64,000 bases of DNA from Clostridiales bacterium (GTDB taxonomy: Bacteria; Bacillota; Clostridia; Lachnospirales; WQUN01), in assembly GCA_031287685.1 (NCBI GenBank), contig JAITSQ010000030.1, forward strand, positions 1 to 64,000, given 5' to 3'. Positions within the stretch are counted from its first letter, which is position 1. Each line of letters begins with the position of its first letter. The notes under the pieces are model-generated. The model was not told the origin of the DNA and made no database searches. It saw nothing but the letters and a program-made list of their open reading frames with translations. Below, piece by piece: positions 1-64,000 of the stretch. The translations under genes and the position numbers were made by a program.

Positions 1-68
1 ATGGTATTTTTTACCAGTTTGTCAAGTTCGGCGAGCACAGATTTTGTCACCGCGCAAACTTCGTCCAT
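1..68 (-). CDS. Partial unknown protein, N-terminal end only
   Basis: On the minus strand an open frame runs off the left edge. From the ATG at 68 it reads MDEVCAVTKSVLAELDKLV, which looks like an amphipathic helix. The frame stays open further upstream (FFAHEITLNRDNGIFEL) into the palindromic repeat at 118-243, so the real start could be upstream or the gene could have been hit by the repeat. I do not recognise the family and too little is present to assign a function. The strand choice rests only on its protein-like composition compared with the opposite strand. Confidence 0.3.
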   Translation of the reverse strand, partial: MDEVCAVTKSVLAELDKLVKNT

Positions 69-117
69 TAGCTCGAATATGCCGTTATCGCGGTTTAAGG
101 TTATCTCGTGGGCGAAA

Positions 118-243
118 AAGAAGGGGGCTTTGGATTGTCTAAATCTTTTTAGACAATCCAAAACACCGGGCAAGAAGAGGGCTTGAGGCTGTCCAAATCT
201 TTTTTTAGACAGCCTCAAGCCCCGAACAAAGCGCGCCTTCTTG
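118..243. repeat. Palindromic repeat, two units
   Basis: Two adjacent units. The first is AAGAAGGGGGCTTT followed by a 12-bp stem (GGATTGTCTAAA / TTTAGACAATCC) and AAACACCGGGCAAG. The second shares the constant flank but has a different stem (GAGGCTGTCC / GACAGCCTC). They separate the partial minus-strand gene from the rightward glycan genes. Confidence 0.85.
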
Positions 244-304
244 ACAAGCCCGGAGCGGTGTGATAAAATGGCTTCATAAAATTATTAGAGCTGGAGCGGT
301 GTGT

Positions 305-1084
305 ATGAAAACGGTAATACTGGCGGGCGGCTTCGGCACGCGCATTTCGGAGGAGTCCCACCTGCGCCCCAAGCCGATGGTAGAAATCGGCGGTATGCCC
401 ATTTTGTGGCATATTATGAAGCATTATTCCCATTTCGGGTTTAACGATTTCATAATCTGCTGCGGATATATGGGATACGTCATAAAAGAATACTTCGCGG
501 ACTATTATCTGCACCGCTCGGACGTGACTTTCGACTTCCGCAACGGCAACGAAATGGTTATCCACAATAACGTCGCGGAGCCTTGGCGCGTGACGCTCGT
601 GGATACGGGGCTTAATACCCAGACCGGCGGGCGTATCCGCCGCGTGCGGCCGTTTATCGGCGGGGAGCGCTTTTTCCTGACCTATGGGGACGGGGTAAGC
701 AGCGTGGACCTGCGCGCGCTTCTCAAAACCCACGAGGAATCCGGCAAAACCGTCACCGTGACGGCGATTCAGCCGGGCGGCCGGTTCGGCGTTCTTAATA
801 TAAACGACCGGGAGGGCTCGATAGTCGGCTTTCAGGAAAAATCCAAGGAGGACGGCGGCTGGATAAACGCGGGTTTTATGCTTATGGAGCCTGACGTGTT
901 TGACTATCTGGACGGGGACTTAACCGTGCTGGAAAGGGCGCCTATGGAGGGGCTGGCCCGCGCGGGGCGGCTCGGCGTGTACAAGCACCAGGGTTTCTGG
1001 CGGTGTATGGACACCGCGAGGGATAAAACAACGTTAGAAAAACTTTGGGAAGCCGGGGAGGCGGAGTGGAAATTATGGAATTAG
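305..1084 (+). CDS. Glucose-1-phosphate cytidylyltransferase-like nucleotidyltransferase (RfbF family)
   Basis: This 259-aa protein matches the size and fold of RfbF, which makes CDP-glucose from glucose 1-phosphate and CTP for deoxysugar synthesis. The N-terminus carries the nucleotidyltransferase signature LAGGFGTR followed 9 residues later by RPKPMVEIG. Further along are YGDGVSSVD (metal-binding Asp region), GRFGVLNI and NAGFMLMEP, all typical of sugar-phosphate nucleotidyltransferases. I chose the ATG at 305 because it gives the family N-terminus and has GGAGCGG upstream; a longer frame from 260 adds residues unlike the family. It is followed by a glycosyltransferase and a methyltransferase, so it probably supplies a CDP-sugar for a surface glycan. 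No CDP-glucose dehydratase is visible; it would lie outside the window. Confidence 0.85.
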   Translation: MKTVILAGGFGTRISEESHLRPKPMVEIGGMPILWHIMKHYSHFGFNDFIICCGYMGYVIKEYFADYYLHRSDVTFDFRNGNEMVIHNNVAEPWRVTLVDTGLNTQTGGRIRRVRPFIGGERFFLTYGDGVSSVDLRALLKTHEESGKTVTVTAIQPGGRFGVLNINDREGSIVGFQEKSKEDGGWINAGFMLMEPDVFDYLDGDLTVLERAPMEGLARAGRLGVYKHQGFWRCMDTARDKTTLEKLWEAGEAEWKLWN

Positions 1085-1203
1085 CGCTTTATATTGATTC
1101 GCTCGCGCCGGATTACAAATATTTTTTAAGGCGTATGGAAATCAGCTTCGAGGGCGGAACCGCGCCGCGCCGCCCTCTAGATAGGAAATGGTCGCTTGGA
1201 TAA
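1075..1203 (+). CDS. Possible 42-aa overlapping ORF
   Basis: An ATG inside the end of the cytidylyltransferase gene opens a 42-codon frame (MELALYIDSLAPDYKYFLRR...) that ends inside the start region of the next gene. Its start context, 21 bp from 1061, is repeated identically at 2317 where it precedes the FkbM gene start. It may be the remnant of a lost gene or a coupling peptide. I do not recognise it. Confidence 0.3.
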   Translation: MELALYIDSLAPDYKYFLRRMEISFEGGTAPRRPLDRKWSLG

Positions 1204-2239
1204 AAAAACTGTTTTTACTACAATCGCCTATAACGCCGAAAGAACCCTCCGGAATACTATGGAAAGCGTGCTTGGGCAAACCGCCGGCAATCTGGAGTAT
1301 TATATACTTGACAACGGCTCGGCGGACGGCACCGGCGATATTATCCGTGAATTCGCCGCGCGGGACGCGCGCGTCCACCCGCTCGCCGAGGAGACAAACA
1401 CGCCTATGCGCCGGTTTGACCCGGAGTTCTTAGGGTTTAAGGACCTCGAGTATGACTATTGGGTTATGCTTGACGCGGACGACCAATATAAGCCGGATTT
1501 TCTTGAGAAAGCCATAGCTTTTATTGAGGAGACCGGCGCGGGCATAGCCTGTGTCGGGAGCGATTTTATCGACGGACCCACCGGCCGAGAACTGGGCAAA
1601 CGGCAGAACCCCGCCCCCGGCGTTTTAGACGCCCGGGCCTTGGAGCGCTTTTTCCCGGAGAGTTATCAGTTTTTACGCACTATTTGGGGCAAACTGTACC
1701 GAAAATCCGTAATAGAAAGTCTGGACTGGGATCGCTACTATGGGTTTAACCTTGGGAACGGCAGGGACACTCTGTTCGTTTTTCACGCCCTTGAGCGCGT
1801 TGAAAAACTCGCCATATTGAGCGGGACCCTGCACAGATATTATCTGTGGCCCAATTCAATCTACAAAACTTGGAACAATGCCCGCGCCAAGGCGTACAGC
1901 GTTTTGTTCGCCGAGGGGGAGCGCCTGCTGAAACTCAAGGCCGGGGCTGTTTCCCCGCGAAACCTGGACTTTCTGCTTCTCGTTTATATGAGTTCCGTAG
2001 TGGATATGATGAATCCGTTGTTCACCTCGGAAATCCCCCAGGAAGAAAAAATCGCCGCCGCGCTTGAGATTTTTTCAAGCCCCGAAATGCGGTTACTGGC
2101 AAAAACCAAGGTTTCACAAGAGGCGCAGAAGCGAGTTCTTCTCGACGCCGCCTGTTCTTTCCTGAAGCTGGACCTTGTAAGGAATTCCGAGTTTGCCCGC
2201 GAGGCCGCGGAGCTTTGCGCTGCCCTTCAGGGGGGTTAA
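1196..2239 (+). CDS. Family 2 glycosyltransferase
   Basis: A 347-aa cytoplasmic GT-A glycosyltransferase. The N-terminus (KTVFTTIAYNAERTLRNTM) and DNGSADGT at residues 39-46 are the nucleotide-sugar-binding strand of GT2 enzymes, and DADD at residues 93-96 is the metal-binding DXD motif. The C-terminal half is helical and specific to this protein. TTG at 1196 is the best start: it has an AGGAAA upstream and gives the family N-terminus. It lies 110 bp after the cytidylyltransferase and before an FkbM methyltransferase, which points to one locus for making and methylating a surface glycan. The acceptor and donor sugar cannot be told from sequence. Confidence 0.88.
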   Translation: MDKKTVFTTIAYNAERTLRNTMESVLGQTAGNLEYYILDNGSADGTGDIIREFAARDARVHPLAEETNTPMRRFDPEFLGFKDLEYDYWVMLDADDQYKPDFLEKAIAFIEETGAGIACVGSDFIDGPTGRELGKRQNPAPGVLDARALERFFPESYQFLRTIWGKLYRKSVIESLDWDRYYGFNLGNGRDTLFVFHALERVEKLAILSGTLHRYYLWPNSIYKTWNNARAKAYSVLFAEGERLLKLKAGAVSPRNLDFLLLVYMSSVVDMMNPLFTSEIPQEEKIAAALEIFSSPEMRLLAKTKVSQEAQKRVLLDAACSFLKLDLVRNSEFAREAAELCAALQGG

Positions 2240-2241
2240 TT

Positions 2242-2302
2242 AAGAAGGGGGCTTGAGGCTGTCTAAATTCTTTTAGACAATCCAAAACACCCGACAACCA
2301 AT
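2242..2302. repeat. Palindromic repeat, one unit
   Basis: One unit between the glycosyltransferase and the methyltransferase gene: AAGAAGGGGGCTT, imperfect stem (GAGGCTGTCTAAA / TTTAGACAATCC) and AACACCCGACAA. The two stem arms belong to different stem types, so this copy looks like a recombinant or decayed one. Confidence 0.8.
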
Positions 2303-2330
2303 CAAAACAAAAAGATGCGGAGTGGAAATT

Positions 2331-3347
2331 ATGGAATCAGAAAACAATAACCCATCCGAAAAAATTTTCGGGGGGGGGGGGGGTAACCCCGGGAAATCCG
2401 TCAACGGGTGCGACCGGGAGTTTGCCAACCTTATCCACACTTTGAACACAAATTCTTGGGAACACCTCGTCGCGAACCTCGCGATATTCGCCGCCGCCTT
2501 GGCGAAGGAGAACCCCGGCTCCTATGAGGACTTGAAAAAATGGTACGGAAGCTGGTATCGCGTCGGGGCGTTTTCTATTGAGGACCAGGGCTTTCTGAAC
2601 TATTTCGGCGGGCTTCTGCGCTATCTCAAGGCGCGCGCGGCGGAGCTGGCCGCGCTGTATGACGAGCTGGCCGATTACCGCTCAAAGGCCACCCTTAAGC
2701 TGATTTTGGGCCACTGGATGACGATGCGGCCCGATATGCGCTATTACGGCAGGGAATGGGTCTATAAACACTATTTCGACCTTGACCTCATTCCGTCGGG
2801 AGATAACGAAGTTTTCGTGGATTGCGGCGCCTTCATAGGCGACACGCTTGAGGAGTTCATAAGCGAATACGGAACGGGTTATAAAAGCATTTACTCGTTT
2901 GAGCTGTCCCCGTCAACTTTTGAGATTATGAAAAAAACGGCGGAGAAATACCCGCGCGTTTACCCGATAAACGCCGGCGTGTCCAATGAAAACAAGGAAA
3001 TACTGTTCCGCGATTTGAGCGGGCAGGGCGCCGCCTCGGGAAGCCGCCTGGCCGGCGGGCAAGGGAACGCCAAAAGCCGCGTCGTGCGTATTGACGACGA
3101 GATAAAAGAGGACGTGACGTTCATCAAAATGGACGTCGAAGGCGCGGAGATAGACGCGCTTCTCGGCGCGAAGGAGCAGATACTGCGCAACCGCCCCAAA
3201 CTGGCCATTTCGCTTTACCACAATATAAGCGACCTTATTGAAATCCCGAGATTAATCCGGAGTTTTGATAAGAGCTATGTGTTTTATATGCGGCAAAACC
3301 CCGCGAACGTGGGGTTCCCGTCGGAATACGTGCTGTTCGCGCTGTAA
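2331..3347 (+). CDS. FkbM-family methyltransferase with G14 tract
   Basis: A 338-aa SAM-dependent methyltransferase. The FkbM signature is clear: VFVDCGAFIGDT (SAM-binding motif I, about residues 161-172), SFELSPSTFEIM (motif II) and FIKMDVEGAEIDAL (about residues 264-277). Enzymes of this family methylate hydroxyls of glycans or antibiotics. ATG at 2331 is preceded by GCGGAG. Codons 14-18 lie in an uninterrupted run of 14 G (2370-2383), read as five glycines; any change of one or two bases would shift the frame and abolish the enzyme. The stretch before the methyltransferase fold (about residues 20-150) is helical and unassigned. Context suggests O-methylation of a surface sugar. Confidence 0.85.
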   Translation: MESENNNPSEKIFGGGGGNPGKSVNGCDREFANLIHTLNTNSWEHLVANLAIFAAALAKENPGSYEDLKKWYGSWYRVGAFSIEDQGFLNYFGGLLRYLKARAAELAALYDELADYRSKATLKLILGHWMTMRPDMRYYGREWVYKHYFDLDLIPSGDNEVFVDCGAFIGDTLEEFISEYGTGYKSIYSFELSPSTFEIMKKTAEKYPRVYPINAGVSNENKEILFRDLSGQGAASGSRLAGGQGNAKSRVVRIDDEIKEDVTFIKMDVEGAEIDALLGAKEQILRNRPKLAISLYHNISDLIEIPRLIRSFDKSYVFYMRQNPANVGFPSEYVLFAL

Positions 3348-3397
3348 GCTTAGGCTAAGGGCCGGCTGAAAGGCGACAGGCCCCCCGATTTTCACAC

Positions 3398-3440
3398 AAA
3401 AAGGCGCTGGCTATTTTATATTTAGCCAGCGCCTCTTTGT
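3398..3440. terminator. Bidirectional intrinsic terminator
   Basis: A 12-bp stem (AGGCGCTGGCTA / TAGCCAGCGCCT) with an A-rich left side and T-rich right side lies between the convergent FkbM gene and the SLH gene, so it can end transcripts from both directions. Confidence 0.85.
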
Positions 3441-3442
3441 GT

Positions 3443-6172
3443 TTATTCCGGCATAGCCGCGTTCATTATATACTTATACGCCCAGTGGTTCGCGGGCACG
3501 TCGTCAAAATTCACAGAACCCAGCGGCTGCAGCGAGCGCTGCGACGAGTTGCTCATAAGAGTCACGGCCTCCGCGCGGGTCACCTGGTTGTCCGGTTTGA
3601 AAGTGCCGTCCGGGTATCCGGCCATCGCCCCGTTCTGCACCCCGAGCGTCACGTACTGGCGCGACCAGTGGTTCGCGATGTCCGTGAGGTTCACGGCGAC
3701 GGAGTTTTTCGGGGTCAGGCTGAACGCTTTGGCTATGATTACGGCCATTTCCCCGCGGGTAATGCTGTTTTGGGGGCGGAAAGTCCCGTCCTCGTAGCCA
3801 TTTACAATCCCAAGGGCGGAAGCGTAGGCGACGGCCTCCGCGCCGTCCGAATACGCCGGCACGTCCGAAAAGCTCCGGCCCTGATAAGTTTTGCCGCTGC
3901 CGTTTAACGCGTAGAGCATTTTCACCACATCAACCCGGGTCATAGGCTGGTCGGGATAGAACCTTTTTCCGCTGCCCTGCGCGAAGGCCGCCTCCACCTT
4001 CCCGGCGGGCTTCACCGTAACGGGCAGGGAGTCGCTCCCTGTGACGGTATACTCAAAGCGGGAGGTTTCGAGCAAATACCCCTCCGGCACGGTCAGGTCG
4101 CTCGCGGTAAGCACGTCGCCGATGTTCCGCGAAAGGGTCTGGCCGCCCACGGAGGCTCCGTTCGCCGTGACGTAGCTTATTTTTATATCCGCGCTCGCCC
4201 GCTTGTCCGAAACCGTCACGGTCTTGACCGGGCTGTAGCTGTAGCCCTGGGCGGTTTTGGCGTACGCGCGGACGTAATAAACGCTCAGGGGGGTCAAGCT
4301 CTTTATATCCGCCGAAAAATCGCCGACGCCGGACCCGGCCGAGGTTGATTTCGCTCCGGAGCTTGTTACTTCAGGAGTTTTGTTGGTATCCGAATAAACG
4401 AAGCCCCTGTCGGTCACGTTATAGGCTATGTCGCTCCGGATGCTGCCCTTCGCGGAGACCGTCCCGGCGGACGCGCTCTGCAGGCTCGTCAGGTCAACAT
4501 GGCTCGTCTCGCTGGTTTTGAAGGTGCGCACGCCGCCGTAAACATACCCCTGCACGTTCTGATAGTACGCGCGGACATAATACGTCGTGTACGCCGTCAG
4601 CCCCGTCAGCTTCACGGTAAACTCTCCCGGAGCCTTGTTGTCGGAGGTTACGTACTGGCTGTTGGTGATTTCCGGGCTGGTGTTCGCCTTTGAATACACC
4701 ACGCCGCACTGGCGTATGGTGTAATCCGACACGGCGTTTTGAGAAATTTTCCCGCCCGCCGTCGCGGTGGTGTTTTCAACGTCCGTCACGGGGGAGGTCG
4801 ATATGTCGTCCTCCTTGAGCGTGGTGAAGCTCTTGGAGGAGTCGGAGTTGTAGAACGTGCCCAAATCGGTTTTTACGTAGGCCCGCGCGTAATACGTCGT
4901 GCTGTTTGACAGCCCGCTGACGGTTATGGAGGATTCCCCCGCTTTAGTCAAGTCGGGAGATTTGCACACAAGCACGTTCGCGCCGTCAATCGACGGATTC
5001 TGAGTTTTCGACACAACCACGCCGGATTCAAGCAGATAGCTTGAATTTTGAGATGATACGTAAATCGTGAACTGCGCCGAGTCCGCGCCCACAAAGTCAA
5101 CGGACTGCAGCGTCACGCGGCTGTCGCCGGCCCCGCTGAGGTTCGCGGAGACTACGTTTCCGTAAGCGCGTCCATAGCTGTTGTCGGCGTAAGCGCGGAC
5201 ATAGGTCACGGCGCCCGCGCCCGCCGGGGAGAAATCCGCCCCGAAAACCCCGGCGGCCGAGTTCGTGTACGTCCCCCGCGCGGAGGGAGAGTTTTCCGTC
5301 GTGGGCAGGGTGTTCGAGCTGCTGTAAACGAAGCCGAAAGCGCTCACCGCGCCGCCGCCTATACTGGTAATCTGGCCGGCGGCGTACACGCGCCCGCCGG
5401 AGGTATAAGCCTGGGTGGTCGTGACGGAGGGTATGCCCGCGCTCGACGACGAGCCGGCGTTCGTGTTATAGGTGAAATTGCCGTCCGAATAGACCGTCGC
5501 GTCCTTGCCGCTCACGTTGTAAATCATATAAGCCCGGGCGTAATAAGCGCCCGAAAGGCCGGTAATCGTGGCGTAAAAGCTCCCCGAGGAGGGCGTGTAG
5601 GAGTTTATGGGGTAAGTGGCCTTGGCGGTGCCGGAGGCGTTCACGTTCGGGTAAGAGCTCGTCTGGGAATACACGAAGCCCAGTTCCTTTATATAGCCGC
5701 TGGCGTTCGGCGCGCCGAAGCTGTAGCTGGCCGAGGCGTAGGCCGCGCCCGGCGCGCTCTCAGTCATATTGAAGCTCTGCACATAGCCGTACGCGCCGGC
5801 GGAGCTGGACCCGGCGGCGGTGGTAAAAGTAACGGGGACGGAGCTGCTCGCGCCGCTTAGGATAATCTGCCCGTAATAAGTAGTGCCGGGGGTCAGGTTC
5901 GTCACGTCGAAACACTGCCACCCGCCGGAGTTGTAGGCGGTCACGTTCACCGTCTGCTCCCTGGAGTCCGCAACTGAAACATACTTAAACTGCGTCGCGT
6001 AGTAATCCCCGCCGTAAAGCGGGCGGTAAGCTATCGTGGCGCCCGTCTGGGTCTCGCCGCGCGCCTCCACTTCGATCCAGTTTCCGTAGGTCGCCGCGAA
6101 AACCGGGCAGACCGAAGCAAGCACGGCCGCCGCCGCGAGCGCCGCCAGAAAAGATTTGAGAAGCTTTTTCAA
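3443..6172 (-). CDS. S-layer-homology surface protein with repeated beta-sandwich modules
   Basis: A 909-aa secreted protein. Residues 1-26 are a signal peptide (KK, hydrophobic core, ending VFA). The middle holds at least six repeats of roughly 90 residues with the same ending (YYVRAYAKTAQGYSYS, YYARAYVKTDLGTFY, TYVRAYADNSYGRAYG and others), which resemble fibronectin III-like modules. From about residue 735 there are SLH units (FSDVPAYSDGAEAVAYAS...GYEDGTFRPQNSITRGE; then NHWSRQYV...GYPDGTFKPDNQVTRAE). The last unit stops after its first half (DDVPANHWAYKYI), and a first half-unit (FYPDQPMTRVDVVKML) precedes. SLH domains anchor proteins to pyruvylated cell-wall polymers. The start is a TTG at 6172 with AAAGGA upstream. 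Role is probably structural or adhesive. Confidence 0.9.
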   Translation of the reverse strand: MKKLLKSFLAALAAAAVLASVCPVFAATYGNWIEVEARGETQTGATIAYRPLYGGDYYATQFKYVSVADSREQTVNVTAYNSGGWQCFDVTNLTPGTTYYGQIILSGASSSVPVTFTTAAGSSSAGAYGYVQSFNMTESAPGAAYASASYSFGAPNASGYIKELGFVYSQTSSYPNVNASGTAKATYPINSYTPSSGSFYATITGLSGAYYARAYMIYNVSGKDATVYSDGNFTYNTNAGSSSSAGIPSVTTTQAYTSGGRVYAAGQITSIGGGAVSAFGFVYSSSNTLPTTENSPSARGTYTNSAAGVFGADFSPAGAGAVTYVRAYADNSYGRAYGNVVSANLSGAGDSRVTLQSVDFVGADSAQFTIYVSSQNSSYLLESGVVVSKTQNPSIDGANVLVCKSPDLTKAGESSITVSGLSNSTTYYARAYVKTDLGTFYNSDSSKSFTTLKEDDISTSPVTDVENTTATAGGKISQNAVSDYTIRQCGVVYSKANTSPEITNSQYVTSDNKAPGEFTVKLTGLTAYTTYYVRAYYQNVQGYVYGGVRTFKTSETSHVDLTSLQSASAGTVSAKGSIRSDIAYNVTDRGFVYSDTNKTPEVTSSGAKSTSAGSGVGDFSADIKSLTPLSVYYVRAYAKTAQGYSYSPVKTVTVSDKRASADIKISYVTANGASVGGQTLSRNIGDVLTASDLTVPEGYLLETSRFEYTVTGSDSLPVTVKPAGKVEAAFAQGSGKRFYPDQPMTRVDVVKMLYALNGSGKTYQGRSFSDVPAYSDGAEAVAYASALGIVNGYEDGTFRPQNSITRGEMAVIIAKAFSLTPKNSVAVNLTDIANHWSRQYVTLGVQNGAMAGYPDGTFKPDNQVTRAEAVTLMSNSSQRSLQPLGSVNFDDVPANHWAYKYIMNAAMPE

Positions 6173-6211
6173 TTTAAATCAATCCTTTCATTAAATTTTA
6201 ATGTAAATTTA

Positions 6212-6240
6212 ATTTTATCGCCCCAGCCGCTTTTTGTCAA
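6212..6240 (-). promoter_or_regulatory. Sigma-A promoter of the SLH gene
   Basis: On the minus strand TTGACA (6235-6240) and TAAAAT (6212-6217) are 17 bp apart, 40 bp upstream of the SLH gene start. Confidence 0.7.
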
Positions 6241-6264
6241 GCCGCTTTATAAAATATATTAATT

Positions 6265-6295
6265 TTGACATATTAACCCGGCCTCGGCGTATAAT
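6265..6295 (+). promoter_or_regulatory. Promoter of the small membrane protein gene
   Basis: TTGACA (6265-6270) and TATAAT (6290-6295) are separated by 19 bp, a little longer than ideal, and lie 27 bp before the start codon at 6322. It is divergent from the SLH promoter. Confidence 0.6.
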
Positions 6296-6321
6296 CTATA
6301 AACAAACCCCGGAGGGTTATT

Positions 6322-6720
6322 ATGAAAAACAAAATAACGGCGGAGGAGGAGCCGCGCGGGCGGCTTCTGGCGGTGGCCGGCGGGGTGGCGATAGCCTACG
6401 CCATAACCTGCGCGGCGTTTATCGCTTACGCGGCGCTCCTTACATACACAAACCTGACGGAGGAAAAAGCGCCGCTTGTCGTCACGCTCGTGAGCCTTTT
6501 TTCGGTAATTACGGCGGGGTTCGACGCGGCGCGCGGCGCGCGGCGGCGCGGCTGGCTCTGGGGGCTTATCGCCGGGGCGCTCTACGCCGCCGCGCTGACC
6601 CTGCTCGGCGTGTGGCTGGGCCGGGGCGGCGCGTTCGACGCGCGCTCGCTTAGCCTTTTCGCCCTCTGTCTGGCCGGAGGGGGCCTCGGCGGCGTCATAG
6701 GCATAAACCGGGGGAAATAG
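6322..6720 (+). CDS. Four-helix membrane protein, TIGR04086/DUF3792-like
   Basis: A 132-aa integral membrane protein with about four hydrophobic segments (residues 15-40, 48-68, 75-97, 107-127) and Gly-rich turns (LAGGGLGGVIGINRG at the end). Size and pattern agree with the TIGR04086 family of small Clostridia membrane proteins of unknown function. The ATG follows CGGAGGG with 6 bp spacing. It has its own promoter. The family assignment is from memory of its pattern and not checked by alignment. Confidence 0.6.
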   Translation: MKNKITAEEEPRGRLLAVAGGVAIAYAITCAAFIAYAALLTYTNLTEEKAPLVVTLVSLFSVITAGFDAARGARRRGWLWGLIAGALYAAALTLLGVWLGRGGAFDARSLSLFALCLAGGGLGGVIGINRGK

Positions 6721-6727
6721 GGTAAAA

Positions 6728-6855
6728 TAGAGCTATTCCTTGTTTGACTTGCTGGTTTCGAGCCGGAAAACGCCGAGCAAGAAGGTGGCTTTTTCGAGCG
6801 GCATCAAGCCCGAAAAAACGCCGAGCGCGGCTTATGTCAAACGGAATCGCTATAT
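6728..6855. mobile_element. MITE-like element, TIR type AGAGCAATTCC
   Basis: The ends are inverted repeats: TAGAGCTATTCC...TTTGAC at the left and GTCAAACGGAATCGCTATA at the right. The inside (CGAGCCGGAAAACGCC...) contains a palindromic-repeat unit with an AAGAAGGTGGCTTTTTCG flank. Related elements occur at 18889-18968 and 36860-36999. No coding sequence is present. Confidence 0.65.
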
Positions 6856-6932
6856 TAACGGCGTTCGAGCAGAGCGCCCTCCGCCGGCGTTTCGCGCGAA
6901 ACGCCGCGCGATTTTGAGCACGGGTGGTTTTT

Positions 6933-7079
6933 ATGGAGGAGCAAACAAAAGAAGTCGGCGCGTTCAAGACCTACGCCGTCCTGGAGGAACACAAGAAAGA
7001 CAAGGAAAGCGGGGTTACGAAACCGTCCCTGGCTTCCGTTAAGGAAGCGAAGGACTGGGTGGACAACAACCCCAAATAG
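6933..7079 (+). CDS. Small (48-aa) protein resembling DUF3787/CDIF630_02480 spore surface proteins
   Basis: The sequence contains FKTYAVLEEHKKDKESG and ends KEAKDWVDNNPK. This matches my memory of a short Clostridia family (DUF3787), annotated as a spore surface protein in Clostridioides difficile. The ATG is preceded by an unremarkable GGTGGTTTTT, so the ribosome site is weak. A strong terminator follows within 5 bp, which supports a real gene end here. It suggests the organism forms spores, but that is an inference from one small protein. Confidence 0.6.
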   Translation: MEEQTKEVGAFKTYAVLEEHKKDKESGVTKPSLASVKEAKDWVDNNPK

Positions 7080-7082
7080 ACC

Positions 7083-7120
7083 AAAAAGGGCTTCCGGAAA
7101 CAGCCGGAAAGCCCTTTTTA
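7083..7120 (+). terminator. Intrinsic terminator
   Basis: Stem AAAAAGGGCTTCCGG / CCGGAAAGCCCTTTTT with loop AAACAG, directly after the 48-aa gene. A and T runs on both sides let it also serve the convergent stalk-domain gene. Confidence 0.85.
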
Positions 7121-7121
7121 G

Positions 7122-7225
7122 GCGAGAAGGGAGCTGGGGGCGTCTGAAGCCTTTCAGGCGGCTCAAAACACCGGGCGAGAAGGGGGCTTTGAGCTGCCGG
7201 CTGCGGCTCAAAACACCGGACACGG
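7122..7225. repeat. Palindromic repeat, two units
   Basis: Two units with the constant flank GCGAGAAGGG...CACCGGGCGAGAAGGGGGCTTTGAG...CACCGG. The second stem, GAGCTGCCGG / CTGCGGCTC, is unlike those of most other copies, yet its arms match each other. Confidence 0.75.
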
Positions 7226-7235
7226 CAGGTAAGCC

Positions 7236-8126
7236 TCAGCTCCAGTTCATCATATCCGAGTAAAACTTCACCGTAAGCGCGTTTACCTTATACACGCCGG
7301 TTTTCCTGTCTTTTGAGGCGAAATAGGCCTTGCCGTTGTATTTATCGACCAGAATCTCCGTCGAATAATTTTTATACTGTTCGTATTGCAGGAGCCAGTA
7401 ATGCCCGCAGTCCGCCAGCACTTTAAGATTGTCGATTTTCTGAGTCTCCGCCTGGACGAAAGGGGCGTCGTACCCATGCTCCGCCGTGAAGTCGTTAAGG
7501 CATTTCCGGAGCGCGCGCCGGACGGCCTCCGCTCTTTCCTCCGCGTCAACGGTGGGCTTTTCCATCGACGGGATATTCTCCACCCAGACTATGGGCCGCC
7601 CCTCGAAGAACGAGCCGTCGTACCTGGTCTCCGGCGCGTAATACCCCACCTGAATCCCGAAACAATCGGCTATAACCCGCAGGGGAACGTAAGTCACGCC
7701 GTCGATTAGCTGCGCCGGGGAGGCGATTTTGATTTTCGAGCCGTTCACAACGGCTGTGTTACCGCCGATTGTCATCTCGACAATATTGTCGATGCCTTTT
7801 GTTATGGTGATGCTCTTGGTCTTGTCGTCCCAGCTGACGGAGCCGCCCAGGCGCTCCCCGACAAGGCGCACCGGCACCAGCGTCAGGTTGTTCTGAATCT
7901 TTATGTCCGCGCTCCCCGCGAACTCCCCGTCGATTACAAGGAACCGGTAATCGTCCGGCAGGACGCGGCTGTAGCCGCTGTCATAAGTAATCGAGCGCGC
8001 TTTTCCGCCGTCCCCGCTGGTGATGGCCAAACGCGGGTTGGCCTCCGCGAAGGCCGCCGCCGGAAAAGCCGCCAGGACAGCCGCCGCCATAAGGCCCGCC
8101 GTCGTTTTCCCGAAAATCTTGTTCAT
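7236..8126 (-). CDS. Secreted stalk-domain (copper amine oxidase N-terminal-like) protein
   Basis: A 296-aa exported protein with a signal peptide (MNKIFGKTTAGLMAAAVLAAFPAAAFA, about residues 1-27). Residues about 70-170 carry the pattern of the copper amine oxidase N-terminal or stalk domain: LTLVPVRLVGERLGGSVSW, then VTYVPLRVIADCFG. This domain is common in Clostridia wall proteins and is not catalytic. The C-terminal 120 residues (LNDFTAEHGYDAPFV... VDKYNGKAYF) are an extra alpha/beta domain that I cannot name. AAGGAGG lies just upstream of the ATG. It probably acts at the cell surface; its ligand is unknown. Confidence 0.8.
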   Translation of the reverse strand: MNKIFGKTTAGLMAAAVLAAFPAAAFAEANPRLAITSGDGGKARSITYDSGYSRVLPDDYRFLVIDGEFAGSADIKIQNNLTLVPVRLVGERLGGSVSWDDKTKSITITKGIDNIVEMTIGGNTAVVNGSKIKIASPAQLIDGVTYVPLRVIADCFGIQVGYYAPETRYDGSFFEGRPIVWVENIPSMEKPTVDAEERAEAVRRALRKCLNDFTAEHGYDAPFVQAETQKIDNLKVLADCGHYWLLQYEQYKNYSTEILVDKYNGKAYFASKDRKTGVYKVNALTVKFYSDMMNWS

Positions 8127-8185
8127 TTAAATAATCCTCCTTAGAACCTGTGTTCTTAAAATTAGTCGCGTAAATTGTTTTACCC

Positions 8186-8236
8186 GGTTGTTTGAGGCTG
8201 TCTAAAAGGATTTAGCCAGCCTCAAGCCGCCTTTTT
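8186..8236. repeat. Palindromic repeat copy acting as a likely terminator
   Basis: Stem GAGGCTGTCTAAA / TTTAGCCAGCCTC with AAGCCGCCTTTTTA at one end, placed directly after the GNAT gene stop. It has the outline of the dispersed palindromic family and could end the GNAT transcript. A lone AGAACCTGTGTTC, the terminal repeat of the element at 56828, lies nearby at 8142. Confidence 0.6.
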
Positions 8237-8702
8237 ACTCCTCGCCTATAAACTTCGCCATATAGACGTTTCGTTCCTCGGTTTCGTAGCCGTTTTTCAG
8301 GTAAAAATCATAAGCGGGTATGGTTTTTGAGGTGAACAGCGTCACGCTGACCACGCCTATCGTCTTAAGGCGCCGCTCCGCCAGCCGGAGAAAAAGGCTG
8401 CCCACGCCGTTGCGCTGAATCCGCGAATCGACGAAAACCTCTTTGATATAATACTGCGAATGGGCGAAATAGTCGCTTATATCGCCGAAACAGCCCCCTA
8501 TGGCCGCGTTTTTACACACGCACACGAAGCCCGCGAAAGGCGGCGACGAAAACATATCCGAAAAATACCGGTCTACGTTTTCTTTTGAAAGCCACGAAAA
8601 ATTCCACGGCGGCGCGGTGAAAACGGCCATATATATATCCCGCAGACGCGGCAGGTCGTCTCGCTTCATCGTGCGGACGTAAAAATCCTTTTCAGAAATC
8701 AT
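8235..8702 (-). CDS. GNAT-family N-acetyltransferase
   Basis: A 155-aa GNAT protein. The core acetyl-CoA-binding stretch is VFVDSRIQRNGVGSLFLRLAE (about residues 90-110, with R-x-x-G-V/I-G), followed by the beta-strand and helix FTSKTIPAYDFYLKNGYETEE that closes the fold. The substrate cannot be predicted. The ATG at 8702 gives the family N-terminus (DFYVRTMKRDDLPRLRDIY). It lies 50 bp downstream of the aminopeptidase gene on the same strand and may be cotranscribed with it. Confidence 0.85.
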   Translation of the reverse strand: MISEKDFYVRTMKRDDLPRLRDIYMAVFTAPPWNFSWLSKENVDRYFSDMFSSPPFAGFVCVCKNAAIGGCFGDISDYFAHSQYYIKEVFVDSRIQRNGVGSLFLRLAERRLKTIGVVSVTLFTSKTIPAYDFYLKNGYETEERNVYMAKFIGEE

Positions 8703-8751
8703 AGACAGCCGCCTTTTCGTTTAGTTAAAGCCAAGCCAAGCCGGTTAAAAA

Positions 8752-9861
8752 TCACTTCAAATTCTCCGGGTTGAGCGGGGCAAGCTCCGGCAGCGTGAAG
8801 CGCCCGTCCTTTCTTATGAGAACGCCGTCGAAATAAATCTCCCCGCCGCCGCGCTCCGGCGTCTGAATACACACTAAATCCCAGTGGACGGCGCTTTTGT
8901 TGCCGTTGAAGGCCTCGTCGTAGGAGGCGCCGGGCGTAAAGTGGAACGAGCCGCTTATTTTCTCGTCAAACAAGGTATTCTTTGCCGGGTTGACGATATA
9001 CGGATTCACGCCGAGCGCGAACTCCCCTATATACCGCGCGCCCTCGTCCGTGTCGAAAATTTTGTTTACGCGCTCCGTGTCGTTGGCGGAGGCCTCCGTT
9101 ATCTTCCCGTCCCGGAAAGTCAGGCGGACGTTCTCAAAGCAAAAGCCCTGATGGACCGACGGGGTGTTGTAGGCTATCGTGCCGTTGACGGAGTTCTTAA
9201 CCGGGGCGGTGTAAATCTCCCCGTCGGGGATATTGTTTTCCCCCGCGCAGGGGATTACGGGTATGCCCTTGATGGAAAAGGCCAAATCCGTCCCCGGGCC
9301 TTTTACGCGCACTTCGTCCGTCCGCTCCATAAGCGCCTTAAGCGGCTCCATAGCGCGGCCCATTTTTGAGTAGTCCAGGCAGCACACGTCGTAGTAAAAA
9401 TCCTCGTAGGCCTCCGTGCTTAAGGCCGCGTCCTGGGCGCACGAAGGAGAGGGGTAGGTCAGCACGACCCATTTGGTGTTCCCCACGCGGTATTCCGTGA
9501 CGGGGCGGTAGACCCTGTTATACATATCCCGCCGGTCCTGCGGCGCGTCCGACAGCTCGAGCGCGTTCTGATACGAGCGTATGGCGATATACGCGCTCAT
9601 CCCCCTCATCCGCTCCATATCCCGCTCGGCGGTGAACCGCGCCGCTTCCTCCGGCATCCTGAGCAGAAGCTCCCGCGTTAAGACTTCGTGCGTCAGGTTC
9701 ACGAAAGGAACCCCCCCGGCGGCGTATACCGCCTTGACAAGCTGCGCCGCCAGCGGCACCCCCGCCGTGCCGTGAGCCTCTATCAGCGCTCGCTCGCCGG
9801 GCTGTATTTTTGTTGAGAATTTCACAAGGTTCTCCGCCAGGGTTTTATTTCTCTGGTCCAT
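8752..9861 (-). CDS. M29-family metallo-aminopeptidase
   Basis: A 369-aa cytosolic aminopeptidase of family M29 (AmpS/PepS/AmpT type), which removes N-terminal residues with a two-metal centre. The metal-site motifs are present in order: NNIPDGEIYTAP (metal-binding Glu), IGEFALGVNPYI, GSFHFTPGASYDEAF and HWDLV, the His/Asp pair near the C-terminus. The length is slightly shorter than the usual 400-410 residues. The ATG follows GAGGAGAG. The gene has its own promoter, which overlaps that of ispG. Confidence 0.9.
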   Translation of the reverse strand: MDQRNKTLAENLVKFSTKIQPGERALIEAHGTAGVPLAAQLVKAVYAAGGVPFVNLTHEVLTRELLLRMPEEAARFTAERDMERMRGMSAYIAIRSYQNALELSDAPQDRRDMYNRVYRPVTEYRVGNTKWVVLTYPSPSCAQDAALSTEAYEDFYYDVCCLDYSKMGRAMEPLKALMERTDEVRVKGPGTDLAFSIKGIPVIPCAGENNIPDGEIYTAPVKNSVNGTIAYNTPSVHQGFCFENVRLTFRDGKITEASANDTERVNKIFDTDEGARYIGEFALGVNPYIVNPAKNTLFDEKISGSFHFTPGASYDEAFNGNKSAVHWDLVCIQTPERGGGEIYFDGVLIRKDGRFTLPELAPLNPENLK

Positions 9862-9885
9862 TTACACACTCTCCTCTAAGACATA

Positions 9886-9914
9886 ATTATAACAGCAAAA
9901 AATTATATTGACAA
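9886..9914 (-). promoter_or_regulatory. Sigma-A promoter of the aminopeptidase gene
   Basis: On the minus strand TTGTCA (9909-9914) and TATAAT (9886-9891) are exactly 17 bp apart and lie 25 bp upstream of the ATG. Confidence 0.75.
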
Positions 9915-9936
9915 TACCGCGTTAAAATTATACGAT
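9908..9936 (+). promoter_or_regulatory. Sigma-A promoter of ispG-polC
   Basis: TTGACA (9908-9913) and TACGAT (9931-9936) with 17 bp spacing, about 50 bp before the ispG start. Its -35 box occupies the same bases as the -35 box of the divergent aminopeptidase promoter. Confidence 0.75.
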
Positions 9937-9985
9937 ATAAAATATAAAAAATATAGCCGTTTTTTTCGATAGAAGGGGCTTGTTT

Positions 9986-11023
9986 ATGACCAGAAAAATT
10001 AAAGTCGGCGGCATATGCATAGGCGGGGGCGGCCCGGTTATAATCCAGTCTATGGCGAACGCGGACACGCGGGACGTTCCCGCCGTCTCGGCCCAGATAA
10101 ACGCGCTGGCCGCCGCCGGATGCGAACTCGTCCGCGTGGCTGTGCGGGACGCGCGTGCCGCCGCCGCGATCGCCGAAATCAAGCGCGGTATAAGCATACC
10201 CCTGGCTGCGGATATTCATTTTGATTATAAACTGGCGCTCGCCGCGGCGGAGGCCGGCGCGGACAAGCTCCGCATAAACCCCGGCAATATCGGCGGGGCG
10301 GACAAAGCGCGGGAGGTTGCCCGGGCGTGCCTGGAGCGGGGCCTGCCCATACGCGTCGGCGTAAACGGCGGCTCCCTTGAGGACGAGCTTCTCCGCAAAT
10401 ACGGCGGCCCCACGCCGGAGGCCCTGTGCGAAAGCGCCCTGCGCCAAGCCTCGGTTCTTGAGGACGCGGGCTTTTCGGATATTATAATCAGCATAAAAGC
10501 CTCCTCCGTCCCCGTGACGGTGGCGGCCTGCCGCCGGCTGTCGGAAAAGACGGATTACCCTCTGCATATCGGGCTGACGGAGGCGGGGCTTCTGTACGAC
10601 GGGCTTATAAAATCCTCCGCCTGCATAGGCGCGCTCCTCCTTTCGGGCATAGGGGACACGGTGCGCATCTCCCTCACCGACGACCCTTTGGAGGAAATCC
10701 GAGCCGCCAAAGCCCTCCTGCAGGCGGTGGGCGCGCGCCGGTTCGGCGTGGAGTTTATCTCCTGCCCGACCTGCGGCCGCACGGAGGTTGACCTTATCCC
10801 CATAGCGCGGAGGGTCCGCGCGGCCTGCGAGGGGCTGGGCAAACCCGTGACCGTGGCCGTCATGGGCTGCGCCGTCAACGGGCATAAGGAGGCCGCCTCC
10901 GCCGACGTGGGCGTGTCCTGCGGGCGGGGCGGCGCGGTTCTTTTCAAAAAAGGGCGCGTCGTGGCCAATATAACGGAGGAAGAAATAATCCCGCGGCTTA
11001 TGGCGGAAATCGAGGAATTATAA
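9986..11023 (+). CDS. ispG: 4-hydroxy-3-methylbut-2-enyl diphosphate synthase
   Basis: A 345-aa IspG (GcpE). It reductively converts 2-C-methyl-D-erythritol 2,4-cyclodiphosphate to HMBPP in the MEP isoprenoid pathway, using a [4Fe-4S] cluster. The N-terminal TIM barrel begins VGGICIGGGGPVIIQSMANADTRD. The cluster-binding C-terminal part has ISCPTCGRTEVDL and VAVMGCAVNGHKEA, giving the three conserved Cys. I chose the ATG at 9986 because GAAGGGG lies 8 bp upstream; a TTG two codons earlier is possible. The stop codon overlaps the polC start by one base, so polC is translationally coupled. Confidence 0.95.
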   Translation: MTRKIKVGGICIGGGGPVIIQSMANADTRDVPAVSAQINALAAAGCELVRVAVRDARAAAAIAEIKRGISIPLAADIHFDYKLALAAAEAGADKLRINPGNIGGADKAREVARACLERGLPIRVGVNGGSLEDELLRKYGGPTPEALCESALRQASVLEDAGFSDIIISIKASSVPVTVAACRRLSEKTDYPLHIGLTEAGLLYDGLIKSSACIGALLLSGIGDTVRISLTDDPLEEIRAAKALLQAVGARRFGVEFISCPTCGRTEVDLIPIARRVRAACEGLGKPVTVAVMGCAVNGHKEAASADVGVSCGRGGAVLFKKGRVVANITEEEIIPRLMAEIEEL

Positions 11024-14000
11024 TGGATGCTGCTCCCTTTACGCGCGTTTTTTCATTTATAAAGCCCGAGCTGGCCGGAGAGCTTTTCGAGGCGTTTGAG
11101 GGCGCCTCCGTGGCTTCCGTGAGCGTTGACCGGCGCGGCCGGCTCACCGTAAATATGGAGAGCCGGGACGTAATCCGGGAGGACGCGCTCGACGCGCTCG
11201 GCCCGCTCCTGCGGGGAAGCCTCGACGGTGTGACCGGCGTTGAAATCAACCTGCGGCACACCGGGCCGCTCGATTTGCCCGCGCTCTGGGCAAACGCGCT
11301 CTGGCTCTTGAGCCGGGAAAGCCCGCTCTGCGGGGAGATTCTGCGCGGCGCGTCCTTTTCCTTCGGGGAGGCCTCCGTTACCGTGGGGATTTCCGGCGCG
11401 GAGCGGGACGTTTTTTCCGAAAAACGCGCCGACAAATACATAGAGGAGTTCCTAAGCCGGCGCGCCGGGCGGAATATCGCCGTAAAGCTCGGCGCGGCGG
11501 ATAAGGACGACGGCGGAAAACCGGCCCCGGAGCCGGCCGCGGACGCCGAGCGGCGGGAACGCCTCATCCGCGCGGTGGAGCGGGCTATGGCGGAAACGCC
11601 CGCCCCCTCCGAACGCCCGGAGCGGCGCGCGCAGCCGCGCAAATATCAGGGGCAAGGGCAGAACCCCCGGAAAAGTTTGAAAATAACCGACCGGCTGAAG
11701 CCTTCGGACGCCTCGCCCCTGTCCTCTCCGTTTGAGGACGGGGAGGACGCGGTGGTGTGCGGCTCCGTGCTTTCTTTCGACGCGCGGGCGACGAAAACCG
11801 GCCAGTGGCTCATTATAACCGCCGATATTACCGATTCCACCGACTCCATAACGATTAAATTTTTCGCGCGGCCCCACGAGGAGGACGAGCTTCGGGAGCT
11901 TTTTACGCCGAAAAACTTCCTTACGCTCAAGGGCGCGGCGAAATTCGACAGCTACTCGGGCGAAATAAGCGTCGCCCCGGAGGAAGCGACCCTCTGCGCG
12001 CCGCCTGACGACGCGCGCGCGGACGGCGCGCCCGTGAAGCGCGTGGAGCTTCACCTGCACACGCAGATGAGCGCCATGGACGCCACGAACTCTTTTTCAG
12101 ATTACGCGAGGCAGGCGGCCCGCTTCGGCCATAAAGCAATCGCCCTGACCGACCATGGCGTGGTGCAGGCCTTTCCGGAGGCTATGAGCTGCGCCCGGAA
12201 ATACGGTTTAAAGGTCCTCTACGGGGTGGAGGCGTATCTTGTGGACGATTTGGCCGCCGTCGTCACGAGCGGGCGCGGCCAGAGCTTAGACTGCGAGACC
12301 GTCGTTTTCGACCTGGAGACCACCGGGCTTAAGCCCGAATTCTGCAAAATTATAGAAATAGGCGCGGTCCGCCTGAAAAACGGGGAAATCACCGAGGAAT
12401 TCTCGACCTTTGTAGACCCGGAGGAGCCTATCCCCGCGTCGATTACGGATTTAACCGGCATAACCGGCGCTATGGTGAAGAGAGCGCCGAAAGCGGGGGA
12501 AGCGCTCAAAGCTTTCCTGGCTTTCGCGGGGGAGGCGGCCCTCGCCGCCCACAACGCCTCTTTTGACGCGGGCTTTATCTCCTTCCACGCCAAAAAGCAC
12601 GGCCTGGAGGTTAAAAACACCGTTATCGACACGCTCGGCCTTTCCCGCGCGCTGTTCCCGGAGCTTAAGAAGCATAAGCTCAACCTCGTGGCGGAGCACC
12701 TTGGCGTGCCGCTTAAAAACCACCACCGCGCCGCGGACGACGCGGCGGCCGCCGCCGGAATCCTGCGCAAATGCGCCGAGCTTCTGAAAAAAGAAGGCGT
12801 TCAGACCCTTGAGGGGCTGAACGTCCGCGCCGCGCGAAACATCGACCACCGCAAGCTTCAGCGCCGCCACGCCGTCATTTTGGTGAAAAATCAGGCCGGA
12901 ATTCGCAATTTGTACGAGCTTGTTTCTATCGCGCATTTACAGCGCTTTTACAAGAAGCCTTTAATCGCCAAGAGCGACTTTATCCGTCTGCGCGAGGGGC
13001 TTTTAATCGGCTCCGCCTGCGAGGCCGGGGAGTTTTACAAGGCCGTGCTGGAGAACGCGCCGGAGCCGGTCCTACGTTCCCTGCTCAGTTTTTACGACTA
13101 TCTTGAAATCCAGCCGACCGGAAATAATATGTACCTTGTGCGCGACGGGATAGTGCCCTCCGCCGAGGCCCTGCGGGATATAAACCGCCGGATAATCGAA
13201 TGGGGGCGGGAAGCCGGCAAGCCCGTCGTGGCCACCGGGGACGTTCATTTCCTCAATAAAGAGGACGAGGTTTTCCGGCGCGTCATTCTTTACGGGGAGG
13301 GCTTCAAGGACGCGGACCTCCAGCCGCCCCTCTACTACCGCACGACGGAGGAAATGCTGGCCGAGTTTGATTATCTCGGCCCGGAGGCCGCCGAAGAGGT
13401 TGTGATACGCGCGCCGAACCGTATCGCGGATATGATCGAGGAGGTCAAGCCCATCCCGGACGGGACTTTCCCTCCGGAAATAGAGGGCGCGGAGGAGCAA
13501 ATCCGCGAAATGGCCGAAACCCGCGCGAAGGAGCTTTACGGGGATCCGCTGCCCCCCCCGGTCGGGGAGCGCCTGCAAAGAGAGCTTGACTCGATTATTA
13601 AAAACGGCTTCTCCGTAATGTATCTCATAGCGCAGAAGCTCGTGCAAAAGTCCGTCAGCGACGGATACCTTGTGGGGAGCCGCGGCTCCGTGGGCAGCTC
13701 CTTCGCCGCCACCATGGCGGGAATCACGGAGGTGAACCCGCTCTCGCCGCACTATGTCTGCCCGGAGTGCCGCTTTTCGGACTTTGACTCCGAGGAGGTC
13801 CGCGCGTTCGCGGGCGGCTCCGGCTGCGATATGCCCGATAAAACCTGCCCGGCGTGCGGCGCCCCTCTCGCCAAGGAGGGCCACGACATCCCCTTTGAAA
13901 CCTTCCTGGGCTTCGACGGGGATAAGGAGCCGGATATAGACCTGAATTTCTCCGGGGAATATCAGGCGCGGGCGCACGCCTACACGGAGGAGCTTTTCGG

Positions 14001-15450
14001 CGAGGGGCACGTTTTCAAAGCCGGCACCATCGGCACTCTCGCCGACAAGACCGCCTACGGATACGTCCGGAAATATTCGGACGACAAGGGCCTGTCCCCG
14101 CGCCGGGCGGAGCTTAACCGCCTGAAGGCCGGCTGCACCGGCATAAAGCGCACCACGGGCCAGCACCCCGGCGGGCTTATGATTCTTCCGCGCGGGCGGA
14201 GCATTTACGAGTTCTGCCCCGTGCAGCGGCCCGCCAACGACTCCGGCTCAAGCGTCACCACGACGCATTTCGACTACCACTCGATAAGCGGGCGGCTTCT
14301 GAAGCTTGATATACTCGGGCACGACGTGCCGACGATTATCCGCATGCTCCACGACCTCACCGGCGTCGACCCGACAAAAATCGACTTGGGCGATAAAAGC
14401 GTTATGTCCCTTTTCACCTCCCCGGAGGCGCTGGGCGTTTCCGCCGAGGATATAAACTGCCGCACCGGCTCGCTGGGCCTGCCGGAATTCGGCACGGGCT
14501 TCGTCCGCCAGATGCTCCTGGACACGCGGCCGAACAGCTTCGCGGAGCTTGTGCGCATTTCCGGGCTTTCCCACGGCACGGACGTATGGCTCAACAACGC
14601 GCAGGATTTCATAAAACGCGGCGACGCCACGCTCAAGACCATCATCCCTACGCGGGACGACATTATGATTTTCTTGATTCACAGCGGCCTGCCGAAAAAG
14701 ACAGCCTTTAAGATAATGGAGAACGTGCGCAAGGGCAAGGGCCTGCCGCCCGAGCAGGAGGAGGAAATGCGGGAGCGCGGCGTCCCGGAGTGGTATATTG
14801 AGTCGTGCAAAAAAATAAAGTACCTCTTCCCGAAAGGGCACGCCGTCGCCTACGTTATGATGAGCGTCCGCATCGGGTGGTACAAGGTGTACGAGCCGCT
14901 GGCGTTCTACGCGGCCACTTTTTCGACCCGCGCGGCGGATTTTGATTATGAGACCATGTGCTTCGGGCGGGAAAAGGCCGCGGCGGAGCTTCGCCGGCTG
15001 GCCTCCCTTGCCGCGGACGCGGCCACGGCCAAGGACAAGGCCACGCAGACCACTCTCGAGCTTGTGGTGGAAATGTACGCGCGCGGGCTTAAATTCGCGC
15101 CGATTGACCTTTACCGCGCCGACGCCTCAAAATTCACCGTGACGGAGGCGGCTTTTTCGGCAGGCATTAGTGCCGAAAAAACGCCGAGCACGGAGGCGGC
15201 TTTTTTGGGCGGCAGCAAGCGCGAAAAAACGCCGAGCACGGGCGGCGCGATTATGGCCCCGCTGTGCGCCATACCGGGGCTGGGCGGCGCGGCGGCCCAG
15301 AGCGTAACCGCGGCGCGGGAAAACGGCGAGTTCGCCACGATAGAGGATTTCGCCAACCGGACAAAGGTCAACAAAACCGTGCTCGACATAATGCGCAAAT
15401 CCGGCGTGTTCGGCGGTATGAGCGAGACGAACCAGCTGACGCTGTTTTAG
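11023..15450 (+). CDS. polC: DNA polymerase III alpha subunit, Gram-positive PolC type
   Basis: A 1475-aa replicative polymerase with built-in proofreading. In order: PolC N-terminal domain, OB fold (EDAVVCGSVLSFDARATKTGQW, about 240-330), PHP domain (HLHTQMSAMDATNSFSDY, from about 341; ALTDHGVVQAFPEA), inserted DnaQ-like exonuclease (VFDLETTGLKP, about 427; HNASFDAGFI; HRAADDA), a zinc-binding stretch (CPEC...CPACGAP, about 912-947) and the polymerase palm with DIDLNFSGEYQ (about 967). It ends NQLTLF, as PolC proteins do. Residues about 1374-1405 are two 16-residue repeats (TEAAF...EKTPS) coming from two 48-bp palindromic-repeat units inserted in frame between FTV and GGAIMAPLCAIPGLG. Without them the length is close to the usual 1440. 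The TAG stop is shared with the end of the element at 15448. Confidence 0.95.
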   Translation: MDAAPFTRVFSFIKPELAGELFEAFEGASVASVSVDRRGRLTVNMESRDVIREDALDALGPLLRGSLDGVTGVEINLRHTGPLDLPALWANALWLLSRESPLCGEILRGASFSFGEASVTVGISGAERDVFSEKRADKYIEEFLSRRAGRNIAVKLGAADKDDGGKPAPEPAADAERRERLIRAVERAMAETPAPSERPERRAQPRKYQGQGQNPRKSLKITDRLKPSDASPLSSPFEDGEDAVVCGSVLSFDARATKTGQWLIITADITDSTDSITIKFFARPHEEDELRELFTPKNFLTLKGAAKFDSYSGEISVAPEEATLCAPPDDARADGAPVKRVELHLHTQMSAMDATNSFSDYARQAARFGHKAIALTDHGVVQAFPEAMSCARKYGLKVLYGVEAYLVDDLAAVVTSGRGQSLDCETVVFDLETTGLKPEFCKIIEIGAVRLKNGEITEEFSTFVDPEEPIPASITDLTGITGAMVKRAPKAGEALKAFLAFAGEAALAAHNASFDAGFISFHAKKHGLEVKNTVIDTLGLSRALFPELKKHKLNLVAEHLGVPLKNHHRAADDAAAAAGILRKCAELLKKEGVQTLEGLNVRAARNIDHRKLQRRHAVILVKNQAGIRNLYELVSIAHLQRFYKKPLIAKSDFIRLREGLLIGSACEAGEFYKAVLENAPEPVLRSLLSFYDYLEIQPTGNNMYLVRDGIVPSAEALRDINRRIIEWGREAGKPVVATGDVHFLNKEDEVFRRVILYGEGFKDADLQPPLYYRTTEEMLAEFDYLGPEAAEEVVIRAPNRIADMIEEVKPIPDGTFPPEIEGAEEQIREMAETRAKELYGDPLPPPVGERLQRELDSIIKNGFSVMYLIAQKLVQKSVSDGYLVGSRGSVGSSFAATMAGITEVNPLSPHYVCPECRFSDFDSEEVRAFAGGSGCDMPDKTCPACGAPLAKEGHDIPFETFLGFDGDKEPDIDLNFSGEYQARAHAYTEELFGEGHVFKAGTIGTLADKTAYGYVRKYSDDKGLSPRRAELNRLKAGCTGIKRTTGQHPGGLMILPRGRSIYEFCPVQRPANDSGSSVTTTHFDYHSISGRLLKLDILGHDVPTIIRMLHDLTGVDPTKIDLGDKSVMSLFTSPEALGVSAEDINCRTGSLGLPEFGTGFVRQMLLDTRPNSFAELVRISGLSHGTDVWLNNAQDFIKRGDATLKTIIPTRDDIMIFLIHSGLPKKTAFKIMENVRKGKGLPPEQEEEMRERGVPEWYIESCKKIKYLFPKGHAVAYVMMSVRIGWYKVYEPLAFYAATFSTRAADFDYETMCFGREKAAAELRRLASLAADAATAKDKATQTTLELVVEMYARGLKFAPIDLYRADASKFTVTEAAFSAGISAEKTPSTEAAFLGGSKREKTPSTGGAIMAPLCAIPGLGGAAAQSVTAARENGEFATIEDFANRTKVNKTVLDIMRKSGVFGGMSETNQLTLF
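15142..15237 (+). repeat. Two in-frame 48-bp palindromic-repeat units inside polC
   Basis: Unit 1 (15142-15189) has stem TTTTTCGGCA/TGCCGAAAAA and unit 2 (15190-15237) has CTTTTTTGGGCGG...GCGCGAAAAAAC. Both share GGAGGCGGCTTTTT and AAAAAACGCCGAGC with intergenic copies at 16787 and 57036. Each unit is 48 bp, so 16 codons are added per unit. Confidence 0.85.
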
Positions 15451-15769
15451 AGCCTGTTTAACATCTCGCTTTTGACGGATTTCAGACGTTCCGCTTCGCG
15501 GAACCGGCGCTGGGAGCGCGGTTGAAGCCCCGCGCTCCCAAAACGCGCCGCCCGATGTCTTTCGGATTCGATTCGAGCGGATTTTTTGCCTGGCTATAAA
15601 GCGGCGACGCCGCGTAACCAGCGCATTACGCAAGGAGCCGCTGACACAGCGGTTTGCCCTTTGGGCAAACTGGCGAAGCCGCTTGTTGCTCCTTTGGAGC
15701 AACAAGCGCGAGGCCCCGGCGGAAAATCCGCCGAAAAGACGTTAAAATGGGGAAGTTAAACAGGCTCTA
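15448..15769. mobile_element. MITE-like element, TIR type AGAGCCTGTTTAAC
   Basis: A 322-bp non-coding element with perfect ends TAGAGCCTGTTTAAC / GTTAAACAGGCTCTA. Inside are several hairpins (TTCCGCTTCGCGGAA, GGGAGCGCGG...CCGCGCTCCC, TTTGCCCTTTGGGCAAA, GTTGCTCCTTTGGAGCAAC, GGCGGAAAATCCGCC). The left end supplies or overlaps the polC stop codon. It fills the gap between polC and the convergent nifH-like gene. Confidence 0.7.
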
Positions 15770-15785
15770 AGCCCCGCGAGGGGGT

Positions 15786-16786
<1,001 letters not shown>

Positions 16787-17020
16787 GGCAAGAAGGCGGC
16801 TTTTTCGGCGGGCATTAGCGCCGAAAAAACACCGGGCAAGAAAGCGGCTTTTTGGCGGGGAGGCGCCAAAAAACGCTGAGCAAGAAAGTGGCTTTTTGCG
16901 GGGAACCGCCAAAAAACACCGGTCATTAGGCGCGTTTTGGGCGACGCTTAAAGCCTATTTTCAAGAAGGGGGCTTGAGATTGTCTAAATCTTTTCAGACA
17001 ATCTCAAACACCGCGCAAGT
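16787..17020. repeat. Palindromic repeats, three tandem units plus one
   Basis: Three tandem units from 16787 to 16925 share CAAGAA(A)GNGGCTTTTT and AAAAAACNCNGNGCAAG but have different stems (CGGCGGGC/GCGCCG; GGCGGGGAGGCGCC; GCGGGGAACCGC). After a gap a fourth unit at 16962-17020 has stem GAGATTGTCTAAA/CAGACAATCTC. Confidence 0.85.
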
Positions 17021-17066
17021 TAAACGGCTATATTTGAAGCCGCCGCCCCTCCGTTAAGCAATCCCC

Positions 17067-17855
17067 CTAAATCGTATACTCGGGCTGCGGCTGGGCGCTT
17101 GCCAAATGCAGTTTTTCCAATATTTGGCGGCGGATTCCCAAAAATTCCGCTCCGCCCCTGTGACGGGGGCGAGGGATTTTTATTTCCATAATTTCACTTA
17201 TTTTCCCCGGGCGCGGCGTCATAATGACTATCCGGTCGGAGAGGTAAATCGCCTCGTCCGCGTCGTGCGTCACGAGAATCATAGTCGCGCCGCGCTCCCG
17301 CCGAAGCTCCAAAAGTTTATCCTGAATATCGGCGCGGGTGAAGGAGTCGAGCGCGCCCATAGGCTCGTCAAGAAGCAGCACCTCCGGGGAGTTTATGAGC
17401 GCGCGGGCGATAGCCACTCTTTGCGCCATGCCGCCGCTTATTTGGTGCGGAAACGCCCGCTCGAAGCCCTCCAGGCCGATAAGCCCTATATAGCGCGGGA
17501 TTAAAGCCTTATTCTCCTTATAAACGCCCCGCGCCCGAAGCCCGAACGCTATGTTGTCATAAACCGTGAGCCAGGGAAACAGCGCGCCCTGCTGAACGAC
17601 GTAGCCCCGAGAGGGGTCCGCGTCCAGTATTTCGCGCCCGCCGAGGGTCAGCGCCCCCGCCTCGGGTTTGTCCAGCCCGCCTATGAGCCGGAGGAGCGTC
17701 GTCTTGCCGCAGCCCGACGAGCCGATAATCGAGACGAATTCGCCCTTTTGAACGGAGAGGCTCACGTCGCGAAGCGCCTCCACGACGTTTCCCTTATCGT
17801 CCGTATATGTCCTGCTCACGCCGCTCACTTCAAGAACTATTTCGGCGCCGCTCAT
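17067..17855 (-). CDS. NitT/TauT-type ABC transporter ATP-binding protein
   Basis: A 262-aa ABC ATPase of the nitrate/sulfonate/taurine class (SsuB/TauB-like). Walker A is GSSGCGKTTLLRL, the signature is ISGGMAQRVAIARAL, Walker B is VLLLDEPMGALDSFTR, and the H-loop is LVTHDADEAIYLSDR. It overlaps the upstream permease gene by 4 bp, so the two are translationally coupled. Position inside an operon with a sulfhydrylase and a nitrogenase-like enzyme suggests import of an organosulfur substrate, but the class also carries other oxyanions and heterocycles. Confidence 0.92.
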   Translation of the reverse strand: MSGAEIVLEVSGVSRTYTDDKGNVVEALRDVSLSVQKGEFVSIIGSSGCGKTTLLRLIGGLDKPEAGALTLGGREILDADPSRGYVVQQGALFPWLTVYDNIAFGLRARGVYKENKALIPRYIGLIGLEGFERAFPHQISGGMAQRVAIARALINSPEVLLLDEPMGALDSFTRADIQDKLLELRRERGATMILVTHDADEAIYLSDRIVIMTPRPGKISEIMEIKIPRPRHRGGAEFLGIRRQILEKLHLASAQPQPEYTI

Positions 17856-18859
17856 CGTTTCACCAGCCCCTTTCTCCAGCGAAGCACCCGGCCTTCAATC
17901 AGAGACATCACTTTCATAATCAAGGAGAACACCGCCGCCATTACGATTATCGCGGCGAAAACCTTATAATAAGCCGACCAAACCTTGCTCGCGTTGATAT
18001 AATAACCCAGGCCGCCCGGCTGCCCCATCATCTCCGCCATAACGAGCGTCGTGAAGGCGAAAGCGTTCGCGGTGGTGATTCCCGTGAAAATCTGCGGCAT
18101 GGCGTGAGGTACGGCCACGTGAAACACGAGGCAGGCGGTGTTCGCCCCAAGGGTTCGCGCCACCTCGAACTGCGTCCGCGGGACGCTCGACACGCCCTGC
18201 GCCGTGAGTGATGCCACGGGAAACCACGCGCAAATCACGATAAGGAAAGCCGCCGCCGAAAACGGCGTGGGGAAAAGCGTCAGCGCGAACGGCATCCACG
18301 CCACGGCGGGGATTACGCCCGTGATTTTCAGAATCGGATAGACCCAATAATAAACCTTCGGAAACCACCCTATTAAAATCCCCGTGCCCACTCCTAGCAG
18401 CACCCCGAGTATAAACCCGGCGGCAAACAGCCTAAGGGAATAGAGCGTGTTTTTCCCGATATACCCGCCCTCCGCGAGGAACGCCTCAATAATCCGCGCC
18501 GGCCCGGGGAAAAACGGCTGCGGCAGGAGCAGATATTTCGTTCCCAAAACATCCCACGCGCCGAGAGCGCAGCCCAGAACCGCGCGGAACGGGGCTTTGG
18601 CCGCGAACTTCGCCCGCCGCTCCGTCTTAAAGAACGCCGCCGCCGCGCCGATTAAATAAAGCAGGATGAGCGCGAGCAGGACAAGGCGGTACGCGCCGTT
18701 TATATCGAGCGTCACGGAGCCGACCGTATATGAGTTTATTTGAACGTCCGCAGCCTGCGGAACGAGCAGGTTTACGGCGGCCGCCGCCGCGAACCCTCCC
18801 GCCGTCAGAACCGCCGCGAGGGCGAGGCGCGTATTTGAAATATTTTTCCGTTCGTTCAA
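17852..18859 (-). CDS. NitT/TauT-type ABC transporter permease
   Basis: A 335-aa inner membrane permease (SsuC/TauC-like). The binding-protein-dependent transport domain occupies the C-terminal two thirds, with the coupling motif EVARTLGANTACLVF followed by AVPHAMPQIFTG. The protein is longer than the usual 250-270 aa because the N-terminus has two extra hydrophobic segments (LALAAVLTAGGFAAAAAVNLL and RLVLLALILLYLIGAAAAFF). The start is a TTG at 18859 with GGGAGG upstream. It overlaps the ATPase gene at its 3' end and is preceded by the lipoprotein gene. Confidence 0.9.
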   Translation of the reverse strand: MNERKNISNTRLALAAVLTAGGFAAAAAVNLLVPQAADVQINSYTVGSVTLDINGAYRLVLLALILLYLIGAAAAFFKTERRAKFAAKAPFRAVLGCALGAWDVLGTKYLLLPQPFFPGPARIIEAFLAEGGYIGKNTLYSLRLFAAGFILGVLLGVGTGILIGWFPKVYYWVYPILKITGVIPAVAWMPFALTLFPTPFSAAAFLIVICAWFPVASLTAQGVSSVPRTQFEVARTLGANTACLVFHVAVPHAMPQIFTGITTANAFAFTTLVMAEMMGQPGGLGYYINASKVWSAYYKVFAAIIVMAAVFSLIMKVMSLIEGRVLRWRKGLVKR

Positions 18860-18888
18860 GCAGACCGCCTCCCGCCGTTTTTTGTCGT

Positions 18889-18968
18889 TAGAGCAATTCC
18901 TTGTTTGACCGGCTTGTTTCGAGCCGAAAAGACGCCGAGCGAAGCCTATGTCAAACGGAATTGCTATA
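18889..18968. mobile_element. MITE-like element, TIR type AGAGCAATTCC (80 bp)
   Basis: Ends are TAGAGCAATTCCTTGTTTGAC and, at the right, GTCAAACGGAATTGCTATA, written here with the first as 12+9 bases around CTT. The core GTTTCGAGCCGAAAAGACGCC is shared with the copies at 6728 and 36860. It sits between the lipoprotein and permease genes within the operon, so it must be transcribed with them. Confidence 0.65.
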
Positions 18969-18971
18969 TAT

Positions 18972-20084
18972 TTATTCTCCCAGCGTCAAGTCCACTTTTT
19001 GATACGCCTTCGCCGTAAAATCCTCCGGGTCCGTTTTAAGATAGCCGATGTCGTGCAGCTGCGTGGCGAAGTACAAAACGTCCGCGCCCACGTCCCGGGT
19101 ATTCATCGCGTGCTCGCTCTCCGTGGGATACTCGTAATGACCGAGAAGCTGAGCCGCCAATTCCTCGTCCTCAATGGCCGAATACTTCCCGTCGATTATG
19201 ATTTTCACCGCTTCCTCGGGGTTTTCGGCGATCCAGTCCTGCGCCTTATGATACGCGCGGAGCAAAGCGGCTATTTCGTCGGGCTTCTCCTCCGCGATTT
19301 TCCCCGAGGCGTAGAGGAAGCAGCAGTACCGCCCAGCGAAAGGCTCGTCTGTGGAAATATCAAGGATTACTTTATAATTCCCCGTTTTTTCCTGAACGGA
19401 GCCGAATGGGTCCCAAACGGCGGCGACGTCGATTTCCCCTTTATTGAGGGCTTCGATTTCAAGGTTGCCGTCGTCGAAAGGCAGGAACTGCACCTCTCCG
19501 TCGGCGGGCTTCGCGGAAATTCCGTTCTTTTCGAGCCATACCGCCGCTACCTGGTGCGGCGTCCCGCCGATTTCGTCAACGCCGACTTTTTTGCCTTTAA
19601 GGTCATTTACGCCGCTTATCGCCGAATCCTTCGGCACAAGGAGCTTAATGCAGCCGTTGTGGAGCCCGTCCACAACTTTCATGTTTACGCCCTCCTCAAT
19701 GGACGGAAAAAACTGAAAATCTCCGTTGACGATAGGTATCGTTCCGTTCGACAGGCCGAGTTTGCTGTTCTCCGCGTTTGAGGAAATGAGCGTAACGTCA
19801 AAGCCCTCCTCCGCGAAAAAGCCTTTTTCGTAAGCAATATAGGTCGGGGCGTTGCAAAGCGAGCCGACTTTCCCGGGAATATCGACTTTGCCGTATTTAT
19901 AATCCGCCGAAGAAGAACCGGCGGGGGGCGCCTCTCGCGCCTCCGTTTGGGCCTCGCCCGCCCGGGTGTCGTCCGCCCCGCCCGGGGCGGGGCTTTGGCT
20001 CGGCTTCGGGGTGCACCCCGCCAGAAGCGACGCGGCCAAGGCGGCGCCCGCCGCGAGGTTTATGACGCGTTTAAGGTTTATCAT
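18972..20084 (-). CDS. ABC transporter substrate-binding lipoprotein (SsuA/NMT1-like)
   Basis: A 370-aa lipoprotein. The signal peptide ends in the lipobox LLAGC (Cys24), followed by a Pro/Gly/Ala-rich linker. The mature part has the periplasmic-binding fold II pattern of the sulfonate/nitrate/thiamine-precursor group: KVDIPGKVGSLCNAPTYIAYEKGFFAEEGFDV..., LKGKKVGVDEIGGTPHQVAAVW, AVWDPFGSVQEKTG (text split here at the comma). The binding pocket cannot be read with confidence. It lies directly after the sulfhydrylase gene. AGAGGAGA precedes the ATG. It should deliver the substrate to the permease/ATPase pair downstream. Confidence 0.88.
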   Translation of the reverse strand: MINLKRVINLAAGAALAASLLAGCTPKPSQSPAPGGADDTRAGEAQTEAREAPPAGSSSADYKYGKVDIPGKVGSLCNAPTYIAYEKGFFAEEGFDVTLISSNAENSKLGLSNGTIPIVNGDFQFFPSIEEGVNMKVVDGLHNGCIKLLVPKDSAISGVNDLKGKKVGVDEIGGTPHQVAAVWLEKNGISAKPADGEVQFLPFDDGNLEIEALNKGEIDVAAVWDPFGSVQEKTGNYKVILDISTDEPFAGRYCCFLYASGKIAEEKPDEIAALLRAYHKAQDWIAENPEEAVKIIIDGKYSAIEDEELAAQLLGHYEYPTESEHAMNTRDVGADVLYFATQLHDIGYLKTDPEDFTAKAYQKVDLTLGE

Positions 20085-20117
20085 CGTAATTTCTCCTCTA
20101 TAATAAAATATTTATAT

Positions 20118-21428
20118 TTAATATAAACCCAGGCCCGCCGCCCGGAACGCCTGTTCCAAATCGGCTATTAAGTCCGCCGAATCCTCAAGCCCCGCCGAAA
20201 TTCTTATAAGGTTCTCGGGAATGTCCGCGGCCTCTTTTTCGCGAGGCTCAAGTTCGCCGTGAGTGGTCTGCGGCGAGTTGACGATAAGGCTCTTGGAATC
20301 GCCTATGTTGACGTGATAATGAAAAAGCCGCACCGAGTTAAGGAACTTCTCGCGCTCCTCCCGCGTTCCCTTAAAGCCGAACGCGAGCACGCCGCCCGCG
20401 CCCCTCGGGAAATCGCGGCGGAAAAGCTCTCCCTGCCGGCCCTCGGCGAGCTTCGGATAGCGCACCCATTCAACGCGCTCGTGATTTTTCAAGTATTCCG
20501 CGAGGCTCTCCGCGTTCCCGACCTGTTTGGCGAGCCGCTCCGAAAGGGTTTCCAGCCCGATTATCGCGAGATACGCGTCGAACGGCCCGAGAGCCGCGCC
20601 GAAATAATTCAGGAAATTGAAGCGGAGCCGCGCCGTGAACGGATTTTCGGGGAAAACGTCAAGGAACGACCTGAGGTTCCCCTCCGCGTCCCGCAGAGTA
20701 TAATACTTTTCGTCAAAGTGCGCGAATTTCTCAGTTTTCCAGTTAAACCGCCCCGCTTCGAGGACAAGCCCCGCGATAAGGTTTCCGTGCCCGTTTAAGC
20801 CCTTCGTCGCGCTGTATATAACTATGTCCGCGCCGTGGGCTATGGGGTTGTAAAGATACGGAGTGGCGACAGTATTGTCCACCACAAGCGGAATCCCGTG
20901 TTTATGCGCGGCTTCGGCGATCGCGTCAATATCAAGAAGGAACGTGTTCGGGTTGCTCACGCTTTCGATATATATAGCCTTCGTGTCGGGTTTTATCTCC
21001 TCCGCGAGTTTGTCCGGGTCAAAGAGGTTCCGCGCCCAGTCGAAGCTAATCCCGAATTTCGGATAAATTTTCTTGAAACTGTCCGCGCTCCCTCCGTAGA
21101 GATACGGGCTGGTGAGAATCCGCCCGCCGCCCTCGGCAAGGTTCAGCAGCGTATAGCTCACCGCCGCCATGCCCGAGGAGAGAGCAATCGCGCCCGACGC
21201 GCCGTCCAGCGCCTTTACGCGCTCCTCCAAAACCGCCACGGTGGGGTTGCCCACGCGGGTGTAGAGGAAGCCCGCCTCCCGAAGCCCGAACAGCGCGGCG
21301 GCGTTTTCCACGTCGCGGAAATCATACGCCGCCGTCTGATAAATCGGGGGTGAAACGGCGTATTTATGGTCCTTCGGCTCGTAGCCCGCCCGCACTTTCT
21401 TTGTGTCAAAACCGTATTCCTGTGACAT
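20118..21428 (-). CDS. O-acetylhomoserine sulfhydrylase (PLP-dependent)
   Basis: A 436-aa Cys/Met-metabolism PLP enzyme of the O-acetyl-L-homoserine sulfhydrylase group. It joins O-acetylhomoserine with sulfide to give homocysteine, or with methanethiol to give methionine. The PLP lysine is in YSATKGLNGHGN (Lys209), with substrate and cofactor motifs FLYTRVGNPT, SSGMAA, SNPNTFLLDID and DNTVATPYL. The start is the ATG at 21428 (MSQEYGFDTKKVRAG) with AAGGGG upstream; an in-frame extension up to 21557 is only translated palindromic repeats. It sits inside the nitrogenase-like operon, directly after the NifB-like gene, which ties that enzyme to sulfur or methanethiol assimilation. Confidence 0.93.
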   Translation of the reverse strand: MSQEYGFDTKKVRAGYEPKDHKYAVSPPIYQTAAYDFRDVENAAALFGLREAGFLYTRVGNPTVAVLEERVKALDGASGAIALSSGMAAVSYTLLNLAEGGGRILTSPYLYGGSADSFKKIYPKFGISFDWARNLFDPDKLAEEIKPDTKAIYIESVSNPNTFLLDIDAIAEAAHKHGIPLVVDNTVATPYLYNPIAHGADIVIYSATKGLNGHGNLIAGLVLEAGRFNWKTEKFAHFDEKYYTLRDAEGNLRSFLDVFPENPFTARLRFNFLNYFGAALGPFDAYLAIIGLETLSERLAKQVGNAESLAEYLKNHERVEWVRYPKLAEGRQGELFRRDFPRGAGGVLAFGFKGTREEREKFLNSVRLFHYHVNIGDSKSLIVNSPQTTHGELEPREKEAADIPENLIRISAGLEDSADLIADLEQAFRAAGLGLY

Positions 21429-21468
21429 AAATTTTCCCCTTTCCGTCATCTTTAACGCCGCCCCCGCC

Positions 21469-21620
21469 AAAAAGCCCCCTTCTTGCTCGGTGTTTTGGCC
21501 CCCCTCCGGCGGCTCAAAGCCGCCTTCTTGCTCGGTGTTTTGAGTTGCCTCCGGCAACTCAAAGCCCCCTTCTTGCTCGGTGTTTTGGCCCCCCTCCGGC
21601 GGCTCAAAGCCGCCTTCTTA
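21469..21620. repeat. Palindromic repeats, three tandem units
   Basis: Three tandem units between the NifB-like and sulfhydrylase genes, reading CTTCTTGCTCGGTGTTTT as the constant part. Units 1 and 3 are identical (stem GGCCCCCCTCCGGCGGCTC region) and the middle one has stem GAGTTGCCTCCGGCAACTC. The array touches the stop of the NifB-like gene. Confidence 0.85.
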
Positions 21621-22493
21621 CCCATGCGAGAAGGTATTTTCCGCGCTCACGGCGCGGCTGTAAATCTCTTTCGAGAAGTCCTCGCCGCCCAAAGTTCCCG
21701 CCGCGTCGGCGCGGCACCTCTGACAGTGCCTGAAAACGCGGATATGCTTCTCCGCGTCCGTCCGCGCCCGGTTTATCAAATTACAGCCGGGCGCGGAACA
21801 ATGCGCCAGATTATGCTGCGGAATCAGCGGGATTATGTTATAGATTTTCGCGCCAAGCCGCGAAACGGTCTCCGCGATGGTCTCGATATGCGCCGCGTTG
21901 ATTTCTGGGATAAGCACGGTGTTAATTTTCACCGTAACTCCCGCCCTCGCGACCCGCTCAATCCCCGCGAGCTGATTTTTTATGAGAATCTCCGCGCCCT
22001 CTCGGCCGAAGAACCGGCGCTCCCCGTAAAAAACGCTTTCGCATATTTCCGCCTGTATCCCGGGTTCAACGGCGTTCACCGTGACGGTCAGGCTGTCCAC
22101 GCCGGCCTCGATTATTTCGCCCGCTTTCTCGGGGAGAAGCAGCCCGTTTGTGCTCATACACTTAATCATCTTCGGGAACTCCCGCCCGACGAGGCGGAAG
22201 GTCTCGAGCGCGTAAGGCGTGACGAGCGCGTCGCCCGGCCCCGCCACTCCGGCCACGGTTATGCCGGGACATCGCTCGACCGCCCGGCGGACGGCTTCGA
22301 GCGCTTCCTCGGGCGTTATAACCGCGGAGGCAACCCCCGGGCGGTTTTCGCCGCTGTTTATGTCTCGGCGGCAGAAGTTGCAGTTTATGTTGCAGCCCGG
22401 GCTTACGGGCAGGTGAATCCGCCCTTTATTGCTCTTCGCCCCCGTCGAGAAGCAGGGGTGGGAAAGCGTCAGTTCGTTAAAAGCCGCCGCCAT
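21618..22493 (-). CDS. NifB-like radical SAM cofactor-assembly protein
   Basis: A 291-aa radical SAM protein with the NifB pattern: HPC at residues 12-14, the SAM-cluster motif CNINCNFC (Cys34, Cys38, Cys41), CRRDINSGENRPGV, AGVAGPGDAL, CMSTNGLLLP, and near the end HNLAHCSAPGC and HCQRCRADAAGTLGG. NifB fuses two [4Fe-4S] clusters with insertion of carbide to build the NifB-cofactor. The usual C-terminal NifX domain is absent, but a NifX-like protein is encoded just upstream and overlaps it by 17 bp. Its presence implies that the D-like subunit receives a complex Fe-S cofactor, not a simple cluster. Confidence 0.92.
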   Translation of the reverse strand: MAAAFNELTLSHPCFSTGAKSNKGRIHLPVSPGCNINCNFCRRDINSGENRPGVASAVITPEEALEAVRRAVERCPGITVAGVAGPGDALVTPYALETFRLVGREFPKMIKCMSTNGLLLPEKAGEIIEAGVDSLTVTVNAVEPGIQAEICESVFYGERRFFGREGAEILIKNQLAGIERVARAGVTVKINTVLIPEINAAHIETIAETVSRLGAKIYNIIPLIPQHNLAHCSAPGCNLINRARTDAEKHIRVFRHCQRCRADAAGTLGGEDFSKEIYSRAVSAENTFSHG

Positions 22494-22818
22494 TTTCCCC
22501 GCCCTCCTTCATTTCAGCGAGGCGGGCTATGATTGCCTCAACCTCGCCCTCCGCCTCAAAAACGCGTTTCCCCCTGCTTATCATAAACGCCGCCGCGCCC
22601 TCGCCTATTTTCAGGACGAATACCGCGCCGCAGTCCTCCACGGCGGCTAAAATACGCTCAAACCCGCCGTCGCAGGAACCCGCGCACGTCGGTTCGGTTC
22701 TGCGCGCCTCCACGAAGGTCCCGCCGTTTTCGTTTATGTCGTAAATCCGCCAGTATCTCGCCCGCCCGAAATGCTGGTCCACCCTGGTTCCGTCGATGCT
22801 CGCGAAAGCGGCCCGCAT
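22477..22818 (-). CDS. NifX-like iron-sulfur cofactor-binding protein
   Basis: A 113-aa member of the dinitrogenase iron-molybdenum cofactor family (NifX/NafY or NifB C-terminal domain). The typical opening is seen: FASIDGTRVDQHFGRARYWRIYDI (given as FASIDGTRVDQHFGRA then RYWRIYDI), followed by CAGSC and GAVFVLKIGEGAA, where a GxGA cofactor-site turn is expected. It probably carries the cofactor from the NifB-like protein to the D/K component. It lies between the K-like and NifB-like genes with a GGGGGG ribosome site. Confidence 0.88.
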   Translation of the reverse strand: MRAAFASIDGTRVDQHFGRARYWRIYDINENGGTFVEARRTEPTCAGSCDGGFERILAAVEDCGAVFVLKIGEGAAAFMISRGKRVFEAEGEVEAIIARLAEMKEGGENGGGF

Positions 22819-22830
22819 TACGCCCCCCTC

Positions 22831-24177
22831 TTATTTATACGTCGCCAAGACGTTATGATAAATATCTTCAATCACCCGCAGCCCGCCCGAGAAGCCCGCG
22901 TAATTCGTGGTCATCACCAGGCGGTAAGGCGTGGGCGCGGCGGCCGACAGGAAGTCGCAGCCTTTTTCCCTCGCCAGCTCTTTGTCCCACCCCGAGCCGA
23001 TTATAAGCCCGCGCCCCGCGTGCGAAACGCCGCGCAAAAACTCCTGCGCCTTGCCCGCGTCAGGTTCAAAGAAAACGGGGATTTCTCGCTTCTCCGACGT
23101 TTCCGCTATGTTCCGGCGGATGTTTTCCTGAAACCGTTCGGGCGTTCCGTCCGTGACAAACTGTTCCTTCGGGACAATGCCCGCTTCATGGAGCAGGAAC
23201 TTCGAGAGCGCCGCGACATACCCCGCGTCGTGCAGGATATGCGCGTGGTTCGGCAGGCCGTAGCGAAATTCCAGGAGGAAAGTCGCCAAATTGTCGATTT
23301 CCTCATAATAAGCGTCGGAGCTGTGTTTTATAAACCCCCGCGCCGCCGCTTCGTCAATCTCCGCGCCGTTTTCAAGGGCGAAGGCGGCGACTTGCTTCAA
23401 AAACGCCTCGGTCTGGTTCGCGCCTATCGGGATATGCGGGAACCACGTATACGGCTGGCCGTACTTCGCTTTCAGCCGGTCCGCAACCGGCTTTCCGTGC
23501 CAGGGGGAGGCGAGCACGTTGAAATTCGCGGCCGGGATTTTCCGCCATTGCGCGACCCCGCCCGACTCCGGGCCGAACAGCACGTTGGCGCGCAGCCCCA
23601 GCCCCGCCAAAAGCCGCTTATACTCAAATAAATTCCCTTTCCAAAACGGGTCCTGATAAGGAAGGGAGGCAAGCAAATTGACGGTGTTTTTTTCGCTTCT
23701 CGGCGCGTTCTCCTCCTCGAAAAGGCTCACGTACTGGTCTATAATGGCGTTCACGACAAGGCTGTGCGCCTCGAAATTCGTCGCCTTAAAGCCCGCGGTC
23801 TCAACGGAGACTATGGGCTTGCCCTCGTCGCGGAACTCGCTCACGACGCTCTCCACGTCGTCCCCGACAATTCCCGAGGTGCAGCCCGTAAGGACTACCT
23901 GCAAATCAGTTTTGAGAACCTTGTACGTATTTTCTATAATTTGGCGGAGCTTGCCGGCCCCGCCGAAGACAACCTCTTTTTCGCTGAAATTAGTGCAAGG
24001 GGAGGTGTTTCCGCCCGCGTAACCCGTGCTCCGCTCGAAAAACCCTTGAATCATTTCGCCGCAGCCAGGCCCGCTGTGCAAAATCGGAACCGCCCTCGGA
24101 ATCGCCACAACGCTTTGAAGCGCGCCTATCGCGCAAGTATAGCGCTCCTGCTCAATTATTCCGCTTGCTTTGCTCAT
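22831..24177 (-). CDS. Nitrogenase-like component 1, beta (K-like) subunit
   Basis: A 448-aa protein of the nitrogenase component 1 superfamily. Three Cys fit P-cluster ligands: Cys15 (ERYTCAIGALQS), Cys39 (LHSGPGCGEM) and Cys99 (VVLTGCTSGIVGDDVES). The spacings of 24 and 60 residues agree with NifK (25 and 58). It is shorter than typical NifK (about 520 aa) and lacks the long N-terminal arm, as in many nitrogenase-like enzymes. It contains GPESGGVAQW and a C-terminal GYAGGLR-like stretch (NYAGFSGGLRVIEDIY). It overlaps the D-like gene by 4 bp, so the subunits are made in equal amounts. Expected form is an alpha2beta2 tetramer. Confidence 0.9.
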   Translation of the reverse strand: MSKASGIIEQERYTCAIGALQSVVAIPRAVPILHSGPGCGEMIQGFFERSTGYAGGNTSPCTNFSEKEVVFGGAGKLRQIIENTYKVLKTDLQVVLTGCTSGIVGDDVESVVSEFRDEGKPIVSVETAGFKATNFEAHSLVVNAIIDQYVSLFEEENAPRSEKNTVNLLASLPYQDPFWKGNLFEYKRLLAGLGLRANVLFGPESGGVAQWRKIPAANFNVLASPWHGKPVADRLKAKYGQPYTWFPHIPIGANQTEAFLKQVAAFALENGAEIDEAAARGFIKHSSDAYYEEIDNLATFLLEFRYGLPNHAHILHDAGYVAALSKFLLHEAGIVPKEQFVTDGTPERFQENIRRNIAETSEKREIPVFFEPDAGKAQEFLRGVSHAGRGLIIGSGWDKELAREKGCDFLSAAAPTPYRLVMTTNYAGFSGGLRVIEDIYHNVLATYK

Positions 24178-25676
24178 TTGCCCGCTCCCCCCTGAACCGC
24201 CTGAATCCCCGCGCCGCCCTGAAGGAAATAGTGCGGCTCCTGCTCAAGCCACCAGTCGGTATACGGGTTGACCGAGTGTTCCCTGAGGTTTTTGACGAAC
24301 TCGTCGTTTTCTATGGCGTCCAGAAGGCGCTCGCCATAGTTGATTATTCCTTCATAGCCCATGCCGTGGTGCTCGTCGCCGATAAGCAGGCTCGGGATTC
24401 CGAGTTTCGCGCCCCAGAGGGTCATTCCGCCGTGCCGCGCGAGAAGCACGTCCGGGCGGATTTTGTTCAGCGCGTTCACCAGCTCGAACTCCTGTTTGTT
24501 GCACACGTTGAAATTCGGGACGCTCCCGTAGTCCCGGACGCGCTGCGCGAGCTGGTCGTTTTCCTCGCGCCCGCTGTCGTAGACGGGGTCGTGGTGGAAA
24601 ATCGCCGCGCCCACGGCGTTCAGACCGAGTTCGCCGCAAAGGTCGAGCAGGGCGTGCCCGTGCGCCGCGCCCGCCGTGACGTAGGCGGTTTTCCCCTCAA
24701 GTTTCCCGCGTAATTCCTCGATTCTGGGGATAAACTTCTCCTTTTTCTCGGCTATCACCTTTTCAGCGGCTTCCTCCTTGCCCAAAAGTTTGCCGAGGGC
24801 GCGGAACCAGCGGTCCGTTTGGGCTATGCCGTAAGGCGGCGCGGACGGCAATTCCGGAACTCCGAAGTCTTGCTCGAGCACCGCGCCGAGATAGCTCCCG
24901 AGCGTCGAGCAAGCCTGCACCGTAGCGGCGGCTTCGCTCGAATAAGCCAGGCTTTCCGTCGTCGAGTACGGCGTGATGTAATTCGGCTTTGCCCCGAACG
25001 GAGCGAACCAATCCTTGAAAACGTCGCTCCCCCAGAAATTTATCACGTTTATAACGTCCGCCCTGCGCTCCCGCGGCGGTTTTATGAGCTTACGGGCTAT
25101 GCCGTGGTAAGCCGCGTCGAAGCCCGTCGTCCAAACCTTCGAGCGGAAGCCCTCGCAGAATATCGGAACTATCGGAACGCCCAGCTCCTCCTCGGCCTCC
25201 TCGCATACGCTCTCCACGTCGTCGCCGATTATCCCCGCCGCGCACGTCGTGAGGACAAAAATGGCGTTCGCGCCCGTCCGCTCCCGAACTTCGCGTATCG
25301 CGGCGGCAAGTTTGACCGCGCCGCCGTAGACCGTGTCCTTTTCCTGTAAATTCGTGGAAAAAATCCTGCGCGGCGCGGGCTTTTCCACTCCGCGAAGCGG
25401 CGAGTTGACCCGGTAGGTAAAGGCGAACTCGTGCAGACAAGCGGCGCAGCCTACAGGCCCGTGGCTTATCACCGCTCCGTCCTGAATAAGAACCGTCATA
25501 CAAGCCGCTTTCGACGTGGAGCAGCCCAAACATTGCGAAAACGAGCGGTTCTTGTCCTTCAGCCCGCGGGGCGACGCGGAGACCAGCTCTTCCGCGTCGC
25601 CCTGATAACCCGTGATTGAGTTTATTCTGATTTCCCGAATCCGCACGGCCGGCAGAGATAAATTAACCTTCGGCAT
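24174..25676 (-). CDS. Nitrogenase-like component 1, alpha (D-like) catalytic subunit
   Basis: A 500-aa D-like subunit. P-cluster candidates are Cys52 (SQCLGCSTSKAAC), Cys77 (ISHGPVGCAACLHEF) and Cys145 (LTTCAAGIIGDDVES), spaced as in NifD. A Cys at about 256 (VQACSTLGSYLG) and His436/His437 (IGDEHHGMGYEG) fall where NifD binds its active-site cofactor through Cys275 and His442. The start is the ATG at 25676, since AGGGGGC lies 8 bp upstream; an ATG 21 bp further upstream lacks such a site. It is the first gene of the operon. Without NifE/N genes or a VnfG/AnfG gene the locus does not look like a standard Mo, V or Fe nitrogenase. A methylthio-alkane reductase-like role is my preferred reading. 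Confidence 0.9.
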   Translation of the reverse strand: MPKVNLSLPAVRIREIRINSITGYQGDAEELVSASPRGLKDKNRSFSQCLGCSTSKAACMTVLIQDGAVISHGPVGCAACLHEFAFTYRVNSPLRGVEKPAPRRIFSTNLQEKDTVYGGAVKLAAAIREVRERTGANAIFVLTTCAAGIIGDDVESVCEEAEEELGVPIVPIFCEGFRSKVWTTGFDAAYHGIARKLIKPPRERRADVINVINFWGSDVFKDWFAPFGAKPNYITPYSTTESLAYSSEAAATVQACSTLGSYLGAVLEQDFGVPELPSAPPYGIAQTDRWFRALGKLLGKEEAAEKVIAEKKEKFIPRIEELRGKLEGKTAYVTAGAAHGHALLDLCGELGLNAVGAAIFHHDPVYDSGREENDQLAQRVRDYGSVPNFNVCNKQEFELVNALNKIRPDVLLARHGGMTLWGAKLGIPSLLIGDEHHGMGYEGIINYGERLLDAIENDEFVKNLREHSVNPYTDWWLEQEPHYFLQGGAGIQAVQGGAGK

Positions 25677-25728
25677 AAAAACGCCCCCTATAAGCATCCG
25701 TAGCTAAATACGCCGCAATCTCATATAT

Positions 25729-25747
25729 AACATATTATATATATATG
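25729..25747 (-). promoter_or_regulatory. Palindrome at the operon start site, possible operator
   Basis: AACATAT-5 bp-ATATGTT is a perfect palindrome placed about +4 to +22 from the expected transcription start of the nitrogenase-like operon. A repressor bound here would block transcription. No regulator gene is adjacent and the site matches no operator I can name. Confidence 0.5.
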
Positions 25748-25757
25748 TTTTGATGGG

Positions 25758-25786
25758 ATTGTAGCATACATAAAATTCTTTGTCAA
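25758..25786 (-). promoter_or_regulatory. Sigma-A promoter of the nitrogenase-like operon
   Basis: On the minus strand TTGACA (25781-25786) and TACAAT (25758-25763) are 17 bp apart, about 85 bp upstream of the D-like gene. There is no sigma-54 promoter pattern (GG-N10-GC) near the gene, unlike many nif operons. Confidence 0.8.
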
Positions 25787-25839
25787 GCGTTTTTTGCGAA
25801 CCGCTCTTAATTTTGCCGCAAAATGTAATTATTTTTGCA

Positions 25840-25868
25840 TTGACTTCTCGGAAATTTTAGTATATCAT
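25840..25868 (+). promoter_or_regulatory. Sigma-A promoter before the HPr-like gene and fab operon
   Basis: TTGACT (25840-25845) and TATCAT (25863-25868) are 17 bp apart, about 90 bp before the HPr-like gene. It is divergent from the nitrogenase-like operon promoter. Confidence 0.65.
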
Positions 25869-25885
25869 TAACCATGTATAATATC

Positions 25886-25937
25886 CTAGTAGAAATTCCG
25901 TTTTACGTTCGCAAGTAAAACCCGGAATCGCTCTACT
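25886..25937. repeat. Hairpin related to the AGAGCAATTCC elements
   Basis: A 52-bp imperfect inverted repeat in the leader of the HPr-like gene: AGTAGAAATTCCGTTTTAC / GTAAAACCCGGAATCGCTCT with an 8-base loop. The outer part resembles the ends of the elements at 6728, 18889 and 36860, so it may be a minimal derivative. Confidence 0.5.
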
Positions 25938-25959
25938 ATAATTTTGGGGGAGGGTTTTT

Positions 25960-26190
25960 ATGAAAACCGTAAAAATTTCACTTAGTTCCGTCGATAACGT
26001 CAAGGAATTTGTTGGCGTAGTGTCCCGCTATAGCGGCGATTTCGACTTGGGCTCCAGCCGCTACAAGGTTGACGCGAAGTCAATAATGGGCATTTTCAGC
26101 CTTGACCTAAGCTCGCCGCTTACTCTTGAAATCCACAACGACGACGAGGCCGACGACGCGAAGGAGAAGCTTAAAGCCTTCATTTTATAA
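25960..26190 (+). CDS. HPr-like protein lacking the catalytic histidine
   Basis: A 76-aa protein with the HPr fold. The second half AKSIMGIFSLDLSSPLTLEI matches the HPr Ser46 region, with Ser41 in the place of the regulatory serine. At the position of His15 (consensus GLHARPA) the sequence is SSVDNVKEF, with no His anywhere near. It therefore cannot act as a PTS phosphocarrier. It could be a regulatory Crh-like protein phosphorylated only on serine, or a fold relative with another role. GGGGGAGGG precedes the ATG. It lies 35 bp before fabH on the same strand, so it may be the first gene of the fatty acid operon. Confidence 0.75.
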   Translation: MKTVKISLSSVDNVKEFVGVVSRYSGDFDLGSSRYKVDAKSIMGIFSLDLSSPLTLEIHNDDEADDAKEKLKAFIL

Positions 26191-26224
26191 AAAACAGAAC
26201 GGCTGCCCAAGGAGGCGTGCTATA

Positions 26225-27175
26225 TTGAAAATAATCGGAACGGGAAGCGCCCTGCCGGAAAAAACCGTCACGAACGACGACCTCGCGGCTTTTCTTGATA
26301 CATCCGACGAATGGATCCGCCCCCGCACGGGCATAAGAAGCCGCCGCGTCATTTCGCGCGAAAAACTTGACGCCCTGGCCGCCTCCGCCGCCCAGGCGGC
26401 CCTGGCGGACGCGGGGCTTGACGCTTCGGGCGTGGACTTTATCCTGTGTTCAAACGTCTGCGGGGAATATATGACCCCCGGCCTTTCCTGTATAATCCAG
26501 GGGCTTATCGGCGCGTCCTGCCCCTCTCTTGACATAAACGCCGCCTGCGCGGGCTTCGTCTACGCTCTCTACACGGCGAACGCCTTTATGGCCGCCTCCG
26601 GCTACGACCGGATTCTGATTGTCTGCGCGGAGGAAAACTCCCGCCTTGTGGACTGGGCGGACCGCTCGACCTGCGTTCTTTTCGGGGACGCGGCGGCGGC
26701 GGCGGTGGTGGAGCGGAGCGCCGGCAAGCCTTTTTTTCACCTGCGCACATCTTCAAACTTAGACTCGCTCTTCGCCCGGTACGCGCCCGGCAACAGCCCC
26801 TACGCCCCGGACCAGCCTCCGCGAGCCTTTCTTTCAATGCAGGGTTCGTTTGTTTTTAAGCAGGCCGTCAGCACTATGTGCGGCGATATACGCGCCGTGC
26901 TTGAAAAATCCGGCGTTTCCGAGGCGGAGGTGGACCTTTTCCTGCTTCATCAGGCCAATTACCGCATTATAAAAACAATAATCGACCGCATGGGCGCGCC
27001 AGAGGACCGGTTCCCGCATAATATCGGGAATTACGGCAACACCTCCTCCGCCTCCGTCCCTCTGCTGCTGGACGAGCTTAAACGCGCCGGGCGGATTAAC
27101 CGCGGCGATAAGGTCGTCTTTTCCGCGTTCGGCGCGGGGCTGACCTCCGCCGCCTGCTATATGGAATGGGAATGA
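26225..27175 (+). CDS. fabH: Beta-ketoacyl-ACP synthase III
   Basis: A 316-aa KAS III that condenses acetyl-CoA with malonyl-ACP to start fatty acid synthesis. The catalytic triad is seen: Cys108 in NAACAGFVYALY, His in LFLLHQANYRI and Asn in HNIGNYGNTSSAS. The start is a TTG at 26225, with GGAGG 9 bp upstream, giving the family N-terminus MKIIGTGSALPEKTVTND. A frame open further upstream only overlaps the HPr-like gene. It is the first enzyme gene of a fab-acc operon running to 36809. Confidence 0.95.
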   Translation: MKIIGTGSALPEKTVTNDDLAAFLDTSDEWIRPRTGIRSRRVISREKLDALAASAAQAALADAGLDASGVDFILCSNVCGEYMTPGLSCIIQGLIGASCPSLDINAACAGFVYALYTANAFMAASGYDRILIVCAEENSRLVDWADRSTCVLFGDAAAAAVVERSAGKPFFHLRTSSNLDSLFARYAPGNSPYAPDQPPRAFLSMQGSFVFKQAVSTMCGDIRAVLEKSGVSEAEVDLFLLHQANYRIIKTIIDRMGAPEDRFPHNIGNYGNTSSASVPLLLDELKRAGRINRGDKVVFSAFGAGLTSAACYMEWE

Positions 27176-27228
27176 GCGGTAAGGGCGGAGGAACCCGCGG
27201 CGGCGGGTTTCCAGCTCAAAGCGGTTAT

Positions 27229-27288
27229 TAAGAGAGGGCTTTCATTTGTCTAAACTTGCTTTAGACAAATGAAAACACCTGGCAACGA
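27229..27288. repeat. Palindromic repeat, one unit
   Basis: One unit between fabH and acpP: AGAGAGGGCTTTC, stem TTCATTTGTCTAAA/TTTAGACAAATGAA, then AACACCTGGCAA. It is the same stem type as at 34744, 52437 and 53330. Confidence 0.85.
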
Positions 27289-27332
27289 AAAATTAAACGC
27301 GCGAAAACACACAATTTGCGGGAGGAATCCTT

Positions 27333-27563
27333 ATGGCACAGACACTTGACAAAGTAATTTCAACCCTGGCGGCTCACCTTGGCAAAGACGCCTCCTCCAT
27401 CTCGCCCGAAGCCTCTTTTGAGGAACTCGGGCTTGATTCCCTCGACACCACCGAAATCATAATGGAGCTTGAGGAGTTTTTCGAGATAACGATAAACGCG
27501 GACGAGGGGCTTAAAAACGTGACCGATTTGGTCAAACTTATCGACAAGGAAAAGGGCAATTAA
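27333..27563 (+). CDS. acpP: Acyl carrier protein
   Basis: A 76-aa acidic ACP. The phosphopantetheine serine is Ser36 in ELGLDSLDTTEIIMELEEFF, and the four-helix length is normal. Acyl chains are built on its prosthetic group by the Fab enzymes encoded around it. The ATG follows GGGAGGA. Its stop codon lies one base from the fabK start. Confidence 0.95.
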   Translation: MAQTLDKVISTLAAHLGKDASSISPEASFEELGLDSLDTTEIIMELEEFFEITINADEGLKNVTDLVKLIDKEKGN

Positions 27564-27564
27564 A

Positions 27565-28515
27565 ATGATACAATCACCAATATGCGAAATATTCGGAATT
27601 AAATACCCCATATTTCAGGGGGGAATGGCTTGGATTTCAGACGCGCGTCTGGCCTCCGCCGTGTCTCTCGGCGGAGGCGCGGGCCTGATTTCCGCTATGA
27701 ACGCCGGCGCCGACTATGTGCGCGGGGAAATCCGCAAATGCAGAGAGTCCGTGGGAAGCCTTATTTTCGGCGTGAACATTATGCTGATGAGTCCTTTCGC
27801 GGACGATATAGCCCAGCTCGTCGTCGACGAAAAGGTGCCGCTGGTCACCACCGGGGCGGGCCTGCCGTCAAAATATATGCCGGCCTGGACAGCGGCGGGG
27901 ATTAAGACGGCCCCGGTCGTGCCGTCCGTGGCGGTGGCCAAGAAAGCGGCTAAGCTGGGCGCTTCCGCCATAATCGCCGAAGGCGGGGAAAGCGGCGGGC
28001 ACGTCGGGGACCTCACGACAATGGCGCTCGTGCCGCAGGTGGCGGACGCGGTGGATATTCCCGTCCTGGCGGCGGGGGGCGTGGCCGACGGGCGCGGCGT
28101 GGCCGCGGCCTTTATGCTCGGCGCGCGCGGCGTGCAGTGCGGCACGCGCTTCCTGACCGCGACGGAATGTAACGTTCACCGTAATTATAAGGATAAAATT
28201 CTGGCGGCCAAGGACATCGACACTATAGTCACGGGCAAGAGCCTGGGCCACCCGGTGCGGTCGCTGAAAAACGCCTTTTCGCGCCGCTTTTTTGAAATGG
28301 AATACGACAATACCCTCAGCAAGGAAGCTATCGAGGCGTTCGGCGCGGGTTCGCTCCGCAAGGCCGCCGTGGAGGGCGACGTGACCGACGGCAGCGTTAT
28401 GGCCGGGCAAATCGCGGCGCTCGTAAAAGACGAAGCCCCCGCCGCCGAGATTATAAGCCGGATTTTCAGCGAGGCCGAAAATATTTTAAGGGGCGCGTCC
28501 GAATGGATAAAATAG
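27565..28515 (+). CDS. fabK: Enoyl-ACP reductase II (FMN-dependent)
   Basis: A 316-aa FabK, the flavin-dependent enoyl-ACP reductase used by many Clostridia and streptococci in place of FabI. The barrel starts FGIKYPIFQGGMAWISD, with FMN-phosphate motifs IAEGGESGGHVGD, VLAAGGVADGRGVAAA and LGARGVQCGTRF. It carries out the last reduction of each elongation cycle. Nitronate monooxygenases share the fold, but the fab context settles the assignment. It overlaps fabD by 13 bp. Confidence 0.93.
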   Translation: MIQSPICEIFGIKYPIFQGGMAWISDARLASAVSLGGGAGLISAMNAGADYVRGEIRKCRESVGSLIFGVNIMLMSPFADDIAQLVVDEKVPLVTTGAGLPSKYMPAWTAAGIKTAPVVPSVAVAKKAAKLGASAIIAEGGESGGHVGDLTTMALVPQVADAVDIPVLAAGGVADGRGVAAAFMLGARGVQCGTRFLTATECNVHRNYKDKILAAKDIDTIVTGKSLGHPVRSLKNAFSRRFFEMEYDNTLSKEAIEAFGAGSLRKAAVEGDVTDGSVMAGQIAALVKDEAPAAEIISRIFSEAENILRGASEWIK

Positions 28516-29426
28516 CGTTTTTGTTCGCCGGGCAAGGCTCGCAGTACCCGGGTATGGGCAAGGATTTATACGAGGGCAGCCGCGCCGCGCGCGCAGTTTT
28601 TGATTTAGCGGAGCGGCTCCGCCCGGGTACTGCCGATATGTGCTTCTCCGGCTCCGCGGAGGAGCTTTCCCGGACTATAAACACGCAGCCCTGCCTTTTT
28701 ACCGTAAACCTGGCTTGCGCGGCCGCCCTGCTTGAAAAGCGGCCGGACGCCGGGCCGTCGGCCGTCGCTGGCTTTTCTCTCGGGGAAATGTCCGGGGCGG
28801 CGTTCTGCGGTATGCTTCCTTATGAAACGGCGTTTGAGGCCGTCCGCAAACGCGCGGAGTTTATGGACGAATCCGCCGGGGAGTCGGACGGCGCTATGGC
28901 CGCCGTACTGAAGCTCTCCGACGAGCAAACGCGGGATATCTGCGCCGCTTTCCGCGAGCTTTATCCCGTAAATTACAACTGCCCGGGGCAGGTCGTGGTG
29001 GCCGGCCGAAGGGAGACCATAGACGGCGCGCCTTTTAGGGAAGCCGTCGCCGCCGCCGGGGGCCGGCTTATAAAGCTCAAGGTCAGCGGCGCTTTTCACT
29101 CTCCGTTTATGGAGGGCGCGTCGGCCAAATTCCGCCGCTATCTTTCCGGGTTAATCTTCGGCTGCCCGAAATATCCGCTTTATTCCAACGCCACGGCGGA
29201 GCCGTACGGCGGGACAAGCCCGGACGATTTGCTTTCCGCCCAGGTGAAAAACCCCGTCCTCTGGAGCCAGACCCTTGAAAATATGAAAAGCGCGGGAATC
29301 TCCGCGTTTATAGAGCTTGGCGCGGGCAAGACCCTCTCCGGGTTAGCGTCAAAAATCGCCCCGGAGGCGAAAATTCTCCGGGTAGAGAATATTGACACCC
29401 TGAACGAAACCTCCGGCAAATTATAA
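28503..29426 (+). CDS. fabD: Malonyl-CoA:ACP transacylase
   Basis: A 307-aa FabD that loads malonate onto ACP. The N-terminus FLFAGQGSQYPGMGKDLYE and the nucleophile elbow GFSLGEMSG (Ser) are diagnostic, with a later Arg/His pair in MDESAGESDGAMAAV and AFHSPFM. Its start lies inside the end of fabK, which indicates coupled translation. Confidence 0.94.
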   Translation: MDKIAFLFAGQGSQYPGMGKDLYEGSRAARAVFDLAERLRPGTADMCFSGSAEELSRTINTQPCLFTVNLACAAALLEKRPDAGPSAVAGFSLGEMSGAAFCGMLPYETAFEAVRKRAEFMDESAGESDGAMAAVLKLSDEQTRDICAAFRELYPVNYNCPGQVVVAGRRETIDGAPFREAVAAAGGRLIKLKVSGAFHSPFMEGASAKFRRYLSGLIFGCPKYPLYSNATAEPYGGTSPDDLLSAQVKNPVLWSQTLENMKSAGISAFIELGAGKTLSGLASKIAPEAKILRVENIDTLNETSGKL

Positions 29427-29444
29427 AAAATCGAGGTGCTTTTT

Positions 29445-30173
29445 ATGGTAGCTCTTATAACCGGCGCTTCGCGCGGAATCGGGCGCGGCTGCGCTCTTGA
29501 GTTCGCCAAGCGCGGTTACGACATAGCCCTTGTTTACGCCGGCAACCACAACGCCGCGCAAGCCACGCAGCAAGCCGTTTCGGCGCTTGGCGTGCGCACC
29601 TTCTGCTGCGCTTGCGACGTTTCCGATTTCGAGGGCGTGGGCGCGCTCACGGCGCGGGTTCTCGAGGAGCTTGGCCCTATCCGCGTGCTTGTCAACAACG
29701 CCGGCGTGACCGCCGACAATCTCCTGCTCAAAATGAGCGAAACGGACTTTGACCGCGTGCTTGATATAAACCTTAAGGGCGCGTTCAACTTTATAAAACA
29801 TTCCTACTCTCATTTTATGAAACAAAGGGACGGCCGGATTATAAACATCTCCTCCGTAATAGGGCAGATGGGCAACCCCGGTCAGGCCAACTACGCCGCC
29901 AGCAAGGCCGGGCTTATCGGCCTGACCAAATCCGTGGCGCGGGAGCTGGCCAGCCGCGGCGTCACCTGCAACGCCATAGCCCCCGGATATATTGAGACGG
30001 ATATGACTACGACGATGACCGGGCAGGCGCGGGAGGCTATGACCTCCGCGATACCTATGAAGCGCGTGGGCACCGTGTCGGACGTGGCCTCCGCGGCCGC
30101 GTTCCTTGCTTCCGCGGAGGCCGGGTATATCACCGGCCAGGTCCTTTCGGTAAACGGCGGGCTGTATATGTAA
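29445..30173 (+). CDS. fabG: 3-oxoacyl-ACP reductase
   Basis: A 242-aa short-chain dehydrogenase/reductase that reduces beta-ketoacyl-ACP with NADPH. It has the cofactor loop TGASRGIGRG, NNAGVTADN, the catalytic Ser (NISSVIGQMG) and YAASKAG with Tyr and Lys, ending ITGQVLSVNGGLYM. I chose the ATG at 29445 with GAGGTG upstream over a GTG three codons earlier. Confidence 0.94.
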   Translation: MVALITGASRGIGRGCALEFAKRGYDIALVYAGNHNAAQATQQAVSALGVRTFCCACDVSDFEGVGALTARVLEELGPIRVLVNNAGVTADNLLLKMSETDFDRVLDINLKGAFNFIKHSYSHFMKQRDGRIINISSVIGQMGNPGQANYAASKAGLIGLTKSVARELASRGVTCNAIAPGYIETDMTTTMTGQAREAMTSAIPMKRVGTVSDVASAAAFLASAEAGYITGQVLSVNGGLYM

Positions 30174-30230
30174 AAGCTTAGGCTTAAGCTTAGCGAAAGT
30201 TTTCACTTCTTTAGAAGAAGGAGAATCATT

Positions 30231-31466
30231 ATGAGCAAAAGAGTCGTTGTTACGGGTTTGGGCGTTGTATCCCCGGTCGGCAAAACGCCCGGCGAGTTTT
30301 ATAAAAACCTGACCTCCGGAGTCTGCGGCATAGGGCCTATAACGCGGTTTGACGCGTCCGGTTTCAAGGTTAGCCTGGCCGCCGAGGTCAAGGATTTTTC
30401 CCCGGAATTTTACGGTATATCGCATAAAGACGCTTCACATATGGACCTTTTCACGCAGTTCGCCGTGGCCGCCGCGCGAGACGCGGTTGAGGACAGCGGC
30501 ATCGCGGGAACAATCGACCCCGAGCGTTTCGGAGTGTACGTCGGCTCCGGAATCGGCGGTATGAATACTTTCACAGCGGAATCCCGCAAACTTTTTGAGC
30601 GCGGGCCGGACAGGGTCTCGCCGTTTTTTATACCTATGCTCATCTCAAACATAGCCGCGGGGCAGATTTCGATACGTTTCAACGCGCAAGGCCCCTCGCT
30701 TCCCGTGGCCACCGCCTGCGCCACCTCGACCAATTCTATCGGGGAGGCTTTCCGCGCGGTGTCCGCGGGCTGGGCCGACGCTATTATCGCCGGAGGGACG
30801 GAGGCCGCTATCGAGCCGCTCGGCATAGCCGGCTTTATAAACTGCAAGGCGCTCTCCCTCGCGACTGACCCGAAGCGCGCCTCCATCCCCTTTGACAAAG
30901 AGCGGAACGGCTTCATAATGGGCGAGGGCGCGGGCATAGTCGTCCTGGAGGAATACGAGCGCGCCAAGGCGCGCGGCGCGAAAATCTACGCCGAGGCCGT
31001 GGGCTACGGCAACACTCTCGACGCTTATCACGTGACCCATCCGCGCCCGGACGCGGCTCCGTCCTCCCGCGCTATAAAACAAGCGGCGGAGCAAGCGGGG
31101 ATTCTGCCCGGCGAGCGGGTTTACTTCAACGCCCACGGCACCTCCACCCCGGTAAACGACACGACGGAGACCAAGGCCATCAAAACGGCTCTGGGGGAGG
31201 AACGCGCGCGGACGCTCAAAATCAGCTCCACGAAGTCTATGACGGGGCATATGCTCGGCGCGGCCGGCGCGATAGAGGCCATCGCCTCAATCCTGACCCT
31301 GCGGGAGGGGGTTGTGCCGCCGACAATAGGGTACGCCGTCCCCGATCCGGAGTGCGACCTTGACTATACCGTGAACGAAGCCGCGCGGTTCGACCCGGCG
31401 CTGGCGATTTCCGTGTCGCTGGGGTTCGGCGGGCACAACGCGTGTCTGGCTTTCCGTAAGGTATGA
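30231..31466 (+). CDS. fabF: Beta-ketoacyl-ACP synthase II
   Basis: A 411-aa elongating condensing enzyme. The Cys-His-His triad is present: ATACATSTNSIGEA (Cys), FNAHGTSTPVNDTTE (His) and SMTGHMLGAAGAIEA (His). GFGGHNACLAFRK closes the fold. AGAAGGAGAATC precedes the ATG. It elongates acyl-ACP with malonyl-ACP and is encoded between fabG and accB. Confidence 0.95.
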   Translation: MSKRVVVTGLGVVSPVGKTPGEFYKNLTSGVCGIGPITRFDASGFKVSLAAEVKDFSPEFYGISHKDASHMDLFTQFAVAAARDAVEDSGIAGTIDPERFGVYVGSGIGGMNTFTAESRKLFERGPDRVSPFFIPMLISNIAAGQISIRFNAQGPSLPVATACATSTNSIGEAFRAVSAGWADAIIAGGTEAAIEPLGIAGFINCKALSLATDPKRASIPFDKERNGFIMGEGAGIVVLEEYERAKARGAKIYAEAVGYGNTLDAYHVTHPRPDAAPSSRAIKQAAEQAGILPGERVYFNAHGTSTPVNDTTETKAIKTALGEERARTLKISSTKSMTGHMLGAAGAIEAIASILTLREGVVPPTIGYAVPDPECDLDYTVNEAARFDPALAISVSLGFGGHNACLAFRKV

Positions 31467-31495
31467 CGAAATCTACTTAATAAAGGGGAATCCGT

Positions 31496-31975
31496 ATGAA
31501 TATCGAAGAAGTCGGCGCGCTTATAAAAATGATGAACGAATCCGATTTGAAAAGCCTTGAGGTGACTGAGGGCAACCTTTCCGTGCGGCTTGTGCGGGAC
31601 GGCGGCGGCGGCTTTTATCAAGCCCAAGCTCAAGCCCCAGCCGAGCGGGCCGCCGAATCCTCGTCGGTTCCCCTGCCCGTTATAAACCCGCTTTACCTTC
31701 CGGCGGAGGGCGCGGGCCAGGCGGCGGAGCCGGCCGAATCCGGAAACGTCATAAAATCCCCTATGGTGGGCGTTTTTTATCGCGCCGCCGCGCCGGACGC
31801 GCCGCCTTATGTCCAAACCGGGCAGTCCGTCGCCGTCGGCGACGTTTTATGCGTAATCGAGGCTATGAAGCTGATGAACGAAATAACCGCCGAAACAAGC
31901 GGCCAAATTGCCGAAATCTTAGTCAAAGACGGCGACGTGGTGGAATACGGCCAACCGCTTTTCAGGTTAGCTTAA
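31496..31975 (+). CDS. accB: Acetyl-CoA carboxylase biotin carboxyl carrier protein
   Basis: A 159-aa BCCP. Lys125 in VIEAMKLMNEI is the biotinylation site, and the C-terminal barrel starts at VIKSPMVGVFYRAAAP. An Ala/Gln/Pro-rich linker (about residues 41-75) joins it to the N-terminal helix, as is usual. It carries CO2 from the AccC active site to the AccAD transferase. Confidence 0.95.
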   Translation: MNIEEVGALIKMMNESDLKSLEVTEGNLSVRLVRDGGGGFYQAQAQAPAERAAESSSVPLPVINPLYLPAEGAGQAAEPAESGNVIKSPMVGVFYRAAAPDAPPYVQTGQSVAVGDVLCVIEAMKLMNEITAETSGQIAEILVKDGDVVEYGQPLFRLA

Positions 31976-31990
31976 CGGGGCGGGGCGCGT

Positions 31991-32407
31991 ATGGATAAAG
32001 ACGAAATCAAGAAAATCCTGCCGCACAGGGAGCCTATGCTCCTTGTCGACCGCGCGGAAATATCGCCGGACGGCAAAACCTGCGTCGGCGAAGTTACAAT
32101 CACGGGGGAGGAATGGTTTCTTCAGGGGCATTTCCCCGACAACCCCGTCGTGCCGGGCGTAATCCAGTGCGAGATGATGGCGCAGGCCTGCTGCGTCCTG
32201 CTGAAGGACGAGCTGGCGGCGGGCAAAACCCCGTATTTTACCGGCATGGACAAAATAAAATTCCGGAAAATGGTCAAACCCGGAGACACCCTCGTGACCG
32301 AAGCGGCCCTAACAAAGGCCCGTCCGCCGTTTTATTTCGCGTCCGTCAGGGCGTCCGTGGGCGACGAAACCGCCGCGCAAGGTGAATTATCGTTTGTTAT
32401 AAAATAA
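31991..32407 (+). CDS. fabZ: 3-hydroxyacyl-ACP dehydratase
   Basis: A 138-aa hot-dog-fold dehydratase. The catalytic His is in LQGHFPDNPVVPGVIQCEMMAQ (split as LQGHFPDNPVVPGV and IQCEMMAQ, where Glu also acts). The opening KKILPHREPMLLVDR is typical. It makes trans-2-enoyl-ACP for FabK. It lies 15 bp after accB. Confidence 0.94.
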   Translation: MDKDEIKKILPHREPMLLVDRAEISPDGKTCVGEVTITGEEWFLQGHFPDNPVVPGVIQCEMMAQACCVLLKDELAAGKTPYFTGMDKIKFRKMVKPGDTLVTEAALTKARPPFYFASVRASVGDETAAQGELSFVIK

Positions 32408-32429
32408 ATTTATCTGACAAGGAGCGCGT

Positions 32430-33791
32430 ATGTTCTCCAAAATCCTTATCGCCAACCGGGGAGAAATAGCCGTGCGGATAATCCGCGCGTGCAAAGAAAT
32501 GGGCATATCAACCGTGGCCGTTTATTCGGAGGCCGACGCGGACGCTCTCCACGTCAGCCTGGCGGACGAGAGCTTCTGCATAGGCCCCGCCGCCGCCGCC
32601 AAAAGCTACCTTAACGGCCGCGCCGTCGTCACCGCCGCTCTCCTTTCGGGGAGCGAAGCCATACACCCCGGCTACGGCCTTCTTTCGGAGGACGCGGCCT
32701 TCGCGGAGCTGTGCGTCGAAAACGGGATTGAGTTTATCGGGCCTTCCCCCGCCACAATCCGCGTTATGGGCGATAAAAACGAAGCCCGCGCCGCTATGCG
32801 CAAGGCCGACGTGCCGGTAATCCCCGGCTCGCCGATTGTCGAAACCGCCGGGGAGGCCCTGGAACACGCGCGAAAAATAGGCTATCCCCTTCTGCTCAAG
32901 GCGCGCAGCGGCGGCGGCGGCAAGGGCATCCGCCGGATAGACTCTGACGACGAGCTTTCGCGCAATTTCGCGCTCGTTTCCGCCGAAGCCAAAAATAATT
33001 TCGGCGACGGCGTTCTTTATATGGAAAAATTTCTTTTTCCCGTCAAACATATTGAAATGCAGCTTATAGCCGACGCGCACGGCGCCGTCGTCTGCCTCGG
33101 CGAACGGGAGTGCTCCGTTCAGCGCAAAAACCAGAAAATGATTGAAGAATCCCCTTCCGTCCAGATTTCCGACAAAACCCGCCAGAAAATGACGGCCATC
33201 TGTCAAAAAGCGGCCAAGGCCTGCAAATATCTGGGCCTCGGCACGATTGAGTTTCTGCTCGACAAGGACGGCAATTTCTATTTTATGGAAATGAACACCC
33301 GCCTGCAGGTGGAGCACCCCGTTACGGAGTTCGTGACCGGAGTTGATTTAGTAAAATGGCAGATTCGCGTCGCGGCGGGGCTGCCGCTCGGTTTTTCCCA
33401 AAAGGACGCGCGCCTCTCCGGGCACTCCATAGAGTGCCGCGTGAACGCGGAGGACCCGGAAAACGGCTTTCGCCCCAGCTGCGGGAAAATCTCGTTTTTA
33501 CATATCCCCGGCGCGCCGGGGGTTCGGTTTGACTCCGCCATGTACTGCGGGTATTCCGTCCCTCCGTTCTATGATTCTATGGTGGGCAAACTCATAGTCC
33601 ACGCCGAAAACCGCGAGTCCGCCCTGCGAAAGATGAACGCCGCCCTGTGCGAACTGGCGATTGAGGGAATCACCACGAACGTTCATTGCCAGCTGGCGCT
33701 GCTCAACGAAAAGGCTTTTGTCGACGGCAGCTACACGACGGATTTTGTGGAAAACGCGCTTAAGAAAGACAAAACGAAAAAGGGTGATTAG
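32430..33791 (+). CDS. accC: Acetyl-CoA carboxylase, biotin carboxylase subunit
   Basis: A 453-aa biotin carboxylase with an ATP-grasp fold. It has the glycine-rich loop ARSGGGGKGIRR, ECSVQRKNQKMIEESPS, and EMNTRLQVEHPVTEFVTG with metal-binding and catalytic residues. It carboxylates the biotin of AccB using ATP and bicarbonate. The next gene, an unrelated membrane protein, starts immediately after the stop. Confidence 0.96.
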   Translation: MFSKILIANRGEIAVRIIRACKEMGISTVAVYSEADADALHVSLADESFCIGPAAAAKSYLNGRAVVTAALLSGSEAIHPGYGLLSEDAAFAELCVENGIEFIGPSPATIRVMGDKNEARAAMRKADVPVIPGSPIVETAGEALEHARKIGYPLLLKARSGGGGKGIRRIDSDDELSRNFALVSAEAKNNFGDGVLYMEKFLFPVKHIEMQLIADAHGAVVCLGERECSVQRKNQKMIEESPSVQISDKTRQKMTAICQKAAKACKYLGLGTIEFLLDKDGNFYFMEMNTRLQVEHPVTEFVTGVDLVKWQIRVAAGLPLGFSQKDARLSGHSIECRVNAEDPENGFRPSCGKISFLHIPGAPGVRFDSAMYCGYSVPPFYDSMVGKLIVHAENRESALRKMNAALCELAIEGITTNVHCQLALLNEKAFVDGSYTTDFVENALKKDKTKKGD

Positions 33792-34499
33792 ATGTTTGAT
33801 ATAGCCATAATCGCCGGGATTTTGGCGGCGCTGGCCTTCCTTGTTGTTTTCATATCGCTTTGCGCCGGGGGCCTGGCGTTTCTTTTGAAAAACGACAAAA
33901 TGAAAGTCAAGTGGAAAAAGGTTCGGTTAGTATCATTTATTCTGTTCTGCGTATTTCTCATAGGAGATATTGTGTTTATACGGCTCAACGCGAAAAAGGT
34001 CGTCGAGGGCGCGATAGACGCCACGGCCTACGTCGGCGGGGAGCTGTTCGGCCGGGGCGTTTCGCGCGGTTTTCAGAGTTTTGAGCGAAACTGGGACAAA
34101 GGGCGGCTTGAACAGCTCGAAAACCTGTCGGTGCAATCTTTCACCGTAAACAAACCCGGCGCGGCGGGTTCGCTTGACCAGAACGACGAGGCCCGCCTCA
34201 CGAAAGACTCTGATAAGCTCACTTACACGATTGAAATAGTTTTTGAAAACGACTCCCCCGCGGAGGAAAAGCTCTATTTTAACGATTTAGTCGGCAACCA
34301 GTACCTGACGGCGTGCGATAAGGACGACAACGCCTACGCCCTCTCCCTCAGCGACAGCGACTCGCACAAGATTCCCTTCGGGCGGAGCAAATTCGTTTTC
34401 TACGCGCTCGTTCCGAAGGACGCGGAAATCGACCACCTGCGGTATATAAAACAGAAAATATACGCGGATCAAGGCCAAGCTCAGGACCAAGACCAGTAG
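33792..34499 (+). CDS. Unknown protein with two N-terminal membrane helices
   Basis: A 235-aa protein placed between accC and accD. Residues about 4-32 and 46-64 are membrane helices separated by a basic loop (KNDKMKVKWKKVR). The remainder is a soluble domain with a beta-rich part (DKLTYTIEIVFENDSPAEEKLYFNDLVGNQYL, given here as two adjoining pieces: DKLTYTIEIVFEND and SPAEEKLYFNDLVGNQYL) resembling Ig-like extracellular domains of Firmicutes lipoproteins. It ends in a Gln/Asp-rich tail. The ATG touches the accC stop, so it is coupled to the operon. I cannot name the family. An outward-facing domain joined to the acetyl-CoA carboxylase genes is unusual. Confidence 0.7.
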   Translation: MFDIAIIAGILAALAFLVVFISLCAGGLAFLLKNDKMKVKWKKVRLVSFILFCVFLIGDIVFIRLNAKKVVEGAIDATAYVGGELFGRGVSRGFQSFERNWDKGRLEQLENLSVQSFTVNKPGAAGSLDQNDEARLTKDSDKLTYTIEIVFENDSPAEEKLYFNDLVGNQYLTACDKDDNAYALSLSDSDSHKIPFGRSKFVFYALVPKDAEIDHLRYIKQKIYADQGQAQDQDQ

Positions 34500-34511
34500 G
34501 AGGCGCGGCGT

Positions 34512-34691
34512 ATGGAGCTTGCCGATGCTTTGTTTGCAGTTTTTCTGACGACGTTTTTGCCGTTTTTATACAGCGCCTGCCTGGCTGCCGTCGGCATAAG
34601 CGGGCTTATAATCAGACGCTGCCGGCCCTCGCCGTTGTTTTGGAGCGCCTGCCCGCTGGCGCAAAGCGTTCTGCAGTTACCCGCGGCGTAA
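34512..34691 (+). CDS. Small 59-aa hydrophobic protein
   Basis: The frame reads MELADALFAVFLTTFLPFLY, then SACLAAVGISGLIIRRC and ends VLQLPAA. It contains one or two membrane helices. AGGAGGCG lies 7 bp before the ATG, which makes translation likely. It is 12 bp after the previous gene. The stop overlaps another ATG (TAATG) opening a 29-codon frame that runs into the palindromic repeat at 34744. Together with the broken ORF that follows it may be the first piece of one decayed membrane protein. Family unknown. Confidence 0.5.
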   Translation: MELADALFAVFLTTFLPFLYSACLAAVGISGLIIRRCRPSPLFWSACPLAQSVLQLPAA

Positions 34692-34743
34692 TGCTGGTGA
34701 AACTGTGGAAATTTCCGGAAATTTTGACAACTACATTATTCAT

Positions 34744-34803
34744 CAAGAAGGGGGCTTTCATTTGTCTAAGCTTGCTTTAGGCAAATGAAAACACCGAGCA
34801 AGT
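34744..34803. repeat. Palindromic repeat, one unit
   Basis: AAGAAGGGGGCTTTC, stem TTCATTTGTCTAAG/TTTAGGCAAATGAA, then AACACCGAGCAAG. It lies between pieces of an apparently interrupted membrane protein gene. A partial unit (GGATTGGCTGAAC / TTTTAGGCAATCC, then CACCGAGCAA) follows at 34923-34964. Confidence 0.8.
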
Positions 34804-35070
34804 TATTAATCGTATTCTACCTTATTTGGAGCGGCTGTACGCTTGCCTGCGCCGTCGCCGCCATTATAAACGGGGGGGGGGAAAGTCCTTAACCTTAAAC
34901 AAGCGAAACCTTCAGGCGGCGAGGATTGGCTGAACCCTTTTAGGCAATCCGAAACACCGAGCAAAATAACCGTAACCGCCGGAGGCTTCGCCGCTTCGCT
35001 GATTCACCTCCTAAGCGGCGTGCTTGTACTGGGTTTGGAGGTTTTTCTCGCTATGTACGCTTTCCGCTGA
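34785..35070 (+). pseudogene. Hydrophobic ORF broken at a G10 tract
   Basis: From the ATG at 34785 the frame reads MKTPSKLLIVFYLIWSGC then TLACAVAAIING up to a run of 10 G (34872-34881). Beyond it, in a different frame, comes KVLNLKQAKPSGGEDWLN and finally FAASLIHLLSGVLVLGLE, VFLAMYAFR and a stop at 35070. With 9 or 12 G the two halves would form one membrane protein of about 95 residues. As it stands the frame is broken and stops early. Either this is a decayed gene or the tract switches it on and off. It lies between accC and accD. Confidence 0.45.
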
Positions 35071-35169
35071 CCGGCCCGCGCCGCCAAAAACTAAAGTTGC
35101 TTTGAATCGCCCGGCCTTTTCGCTCGGCTCGGTGTTTTCATTTGTGCCAAAACCGAAAGGAGCTTCCGC

Positions 35170-36030
35170 TTGCTCAAAAAATCGCTTTTTAAAAAACCGA
35201 ATATCCCGCTTGAGGGCGGAGCGGCGCCGCCGCCCACGCTGAAATGCTCGGACTGCGCGCGCCAAATCCCCAAAAAAGAGCTGGCCGAAAATCTGTACGT
35301 CTGTCCCCGGTGCGGCTTTCATTTCAGGATTTCCGCGCGGAGGCGGCTTTCCGTGCTGGTTGACGACGGCACCTTTCAAGAGTTTGACGCCGCGCTTTCC
35401 GGGAAAAACCCGCTGGATTTCCCCGGGTATGACGAAAAGCTGCAAAAATCACGCGAGGACTCCGGCGAAAAAGAGGCCGTCCTCACCGGCGCGGCGGAAA
35501 TAGGCGGCAAAAAATGCGCTCTGTTCATTATGGAGCGCGCCTTTATGATGGGCAGTATGGGCGCGGTCGTGGGCGAAAAAATCACGAGGCTGTTTGAATA
35601 CGCTGCGGAAAACCGCCTGCCCGTCGTCGGCTTTACCCTCTCCGGCGGCGCGCGTATGCAGGAGGGGCTTTTCTCGCTTATGCAGATGGCCAAAGTGTCC
35701 GGCGCGGTGCGCCTTCATGGGGAAGCCGGCCTGCTGTATATCGCCGTGCTGACCGACCCGACCACCGGCGGCGTGACGGCCAGTTTCGCTATGGAGGGCG
35801 ATATAATCCTGGCGGAGCCGAAGGCGCTGATTGCTTTCGCCGGTCCGCGCGTGATTGAGCAGACCATCCGCAAAAAGCTCCCGGAGGGCTTTCAGCGCTC
35901 CGAGCTGCTGCTCGAGAAAGGTTTTCTTGACGCTATCGCCGACAGGCGCGCCCACGCCCAGACAATATCCCGTCTGCTAGGGTTGCACGAGCCGAGAAAC
36001 TTCGACGAGCACAAACACAAGGAGGACTGA
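35170..36030 (+). CDS. accD: Acetyl-CoA carboxylase carboxyltransferase beta subunit
   Basis: A 286-aa AccD. The zinc ribbon is complete: Cys26, Cys29, Cys45 and Cys48 (KCSDC...VCPRCGFHF). The crotonase-like core includes LSGGARMQEGLFSLMQM and LTDPTTGGVTASFAM. The start is a TTG at 35170 with AAAGGAG 9 bp upstream. With AccA it moves the carboxyl group from biotin to acetyl-CoA. accA starts 3 bp after its stop. Confidence 0.95.
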   Translation: MLKKSLFKKPNIPLEGGAAPPPTLKCSDCARQIPKKELAENLYVCPRCGFHFRISARRRLSVLVDDGTFQEFDAALSGKNPLDFPGYDEKLQKSREDSGEKEAVLTGAAEIGGKKCALFIMERAFMMGSMGAVVGEKITRLFEYAAENRLPVVGFTLSGGARMQEGLFSLMQMAKVSGAVRLHGEAGLLYIAVLTDPTTGGVTASFAMEGDIILAEPKALIAFAGPRVIEQTIRKKLPEGFQRSELLLEKGFLDAIADRRAHAQTISRLLGLHEPRNFDEHKHKED

Positions 36031-36032
36031 AA

Positions 36033-36809
36033 GTGCAGGCATACGAAAGAGTTCAGAAGGCGCGCGGGGCCGCCCGGCCAACCGCGCTGTCCCTTATAAA
36101 CGCCGTGTTTACCGGCTTTTTCGAGCTTCACGGAGACAGGGTTTTCGCCGACGACAGGGCGGTCGTCGGCGGCCTTGCCCAGCTTGACGGCGCGCCCGTC
36201 ACCGTAATCGGCCTTGAAAAAGGCTCCTCGGTCAAGGATAAGGTGGAGCGCAATTTTGGCGCGGCTCACCCGGAGGGGTACCGCAAGGCTTTGCGCCTTA
36301 TGAAACAGGCTGAAAAATTCGGCCGTCCTGTCGTGACCATTGTGGACACGGCTGGCGCGTACTGCGGCATAGGCGCGGAGGAACGCGGCCAGGGCAGGGC
36401 CATCGCCGTTAATTTAATGGAAATGATGCGGCTTAAAACCCCGGTTATCTCCATCGTGCTGGGGGAGGGCGGCAGCGGCGGCGCGCTGGCGCTGGCCGTG
36501 GCGGACGAGGTCTGGCTGTTTGAGAACTCCGTTTATTCGGTCATTTCGCCGGAGGGCGCGGCAAGCATTTTATACAAGGACCCGGCCAAGGCCGCCGAAG
36601 CCGCCGACTCTCTCAGGTTAACCGCGGGGGATTTAGCCTCCTTCGGCCTTATCGACCGCGTGTTTTCCGAACATAACGACAACTTCGAGCGCGCGTTTAT
36701 GGACGTTAAAAAAGAGCTTCGCGTGACTCTCAGGAAATTATGCGGACTTAATAAAGAGGAGCTTCTTGAGCTAAGGTGGCGGAAATTCCGCGCTATGGGC
36801 GAGACCTGA
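36033..36809 (+). CDS. accA: Acetyl-CoA carboxylase carboxyltransferase alpha subunit
   Basis: A 258-aa AccA of the short form. It has FFELHGDRVFADD, GAAHPEGYRKALRLM, DTAGAYCGIGAEERGQG and LGEGGSGGALALAVAD, the CoA and biotin-site motifs. The start is GTG at 36033 after AAGGAGG. It is the last gene of the fab-acc operon; a MITE-like element follows. Confidence 0.95.
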   Translation: MQAYERVQKARGAARPTALSLINAVFTGFFELHGDRVFADDRAVVGGLAQLDGAPVTVIGLEKGSSVKDKVERNFGAAHPEGYRKALRLMKQAEKFGRPVVTIVDTAGAYCGIGAEERGQGRAIAVNLMEMMRLKTPVISIVLGEGGSGGALALAVADEVWLFENSVYSVISPEGAASILYKDPAKAAEAADSLRLTAGDLASFGLIDRVFSEHNDNFERAFMDVKKELRVTLRKLCGLNKEELLELRWRKFRAMGET

Positions 36810-36859
36810 CCTTTCGGGGCTTGCTCCGGTTTTAAAACGCGGCGATAAAAAACACTCCT

Positions 36860-36999
36860 TAGAGCAATTCCAGGTTTGACTTGCCGCTTTCGAGCCGGAA
36901 ATCGCGATGCCACGCCACGAGCGTTGGCGAAGCCAATGCGGGGAACAGCGTTTCCGGCGATGAATAATAAGGCGGCTTATGTCAAACGGAATTGCTATA
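36860..36999. mobile_element. MITE-like element, TIR type AGAGCAATTCC (140 bp)
   Basis: Ends TAGAGCAATTCC...GTTTGAC and GTCAAACGGAATTGCTATA frame a core with TTTCGAGCCGGAAATCGCG and TTTCCGGCGATG. It fills most of the space between the convergent accA and EFR1 genes. No gene is visible in 36810-37058 apart from this element. Confidence 0.65.
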
Positions 37000-37058
37000 A
37001 AAACCGGGGCGTTTTTTTATTGTCCGCCGCTTTTGATACGAACCCCGATTAAAATCAT

Positions 37059-37130
37059 AACCCGTTGCGGGTCAAAATCTCCGCCGCGTCTTTGCCAACG
37101 CCGAGAATTTTTGCAATGTCTGTCATTCTC
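37059..37130 (-). CDS. Possible 23-aa ORF
   Basis: MTDIAKILGVGKDAAEILTR and three further residues, starting 9 bp after the EFR1 gene stop on the same strand, with GAGTGAGAG before the ATG. It could be a micropeptide or a gene remnant. I do not recognise it. Confidence 0.25.
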
Positions 37131-37139
37131 TCACTCACC

Positions 37140-37901
37140 TTACCTTCGCACCAAATCCGCAGCGGTAACATCAGGGTGCCGATAGCGCTTGCGCTTCTCT
37201 GTCTTGCCTTTATAGTTTATCGCTCTCCGCGGGCAAAACTGCAAACACGCCATACATTGCTCACATTTTTCGCCGAACGTAGGCTTGCCGTCTTTGAGTT
37301 CGATGTTGCAAACCGGGCAGATTTTGGCGCACAGACTGCAGGAAACGCAACCGCCGCTGACGGTATAATCACGCGCGGCCTCGTGGACTTTCCCTCGCGC
37401 CCGCTCCGTCATAGACATCGAACCCGGCTTCGGCAAAGCGCGGGGGCGTTTTTCCTTATCACGAATTGCCGCCGCGATTTTGGGCAAAACTTTGGCGGCG
37501 TGGCGGTTTGCCGCGTTTGTAAAAAACATCCTGCCGTACAATAAAATATAGTTCGCGCCCATAATTAAGAGTGTCCCGTAATCCAATTCGCGGCTTTGCG
37601 CCGAAAGCAGGGCGTTCATCTCATTGAGTCCGTTTTGCGGTATGCCGCCGCGCGTCGCGATTGCGAACAGATAAGCGTTCGGACATTTGGAGAAGTCGAG
37701 CGACTCTACAAAGTTCTTGACTACGAGAGGAACGCCGCCGAAGTATATCGGGTAAACGAATCCGATACGCTCGAAGCCTCCCAAATCCGCGCCGAAATTA
37801 TCCGCGACAGGCGCAATTTTCGTGTCGCCAAGAACTTTCGCGATTTCCCGCGCCGCGAATAGACTGTTCCCCGTGCCGGAAAAATAGAATATTATGTTCA
37901 T
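37140..37901 (-). CDS. EFR1-family flavodoxin/ferredoxin fusion protein
   Basis: A 253-aa fusion. The N-terminal half is a flavodoxin-like domain with an FMN loop FYFSGTGNS (residues 5-13) and FVYPIYFGGVP. The C-terminal part has two 4Fe-4S motifs, CVSCSLCAKICPVC and CEQCMACLQFCP. EFR1 proteins are found in Clostridia and are expected to transfer electrons between a flavin and iron-sulfur clusters in the cytosol; partners are not known. It overlaps the stop of the MBL hydrolase gene by 4 bp, so the two form an operon. Confidence 0.88.
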   Translation of the reverse strand: MNIIFYFSGTGNSLFAAREIAKVLGDTKIAPVADNFGADLGGFERIGFVYPIYFGGVPLVVKNFVESLDFSKCPNAYLFAIATRGGIPQNGLNEMNALLSAQSRELDYGTLLIMGANYILLYGRMFFTNAANRHAAKVLPKIAAAIRDKEKRPRALPKPGSMSMTERARGKVHEAARDYTVSGGCVSCSLCAKICPVCNIELKDGKPTFGEKCEQCMACLQFCPRRAINYKGKTEKRKRYRHPDVTAADLVRR

Positions 37902-38488
37902 AAGTCAACCTCCTGTCCCGGCTCGATTATCAGCTTGTTCGGCGCGTCCCATTTCTCGGCTTTGGCGCGGTCGAACAGCGCGCCGGGTTTTAAGTGTATG
38001 ATAATGCTGTGCCTCGCGCCGATTATCCGCGCGCATTCCGCCGCTTCTTTCAATCCCATATTGAATTTGCCGTCGCCGCAGAATATGGCGTAGTCAAGCC
38101 CCCGCTCCGCGAACGACTTCATTTGCTCCGTTTTCGACGTATCTCCGGAGCAGTAGATTTTCAGTCCGTCGAACGACAGAATATAGCCGACGCATTGCTT
38201 CGGATTGTGCATAATATTTTTCGCTTCAACTGCTTCGATTACAATGCCGTCCACGTCGAAGCTGTTATGCTTACCGCCCGCGAGAGCTTCCTCGTGAGTA
38301 ATAATTCTGCAATCAGGCTTTTGCGCGATTAGCTGAATCTGGTTGTGGTCGCTGTGTCCGTGCGTGACGAGTATCACGTCGGCGGGCGGGCCATAGCCGT
38401 CGCCGGCGTAAGGGTCAACGTAGATAACGCGCCCGTCGTTAGCGGTGAACCGATAGCTCCCGTGTCCCTGATAGTAGAGTTTAGCCAT
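37898..38488 (-). CDS. MBL-fold metal-dependent hydrolase (UlaG-like)
   Basis: A 196-aa metallo-beta-lactamase-fold protein. The metal motif is VTHGHSDHNQIQ, with a later SGDTSKTEQM and a C-terminal IIHLKPG. It opens AKLYYQGHGSYRFTANDGRV, like UlaG-type hydrolases. I chose the ATG at 38488 because GAGGG lies 8 bp upstream; a longer frame from 38509 has no better signal. Its substrate is unknown. It is cotranscribed with the EFR1 gene. Confidence 0.85.
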   Translation of the reverse strand: MAKLYYQGHGSYRFTANDGRVIYVDPYAGDGYGPPADVILVTHGHSDHNQIQLIAQKPDCRIITHEEALAGGKHNSFDVDGIVIEAVEAKNIMHNPKQCVGYILSFDGLKIYCSGDTSKTEQMKSFAERGLDYAIFCGDGKFNMGLKEAAECARIIGARHSIIIHLKPGALFDRAKAEKWDAPNKLIIEPGQEVDL

Positions 38489-38560
38489 TATTCGTCCCTC
38501 ATTTTTCATAAATTGACGTATGCGTCAGCTTGCCGCCGACGCGCCTTGAATTCCTCAAAT

Positions 38561-38865
38561 CTATTGAGCGCGCGGTTTCGCCGAACGGCTCAATATTCCG
38601 CGGCGCTCGGCCGGTCGCGACCTCTCGCCCGAGCGTAATGTGAGGCTGTATTTGCGGCCGTCCGTTTCAAAGACATATAGCGGGGCTTGCCCTTTTTTTC
38701 GTTCCCGCTGGACGACATTGGCGTTGCGGCGGTCAGCCTCATACTCCGGCAAAAAATCGGGAACCGTCACCAAGCCCTCAAACAGCGGGCAATCTAATCC
38801 ATCGCCGTCCGTCTTGTCCGGCGTTTGAGGGCGCCCGCCCTTCCGGCGGTTTTTAAATTCCGCCG
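38561..38865 (-). pseudogene. Unrecognised gene remnant downstream of recG
   Basis: On the minus strand an open frame without a credible start reads FAAEFKNRRKGGRPQTPDK, LFEGLVTVPDFLPEYEADRR and YVFETDGRKYSLTLRSGER before a stop at 38561. The composition is protein-like, yet the frame begins abruptly just after the recG stop with no ribosome site. It looks like the end of a gene whose beginning has been lost. The family is unknown. Confidence 0.45.
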
Positions 38866-38869
38866 CGAA

Positions 38870-40927
38870 TCACAGCACTTCTGAATTTCCGGCGAAAGCG
38901 CTCCAGTCAAGCCCCGCCGCGTCCAGCAGGGCGCGTATTTCCTCCGGCTTCAAGCTCTCCGCCGCTTCCTTAGCCTCCTTGACGGACTCCGCGTCGCGAT
39001 AGAGGTTGGCGATGCGCATCTCGGGCAACCCGTGCTGCCTGGTGCCGAAAAAATCCCCCGGGCCGCGAAGCTCCAAATCCGCCTCGGCTAGGTCAAAACC
39101 GTCAAGCCCAGCCGACATAGCTTCCATACGCCGCTTTGTATTCTCCGCCTTTGAATCGGTTATGAGCACGCAGTAAGACTTGTGCGCTCCGCGCCCGACG
39201 CGCCCGCGAAGCTGATGCAACGCGGAAAGACCGAACCGCTCGGCGTTTTCGACGACCATAAGCGCGGCGTTCGGCACGTTCACGCCGACCTCCACAACCG
39301 TCGTCGATACAAGCGCCCGAGTCGCGCCGCCGGCAAACGCGGCCATAACGCGCTCCTTTTCGTCCTCTCGCATTTTGCCGTGCAAAACGACCGCGTCGAG
39401 GGAGGGACAGGCTCTTTTCAGCTCCCGGGCGTAATCGATAACCGCCTTCAGTTCGGACTTATCGTCCGGCTCCCGAAGCTCGTCCGGAGCCGCCCCCGGC
39501 GAAAGGCCTATCGCGGCGCAGACGAAATAAACCTGCCGCCCCTCCTCCGCGAGTTTTTGCGCGAAGCTCCACACGCGGCGGCGGTATTTTGACGAAACCG
39601 CGTAAGTCTCAATTTTCCGCCGCCCCGCCGGCATATCCCGTATCGTCGAAATATCCATATCCCCGTACAGAACAAGCCCAAGGCTTCGGGGAATCGGCGT
39701 GGCGGTCATAACAAGGACGTGCGGCCCTTTCCCCTTTTCCGCCAGCGCCCGGCGCTGTAAAACCCCGAAACGGTGCTGCTCGTCCGTAATTACAAGGCCC
39801 AGAGCCGCGAACTCCGTCCGCTCCTGAAAAGCGGCGTGCGTGGCCACTACCATCTTCGCCTCGCCGCTTGATATATCCCGCAGTGCCGCTTCCTTCGCGG
39901 CTTTCTTGAGCGCGCCGGTCAGCAGCGTGGTTTTTATCCCAAGCGGCCCGAATAAGTTGGAAAAATATGTAAAATGCTGGCCCGCCAAAACGGTCGTCGG
40001 GGCCATTATCGCCGCCTGGAAACCGTTTTTGGCGGCTATGAAGCAAAGCAGGGCCGCCACGAGCGTCTTGCCGCATCCCACGTCCCCTTGGAGGAGGCGG
40101 TTCGCGGCGCGCCCGCTTGAAAAATCGCCGGCAATCTCGCTAAACGCCGCTTTCTGCCCCTCCGTCAGCTCATACGGCAAAATCCCCAAAATCGGGGAAA
40201 TATCGGCGTCCCGAAAAACGATTCCGTTTTTTTTGCGCTTTATAAGCCCCCGCGCCGAAAAAAGGGCCGCCTGCGCCAGGAGCAGCTCGTCGAAAACAAG
40301 GCGGCGGCGGGACTCCAAGAAGGCGGCGGCGCTTTCGGGAAAGTGAATATTCCTTATCGCGAAGGCCCGCCCGCAAAGGGCGTATTTTTCGCGGATTCGC
40401 GGCGGCAGAGGGTCGTCCTCAAGCGGCGGCAGGCCGTCTAACGCGGCCTTTACAAAGCCCCTGAGGATTTTGGCGGAAAGCCCCTCCGTCACGCGGTATT
40501 GCGGCACAATCCGCAAAAAGCCGCCCTTTGACGACGGCGCGTAGTCCGCGACGGCCATCCGCCGCTCCCCGAAGCGGCCCTCCGCCCGGCCCGCGAGGAA
40601 GTATTCCTCCCCGCGCCTGAAATTACCCCGCATATACGGCTGATTGTACCACACGGCGTACAGACCGCCGGTATCGTCCGAAAAATAGACCCGAGTCACC
40701 CACACGCCGTTTTTCATCACGCTCTCTGAATTGCCGCAAACGGCGCGGATTACGCAAAAATCGCCGGTTCCCGCCTTGCCCGCGGGCGTCGTCCGCGTCA
40801 GGTCAAGGTAAGCGCGGGGATAATAAAAAAGCAGGTCCCCCACCGTCAGAATCCCCAGTTTCTCAAGCAGGGCCGCCCGCTTCTCCCCCGCGCCGCGTAT
40901 GGTTTTTATATCGTCGTTAAAGGTCAT
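38870..40927 (-). CDS. recG: ATP-dependent DNA helicase RecG
   Basis: A 685-aa RecG that remodels stalled replication forks and Holliday junctions. It has an N-terminal wedge/OB domain (DFCVIRAVCGNSESV region), then helicase motifs GDVGCGKTLVAAL (Walker A), DEQHRFG (motif II), MTATPIPRSL (motif III), VVEVGVNVPNA and QLRGRVGRGAHKSYC (motif VI). The family N-terminus fits the ATG at 40927 (MTFNDDIKTIRGAGEKR). A consensus promoter ends about 7 bp before this ATG, so the transcript probably has no leader. A frame open to 40966 would begin inside the -35 box. Confidence 0.94.
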   Translation of the reverse strand: MTFNDDIKTIRGAGEKRAALLEKLGILTVGDLLFYYPRAYLDLTRTTPAGKAGTGDFCVIRAVCGNSESVMKNGVWVTRVYFSDDTGGLYAVWYNQPYMRGNFRRGEEYFLAGRAEGRFGERRMAVADYAPSSKGGFLRIVPQYRVTEGLSAKILRGFVKAALDGLPPLEDDPLPPRIREKYALCGRAFAIRNIHFPESAAAFLESRRRLVFDELLLAQAALFSARGLIKRKKNGIVFRDADISPILGILPYELTEGQKAAFSEIAGDFSSGRAANRLLQGDVGCGKTLVAALLCFIAAKNGFQAAIMAPTTVLAGQHFTYFSNLFGPLGIKTTLLTGALKKAAKEAALRDISSGEAKMVVATHAAFQERTEFAALGLVITDEQHRFGVLQRRALAEKGKGPHVLVMTATPIPRSLGLVLYGDMDISTIRDMPAGRRKIETYAVSSKYRRRVWSFAQKLAEEGRQVYFVCAAIGLSPGAAPDELREPDDKSELKAVIDYARELKRACPSLDAVVLHGKMREDEKERVMAAFAGGATRALVSTTVVEVGVNVPNAALMVVENAERFGLSALHQLRGRVGRGAHKSYCVLITDSKAENTKRRMEAMSAGLDGFDLAEADLELRGPGDFFGTRQHGLPEMRIANLYRDAESVKEAKEAAESLKPEEIRALLDAAGLDWSAFAGNSEVL

Positions 40928-40933
40928 ATCCGT

Positions 40934-40962
40934 ATTATATAAAAAAAACCGCGTCAGGTCAA
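40934..40962 (-). promoter_or_regulatory. Sigma-A promoter of recG
   Basis: On the minus strand TTGACC (40957-40962) and TATAAT (40934-40939) are 17 bp apart. The expected start of the RNA falls at or next to the recG ATG. Confidence 0.75.
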
Positions 40963-40982
40963 TCATTTTTTGAATTTTTGTG

Positions 40983-41011
40983 TTGACACGCCCCGCGGCT
41001 TGTGCTAAAAT
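40983..41011 (+). promoter_or_regulatory. Sigma-A promoter of the tRNA-Ala gene
   Basis: TTGACA (40983-40988) and TAAAAT (41006-41011) with 17 bp spacing lie 11 bp before the tRNA 5' end. It is divergent from the recG promoter, with the two -35 boxes 20 bp apart. Confidence 0.85.
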
Positions 41012-41021
41012 AATTCTTAAT

Positions 41022-41094
41022 GGGGATATAGCTCAGCTGGGAGAGCACTTGAATGGCATTCAAGGGGTCAAGGGTTCGAGTCCCTCTATCTCCA
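41022..41094 (+). tRNA. tRNA-Ala (anticodon GGC)
   Basis: The 73-nt cloverleaf has acceptor stem GGGGATA/TATCTCC with one G-U pair, D arm GCTC-AGCTGGGA-GAGC, anticodon arm CTTGA-ATGGCAT-TCAAG with anticodon GGC, a 5-nt variable loop and T arm AAGGG-TTCGAGT-CCCTC, where the outer pair is A-C. The discriminator base is A. CCA is not encoded. Confidence 0.93.
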
Positions 41095-41147
41095 TTACTT
41101 ACTTAAGAGAACGATTCTAACAGTGCGGAAAGGATTTGTTTTTGTCA

Positions 41148-41693
41148 ATGAAAAAGTTTTCTTGTTCACTTTGCGGCTACGTCCACGAGGGAAACGAACC
41201 TCCGGAATTCTGTCCGCTTTGCAAGGCTCCCGCTTCCAAATTCACGGAGGTCGGCTCGGGCCTGGTTTTCGCGGACGAGCACAAAATCGGCGTGGCAAAG
41301 GGCGTTGACCAGGAAGTTTTGGAGGGTCTGCGCGCCAACTTCAACGGCGAGTGCACAGAAGTCGGTATGTATTTGGCTATGAGCCGCCAGGCTGACCGGG
41401 AGGGTTATCCCGAAGTGGCCGAAGCGTATAAGCGTATCGCCTTTGAGGAAGCCGACCACGCCGCTCGGTTCGCCGAGCTTTTGGGCGAGGTTGTCGACCC
41501 GTGCACCAAAACCAACCTTGAGAAGCGCGTCGCCGCCGAGCACGGCGCCACCCAAGGCAAAAAAGACATCGCCACGAAAGCCAAAGAACTCGGCCTTGAC
41601 GCTATTCACGACACCGTGCACGAAATGTGCAAGGACGAAGCGCGGCACGGCAAGGCTTTTCAGGGTTTGCTCGAAAGGTATTTTAACAAGTAA
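41148..41693 (+). CDS. Reverse rubrerythrin (N-terminal rubredoxin domain)
   Basis: A 181-aa rubrerythrin with the rubredoxin domain first: Cys6, Cys9, Cys22 and Cys25 ([10 protein letters not shown]...FCPLCKAP). The four-helix diiron domain follows, with ligands in [23 protein letters not shown] and [13 protein letters not shown]. Reverse rubrerythrins reduce hydrogen peroxide with NADH-derived electrons and protect Clostridia against air. The ATG at 41148 is 14 bp from AAAGGA; a TTG two codons earlier is better spaced and may be the actual start. A terminator follows. Confidence 0.92.
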
Positions 41694-41711
41694 TCAATCA
41701 CGAAAAATAAA

Positions 41712-41746
41712 GACCGCCTATGCTAAGCTAAACCAGGCGGTTTTTT
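41712..41746 (+). terminator. Intrinsic terminator of the rubrerythrin gene
   Basis: Stem ACCGCCT / AGGCGGT followed by TTTTTT, 20 bp after the stop codon. Confidence 0.85.
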
Positions 41747-41772
41747 GATTAACGGGAAAAACGGCGGAGAAC

Positions 41773-41880
41773 GCTCGGTGTTTGAGGTTGTCTAAAAAAG
41801 ATTTAGACAACCTCAAGCCCCCTTCTTGCCCTGTGTTTTGGCTTGCCTAAAAAGATTTAAGCAAACCAAAGCCCCCTCCT
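41773..41880. repeat. Palindromic repeats, two units in reverse orientation
   Basis: GCTCGGTGTTT, stem GAGGTTGTCTAAA/TTTAGACAACCTC, AAGCCCCCTTCTTG, then a second unit with stem TTGGCTTGCCTAAA/TTTAAGCAAACCAA and AGCCCCCTCCTT. The array ends at the stop codon of the alarmone synthetase gene. Confidence 0.85.
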
Positions 41881-42686
41881 TAGTAATTCACCTTCCACAT
41901 ATTCGCCAGCGTCGTGATTTTCACGTCAAGAGCCTGAAGCTCCTCTAATCCGCCGCTCTGGTTTATGCTTATAAACTGACGGTGCAGCTCGTTGGCCTCC
42001 TCCACGTGCGCGGTAAAATAAAGGTTGCCTATTCTTTTAAGTATTGAATTCGCAAGGTTGTCGCGCAGAAACTTGACGTTTTGCGCCTCAATTATTTCAT
42101 CGTGAATTTTGCTCATTTCCATATCTAATTTATGCGCCGCCGCCGCCGATTCCTGCAAACGCTTCTGAATCGGCTCCGGGATATTCCCGCTGTATTTATA
42201 CTTTAAGGAATGTTCGATTGTTGACCAGAAGTTCATCGCGAGGGTGCGAATCTGAATCTCCGCCCAAACCTCCTTTTCCCCCGTTAACGTCATCACGGTG
42301 TACCTGACGAGCATATGGTAGCTTTGGTATCCGCTGGGCTTGGCTTTTTTGATATAATCCCGCTCTTGGCGGACGCTCAGGTCAAACCCGTCTCGGCGGC
42401 GTATAAGCCCCGCCACCCTCTCTATATCCTCGACGAAACGGCAGATTACGCGCACGCCGGCTATGTCTTCCATGCGCTCGGACACTTCGTCAAGAGGTAT
42501 ATTTTTCCGCGACGCTTTTTCCATAATTGAAGCCGCGTTCTTTACCCGGCCGTAGACATTCTCCACAGGGGAGTGAAGCCCGTTCCGATGGGATTCCTCT
42601 GATATGAAACGAAATTTTGCCACAAGTTCATCTACGGCCTGTTGATAGGGGACCAAAAAAATGTCCCAGTTTATAGGCTTGCTCAT
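41880..42686 (-). CDS. Small alarmone synthetase (RelA/SpoT nucleotidyltransferase domain)
   Basis: A 268-aa GTP pyrophosphokinase-family protein. It has the synthetase motifs NVYGRVKNAASIMEKA, DIAGVRVICRFVEDI, DYIKKAKPSGYQSYHMLV and EIQIRTLAMNFWSTIEHSLKYK (written as EIQIRTLAMNFW and STIEHSLKYK). There is no HD hydrolase or TGS/ACT domain, so it is of the RelQ/RelP type that only makes (p)ppGpp. It is longer than RelQ because of a C-terminal helical tail of about 60 residues. The ATG at 42686 has GGAGG 5 bp upstream. Confidence 0.9.
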   Translation of the reverse strand: MSKPINWDIFLVPYQQAVDELVAKFRFISEESHRNGLHSPVENVYGRVKNAASIMEKASRKNIPLDEVSERMEDIAGVRVICRFVEDIERVAGLIRRRDGFDLSVRQERDYIKKAKPSGYQSYHMLVRYTVMTLTGEKEVWAEIQIRTLAMNFWSTIEHSLKYKYSGNIPEPIQKRLQESAAAAHKLDMEMSKIHDEIIEAQNVKFLRDNLANSILKRIGNLYFTAHVEEANELHRQFISINQSGGLEELQALDVKITTLANMWKVNY

Positions 42687-42721
42687 ATATCCTCCCAAAG
42701 GCGCCGCAACGTATTTTTTTA

Positions 42722-42750
42722 ATTATACCACGCTTCTTGCCGCCGTTCAA
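42722..42750 (-). promoter_or_regulatory. Sigma-A promoter of the alarmone synthetase gene
   Basis: On the minus strand TTGAAC (42745-42750) and TATAAT (42722-42727) with 17 bp spacing, 36 bp upstream of the start codon. Confidence 0.75.
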
Positions 42751-42860
42751 GGATTTTATTCGCGGACGCGCCGCTGGCCGAGAGGGCGGTGGCGCAGGAC
42801 AGGCGTCAGGAAAGGGCTTATTATAAGAACAACGGAAGGACAAACCGAGAGGGGATTGAT

Positions 42861-42916
42861 TTGCTCGGTGTTTTGGATTGTCTAAAAGGATTTAGACAAT
42901 CCAAAGCCCCCTTCTT
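42861..42916. repeat. Palindromic repeat, one unit in reverse orientation
   Basis: TTGCTCGGTGTTT, stem TTGGATTGTCTAAA/TTTAGACAATCCAA, AGCCCCCTTCTT. It abuts the truncated methyltransferase and supplies its last codons. Confidence 0.85.
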
Positions 42917-43266
42917 TCCCGCCGTCGTAGTCCAAAAGCGCAAGATTGACCACCGCGCCGTCGAACGCGTCATTCGATTTCTGAATCGCGGCGATTTCCT
43001 CGCCCGTGAACGTCTGCCCCGCGTAACTGCCGCCGATATTTACCCAAAGCGTTCCGCTGGGCGCAAGCGTCCGGCGAACCTTCGCGGAATACCGCAACAA
43101 GTTTTTCGATATAGGCTTCCGGCGTTTCTTCAAGCCCTATCCGTCCGGCGACGCCGTAATCGCGCAAGCCGTAATAAGGCGGGCTTGTTACGTGAGTTTG
43201 AACGCTTTCGCTTTCGACTTCCGCCAGCGCGGTTAGCGCGTCGCCTACGATAATTGTATTTGTCAT
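42882..43266 (-). pseudogene. DNA methyltransferase, frameshifted and truncated
   Basis: From the ATG at 43266 the frame reads MTNTIIVGDALTALAEVESE then VTSPPYYGLRDYG. This is the start of a site-specific DNA methylase with the catalytic SPPY motif, of the type common in phages and restriction systems. At about 43080 the frame shifts by one extra base: the continuation in the other frame is RRTLAPSGTLWVNIGGSYAG. It then runs into the palindromic repeat at 42861 and stops. The target-recognition region is missing, so it should be inactive. Confidence 0.8.
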
Positions 43267-43493
43267 TCCCCGCGCCCCCTTTCGCTCAAATAATCAAGGA
43301 ATAGCGCCGCGCCCGTAAATTTCACGCGGTACGGCTCTAACATACCGTTTTGTCAAGGTGGTTTTTCAAATTTTTTATTTACGGCGAACTACACAAACCG
43401 CCCCGACGGATAGTTGTTTTTTGCGCATTGCGTCCGAAGCTCGGCCAATTTATAGGGAAAATCGCAAATCACCCAAATTTCGGGGAGCTCTTG

Positions 43494-43522
43494 TTGACAT
43501 CTGCGGAATGTATTGATATAAT
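43494..43522 (+). promoter_or_regulatory. Consensus sigma-A promoter facing the surface-protein/TIR operon
   Basis: TTGACA (43494-43499) and TATAAT (43517-43522) are exactly 17 bp apart. The next intact gene to the right starts 477 bp away at 43999. Transcription would first cross the integrase remnant in antisense. It may be a surviving phage promoter that now drives the operon. Confidence 0.7.
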
Positions 43523-43536
43523 AGAAAAGATGTATA

Positions 43537-43900
43537 TTATACTTGTACGGCTTTCGCGATTTTGCGGTACACCTCGTCCTTATCGTCTTGGGTCGCTCCG
43601 AGGTATCGACGGGTTGCAGAAAAGTCCGAGTGATTATAAATCTCCAGTATGACCGCGGTGAGCTTTGCCTTGCCGTTTTTTCTCGGTTGCGGCGGCGCTC
43701 TCGCGGACGCGTTTACGCCCGAAGCCGTACGCGTCCTCCCGCGTCAAGCGGAGCGGGCCGCTGATACGGAGCGCGGTATGTGTACGCCCGTAACAATTAT
43801 GAATATGGTTGCGGATTTCCCCGCGCTTGAGGTAATATTCCGCGAGTTCGAGGACTTGACGCTTGTTTCTGATTGGGTTGGGCGGCTGACATAATGGCGT
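43537..43900 (-). pseudogene. Tyrosine recombinase (phage integrase), internally deleted
   Basis: On the minus strand one frame reads NPIRNKRQVLELAEYYLKR, then TALRISGPLRLTREDAYGF, the catalytic-Arg box of a tyrosine recombinase. A second piece in another frame reads VILEIYNHSDFSATRRYLGA then TQDDKDEVYRKIAKAVQV and stops at 43537; it holds the catalytic Tyr. The stretch with the other catalytic residues between them is gone, so the gene is dead. It marks an old mobile element insertion. Confidence 0.75.
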
Positions 43901-43998
43901 CCTCCTTGGATTATAGAAGCCGGCGCAGCCTTCCGCGGAATACATTACATTAGGTTCGGAGCGGAAGCGGATCTACATACGCTGAAGGGGGTATCGTT

Positions 43999-46900
43999 AT
44001 GAGACTTATTAAAAACATCACGAAAAGGTTTCTGTCGGCCGCGCTCACCGTCACGGTTATGGCGGGGCTTATTACGGTTACGCCGCTGTCGGTGTTTGCG
44101 GATATAAGCTACGTAGACGCGGCGGGGGATGGGAAAACAAGAGCGTCCGCTACCGAGATAACCGGCGGAGAATCTCTCCTGGACATCGCAGCGACCGGCG
44201 CAGGGTGGTACTTTGTAAAAGGGAACGGTGGAGGAGGGATTCCAGCGCCGTCGCCGATTACAATAAACAATTCCGTCAAGATAGACGGAGATGTAAACGT
44301 GATTCTTGAGGACGGCGCCACTCTGACGATATCTGGTGGACTGAGCAGTCTGAGCAGTCTATCAAGCGGCGCAAGCCTTACTATTTGGGGGCAATCAGGC
44401 GGCACGGGAAAGCTGATTGTAAATAGCGGCGCAGAGAACGGTGTGGACCTTACCGGCAATTTGATAATCAACGGCGGGGTAGTTGAAATCACGAGCGCGG
44501 CGAAAGGTATAAGCGCCGAAGGCGACGTAGAAATCCAAGGCGGCGCGAAAGTTACAATCATCAGCGAGGATGTTGGTATATACGCCGGTACTGACATTTT
44601 ATTGGCGACGTCTAATGGCGACCCCGGCGTGACGGTTACATCGACGAATGAGGACACGCCGTCGCTCGAAGCAGCCGCGGCGACTATTAGCAACGACGGA
44701 TACGTGGAGCTGCACGCGAATGTTCGCAAAAAAAGTGACGGTTATCATAAACGTCAATGGATTAAGGTTGGCTCCGAAACAAATTTTGACGACCACGGAG
44801 AGCGAACACGCTTTTTCGCGGGAACCGAAGAAGTAGAGCCGAAAGATTTCGCGTCGCTGGCGTATTATGGTATGACAATCGACCCCGAAGTTCATTCGTT
44901 CGAACCGGCGATTGAAGGTTATACATTAGCTTATGCCGAGGAGCTCGAAACAGCTTTCGAACTGAAGAACGAGTCGACAGAGAGTCTTACCAACGTTACG
45001 GCAGCGCTTAACTCCACGAACGCCTTTAAAATAGTAATTGACAGCATTCCCGGGGACGGCGCTATCCCGCCGGGCGGCGCCTCGACTGTCCGCGTCCGCC
45101 CGGAAACAGGGCTTTCCCCGGGCACATATGTCGACACGCTTGACGTTTCAAGCAACGGGGTTCACGCGCCCGTATTTTTGTCGTTCGTCGTGCACCCCGC
45201 CGCCAAAGATATTTATGCCGAGTACGGTCCCGTTACCGTTTTTCGCCCCTCGGCTGTGGGTTATGACACGGTTTTCATAGACGGCGCGGCCAAAACGATT
45301 ACCGTGGCAAATACGGGCGGCACGGATTTGAAGAATCTCACCGTGACGATTGTCCCTGCGGACGGGGAGGACCCTCATTTTATTATCGCCGAGCCAATCC
45401 CCGACGCCGTCCTTGTCGGGGATATCGGGGAATTTTACATTCAGCCGAAACAGGGCCTTCCCGAGGGGATTTATATAGACACGCTGAAGATAACAGACGG
45501 CGAAGGGCTGAATATCACGCAGGAGCTGATATTTATCGTCGCCTCGCCGGAAATGAATAATCTGGATATTGATTATATGAACGAGCTTATGAGGCAAGAA
45601 TACGGCGCTGAATATATAGATTTGCCGCCTGTTCTGCCCGCCCTCCCGCAAGATTCCGCGTTCATGCGGGAGGTGCGGAACGCGTTCGGCGCGGGGCCGG
45701 TGTCCGCGCTGCCCTCGGAAATTGCCGGGGAGACCACCGACATAGAGCAGGAAATCTATGTGTTCGTAATTAACGAGTTAGACGACGACTTCCGCGCGCT
45801 CTATATCAACGGCGTCAAGCTTACGGAAGGCGACGATTTTATCCATATGCCCCTCCCCGGCGACTGGCGGAGCCTCATTTCAGGGCTAAACGAGGGCAGT
45901 ACGGTTATCGCCGTGAACGGCAAATACATTGTAAATTCAGAAAACAACACGGTGAATACGGTGGCGGCGGAGTTTGACGAGGCGGAAAACGGCGCCATTT
46001 CGATAGTCGCGAAGAATTTCGCCACGAACCTGACCGCGCCTGATCCAGTCACGCCGCCGACGCCGGTCACGCCAGTCACGCCTCCGGTCACGCCGGTTAC
46101 ACCGCCGGTAACACCAGTGACGCCGCCGTCAGGCGGCAGGTCGTCACGGTCGTCGGGTTCGGATACTACGCCGCCGCCCGCAAATACCCCCGCAAATACC
46201 CCCGCGTCGAACGATACGCCGCCGATAGGCAATACGCCCGCGCGGCCGTCCGGCACTATCCCGGCGGGGTCTTTGAACATTACGCCCACGCCGCTGCCCG
46301 GCGACGCGCCGACGGCGGGCAGTGATAACCCAAAGGGCGATATTACTAATGGTGATAACGAAAACGGCGGCGCAAACACCGCCAACACCGACGCAAACGC
46401 CGCGAACGGCGACGATAGCGACGCAAACACCGCGAACAACGCGAACAACGGCTCGAACAACCCCGCAAACAACGCCGCCAACCCCACGGATACAAGTCCC
46501 GAAAACTATACGGCCAATAGCCGGATACTGGACTTCCCGACCGACGCGGACGGCAATTACTACTTTGCGTTGGAAAACAGCGATTCAAACCTTACGTTCC
46601 GGCTTGACCTTCCGCTTGAGGAATTTCGGGAGCTGTATTTGGACGGCGAGCCGCTTACGCCGGGCGAGGACTACGAGACGCGCTCGGGAAGCACGATTGT
46701 GACCATATACGCGAGCCGGCTTGCGAAGCTTGAAAACGGCGCGCGCAAGGTTGAGACGCGGTTTGCCGGCGAGGTTGTGTCGCTGGAGTTTTTATTTGAA
46801 AACAAGGCCGCCGCCAATACCGCCGCTGAAAATACGGGTGCGGACGCGAGGCCTGTACCCCAAGCGGCGGCGGGGAGCGGCGCTGCGCCGGAACCCGTGA

Positions 46901-47004
46901 ATAGCGCGGCTCGGGCGGGAGGATTTCCCGTGGTTTGGGTCGCCGCCGGGGCGGCCGCCGCGTTCGCGATAGCGATGATATTCAGGCGGAGGCGTAAACA
47001 ATGA
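43999..47004 (+). CDS. Large surface protein with beta-helix-like, Ig-like and Pro/Asn-rich regions and a C-terminal membrane anchor
   Basis: A 1001-aa secreted protein. Residues 1-34 form a signal peptide. About 90-230 is repetitive and beta-helix-like (SLTIWGQSGGTGKLIVNSG; LIINGGVVEITSAAKG; VEIQGGAKVTIIS). Two related modules follow (FELKNESTESLTNVTAAL...PGTYVDTLDVSSNG and TVANTGGTDLKNLTVTIV...EGIYIDTLKITDGEG). A linker (about 680-830) is made of VTPPVTP and NTPANTP repeats and then an Asn/Ala/Asp-rich stretch. A last domain (DFPTDADGNYYFALENS) precedes a membrane helix (VVWVAAGAAAAFAIAMIF) and the basic tail RRRRKQ. No LPXTG is seen. GAAGGGGG precedes the ATG. The stop overlaps the TIR gene start by 4 bp. 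Confidence 0.85.
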   Translation: MRLIKNITKRFLSAALTVTVMAGLITVTPLSVFADISYVDAAGDGKTRASATEITGGESLLDIAATGAGWYFVKGNGGGGIPAPSPITINNSVKIDGDVNVILEDGATLTISGGLSSLSSLSSGASLTIWGQSGGTGKLIVNSGAENGVDLTGNLIINGGVVEITSAAKGISAEGDVEIQGGAKVTIISEDVGIYAGTDILLATSNGDPGVTVTSTNEDTPSLEAAAATISNDGYVELHANVRKKSDGYHKRQWIKVGSETNFDDHGERTRFFAGTEEVEPKDFASLAYYGMTIDPEVHSFEPAIEGYTLAYAEELETAFELKNESTESLTNVTAALNSTNAFKIVIDSIPGDGAIPPGGASTVRVRPETGLSPGTYVDTLDVSSNGVHAPVFLSFVVHPAAKDIYAEYGPVTVFRPSAVGYDTVFIDGAAKTITVANTGGTDLKNLTVTIVPADGEDPHFIIAEPIPDAVLVGDIGEFYIQPKQGLPEGIYIDTLKITDGEGLNITQELIFIVASPEMNNLDIDYMNELMRQEYGAEYIDLPPVLPALPQDSAFMREVRNAFGAGPVSALPSEIAGETTDIEQEIYVFVINELDDDFRALYINGVKLTEGDDFIHMPLPGDWRSLISGLNEGSTVIAVNGKYIVNSENNTVNTVAAEFDEAENGAISIVAKNFATNLTAPDPVTPPTPVTPVTPPVTPVTPPVTPVTPPSGGRSSRSSGSDTTPPPANTPANTPASNDTPPIGNTPARPSGTIPAGSLNITPTPLPGDAPTAGSDNPKGDITNGDNENGGANTANTDANAANGDDSDANTANNANNGSNNPANNAANPTDTSPENYTANSRILDFPTDADGNYYFALENSDSNLTFRLDLPLEEFRELYLDGEPLTPGEDYETRSGSTIVTIYASRLAKLENGARKVETRFAGEVVSLEFLFENKAAANTAAENTGADARPVPQAAAGSGAAPEPVNSAARAGGFPVVWVAAGAAAAFAIAMIFRRRRKQ

Positions 47005-49778
47005 GGTATAACGCGTTTATAAGCTACCGCCACGGCGGACTGGACGGGCTTGTGGCGGAACGCCTTCACAAGCTGCTGGAAACGTACCGCATACCGAGGG
47101 AGATACAGAAGAAAACGGGGCGGAGGCGCGTTGAGCGCGTGTTTCGCGACAGGGACGAACTGCCCACGTCGTCTAACCTTTCGCAAAGCATTAACGACGC
47201 GCTGGAGAGTTCGGAGTTTTTGCTGTTAATTTGTTCGCCCAGATTGCTTGAATCAATGTGGTGTATGCGCGAGGTCGAGCTTTTCAGCCAACTCCACGGC
47301 AAAGATAAAATTATCGCGCTGCTCGTCGACGGCGAGCCGGACGAGGCGTTTCCGCCCAGCATTAGAATCAGAGAAGTTGACGACGGCAGCGGCGGCGGCG
47401 CGACGATTGAAGTTGAGCCGCTTGCCGCCGACATTCGCGCCGCGACTTGGAAAAAGTCGCTCAAGCTGCTGAACCAAGAGAAATTGCGTCTGCTCGCGCC
47501 CGTTCTGGGGTGCGGCTATGATGATTTGCGCCAGCGCCACCGGGAGCGCAAACGTCTGCAAATTATGACCGCAGGCGGCTCCGCGCTTGCGGTTTCGCTT
47601 GCTTTCGGGAGCTTTTCGACGTATCAATATTTGCAAATAAATAAGCAAATGCAGCTTAAACTGCGTAACCAGTCGTATGTTTTATCTGAATACGCGCAAA
47701 ACGCTCTTGCGGACGGCGACCCGGAAACCGCGATTTTGCTCGCGCTCGCGGGGCTTCCCAAGAATAATGACCGGCCGTATGTTTCAGCCGCCGAGCGGGC
47801 GCTTGCCGACGCGCTCGGCGTGTACGACTTGTCCGACGGCTTTGTCCCGTCAAAAACGGTGGATTTACCCGCCGCCCCAAACAGCGTGGCTCTCTCGCCC
47901 GACGGCAGGTACGCGGCGGCGGTATATCCGTACAGCGCCGCGATATTCGACACGGAAACCGCCGCCATAGTCGATACACTGCCAACCGTAGGGAGCACGC
48001 TGGCCCGCGCGGAGTTTACGCCTGACGGCAGGCTGCTTTACGCGGCGGCGGGAGGGCTTACGTCGTATGACGTCGCGCGAAAAAAGGCCGTATGGACAAA
48101 TGAGGCCGCCACCGAATTTGCCGTCGCGGCGGACGGAAGCCTTATAGCCGCGATATACAAAGACGGAAACACGGCGGCGGTTTATGGCGGCGACGGCGAG
48201 AAAAAAGGGGAAATAGATTTTGGCGCGCGCAAATTTATGTATCCCGGCGACGACACATATGTAAATCCTCACAATTCGCTGTTTGCGCTGAACCGCGACG
48301 GCACGAGGCTTGCGGTTAGTTTCGCGGACGGAAGCGTCAGCGTGTTCGACACGTCAAGCGGCGCTGAAACCCCTATCCTGAACCCGTCTGACGTCTCGCG
48401 TTTTGAGGGCGGTTTCGACGGCAGCGGCGCGTACCTCGCTCTTTCGGCGACGGCAAACTCGCCTTTCCGCTCTGATTTTATGGTGGTCGACCTGGACGCT
48501 ATGTCGATAATCGCGTCCGAGTCAAACGAATTGTACGCCTATAAAGTATACGCGGATAACGGGATATACCGCGCGCTTAACAACAATTTGGCGGAGGTTC
48601 GCCCCGCGAAGGGCGGCGTTACGAAAACAAGCGTACTCACGGTTGACGCGAAAATCGTCTCTGTACATAAATACGGCGACTCGTTTGTTGTTTCGGACGC
48701 CCGAGGCGGATATTATTTCACAAAATATAACGCCGCTCTGCAATCACGGCAACGCGGGAAACAGTATAATTCCTCATATGTGTGCGAGTTTTTGGCTATC
48801 GGGGAAAACGCCGCCCTGACCGCCGGATATGATTCGGGCAAGGTCAGAATCTTGAAATGGCGCGGCGGCGGCGCTAAGAATTTGCTGAAGCTCGGAGACG
48901 ATTTAGATTTCCGGCAGAACGAGCTTCAAGCGTTTGTCGGCGAAAACAGAGTTTTGCTTTACTCGGCGGAGCGTTTTTGGCTATACGACAAATCCGGCGC
49001 CGAGCTTGCGCGGGGAGATTTCCCCGACAGCGGCGGTATAACCGACAAACGCCACGACAGGGCGACCGGGAATTTAGCCGTGCTGTACGAAAACGCCCTG
49101 CGAATATATTCGGGAGAAACCGGGGCGCTGACGCTTGAAAAAACTGGTATATCCAATGTTGTTTATACGCAAAACGGCGTTTTTTTCAATGAAAACGGCG
49201 CGGAGGGCGTTGTAAATATAAGCGGCGCGGAGGTCTCGGCGGCAAACGCTGAAAACATTGTCGGAATGTCGTCTGACGGTTCGTATTTCGCGAATTCAGA
49301 TAATGAAAGAAGAGTGGGTTTTTATAACGCCGCCGGCGGGCCGCCGCTTTTTACAGCCGAAACGCAAGGGAAAACCGAGGTTTATTTTGCGCGTGACAAT
49401 AGCTTTGCCGTGGTATTCTCCTGGCACGGAACGCCTGTCGTATACGCTCTGCCGAGGGGAGAAAAACTGAAAAACCTTAACAAGACCGACGCGCTTGCCG
49501 AGGTTTTTGAAACGGAAAAATATCTGATAACCCGATATATAGGAACAACCAACGGCACCTACGCGCTGTTACTTGATAAGAAGACATTTGAGCCGCTGGC
49601 GTATCTGCCGCAATTTGTCGATATGCCGAGTGAAAATACCTTTTGCGCTTTAGACGCGGGCCGCTCGCTCCGACAGGGGGAGCTTTACACATATGACGCG
49701 CTTGCCGAGTTAGCCGACAGCGAGCTTGACGGAAAAACGCTGACGGCGGAGCAGGTGGAATTGTATCACGCTGATTAA
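47001..49778 (+). CDS. TIR-domain transmembrane protein with beta-propeller
   Basis: A 925-aa protein in three parts. Residues 1-125 form a TIR domain (YNAFISYRHGGLDGLVAERL; VFRDRDELP; SEFLLLICSPRLLESMWCMR). Glu91, four residues after Trp87, fits the catalytic Glu of NAD-cleaving TIR enzymes. Residues 187-209 are a membrane helix. The rest has repeated WD40/YVTN-like blades (VALSPDGRYAAAVYPYSAAI; LFALNRDGTRLAVSFADGSV). With the basic RHRERKR before the helix, the TIR part should lie in the cytosol and the propeller outside. The start overlaps the surface protein stop (ATGA). This suggests an outside sensor joined to an inside effector. A defence or signalling role is inferred, not shown. Confidence 0.85.
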   Translation: MRYNAFISYRHGGLDGLVAERLHKLLETYRIPREIQKKTGRRRVERVFRDRDELPTSSNLSQSINDALESSEFLLLICSPRLLESMWCMREVELFSQLHGKDKIIALLVDGEPDEAFPPSIRIREVDDGSGGGATIEVEPLAADIRAATWKKSLKLLNQEKLRLLAPVLGCGYDDLRQRHRERKRLQIMTAGGSALAVSLAFGSFSTYQYLQINKQMQLKLRNQSYVLSEYAQNALADGDPETAILLALAGLPKNNDRPYVSAAERALADALGVYDLSDGFVPSKTVDLPAAPNSVALSPDGRYAAAVYPYSAAIFDTETAAIVDTLPTVGSTLARAEFTPDGRLLYAAAGGLTSYDVARKKAVWTNEAATEFAVAADGSLIAAIYKDGNTAAVYGGDGEKKGEIDFGARKFMYPGDDTYVNPHNSLFALNRDGTRLAVSFADGSVSVFDTSSGAETPILNPSDVSRFEGGFDGSGAYLALSATANSPFRSDFMVVDLDAMSIIASESNELYAYKVYADNGIYRALNNNLAEVRPAKGGVTKTSVLTVDAKIVSVHKYGDSFVVSDARGGYYFTKYNAALQSRQRGKQYNSSYVCEFLAIGENAALTAGYDSGKVRILKWRGGGAKNLLKLGDDLDFRQNELQAFVGENRVLLYSAERFWLYDKSGAELARGDFPDSGGITDKRHDRATGNLAVLYENALRIYSGETGALTLEKTGISNVVYTQNGVFFNENGAEGVVNISGAEVSAANAENIVGMSSDGSYFANSDNERRVGFYNAAGGPPLFTAETQGKTEVYFARDNSFAVVFSWHGTPVVYALPRGEKLKNLNKTDALAEVFETEKYLITRYIGTTNGTYALLLDKKTFEPLAYLPQFVDMPSENTFCALDAGRSLRQGELYTYDALAELADSELDGKTLTAEQVELYHAD

Positions 49779-50000
49779 AAAGAAGGGTGTTTTGGTTTGT
49801 CTGAACCTTTTCAGACAAACCAAAACACCGGGCAAGAAGGTGGCTTTTTGGCGGGGCAGACACGGCCGCCCGGCCAGCAACCGAAGGTTGCGAGAGGGCA
49901 GACACGGCCGCCCGGTTATTAACCCGGAGACGCGTTTAGGTTTTGCGCGGCGACAAGCGCGAAACCTGCGTCGGAGGGCCGCCAAAAAACACCGAGCGAC
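49779..50000. repeat. Composite palindromic repeat region
   Basis: It starts with a unit AGAAGGGTGTTTT, stem GGTTTGTCTGAAC/TTCAGACAAACC, CACCGGGCAAGAAGG. A nested palindrome follows: GGCTTTTTGGCGG at the left and CCGCCAAAAAACACCGAGC at the right enclose AGACACGGCCGCCCGG twice, GCAACCGAAGGTTGC, and AACCCGGAGACGCGTTTAGG with GCGAAACCTGCGTCGGAGG. About 80 bp of the inner part recur at 52239-52320. Confidence 0.8.
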
Positions 50001-50019
50001 TACAAAGGAGTGGAACAAA

Positions 50020-51528
50020 ATGGATCTGAAAGATTTTTTGGAATACAAGAAAATCGCGCTCTTGTGCCACAACATCCCCGACGCGGATACTGTCGGCTCG
50101 GCGTTCGCGCTCGGGCAGTATCTGACTTCACTCGGCGCGGAAGTCATTCTGATTTACGGCGGCTGGGAAAAAATTTCCAAGCCGAGCCTTGTGATGATGA
50201 TTGACAATTTGAATATTGAAATCCAGTACACAAAGGAATTTCCGACAGATGTTGACGCGCTGATAACCGTTGATTGTCAATACGGCGCGGGCAACGTGCA
50301 AAAATACGAGCTTCCCGGCGAATTGCCCGTTTTCGCAATCGACCACCACCGCGCCGAAATCGCGGAGAGCGAACGGACAAATATTCAGCCGCAGCTTGGG
50401 GCTTGCGCGACGCTTGTGTGGGATTTATTGCGCCGCGCGGGCTTTGACATTGACGGCGACTATCGTGTGTTAAACGCGCTGTATTACGCGCTTTACTCCG
50501 ATACGAACGGCCTGGCGGAGCTTCGCCACCCGCTCGACCGCGACTTGGCCGATTTACGCTATGACCGAGGACTTATACGCAAGCTGAGGAACTCCGCGAT
50601 TACCATTGAGGAGCTCCACATAGTGGGCGATATGCTGAAAAACCGCGAAATCCGAGCCAATATCGGGCTTTTCGCGTCGGAACCTTGCGACCCGAATTTG
50701 CTTGGATTTGCGAGCGATATTGCGCAGCAGACGGCGAAGCTGGATTGTTGCGTGATGTTTTCGCGTCAAAATAACGGCGGATTGAAATTGTCAATTCGCA
50801 GCAGCGCGCGTGAGATTATGGCAAACGAAATCGCGGAATTTCTCTGCCGGGGCGTGGGCGGCGGCGGCGGCAACCTTGAAAAAGCGGGCGGTTTCCTCGG
50901 CGGGCGCGACATTGAGCGGCTCGGCACGGGAGAAACGCCCGAAGAATATCTGGGGCGCCGAACCGACGAATATCTCGCGAATTACGACCATATCTACGCC
51001 GGCGAAACGCCTGTGGATTTCGCGTCAATGCCGCTCTATCGCAAGCTGACGCGCCGCGTCGGTTACGCAAGAAGTATTGACATTTTTCCCGACAAAACAA
51101 AGATGACAATTCGCACGCTTGAGGGCGATATTGACATAGTCGCGGCGGCTGATATTTACCTGATGATTGGCGTTTTAGGCGAAGTTTACCCGATAAAGCG
51201 CGAAACCTTTGAAAAAAGTTACAACGCTTTTGACGAGCCGTTTGGTGAAAATTTGGAGTACGTTCCGACCGTGATTGACAGGATGTCCGGAGACAAGCAC
51301 AAGATTTTGCCCTGCGCGAAGAGCTGTGTTCCCAGAGGCGAGAAGCTTATCCGCGCGGCGGAGCTGGAGCGTGACACGAAGGTGTTTACGCGGTGGGACA
51401 CGGAGAAATATTTCTGCGGCGTGAAAGGCGACTTCCTCGCCGCGAATGACGGCGTAACCGATGATTGCTATGTCATCCGGCGCGATATTTTTCTTGAGAC
51501 GTATGAACGTATCTATCGCGATTGTTAA
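50020..51528 (+). CDS. DHH-family phosphoesterase with extra C-terminal domain
   Basis: A 502-aa DHH/DHHA1 protein. Motif I is CHNIPDADTVGSAFALG (His17, Asp21, Asp23), motif II VDCQYG, and the DHH motif is FAIDHHRAE (Asp108-His109-His110). The DHHA1-like glycine motif is RGVGGGGGNLEKAGG. Such enzymes cut oligoribonucleotides (NrnA) or cyclic dinucleotides. The first 330 residues match NrnA in size, but about 150 further residues (DIFPDKTKMTIRTLEGDID onwards) form an added domain. I chose the ATG at 50020 with AAAGGAG; a frame open from 49792 is translated repeat. An in-frame remnant follows its stop. Confidence 0.85.
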   Translation: MDLKDFLEYKKIALLCHNIPDADTVGSAFALGQYLTSLGAEVILIYGGWEKISKPSLVMMIDNLNIEIQYTKEFPTDVDALITVDCQYGAGNVQKYELPGELPVFAIDHHRAEIAESERTNIQPQLGACATLVWDLLRRAGFDIDGDYRVLNALYYALYSDTNGLAELRHPLDRDLADLRYDRGLIRKLRNSAITIEELHIVGDMLKNREIRANIGLFASEPCDPNLLGFASDIAQQTAKLDCCVMFSRQNNGGLKLSIRSSAREIMANEIAEFLCRGVGGGGGNLEKAGGFLGGRDIERLGTGETPEEYLGRRTDEYLANYDHIYAGETPVDFASMPLYRKLTRRVGYARSIDIFPDKTKMTIRTLEGDIDIVAAADIYLMIGVLGEVYPIKRETFEKSYNAFDEPFGENLEYVPTVIDRMSGDKHKILPCAKSCVPRGEKLIRAAELERDTKVFTRWDTEKYFCGVKGDFLAANDGVTDDCYVIRRDIFLETYERIYRDC

Positions 51529-51750
51529 GGGCAAGGCGCCGCCTCTCTTGAGCCCGCTGTAAACACGGGCAAGGTCGGCGCGCCCGCGTTTAAGTATCTA
51601 TATTACGGACATCAAACCTGCATCGGCGGCAAAGAGGTCACAAGCCGCAACCTGAACGGCTCTGCCGCCATTCCGTTCAGCGAGTTAAAGGCGTTCGGCG
51701 AGGTGAAGTTCGATAACGCCGCGCGAAGCGGTACGCTCACTATAAAATAA
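51529..51750 (+). pseudogene. C-terminal remnant of an unknown protein
   Basis: Directly after the DHH stop the same frame stays open for 73 codons: ASLEPAVNTGKVGAPAFKYL, GHQTCIGGKEVTSRNLNGS, AIPFSELKAFGEVKFDNAA and RSGTLTIK, then a stop. It is protein-like and of a surface or stalk style, but has no start codon or ribosome site. It is followed by a good terminator, which suggests the end of a former gene. Whether it once belonged to the DHH gene is unclear. Confidence 0.45.
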
Positions 51751-51758
51751 CCAAAACC

Positions 51759-51793
51759 AAAAAGGACGCTGCCGCCGCGCAACGTCCTTTTCT
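51759..51793 (+). terminator. Intrinsic terminator
   Basis: Stem AAAAGGACG / CGTCCTTTT around a GC-rich loop, 10 bp after the remnant stop codon. Confidence 0.8.
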
Positions 51794-51939
51794 ATGCAAA
51801 CCTGTCTGACCGCCAACCCTTGATTTTGCGGCGTTTGGTCTTGCTTCGTTACGCCTCCTGCCCATTCGCGCGAGGGATATCGCAGGGTCGGCATATCTAG
51901 CCAACGGAGGTTATCGAAAATGAGCGGCAGCTTGGATTA

Positions 51940-52077
51940 ATGAATGATTCGGACGTCGTTGACGAGCCGTTGGCTTTGCGCGAGGTACACGCAATCCGGC
52001 TTATGATTTATGATGAAACGGAATATATGACGCCGGAGGAACACTCTCGGTATTATAGCAATTTTACAAAACGTTGA
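51940..52077 (+). pseudogene. Small ORF cut by the inverted-repeat element
   Basis: The frame reads MNDSDVVDEPLALREVHAIR then LMIYDETEYMTPEEHSRYY and continues SNFTKR into the left inverted repeat at 52054. It resembles small conserved Clostridia proteins with HxIR and MTPEE motifs often found beside mobile genes. The usual C-terminus is missing because the element begins within it. No good ribosome site precedes the ATG; the frame is open 7 codons further back. Confidence 0.45.
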
Positions 52078-52130
52078 CTGCTGGCGCGGAGCGGAAAATC
52101 GGCGGCAAGAAGGTGGCTTTTTCGGCAGGC

Positions 52131-52497
52131 ATTAGTGCCGAAAAATCGCCGGGCAAGAAGGCGGCTTTTTCGGCGGGCCAACTTGCTCGGTGTTTTGGAT
52201 TGTCTAAAAAGATTTAGACAATCCAAAGCCCCCTTCTTGGCCGCCCGGTTTTAACCCGGAGACGCGTTTAGGTTTTGCGCGGCTTTAGGCGCAAAACTTG
52301 CGTCGGAGGGCCGGCAAGCGAGGCTTGCGAGAGGGCAGCAGCGCCGAAAAAACGCCGATAAGAAGGTGGCTTTTTCGGCAGGCATTAGTGCCGAAAAAAC
52401 GCCGATTTTAGGCCGTTTTTCGCGAAGAAGGGGGCTTTCATTTGTCTAAACTTGCTTTAGACAAATGAAAACACCGAGCAACGCCGACAGTCCACGA
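52131..52497. repeat. Dense palindromic repeat cluster
   Basis: Five or more units in series: stems TTTTTCGGCAGGC..GTGCCGAAAAA, TTGGATTGTCTAAA/TTTAGACAATCC, the large nested palindrome CCCGGTTTTAACCCGG...TTGCGTCGGAGGGCC shared with 49895-49985, again TTTTTCGGCAGGCATTAGTG, and TTCATTTGTCTAAA/TTTAGACAAATGAA. They are joined by the constant AAGAAGG and CACCGAGCAA flanks. Confidence 0.8.
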
Positions 52498-52960
52498 TTT
52501 TGAAAATTGCTATATCGCCCGCACTCAAATTCTTCTCATTCCAGTAAAGGCATACCGCGCTGCCGCCGTTCGACGCGCCGTCAGCCCTGTTGTAATCCCA
52601 CGGATACGATGATGCCGTTCCCCAATTTGTAAAACGCACCCTGTCCGGCGTGGATATGTCATCAACGCTTAAAGTGCCCTGCGCTATTACGCGAGGCGCG
52701 GAGAGGGAATCGAACGCTTGCCAAAATTCGGGAATATTTCCGCGATAGAGACTCAACTCCGTCGTAACATCGCCGACCGAGGGAACCCTAAACGGAGCGT
52801 AATCGTTGCCGCCAAGCGTTGTGTCAAACATAATCCGAATGCCTGCGCTATGCGGTGCGCCGTTCGTATTTTGAGCGGTGTAATAAAACTCCGCGATATC
52901 GTCCGCACCCGTTACTGATTTCGCGCCATGCGAATATGCTGTGTCACAAGAACGCCGGCA
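52457..52960 (-). pseudogene. Fragment of a surface protein-like gene
   Basis: On the minus strand the frame reads DTAYSHGAKSVTGADDIAEF, YYTAQNTNGAPHSAG, IRIMFDTTLGGNDYAPFRVP and AVCLYWNEKNLSAGDIAIF. It is open from about 52960 without a start and ends CRRCSVFSFV inside a palindromic repeat. The pattern is that of a beta-rich extracellular domain. Both ends appear lost. I do not recognise the family. Confidence 0.5.
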
Positions 52961-52969
52961 TATTCCGTC

Positions 52970-53228
52970 GTACTGACAAATTCGTTTTCAAGGCGCGTCG
53001 TTTGCGTGCGGCAATCGGGCTTGAACCGTATGAGAAGAAGCTCCTCGGAATCACCGCTATGACTACGCTGCTCGGCAAAAAGCGGTTTGAGGACACACTT
53101 AGCGGTTATATTGCCAAACCCAAAGGCAAACCCGTGTTGTACCGGAAACGGACAAGCGGCAAGCAATCAATTCGGCGGCGGACGATTTCGCCGTCTGTCA
53201 GCCCGACTCGGGTCAATATGAAAATTAA
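52970..53228 (+). pseudogene. C-terminal remnant of a phage DUF2800 protein, frameshifted
   Basis: The sequence FKARRLRAAIGLEPYEKKLL, GITAMTTLLGKKRFEDTLSG and YIAKPKGKPVL is the C-terminus of the phage DUF2800 family (RecB-like nuclease fold). Just after it one frame is lost: the other frame continues PETDKRQAINSAADDFAVCQ and stops at 53226-53228, where AAAGGAG of the next gene begins. The beginning of the gene is missing. Confidence 0.65.
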
Positions 53229-53243
53229 AGGAGAATGACTACT

Positions 53244-53366
53244 ATGACTAATCAGGTAAAAACGGAAAACCCGCAGAAGGTTATCACCGGTCCCGACACC
53301 CGCTGGAGCTGCGTCAACGCGTGGGAGGCGAAGGAGGAGGCTTTCATTTGTCTAAACTTGCTTTAG
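53244..53366 (+). pseudogene. Phage DUF2815 (ssDNA-binding-like) gene, truncated by a repeat
   Basis: MTNQVKTENPQKVITGPDTR followed by WSCVNAWEAKEE is the N-terminus of the DUF2815 family, which in phages directly follows DUF2800. It has a proper ribosome site, AAAGGAG, 10 bp upstream. After 32 codons it enters the palindromic repeat at 53330 and stops. This shows that the repeat was inserted into a once intact phage replication gene. Confidence 0.65.
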
Positions 53367-53390
53367 ACAAATGAAAACACCGAGCAAGTT
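53330..53390. repeat. Palindromic repeat, one unit, inside the DUF2815 remnant
   Basis: GAAGGAGGAGGCTTTC, stem TTCATTTGTCTAAA/TTTAGACAAATGAA, AACACCGAGCAAG. It is joined directly to the right inverted repeat of the 1.4-kb block. Confidence 0.85.
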
Positions 53391-53469
53391 GGCCTGCCGA
53401 AAAAGCCGCCTTCTTGCCGCTGATTTTCCGCTCCGCGCCAGTCAGCGTTTTGTAAAATTGCTATATGGT

Positions 53470-54603
53470 TTAATCTGTGATTCGTACGAGCCGCTCTAAT
53501 TTCCTTTTCTTATATTCCGCGAAACGCCCCTCCGCCGCCGCTTGACGAATCTCCCGCGTCAGCTCGTTAAACCACCACAGGTTATGCGCCGCGCACAGCC
53601 GCATCGCCAGCAGCTCCCCGGCCTTGAATAAATGCCGGATATACGCGCGGGTATGACGCTCGCAAGCCAGGCAGCCGCAGCCCGCCTCTATGGGCGCGTC
53701 GTCCCGCTCGAAGCGCTTGTTGAGCAGGTTGAGCCTGCCGGAGTTGGTGTACACGTGGCCGTGCCGCCCGTTGCGCGCGGGCAGCACGCAGTCGAACAGA
53801 TTCACCCCGCGCTCCACCGCCTCTAAAATATTCTCCGGCGTGCCCACGCCCATTAAATACGTGGGCCTGTCCGCCGGCAGCTCCGGCACGACGGCTTCTA
53901 TCGCCGCGTACATTTCCTCGGGGCTTTCCCCGACGGCCAGGCCGCCTATGGCGTATCCGGGCAGGCCGTACTCCGATATGCGCCTGGCGTGCTCCCGCCG
54001 CAGGTCGTGATAGACGCCGCCCTGATTTATGCCGAAAAGAACCTGCCCGGGGTTCAGAAGCCGCCCGGCTTCGGCAAGCTCCCGCCGCTTGGCCGCGCAC
54101 CGCGCCAGCCACCGCTCCGTCCGCGCGGCCGAAGCCGCCATATAGCCGTAATCCGCCGTGGAGGGCGGACATTCGTCAAACGCCATAGCTATATCCGCGC
54201 CGAGGTTCGCCTGGATAACCATGCTTTCCTCCGGGCCCATAAAAATCCGCCGCCCGTCCACGTGAGAGGAAAAAGTCACGCCCTCCTCCCGGATTTTGCG
54301 CAGGCTGGCCAGGGAGAACACCTGAAACCCGCCGCTGTCCGTGAGCGCCGGCCCGTCCCACGCCATAAAGCGGTGAAGCCCGCCCAGCGCGCGCACAAGC
54401 TCGTCTCCGGGGCGCGCGTGCAGGTGATAGGCGTTGGCGAGCGCGATTTGGCACCCGGCGCGGCGCAAGTCGGCGGAATCCAGCGCGCCCTTGATGGCCG
54501 CCGAAGTCGCCACGTTCATAAACGCCGGCAGCTCCACGACGCCGTGCGGGGTCGTAAAGTCCGCGCGCCGCGCCCCGCCGTCCGTCCGAATCGCCTTATA
54601 CAT
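53470..54603 (-). CDS. tgt: tRNA-guanine transglycosylase
   Basis: A 377-aa Tgt that exchanges guanine 34 of tRNAs with GUN anticodons for preQ1. It has the nucleophile region DSGGFQVFSLASL, AFDECPPS, GGLAVGESPEEM, DCVLPARNGRHG and the zinc site CGCLACERHTRAYIRHLF with a following His in AHNLWW. Its start overlaps secF by 8 bp. Coupling with secDF is common in bacteria. Confidence 0.96.
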   Translation of the reverse strand: MYKAIRTDGGARRADFTTPHGVVELPAFMNVATSAAIKGALDSADLRRAGCQIALANAYHLHARPGDELVRALGGLHRFMAWDGPALTDSGGFQVFSLASLRKIREEGVTFSSHVDGRRIFMGPEESMVIQANLGADIAMAFDECPPSTADYGYMAASAARTERWLARCAAKRRELAEAGRLLNPGQVLFGINQGGVYHDLRREHARRISEYGLPGYAIGGLAVGESPEEMYAAIEAVVPELPADRPTYLMGVGTPENILEAVERGVNLFDCVLPARNGRHGHVYTNSGRLNLLNKRFERDDAPIEAGCGCLACERHTRAYIRHLFKAGELLAMRLCAAHNLWWFNELTREIRQAAAEGRFAEYKKRKLERLVRITD

Positions 54604-55537
54604 CGGCCGCTTTTTTGTTCGCGCGCTTGCTTTTGGTGATTTTGGGCGGCTCCTCGCCGCTCTTTTCCTCCCCGGCCAGGCACATCGTGTAATACATAGC
54701 CGGATTGAACAGTATGGACGCGAAAAAGCCGCAAATCATACCCAGAATCAGCGGTCCGGTAAACTGCTTCATGCTCGGCACGCCGAGGATAAACAGCGCG
54801 GTTATGGTCACGAGCGTCGTCACCGAGGTGAAAAGGCACCGCCGGAGCGACTGGCTGACGCTTTTATTTATAAGCTCCCCCACGGGGAGGCGCTTGAGGT
54901 TTCTCTTATTCTCACGCACGCGGTCGAACACGACTATGTTGTCGTTAACCGCGCACCCGATAATCGTCAGCACCACGGCGATGAAAGAGTTGTTCAGCGG
55001 CACGCGCAGCGCCCCGTAACACAGCACGGTGAAAAGCGCGTCGAACATCAGGGTTATTATAATGCTGCTGCCGATTCGTACGTCCCGGAAGCGCATAGAA
55101 ATATACACGAGCATCGCCGCGCAGGACAGGAGCACCGCGATTACGGCGTTCCGCTGCATTTCGCCGCTGACCGTGGCGGAGATGTCCGACACCTCGAAGC
55201 TGTCCTCGCCCAGGCCGTATTTTTCGGCGATTTTTTTCACAAGCTCCTGGCGCTTCTCCGGCTCCACTTCGCGGATTTTTATGCCCGCGGTGGCGGAACC
55301 GATCTTCTGCACCTGCGGAGCGGCCTGTCCGGTCACTTCCGTTACGATGGCGGCTATGTCGTCGTTTTCAAAGGCTGACCCGATGTTGGCGTTTATCGAC
55401 AGCCCGCCGGAAAACTCCACGTCCAGGTTAAAAGCGCCGCGCCCGGAGGCCGCGTGTATAATGATTAAAATTATGCCCACGGCGTAAACCGCCGCCGACG
55501 CCGCGAATATTTTTTTTCTGTTCTCCACGATTTTCAT
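54596..55537 (-). CDS. secF: Protein translocase subunit SecF
   Basis: A 313-aa membrane protein of the RND type with six helices. It has the SecF opening NLDVEFSGGLSINANIGSAF, and AVNDNIVVFDRVRENKR with the conserved Asp in helix 4 used for proton flow. SecDF pulls preproteins through SecYEG using the proton gradient. It overlaps secD by 4 bp and tgt by 8 bp. Confidence 0.95.
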   Translation of the reverse strand: MKIVENRKKIFAASAAVYAVGIILIIIHAASGRGAFNLDVEFSGGLSINANIGSAFENDDIAAIVTEVTGQAAPQVQKIGSATAGIKIREVEPEKRQELVKKIAEKYGLGEDSFEVSDISATVSGEMQRNAVIAVLLSCAAMLVYISMRFRDVRIGSSIIITLMFDALFTVLCYGALRVPLNNSFIAVVLTIIGCAVNDNIVVFDRVRENKRNLKRLPVGELINKSVSQSLRRCLFTSVTTLVTITALFILGVPSMKQFTGPLILGMICGFFASILFNPAMYYTMCLAGEEKSGEEPPKITKSKRANKKAADV

Positions 55538-56790
55538 TGCGACGCGCCCCCAATCCTCATTTGCTTGCCGTACAGCGCGGGGTTGTTAACGCCGACGCCC
55601 ACGAAAGCCTTTATTATCATTTTTGTGACGACTATAGCCGTAAACATCGAAACCAGAACGCCTATGGCCAGCGTCTGGGCGAAGCCGCGCACCGGCCCGC
55701 TCCCCAGGTTAAAGAGGACCACCGTGGCGATAAGCGTGGTGACGTTGCCGTCGAAAATCGCGGGGAAGGCCCGCTTAAACCCGGCCTCCACCGCCGCCTT
55801 GAGGATTTTGCCGAGGCTTAGCTCCTCCCGGATTCTCTCGAAAATAATGACGTTCGCGTCCACGGCCATACCCACGGACAGGATTATCCCGGCTATGCCC
55901 GGCAGGGTCATCGTGACCCGCGCCCCGGAGAGCACCAGCAGCGTCAGGCAGATATATATTACAAGCGCCAAATCCGCGCACACGCCCAGAACCCGGTAGA
56001 CCAGGAGCATAAAAATCAGCACCAGGGCCAAGCCTATGGATCCGGCCAGGACGCTCGTGGAGAGGGCGTCCGCGCCGAGCTTCGCGCCTATATTATTCAT
56101 ATAAATAACGTCGAGAGAAAACGGCAGGGAGCCGGCCCGGATAAGCGCCGCCAGCTCCTCCGCGCTCTCCGGGGTGAAGGAGCCGGTGATGACGGCGTTG
56201 CCGTCCGTTATGACCGAATTGACCATAGGCGCTGACAGTATGCTCTCGTCCATTAAAATATAAATCGGCTTGCCCCGGTTGGCCCTTGTGGCCTCGGCGA
56301 AAGCGACGGCCCCGTCGCTGGTCAGGCGCAGGGAGACGGCGTTCTCCGGCGCGGCGTCCTGCCGCGCGGTGTACATAGTGCGCTTGGCGTCGGCCACTTG
56401 GCTCCCGGTGACGACGACCTTGCCGTCTCCGTCGATAAAGCGCAGAACGGCCGTCTGGCCGATTTCCTTAACGGCGGCCTCCGCGTCGTCAACGCCGGGT
56501 ATGTCCACGCGAAGCCGCGCGGCGCCCTCCCGCGCCACCTCCGCCTCGGTGTAGTTCTTGCGGTCAAGCCGCTGCTGAATCATAGAGGCCGCCGCGTCCA
56601 TCTCGTCGCTTGTGGGGTTTTGCTTGCCCGCGGCGTAAACTATCGACACCCCGCCCTGTAAATCCAGCCCTTGACGGATTTTTGAAACCGAAAACGCCCC
56701 GCTCTTCCCCGCGCCCATATAAAGCACGAAACACAGGTACGCCGTTACGGAAACAAGTATTATTAAAACCGCTCCGCTTGATAACTTCAC
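55534..56790 (-). CDS. secD: Protein translocase subunit SecD
   Basis: A 418-aa SecD with one N-terminal helix, an outer P1 domain and five C-terminal helices. Motifs are IRQGLDLQGGVSIVYAA, MDESILSAPMVNSVITDGNA, GSLPFSLDVIY and SVGMAVDANVIIFERIREEL with the conserved Asp. The start is GTG at 56790 with AAGGAGG 7 bp upstream. It is the first gene of the secD-secF-tgt operon. A MITE-like element lies 38 bp upstream. Confidence 0.95.
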   Translation of the reverse strand: MKLSSGAVLIILVSVTAYLCFVLYMGAGKSGAFSVSKIRQGLDLQGGVSIVYAAGKQNPTSDEMDAAASMIQQRLDRKNYTEAEVAREGAARLRVDIPGVDDAEAAVKEIGQTAVLRFIDGDGKVVVTGSQVADAKRTMYTARQDAAPENAVSLRLTSDGAVAFAEATRANRGKPIYILMDESILSAPMVNSVITDGNAVITGSFTPESAEELAALIRAGSLPFSLDVIYMNNIGAKLGADALSTSVLAGSIGLALVLIFMLLVYRVLGVCADLALVIYICLTLLVLSGARVTMTLPGIAGIILSVGMAVDANVIIFERIREELSLGKILKAAVEAGFKRAFPAIFDGNVTTLIATVVLFNLGSGPVRGFAQTLAIGVLVSMFTAIVVTKMIIKAFVGVGVNNPALYGKQMRIGGASQ

Positions 56791-56827
56791 ACAAGTTCCT
56801 CCTTAAAAAATCTGTCCATACAATCTA

Positions 56828-56992
56828 AGAACCTGTGTTCAATAATGGGCCGCCCTGATTTGCGAGCCGGATTTTTCGCGGTTTAAGGCGCGTGTCCTTG
56901 GCTTACTTGAAAAGCAAGTCAAGGACACGCAACGCAAAAGCGCGGAATAATCCGCCGCAAAGACTGGTGGCAGCTTATTGAACACAGGTTCT
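56828..56992. mobile_element. MITE-like element, TIR type AGAACCTGTGTTCAATAA
   Basis: A 165-bp element with perfect 18-bp ends (56828-56845 and 56975-56992). The centre is a strong hairpin, GCGTGTCCTTG...CAAGGACACGC, with an ACTTGAAAAGCAAGT tip. It lies upstream of secD and therefore probably in or next to its promoter. A single copy of its end occurs at 8142. No gene is seen in 56828-57179. Confidence 0.7.
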
Positions 56993-57035
56993 AATATTAT
57001 AACTCATTTTTCCTGAAAAAGTCAAGAGGCAAATA

Positions 57036-57137
57036 GCAAGAAGGCGGCTTTTTTGGCGGGCATTAGCGCCGAAAAAACGCCGAGCAAGAAGGCGGCTTTT
57101 TTGGCGGGCATTAGCGCCGAAAAAACGCCGAGCAAGT
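57036..57137. repeat. Two perfect 48-bp tandem palindromic-repeat units
   Basis: Identical units start at 57036 and 57084 and a third begins at 57132 before diverging. Each has GCAAGAAGGCGGCTTTTTT, stem GGCGGGCATTAGCGCC, AAAAAACGCCGA. The unit length equals that of the two units inside polC. Confidence 0.9.
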
Positions 57138-57179
57138 TGAACGGCTATAAATAAACGAAGTGTGTTAGGGGGCTTTGCC

Positions 57180-58862
57180 GTGACTGCCGCGAGTTTAAGC
57201 GAAAAATATGAGGACGTGAAACGGGCGCGGCGGGAGCTTCGGGCCGCCGCCGCGTCCGCTTTCGCCGCGCGGGCGCTTGCCGCTTTTTCGGATTATCTGC
57301 CGGCGAAGAGCGCGGGCCTTTCCAAACTTTCCGCCGTGGACGAAAAAATTTTCGGCAAGTGCCTTGAGCTGACGGAAGCGTACAAGGAAATAACGGCGGG
57401 CTTCGAGAGGGCCGAACGAGGCATTTCCTCCGAGCCGGTCGGCTCTATCCTGCGCGGGGTGACGGCGGTTCTGCGCTCCCGCCTGTCGTATTTTGACGAG
57501 CTTATGGCGGAAAGCGAAAACCCTGTGCGGACCGAAAAAAACCGGATCGCGGCGGAAGCGGCGGAAGAATTTTCCCCGGGAATCGCGGAGGCCTGCGAAA
57601 ACCCCGCGCTGGCGAAGGAGGCGCTTCTTGAGCTTTGCCGGAAAGCCGTCCGCGCCGCCGCCGCGCGGCTTGACAATTTTGAGAAACGCCCGGCCCTGAC
57701 GTTTTATATGGATTTTTTGAAAAACGAATACGGCGAGCTATCGACGATAATTAAGCAGCAGATTCTTGAAATAGAGCAGGCGGAGGCTGATTTTTCCGAA
57801 AACCCCGAATATACTCCGGCGAGAGAAGCGCTTTCGCTTCTGCGGGAGCTTTATCAGCATATGGGCAAGGACCTGGCGGAAATTGAGGAATATTTCACGG
57901 CGCCCGCTTCGGAAACCGCCTCGCCGGAGAGCTTTGACGATTTCCTTGAAATTCTTGACAGAGCCGGGGAGGAAGCCGCCGCCATCTCGGATTGCGGCCG
58001 CGCGGAGCTTGAGGAAGCTCTCGCCGCGCTTAAAGCTATGTATACGGAATCCGTCAAAAAGCGCTTTTCCGAGGACGCGTCGAAAGCCGGCGCACCCCGC
58101 GCGGTTTACCATATCCGCAAGCTGCTGGCGGATAACGAGGCTATGACCGACGCGCTCAAGGCGGCGTTCCTGCCGGTAACGTCATATTTTGACGAAAACG
58201 GGGACGCTCTGCGCGAATCCCGGAATTTTGAGATTATAAAAGGAATTTACGATACAATCAAAATAAAGACCTCCTGTATGTCGGACAATATATCCCTCCT
58301 GACGGAAATCTCGGAGGAACTGACGGAGCGCGCGGGAGGCCTTCCGGTTTTATCGCCCGGGGAGGAGGAGCGCCTCATAAACGGCGGTTTTGAGAGCTTC
58401 CTGGAGGAGGAGCGGGAGGAGGGCGCGCCGCTTCTTTCGGGAGAACCGGGGCGCGTTTACAAAGCCTTCGCGGAAAAGCGCGGAAAAGCCCACGATTCCC
58501 TGACGGACGCTGCGGGCAGGCGCTTCGCCGAGTATAAAAAAGACTATCTCCTGTTCGAGGTCTCCACCTATGAGGAAATAATGAACTACAGCGTGTCCAA
58601 GCTCGCCGGGGACGCGCGGGCCTCGGGCTTTTACGAAATATGCGCGCGGACTTGGCAAAATATAGAAAAAATCCTTAAAATTAACAATATCGGCATTATC
58701 GCGCCAAAACCGGGAGAGCTTTTCAACGGGCGGGAGCACGAGGTAATAATGGCGGAAAAAAGCGACGTTTTTAAAAAGGGCGAAATAATTAAACTTATGA
58801 ACAGCGGCTATAAAATCGACGGCGAGGTGGCCGTCCGCGCCAACGTAATAGCGGCGCGTTAA
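57180..58862 (+). CDS. Unknown helical protein paired with an Hsp70-like ATPase
   Basis: A 560-aa soluble protein rich in Glu, Ala, Arg and Lys and almost wholly helical, with coiled-coil-like stretches (EKYEDVKRARRELRAAAASA; QQILEIEQAEADFSENPEY). There is no signal peptide or membrane helix. The start is GTG at 57180, with TAGGGGG 8 bp upstream; a TTG-initiated frame from 57162 has no better signal. The next gene, 125 bp away across two palindromic repeats, encodes an Hsp70/actin-fold ATPase. The pair may work together, for example as ATPase and partner or scaffold, but this is inference from adjacency. I do not recognise the family. Confidence 0.75.
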   Translation: MTAASLSEKYEDVKRARRELRAAAASAFAARALAAFSDYLPAKSAGLSKLSAVDEKIFGKCLELTEAYKEITAGFERAERGISSEPVGSILRGVTAVLRSRLSYFDELMAESENPVRTEKNRIAAEAAEEFSPGIAEACENPALAKEALLELCRKAVRAAAARLDNFEKRPALTFYMDFLKNEYGELSTIIKQQILEIEQAEADFSENPEYTPAREALSLLRELYQHMGKDLAEIEEYFTAPASETASPESFDDFLEILDRAGEEAAAISDCGRAELEEALAALKAMYTESVKKRFSEDASKAGAPRAVYHIRKLLADNEAMTDALKAAFLPVTSYFDENGDALRESRNFEIIKGIYDTIKIKTSCMSDNISLLTEISEELTERAGGLPVLSPGEEERLINGGFESFLEEEREEGAPLLSGEPGRVYKAFAEKRGKAHDSLTDAAGRRFAEYKKDYLLFEVSTYEEIMNYSVSKLAGDARASGFYEICARTWQNIEKILKINNIGIIAPKPGELFNGREHEVIMAEKSDVFKKGEIIKLMNSGYKIDGEVAVRANVIAAR

Positions 58863-58970
58863 GGAGGGGGCTTGAGATTGTCTGAATCTTTTCAGACAAT
58901 CTCAAACACCGGGCAAGAAGGGGGCTTTTGTTTGTCTGAATCTTTTCAGACAAACAAAAACACCGAGCAA
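58862..58970. repeat. Palindromic repeats, two units
   Basis: Unit 1: AAGGAGGGGGCTT, stem GAGATTGTCTGAA/TTCAGACAATCTC, AACACCGGGCAAG. Unit 2: AAGGGGGCTT, stem TTGTTTGTCTGAA/TTCAGACAAACAA, AACACCGAGCAA. The stems differ in both arms at the same pairs, which shows paired change. Confidence 0.9.
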
Positions 58971-58987
58971 AGCGGGAGGCGCGGGGC

Positions 58988-60526
58988 TTGAAAAAACTCA
59001 AAAACATTTCCGAAAACAGCTTTATTCTGGGGCTTGACCTGGGTAATTCCTCCTCCGCGATAGCCTTTTTCGACCCGCTCCGAAAGCAGCCGGAAATAAT
59101 AGACGTCAGCGGCGGATACGGCAAGCCCGCCGCGCCGACGGTAATGCAGTACATACCCGCCTCGGGGGAATGGGTCTTTGGGGAATACGCCGTCCTGAAC
59201 AGGGGGACGGGGCAGGACATAACCGTCCGGGAGCTTATCTCCCGCTTGGGAACGAAGGACTTCGCGGAGATAGACGGGCGCGCGGTCAGCGTACCCGCCG
59301 TACTCGCTCTTTTTCTTAAGGAGCTTATAGGCAACTGCAGGAATATGAACCCGAAAGCGGAAATCGCCGGCATAGTGGCCGCCGTCAAGGAATTTACAAG
59401 CGAGGAGGCCAAGGCCGAACTCAGGCAGGCCTTCCGCCTCGCGGGCTATGAAAAGGAGCTTATCGCCCTTGTGCCGGAGAAACTTTGCGTTTTTAACAAA
59501 TATCTTTGGGGGAAGCCTAAGCCGGAGCGGAAAAAGGAAAACGTCCTTATGCTCGATTTTGGAGACAGGGGGCTGTACGGAGCTTTGTACGAGCTTTCGG
59601 GCGACTCGGCGAAAAATTTGGCGTTTCTCATAAGCGCGGAAATTTCAGCGGGGAAAATAAGCGACGACGTGTTTTCTTTTTTCGGCGGAATTTACGAAAA
59701 AAACGCGGCTTTGCCTATGACCATTCAAACGCGGGAGCAGCTTTCGGCGTTCACCTATCAGCATAAGGACTTGCTTTTCCAGAAAGAAATCGCCAAGCGG
59801 GATTTGAAGCTATACTTTACTTTCGCGTATCCGCCTTTTCAGGCGGCGGTCGGCAAGGAGCGGTCGGACGCGCTCGTAAAGCCCTACGCCGCGAAATTCA
59901 AAAAATTTTTAAGCCGCCTGCTTGAGAAAAACCTATACGACAAGAACTCTCCGATTTCCGCCGGGGAGGTTGACACGGTGGTCTGCTGCGGCGGCGGTTT
60001 TGAGATGGTCTGGGCGAAGACCCTGGTGCGGCAGTTTTTTTCGGGCGCGGAGGTCCTGGTGTATAAAAACGCCAAATGCGCCGTCGCGGAGGGGGCGGCG
60101 CTTATAGCCGCGGGGCGCCTGGAGGCCGAGAAAACGCCCGCGCTTACGATAAAAGACAAGCTCAAGCTGAAATATGACGTCGGCTTTAAGGCCAGGCAGG
60201 GGAAGGGCGAAAAATTTATCCCCATCGCGGACAGCGGCTCCTTCTGGTGGCAGGACAGCTTCAGCCGCCGGGTGGTCGTGGAGGGCGGGGCGGACGGCTC
60301 CGGCAGCCTGCTTCTGTACAAGCGGGACGAAGCGGGGGAGGTGACGGAGCTTGCGGCCCTTACGCTCGAGAACCTGCCGAAACGCCCCGCGGGGGCTTTT
60401 TTCCTGCGGATAAACATAGAGTTTGAGAGCTTCGACTACCTGACCGTGCGCGTTTGCGACGACGGGTTCGGCGCGTTTTTTGAAAAAACCGGCTACGAGA
60501 GGGATTTTAAAATAAAAATTTTTTAA
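58988..60526 (+). CDS. Hsp70/actin-fold ATPase-like protein
   Basis: A 512-aa protein of the Hsp70/FtsA/MreB superfamily. The phosphate-1 loop is GLDLGNSSSAIAFFDP (about residues 15-30), phosphate-2 is VLMLDFGDRGLYGALYEL, and the adenosine motif is VVCCGGGFEMVWAK. After the nucleotide-binding domain (about 400 aa) a short beta-rich part (LLLYKRDEAGEVTELAAL; FFLRINIEFESFDYL) resembles a reduced Hsp70 substrate domain. The helical lid is missing. The start is TTG at 58988 with GGGAGG upstream. It is not DnaK (too short, no DnaK signatures) and may serve the helical protein encoded just before it. Confidence 0.75.
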   Translation: MKKLKNISENSFILGLDLGNSSSAIAFFDPLRKQPEIIDVSGGYGKPAAPTVMQYIPASGEWVFGEYAVLNRGTGQDITVRELISRLGTKDFAEIDGRAVSVPAVLALFLKELIGNCRNMNPKAEIAGIVAAVKEFTSEEAKAELRQAFRLAGYEKELIALVPEKLCVFNKYLWGKPKPERKKENVLMLDFGDRGLYGALYELSGDSAKNLAFLISAEISAGKISDDVFSFFGGIYEKNAALPMTIQTREQLSAFTYQHKDLLFQKEIAKRDLKLYFTFAYPPFQAAVGKERSDALVKPYAAKFKKFLSRLLEKNLYDKNSPISAGEVDTVVCCGGGFEMVWAKTLVRQFFSGAEVLVYKNAKCAVAEGAALIAAGRLEAEKTPALTIKDKLKLKYDVGFKARQGKGEKFIPIADSGSFWWQDSFSRRVVVEGGADGSGSLLLYKRDEAGEVTELAALTLENLPKRPAGAFFLRINIEFESFDYLTVRVCDDGFGAFFEKTGYERDFKIKIF

Positions 60527-60591
60527 GCAAGCGACGGCAGACAAAATAACCTCCCTTTCGTTATATATTTACGTAAAATAAAAATATAAGA

Positions 60592-60613
60592 GCCTGTTCT
60601 CATAGGCTCTAAA
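60592..60613 (+). other. Short hairpin in the leader of the next gene
   Basis: AGAGCCT-GTTCTCAT-AGGCTCT forms a 7-bp stem, 17 bp before the start at 60630. Its arms equal the outer bases of the AGAGCCTGTTTAAC element at 15448, so it could be a minimal relic of that element. Confidence 0.4.
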
Positions 60614-60629
60614 TGCGGGAGGGTTTATT

Positions 60630-61412
60630 ATGGAATCAAAAACGAACAAAATTATCGCGGGGGTAATTCTTCTGCTGATAGGGCTGATGTCGATGTCGCT
60701 TCCGGGCGGCGGCTTGAACGGGCGCCTCGCGTGGACTGGCTTGCCTTACGCGCATTTTATGACGACTATATTTTTCCTCTGCGGCGGCTTCGGGTTTCTG
60801 CTTATGTACAAGAACAAGCGCAAGAATTGGTCTCTCGGCGTGGGCGTGTATATGGTCTATATGGCTGTCCTGGCTTTTCCTAATCTGGGCTTTGGGCTGG
60901 CCTATCTGCGGAGAGCGGTCGCGGACGCCTCGTTTTTCATAGCGCCGGGCGTAATTTTCCTCATACTTTATTTTGACAAGGCCAAGAGGCGGCTCCTGCT
61001 GCCGGGATGTCTGCTGACTTGTTTCGGCGCAGGCCGCCTGCTGGTGGGCTTAACGACGCGCGGTCTTGACGAAATGGGGGTTGTGCTGCTGTCGCTCGGC
61101 ATAGGTTTTCTGACGGCGCACTCAATAGGCCGTCTGAAGCGGGGTGTTCAGCTGGCTGGGTATATCCTCACGGCGCTGGGCGGCTTCTACGTGGCGTCGG
61201 GGATTGTCGGGCGCGCGCGGTGGCTTATAAGCGGCCTGCCGCAAATCGGCGCGTCCGCGCTGATCGCCGTAGGCGGGCTTCTGATACTGGGGGCGTTTTC
61301 AAAGAAACCGGACGGCGGCGCTAAAACGGACGACATAAATTCTCCGGAAAACAACCCGAATAATAATCCGGGCGGCGCGCCGAACAGCAACGATTCCTGG
61401 AAAAATTTGTAA
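60630..61412 (+). CDS. Unknown multi-pass membrane protein
   Basis: A 260-aa protein with about seven hydrophobic segments (starting near residues 9, 38, 67, 95, 121, 150 and 184), Gly-rich and without charged residues inside the membrane. It ends in a hydrophilic tail rich in Asn, Pro and Asp (DDINSPENNPNNNPGGAPNS). GCGGGAGGG precedes the ATG. It lies 17 bp before the RseC-like gene and may be cotranscribed with it. I do not recognise the family. Confidence 0.7.
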   Translation: MESKTNKIIAGVILLLIGLMSMSLPGGGLNGRLAWTGLPYAHFMTTIFFLCGGFGFLLMYKNKRKNWSLGVGVYMVYMAVLAFPNLGFGLAYLRRAVADASFFIAPGVIFLILYFDKAKRRLLLPGCLLTCFGAGRLLVGLTTRGLDEMGVVLLSLGIGFLTAHSIGRLKRGVQLAGYILTALGGFYVASGIVGRARWLISGLPQIGASALIAVGGLLILGAFSKKPDGGAKTDDINSPENNPNNNPGGAPNSNDSWKNL

Positions 61413-61428
61413 CAGGCGGGGTTTTTGG

Positions 61429-61842
61429 ATGGAAGAAACCGGAATAGTGACGGAAGTTTCGGGCGGTTTCGCCACGGTGAAAATAAAACGCGGCGCCGCC
61501 TGCGGGAAATGCGGCGCGTGTATAGGCGCGGGGGCGGATATGTTTATTACGGTGGAAAACGCTCCGCGCGCGGAGGCCGGGGACACGGTTTCGCTGGAGC
61601 TTAAAACAGACAGGTTTCTGACCGCTTCGGCGATACTGTACGGCTTGCCGTGCGCCGCCTTTATAGCTGGGGCCTTTCTGGGGGAGCGGCTTTCCGGGTC
61701 GGAGGCGGCCGGCTTCGCGGCGGGGGTTCTGGCCGTGGCGGCGGTCTGGGCGGCGATAAAGCTGAACGACAACAAAATCAGCGGAAGCGGGAAGTACACG
61801 CCCGTAATTACGCGCGTGCGAAAAGAAAAAAGCCGACGCTGA
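61429..61842 (+). CDS. RseC/MucC-family redox-regulation membrane protein
   Basis: A 137-aa protein matching the RseC family in length and layout. The N-terminal soluble part has the Cys cluster RGAACGKCGACIGAG and GDTVSLELKTDRFL, followed by two membrane helices (SAILYGLPCAAFIAGAFLG and FAAGVLAVAAVWAAIKL). Relatives act with RNF-type electron transfer complexes in SoxR reduction. No rnf genes are present in this window, so its partner here is unknown. Confidence 0.85.
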   Translation: MEETGIVTEVSGGFATVKIKRGAACGKCGACIGAGADMFITVENAPRAEAGDTVSLELKTDRFLTASAILYGLPCAAFIAGAFLGERLSGSEAAGFAAGVLAVAAVWAAIKLNDNKISGSGKYTPVITRVRKEKSRR

Positions 61843-61948
61843 TTATAGCCTCCGACGCGCCGAATTACGAAAACACTACGGCCGGCCGCGCGCTGGCGGC
61901 TCAAAATATTTTTCTCGCGGCTAGGACTCTCGGCCTCGGCGGATATCA
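61825..61948 (+). pseudogene. Nitroreductase-like fragment
   Basis: In a frame overlapping the end of the RseC-like gene the sequence reads KKPTLIIASDAPNYENTTAG then RALAAQNIFLAARTLGLGGY. This is the FMN-binding core helix region of nitroreductase-family proteins (compare ALAAQNxxLAAxxLGLG). It has neither start nor end and runs into a palindromic repeat at 61965. It appears to be all that is left of a deleted gene. Confidence 0.5.
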
Positions 61949-61964
61949 ACCAGCTTGCCCAAGG

Positions 61965-62016
61965 CTTTGGGTCGTCTAAGCCTTTTTAGACAAATCAAAA
62001 CGCCTGGGCAAAAAGT
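61965..62016. repeat. Palindromic repeat, one decayed unit
   Basis: TTTGGGTCGTCTAAGCC / TTTTTAGACAAATCAAAACGCCTGGGCAAAAAG, written here as two parts of a mismatched stem with the usual right flank. It lies just after the nitroreductase fragment. Confidence 0.6.
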
Positions 62017-62074
62017 CACCAACCCCTCTATGCTTGTATATCTTATAAATATACAAGTCCAGGGGGGTGTTTTT

Positions 62075-62440
62075 ATGACGGAGAGCGCGGTTTCTTACTT
62101 GGAAAGCGGCTGCAACTGTTCTCAGTGCGTGGTTATGGCGGCGGGAGATTTTTACGGCCTGCGCCTGCCGGAGGAGATTAAAAGAGCGCTTACGGGCGTA
62201 ACGGCGGGGTTCGGCGCGGGGAGCGCGTGCAGCGCGCTTGTCGGCGCGGTTATAGTATTTGGCCTGCTTATGGACGAATATGAGTGTAAACGCGCCAGAA
62301 TAACCCTGCTTTCCGAGTTTGCGCGGAAATACGGGGCGATTAACTGCGCGGCGCTCCGCAAAACCGGGATGGACTGCAAAGAGTTTATAGCGGGCGCCGC
62401 GGGCCTGGCGGAGGGGATAATCCGGGAAAGGCAGCCGTAA
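62075..62440 (+). CDS. C_GCAxxG_C_C family redox protein
   Basis: A 121-aa protein of the PF09719 type. The N-terminal Cys cluster is ESGCNCSQCVVMAA (Cys13, Cys15, Cys18), followed by FGAGSACSALVGAVIVFGLL where the family has GCGAxxGA, and by two more Cys (INCAALRKTGMDCKEF). Relatives are thought to bind a metal or iron-sulfur cluster, often beside redox enzymes. I chose the ATG at 62075 with AGGGGGG 8 bp upstream; a longer frame covers repeat sequence. Confidence 0.85.
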   Translation: MTESAVSYLESGCNCSQCVVMAAGDFYGLRLPEEIKRALTGVTAGFGAGSACSALVGAVIVFGLLMDEYECKRARITLLSEFARKYGAINCAALRKTGMDCKEFIAGAAGLAEGIIRERQP

Positions 62441-62560
62441 ACGGACCGGAAACCCGTTCGTCCCCTCTTACTTATTCCGGCCGTATATTTTCGGAGCCGG
62501 CAATGTCCAGCTTAACAGGAGGCTTTTCGTATAACTTGTATTACAAGCGCCCTTTAGCTA

Positions 62561-62589
62561 TTTACTTTATGAATATTATCAGCTATAAT
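62561..62589 (+). promoter_or_regulatory. Probable sigma-A promoter of the secreted protein gene
   Basis: TTTACT (62561-62566) and TATAAT (62584-62589) are 17 bp apart, about 80 bp before the start at 62668. A second TATAAT at 62631 lacks a good -35 box. Confidence 0.55.
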
Positions 62590-62667
62590 ATCCGCACAGA
62601 TTAGCGGTCTTAAGCTGAGGCTGGGCGGCGTATAATCTGAAATAGCGCAGCAAAGGAGAACTTTATT

Positions 62668-63237
62668 ATGAAAAAACCAGCGGCATTTTTAACAGTACTG
62701 GCATTATCAGCGGCGGCGCTCCCGGTACCCGCGTTGGCGGCGGCGACGATTCCGGCGGCTTCGGCGGCAAATACCTCCGTCGCCGATATAGCGAAAGCGT
62801 TGCGGGGCAAATGGTATTTTACACGGTCCCTGACAGGTTCCGAAACTGACAAGGAAGTACTGGGAGAGTATTATGTAGATTTTAGTTCCGGCAATTCGTT
62901 CACCTTCTTTTATGCCGACTCCACGGTGTACAAGGGGACTTATACAACGGAAAATCAGCCTGACGCCAGCGCCTATTATCTCCCGGGGGGAGACGAAATT
63001 AAGACGGACGGCCTTTATCAAATCCACGCCGTTTCAAATTCAGGCGATTTCGACGCGGACTTCAGTTACCTCTCAACCGGGCAATTGATTTTCGGCGGAA
63101 GCGATACCGGCATCGGCACGCCTCAAGAAGCCAGCGGCGTTCACAATATTACGCTTTATAGAAACAGCAAGGCCGGCACGGGCAATGTCGCGGCTGGCAA
63201 GCTGCCCGCGCCCGCGGGGTTAAAGGCCGCGGAGTAA
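62668..63237 (+). CDS. Secreted protein of unknown function, C-terminus lost
   Basis: A 189-aa protein with a signal peptide (KKPAAFLTVLALSAAALPVP, cleaved near residue 25). The mature part resembles a lipocalin-like or calycin beta-barrel: KALRGKWYFTRSLTGSETDK, YYVDFSSGNSFTFFYADSTV, YKGTYTTENQPDAS and LYQIHAVSNSGDFDADF. It ends with a linker KLPAPAGLKAAE that usually leads into an FN3 domain, whose broken remains follow. AAAGGAGA precedes the ATG. The function is unknown. Confidence 0.75.
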   Translation: MKKPAAFLTVLALSAAALPVPALAAATIPAASAANTSVADIAKALRGKWYFTRSLTGSETDKEVLGEYYVDFSSGNSFTFFYADSTVYKGTYTTENQPDASAYYLPGGDEIKTDGLYQIHAVSNSGDFDADFSYLSTGQLIFGGSDTGIGTPQEASGVHNITLYRNSKAGTGNVAAGKLPAPAGLKAAE

Positions 63238-63345
63238 AACTCACCTGAAACAAAGTTGACGGCGCGGAGAAGTACTATGTGTATGCACAGTCTACCGGGG
63301 CAAATTCATATGTCAAAGCTCAGGTAAACGACATCCTTGAATAAG
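63233..63345 (+). pseudogene. Broken fibronectin III domain, lost extension of the preceding gene
   Basis: After the stop at 63237 a shifted frame reads VKLT-stop-NKVDGAEKYYVYAQSTG then ANSYVKAQVNDILE and a stop. The motif is LxW...V.GA..Y.VY of an FN3 domain, and the stop TGA stands exactly where the conserved Trp (TGG) should be. So there are two defects, a frameshift and a Trp-to-stop change. A palindromic repeat begins right at the end. Confidence 0.6.
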
Positions 63346-63398
63346 GGGGCTTTGGTTTGTCTAAATCTTTTTAGACAAACCAAAGCCCCGAGCAAGAC
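63341..63398. repeat. Palindromic repeat, one unit
   Basis: AATAAGGGGGCTT, stem TTGGTTTGTCTAAA/TTTAGACAAACCAA, AGCCCCGAGCAAG. It closes the broken FN3 reading frame. Confidence 0.85.
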
Positions 63399-63475
63399 TA
63401 AGCAGGCGGGTATGGTAAATCCGAAATTTCAGATTTACCAACCCGCCTCAGGCGTTTGTGCCTTCGCAACCTCTG

Positions 63476-64000
63476 TTAAATTACATAATCCCAGTATTCT
63501 CCCTGCTCAAGCTCCGCGCGCTCCTCCGTCTTGCCGCCCTTTAACTGCAGCTCCGGGTTTTTCACGCTGACCCGCGTGCGCTTCGGCACGCTTTTTACAA
63601 CAAAAGCGTTCGAGCCGACGACCACGCTTTCGCCAATGACCGTCGCCCCGCCGAGGATTGACGCGCCGGAATATATCGTCACGCGGTCCTCAATAGTCGG
63701 GTGGCGCTTGACGTTTTTAAGCAGCTGCCCGTCTTTCGTGGACAGCGCGCCTATCGTCACGCCCTGGTAAATTTTAACAAAACAGCCTATCGCGGCCGTT
63801 TCGCCTATAACGACGCCCGTCCCATGGTCTATGAAGAAATGATGACCGATAGACGCGCCGGGGTGGATGTCTATGCCGGTGCGGTTATGGGCGCGCTCGC
63901 TCATCATCCGCGGGATAAGCGGCACGCCGAGCAGGTGAAGCTCGTGCGCCAGCCTGTGCGTGGTAATGGCGTAAAAACCGGGATACGACAGTATTATCTC
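63476..64000 (-). CDS. Serine O-acetyltransferase, N-terminus outside the window
   Basis: At least 175 residues of a CysE/EpsC-type acetyltransferase, which makes O-acetylserine for cysteine synthesis. The left-handed beta-helix is clear: [57 protein letters not shown] and [13 protein letters not shown]. The frame remains open to the right edge ([20 protein letters not shown]), so the N-terminal helical part lies outside. The tail ([20 protein letters not shown]) follows the helix. The gene would fit with the sulfur theme of the operon at 16-26 kb, though it is far away. Confidence 0.9.

Follow-up and report, generated by a model that had tools for sequence, protein, structure and literature searches.

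The locus studied here raises the question of what a pair of nitrogenase-like D and K subunits does, and which metal cluster it carries, in a Clostridiales genome without NifEN. We analysed a stretch of 64,000 nucleotides (contig JAITSQ010000030.1; hereafter the window) from the 1.88 Mb genome of a gut-type anaerobe, with 97% completeness and 0% contamination. The D and K genes stand at the head of an operon read on the minus strand between 25676 (or 25697) and 15786, which continues with genes for a NifX-like protein, NifB, an O-acetylhomoserine sulfhydrylase, an SsuA/SsuC/SsuB-type ABC importer and a NifH-type Fe protein (Table 1). The D and K reading frames are open and intact; an upstream ATG at 25697 is a possible alternative start for D, which would give 507 aa, and in the sulfhydrylase ORF homology begins about 45 residues in. 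The operon is flanked by what we take to be housekeeping genes, with ispG and polC on one side and fatty-acid synthesis on the other (names read from the sequences).

Table 1 Features of the D/K operon, with positions numbered along the window
Feature	Position	Strand	Basis
D subunit, MarD-like catalytic alpha subunit, 500 aa from ATG 25676	24174..25676	-	MarD homology, structure match, maximum-likelihood tree
D Met60 codon (MarD Gln74), changed pocket residue	25497..25499	-	Alignment
D Val181 codon (MarD His194, beside belt sulfide S2B), changed pocket residue	25134..25136	-	Alignment
D Cys256 codon (MarD Cys270, ligand of Fe1 of the [Fe8S9C] cluster)	24909..24911	-	Alignment; role from PMC12552129
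D Arg414-His415 codons (MarD Arg428-His429, loop I); predicted hydrogen-bonding Arg and cofactor His ligand	24432..24437	-	Alignment
D His436-His437 codons, pair named in the original prediction; not the MAR ligand	24366..24371	-	Clade conservation
K subunit, MarK-like beta subunit, 448 aa	22831..24177	-	MarK homology
NifX/NifB C-terminal-like cofactor-binding protein, 113 aa	22477..22818	-	PF02579 77.6 bits; NifX of 9ian structure E 3.7e-5
NifB, radical SAM carbide-inserting maturase without NifX domain, 291 aa	21618..22493	-	47% to solved NifB 7jma, E 2e-81
O-acetylhomoserine sulfhydrylase (MetY)	20118..21557	-	TIGR01326 448.8 bits (below cut-off 495.1); PF01053 391 bits
SsuA/NMT1-family substrate-binding lipoprotein of ABC importer	18972..20084	-	TIGR01728 110.9 bits (below cut-off); PF09084
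SsuC-like ABC permease	17852..18859	-	PF00528
SsuB-like ABC ATPase	17067..17855	-	PF00005; SaoA/NtrCD/TauB-like
Fe protein (reductase component), NifH-type	15786..16655	-	TIGR01287 nifH 446.5 bits (above cut-off 394.35)

Both subunits match PF00148 in profile searches (D 296 bits, K 204 bits), and their closest solved relative is the methylthio-alkane reductase (MAR) of Rhodospirillum rubrum. D is 41% identical to MarD (E 7e-124, 417 bits; next solved protein 131 bits) and K matches MarK (9d9u/9fmg) with E 1.7e-111 and 377 bits (next solved protein 63 bits). An AlphaFold2 model of D, built from 30 clade and MAR sequences (pLDDT 81, pTM 0.82), superimposes on MarD (9fmg_A) with Z 49.1 and an rmsd of 2.0 Å over 465 residues, the best non-MAR entry reaching Z 32, and Foldseek concurs that MAR is the closest fold. 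The original prediction had read P-cluster cysteines in both subunits, and they are real: K Cys15/39/99 align with MarK Cys32/56/121 and D Cys52/77/145 with MarD Cys66/91/158, the six cysteines that ligate the P-cluster in the R. rubrum structure (PMC12552129). Since the positions are homologous and the alignment E-values range from 1e-111 to 1e-124, chance is no concern for these matches. Four D cysteines (52, 77, 145 and 256) are invariant in all 80 sequences of the clade to which the window protein belongs. The enzyme is a close cousin of MAR and not a nitrogenase. It shares with MarBHDK of R. rubrum (9fmg, 9d9u; PMC12552129) the DK architecture, the P-cluster cysteines, Cys270, the Arg428-His429 pair of loop I, Trp195, Phe199, His375, a NifB-type maturase and a setting in sulfur assimilation; the cysteines, Cys270 with the loop I Arg-His, the maturase and the grouping by fold and tree place it in the MAR superclade of nitrogenase-like L-cluster reductases.

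The cofactor had been tentatively assigned to a Cys/His pair consisting of Cys256 and His436 or His437, and the cysteine of this pair stands, as it aligns with MarD Cys270, while the histidine does not. MAR uses His429 as its second cofactor ligand; this residue follows Arg428 on a loop I that is missing from nitrogenases, and the authors of the structure proposed the Arg-His pair as a hallmark of MAR (PMC12552129). D Arg414-His415 sits at this pair in a gap-free alignment. The arginine is kept in 80/80 and the histidine in 79/80 members of the window clade, and the histidine also in 14/14 sequences of MAR proper and 8/8 of the Chlorohelix-type sister group. The position of His436 holds Gln in seven of eight sequences of that nearest sister group, and His437 is a histidine in just one of 80 clade members, the other 79 having Phe, Tyr, Ala or Leu. 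NifD His442, presumably the histidine of the HSWDY motif, aligns near D Ile432/Gly433, three to five residues before His436/437. Cross-clade conservation and the MAR structure (PMC12552129) lead us to reject His436/437 as the cofactor ligand, and the alignment predicts His415 in this role.

Genes for nifE, nifN, nifV and a delta subunit had been reported missing from the window, which a search of the whole genome (97% complete) upheld: PF00148 matches D and K only, the family search for an AnfG/VnfG-type delta subunit returned none, and there is no NifV above the curated cut-off. The NifB- and NifX-like proteins that had been noted are both encoded (Table 1), NifB as a single copy in the genome. 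The window NifB scores 259.5 bits against the NCBIfam nifB model, a shortfall against the cut-off of 343.65 that probably reflects the NifX domain included in that model. Its cluster-ligand positions are intact: nine Cys/His positions are the same in all 60 aligned rows, and Cys237 is kept in 59 of the 60. Three other clade genomes (an Eubacterium oxidoreducens isolate and two other Clostridia) likewise contain exactly two PF00148 genes. NifE above the curated cut-off occurs in only four of the 48 genomes with this DK type, so that the absence of NifEN is normal for the clade. However, missing NifEN alone could not rule out FeMo-co, since the Roseiflexus nitrogenase makes FeMo-co without NifEN (PMC11573651). 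The stronger argument for an L-cluster is the homology to MAR, in which cryo-EM, metal analysis and EPR found P- and [Fe8S9C]-clusters and no Mo, V or homocitrate (PMC12552129, 2025). The predicted all-iron [Fe8S9C] L-cluster, formed without Mo, homocitrate or NifEN, is well supported by this homology, by the kept ligands and by the 44/48 genomes without NifE, so that the earlier proposal of such a cofactor survives in all but its named histidine ligand. The L-cluster itself, a precursor of nitrogenase's own cluster, is not new, having been established in 2025 for the sister enzyme MAR (PMC12552129). Delivery of the cluster through NifX, also proposed at the outset, is plausible from the gene neighbourhood.

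To place the enzyme relative to MAR, we built a maximum-likelihood tree of D with 67 rows, 28 of them from the window clade and 12 from MAR proper, including R. rubrum. The window D falls in a sister clade and not inside the R. rubrum MarD clade, with support of 100/100 for the window clade and 100/100 for the separate MAR proper; Chlorohelix-type proteins join the window side (98/97), and the whole set is united (100/99) apart from NifD. Members of the window clade are frequent among Clostridia of the gut and rumen and in Treponema. They differ from MAR in the substrate pocket. The position of MarD Gln74 is Met, Thr or Val in 80/80 window-clade sequences (Met in the window) and Gln in 14/14 of MAR proper, and that of His194 is Val, Met or Ile in 80/80 (Val in the window) and His in 14/14. 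In MAR, His194, Trp195 and His375 surround the belt sulfide S2B and may serve in recognising the substrate and transferring protons (PMC12552129). Trp195, Phe199, His375 and loop I are conserved in the window D. The window type and true MAR occur as adjacent DK pairs in two Pectinatus isolates (L041, L059) and are both present in the relative G001 (L108, L109; a MAG of 77% completeness), a co-occurrence that argues for different substrates or roles without proving them. Given that His194 and Gln74 are consistently replaced and that some genomes also encode true MAR, the substrate probably differs from that of R. rubrum MAR. In the literature searched, whose coverage excludes key subscription papers, we found no activity or biochemistry for any member of the window clade. 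The cluster being known already from MAR, the point of interest is the substrate of this large sister clade, whose pocket is consistently altered.

It is conceivable that the enzyme is nevertheless a functional equivalent of MAR, reducing dimethyl sulfide, ethyl methyl sulfide or methylthio-ethanol to methanethiol and a hydrocarbon. Its fold, its cluster ligands and the retained pocket residues are those of MAR, and the adjoining MetY would turn methanethiol into methionine, but the separate clade, the two replaced residues and the genomes that encode true MAR as well speak for another substrate, and the importer suggests one that is charged and non-volatile. The DHAP-shunt genes are also lacking: family searches of the window genome found neither MtnA nor a class II aldolase (Ald2). 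Without them there is no encoded R. rubrum-type path leading from methylthioadenosine to methylthio-ethanol, and a supply of this kind is rejected. We regard equivalence to MAR as possible but doubtful. A sulfonate-like importer sits poorly with volatile thioethers.

The genes around D and K are consistent with an enzyme that frees a thiol or sulfide, to be used in methionine or cysteine synthesis. Among 44 long loci of the window clade, MetY was found in 39, NifH in 37, NifB in 34, NifX in 34, CysK in 32 and the SsuC permease in 23, counts that are rough owing to a simple ORF caller and to some loci being short on one side. A 2023 study described MarHDK homologues (‘group IV-A’) in anaerobic Firmicutes near type I mlp clusters and sulfur and methionine genes including MetY, from genome context only (PMC10418091). 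Group IV-A may include the window clade; unlike in the group IV-A setting, the window operon shows no recognisable corrinoid methyltransferase gene.

The importer could instead point to a sulfonate reductase with a role like that of isethionate reductase (Isr), in which SsuABC-type uptake would be followed by release of sulfite, its conversion to sulfide by a sulfite reductase and fixation by MetY or CysK. Roughly half of the clade loci, like the window operon, carry SsuABC-type genes, and Isr itself operates with SsuCAB (PMC11423573). A lack of sulfite reductase failed as an argument against sulfonates, for an AsrC-like NIR_SIR sulfite reductase is encoded beside a CysN-like gene elsewhere in the genome. 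IsrBHDK of Rhodobacter capsulatus (PMC11423573) further resembles the window operon in combining nitrogenase-like HDK genes, a radical SAM gene and an SsuCAB importer in sulfur assimilation. However, IsrD has a single P-cluster cysteine, lacking two, and is without both the Cys and the His that ligate the cofactor, and IsrB is not NifB-like, whereas the window proteins keep all cysteines and include a NifB homologue (47% identity). The window enzyme is therefore not an Isr, an identity that we reject on the cysteine pattern and the radical SAM partner. Sulfonate reduction by an enzyme of the present type is a separate matter, and we consider it unlikely, given that the closest characterised enzyme cleaves thioethers.

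We therefore favour the reading that D and K form an L-cluster C-S bond reductase serving sulfur assimilation, which we consider likely. By homology, the NifH-type Fe protein would pass electrons to a P-cluster held by six cysteines at the D/K interface, and from there they would reach an [Fe8S9C] L-cluster on D Cys256 and D His415; NifB would build this cluster, which would arrive at D without NifEN, Mo or homocitrate, and NifX may act as its carrier. The SsuABC-type importer would take up an organosulfur compound, the D/K enzyme would reductively cleave its C-S bond, and the freed thiol or sulfide would be fixed by O-acetylhomoserine sulfhydrylase and, in relatives, also by CysK. A more specific proposal, on which we are evenly balanced, is that the window clade constitutes a distinct class of L-cluster enzymes common in gut and rumen anaerobes, which would reduce a non-MAR organosulfur compound (imported, charged and possibly a sulfonate or a thioether acid), would be matured by NifB and NifX alone, and would use an Fe protein belonging to the clostridial ‘pseudo-nifH’ pool.

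A divergent N2-fixing nitrogenase whose cofactor is made without NifEN, as in Roseiflexus, is highly improbable. The NifH passes the curated NifH cut-off and NifEN-independent FeMo-co synthesis exists (PMC11573651), with NifB and NifH sufficing in both systems, but Roseiflexus has a bona fide, N2-fixing NifDK whose FeMo-co contains Mo and homocitrate, whereas the window D groups with MAR, far from NifD, and MAR does not reduce N2 (PMC12552129). The counterparts of NifD Val70, Gln191 and His195 in the window D are Cys59-Met60, Trp182 and Phe186, replaced as in MAR (Cys/Met, Trp, Phe). Neither these three residues nor the loop II His442 nor a NifDKEN set with a homocitrate synthase above the curated cut-off, as in Mo, V or Fe nitrogenases, was found for the window enzyme. 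That D and K are a NifEN-like cluster scaffold is an equally remote prospect, for although NifEN also holds an [Fe8S9C] L-cluster and the tandem DK pairs of Pectinatus formally resemble nifDK-nifEN, NifEN is of another family (structural Z 32 vs 49 for MAR) with other ligands, the predicted site in the window D is of the buried MAR type, and the window genome and three others hold a lone DK pair with no client DK.

On the reading of a sulfur-assimilating C-S bond reductase, what might have been an unusual nitrogenase becomes a nitrogenase-like sulfur enzyme of wide occurrence. Where a lone DK pair is found with one NifB and no NifEN, the genome offers a natural minimal system for studying L-cluster transfer from NifB to an enzyme. 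The changes at MarD positions 74 and 194 beside unchanged cluster ligands provide a clean comparison for substrate choice on an [Fe8S9C] cluster.

The window operon further departs from that of R. rubrum MAR in its SsuABC importer, its separate NifX gene and its Fe protein. The latter is 77% identical to Clostridium pasteurianum NifH and, compared by bit score, is nearer to NifH (1cp2, 466.7 bits) than to MarH (9fmg_D, 280.4 bits), and is thus not a MarH-type reductase. This closeness to NifH, the sulfonate-like importer and the lack of MtnA and Ald2 are points against a C-S bond reductase of the favoured kind. Surveys that gauge nitrogen fixation in guts and sediments by nifH would be misled by an adjoining NifH so similar to the real one. 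The problem is already known, clostridial pseudo-nifH genes without nifD or nifK having been quantified in 2021 (PMC8597730), and for some of them at least the locus described here provides a partner enzyme.

The Fe protein encoded in the window shares 77% identity with C. pasteurianum NifH and scores above the NCBIfam NifH cut-off. Nitrogenase is absent from the window genome despite this NifH-type Fe protein, through which nifH surveys would score the genome as a false diazotroph.

Two types of D and K nitrogenase-like subunits can occur together. In two Pectinatus species (L041 and L059), a DK pair of MAR proper (methylthio-alkane reductase) is directly followed by a window-type pair, which belongs to its sister group, and by MetY; CysK and an importer of the Ssu type lie upstream of the tandem pairs. 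The Treponema saccharophilum plasmid pTS2 (L092) and a Chlorohelix plasmid (L091) each harbour two distinct DK pairs of MAR-like or nitrogenase-like type, which are accompanied by NifB/NifX/NifH and adjoin transposases or CRISPR genes.

Many loci of the window-type clade, including L043, L044, L046, L058 and other Ruminococcus-type loci, contain two NifX-like genes, one ahead of NifB and the other after K, suggesting a second, specialised cluster carrier. A single clade member, the D gene of the short contig L076, has Pro in place of the cofactor His415, possibly reflecting a sequencing error or a pseudogene. Another D-like clade within the bacterial family of the window (L096, L099, L100, L102, L104 and L106) retains all P-cluster-type D cysteines ("all six") and the Cys270 position, whereas its loop I carries a single His rather than Arg-His.

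An interspersed repeat of ~45 bp (unit AAAGCCGCCTTCTTGCTCGGTGTTTTG...) is also found in the window, with three tandem copies ahead of metY; it additionally lies in frame within PolC, where the peptide AEKTPSTEAAFLGGSKREKTPST is doubled close to the C-terminus.

Coordinates of the features, by sequence
Feature	Sequence	Position
NifH-type Fe protein	Window	15786-16655
~45-bp repeat	Window	21471-21619, 15146-15260, 16794-16860; also near 52153, 53402 and 57036-57118
Tandem DK pairs + MetY	L041	7084-12845
Tandem DK pairs + MetY	L059	7078-12743
D-like, single loop I His	L102	12692
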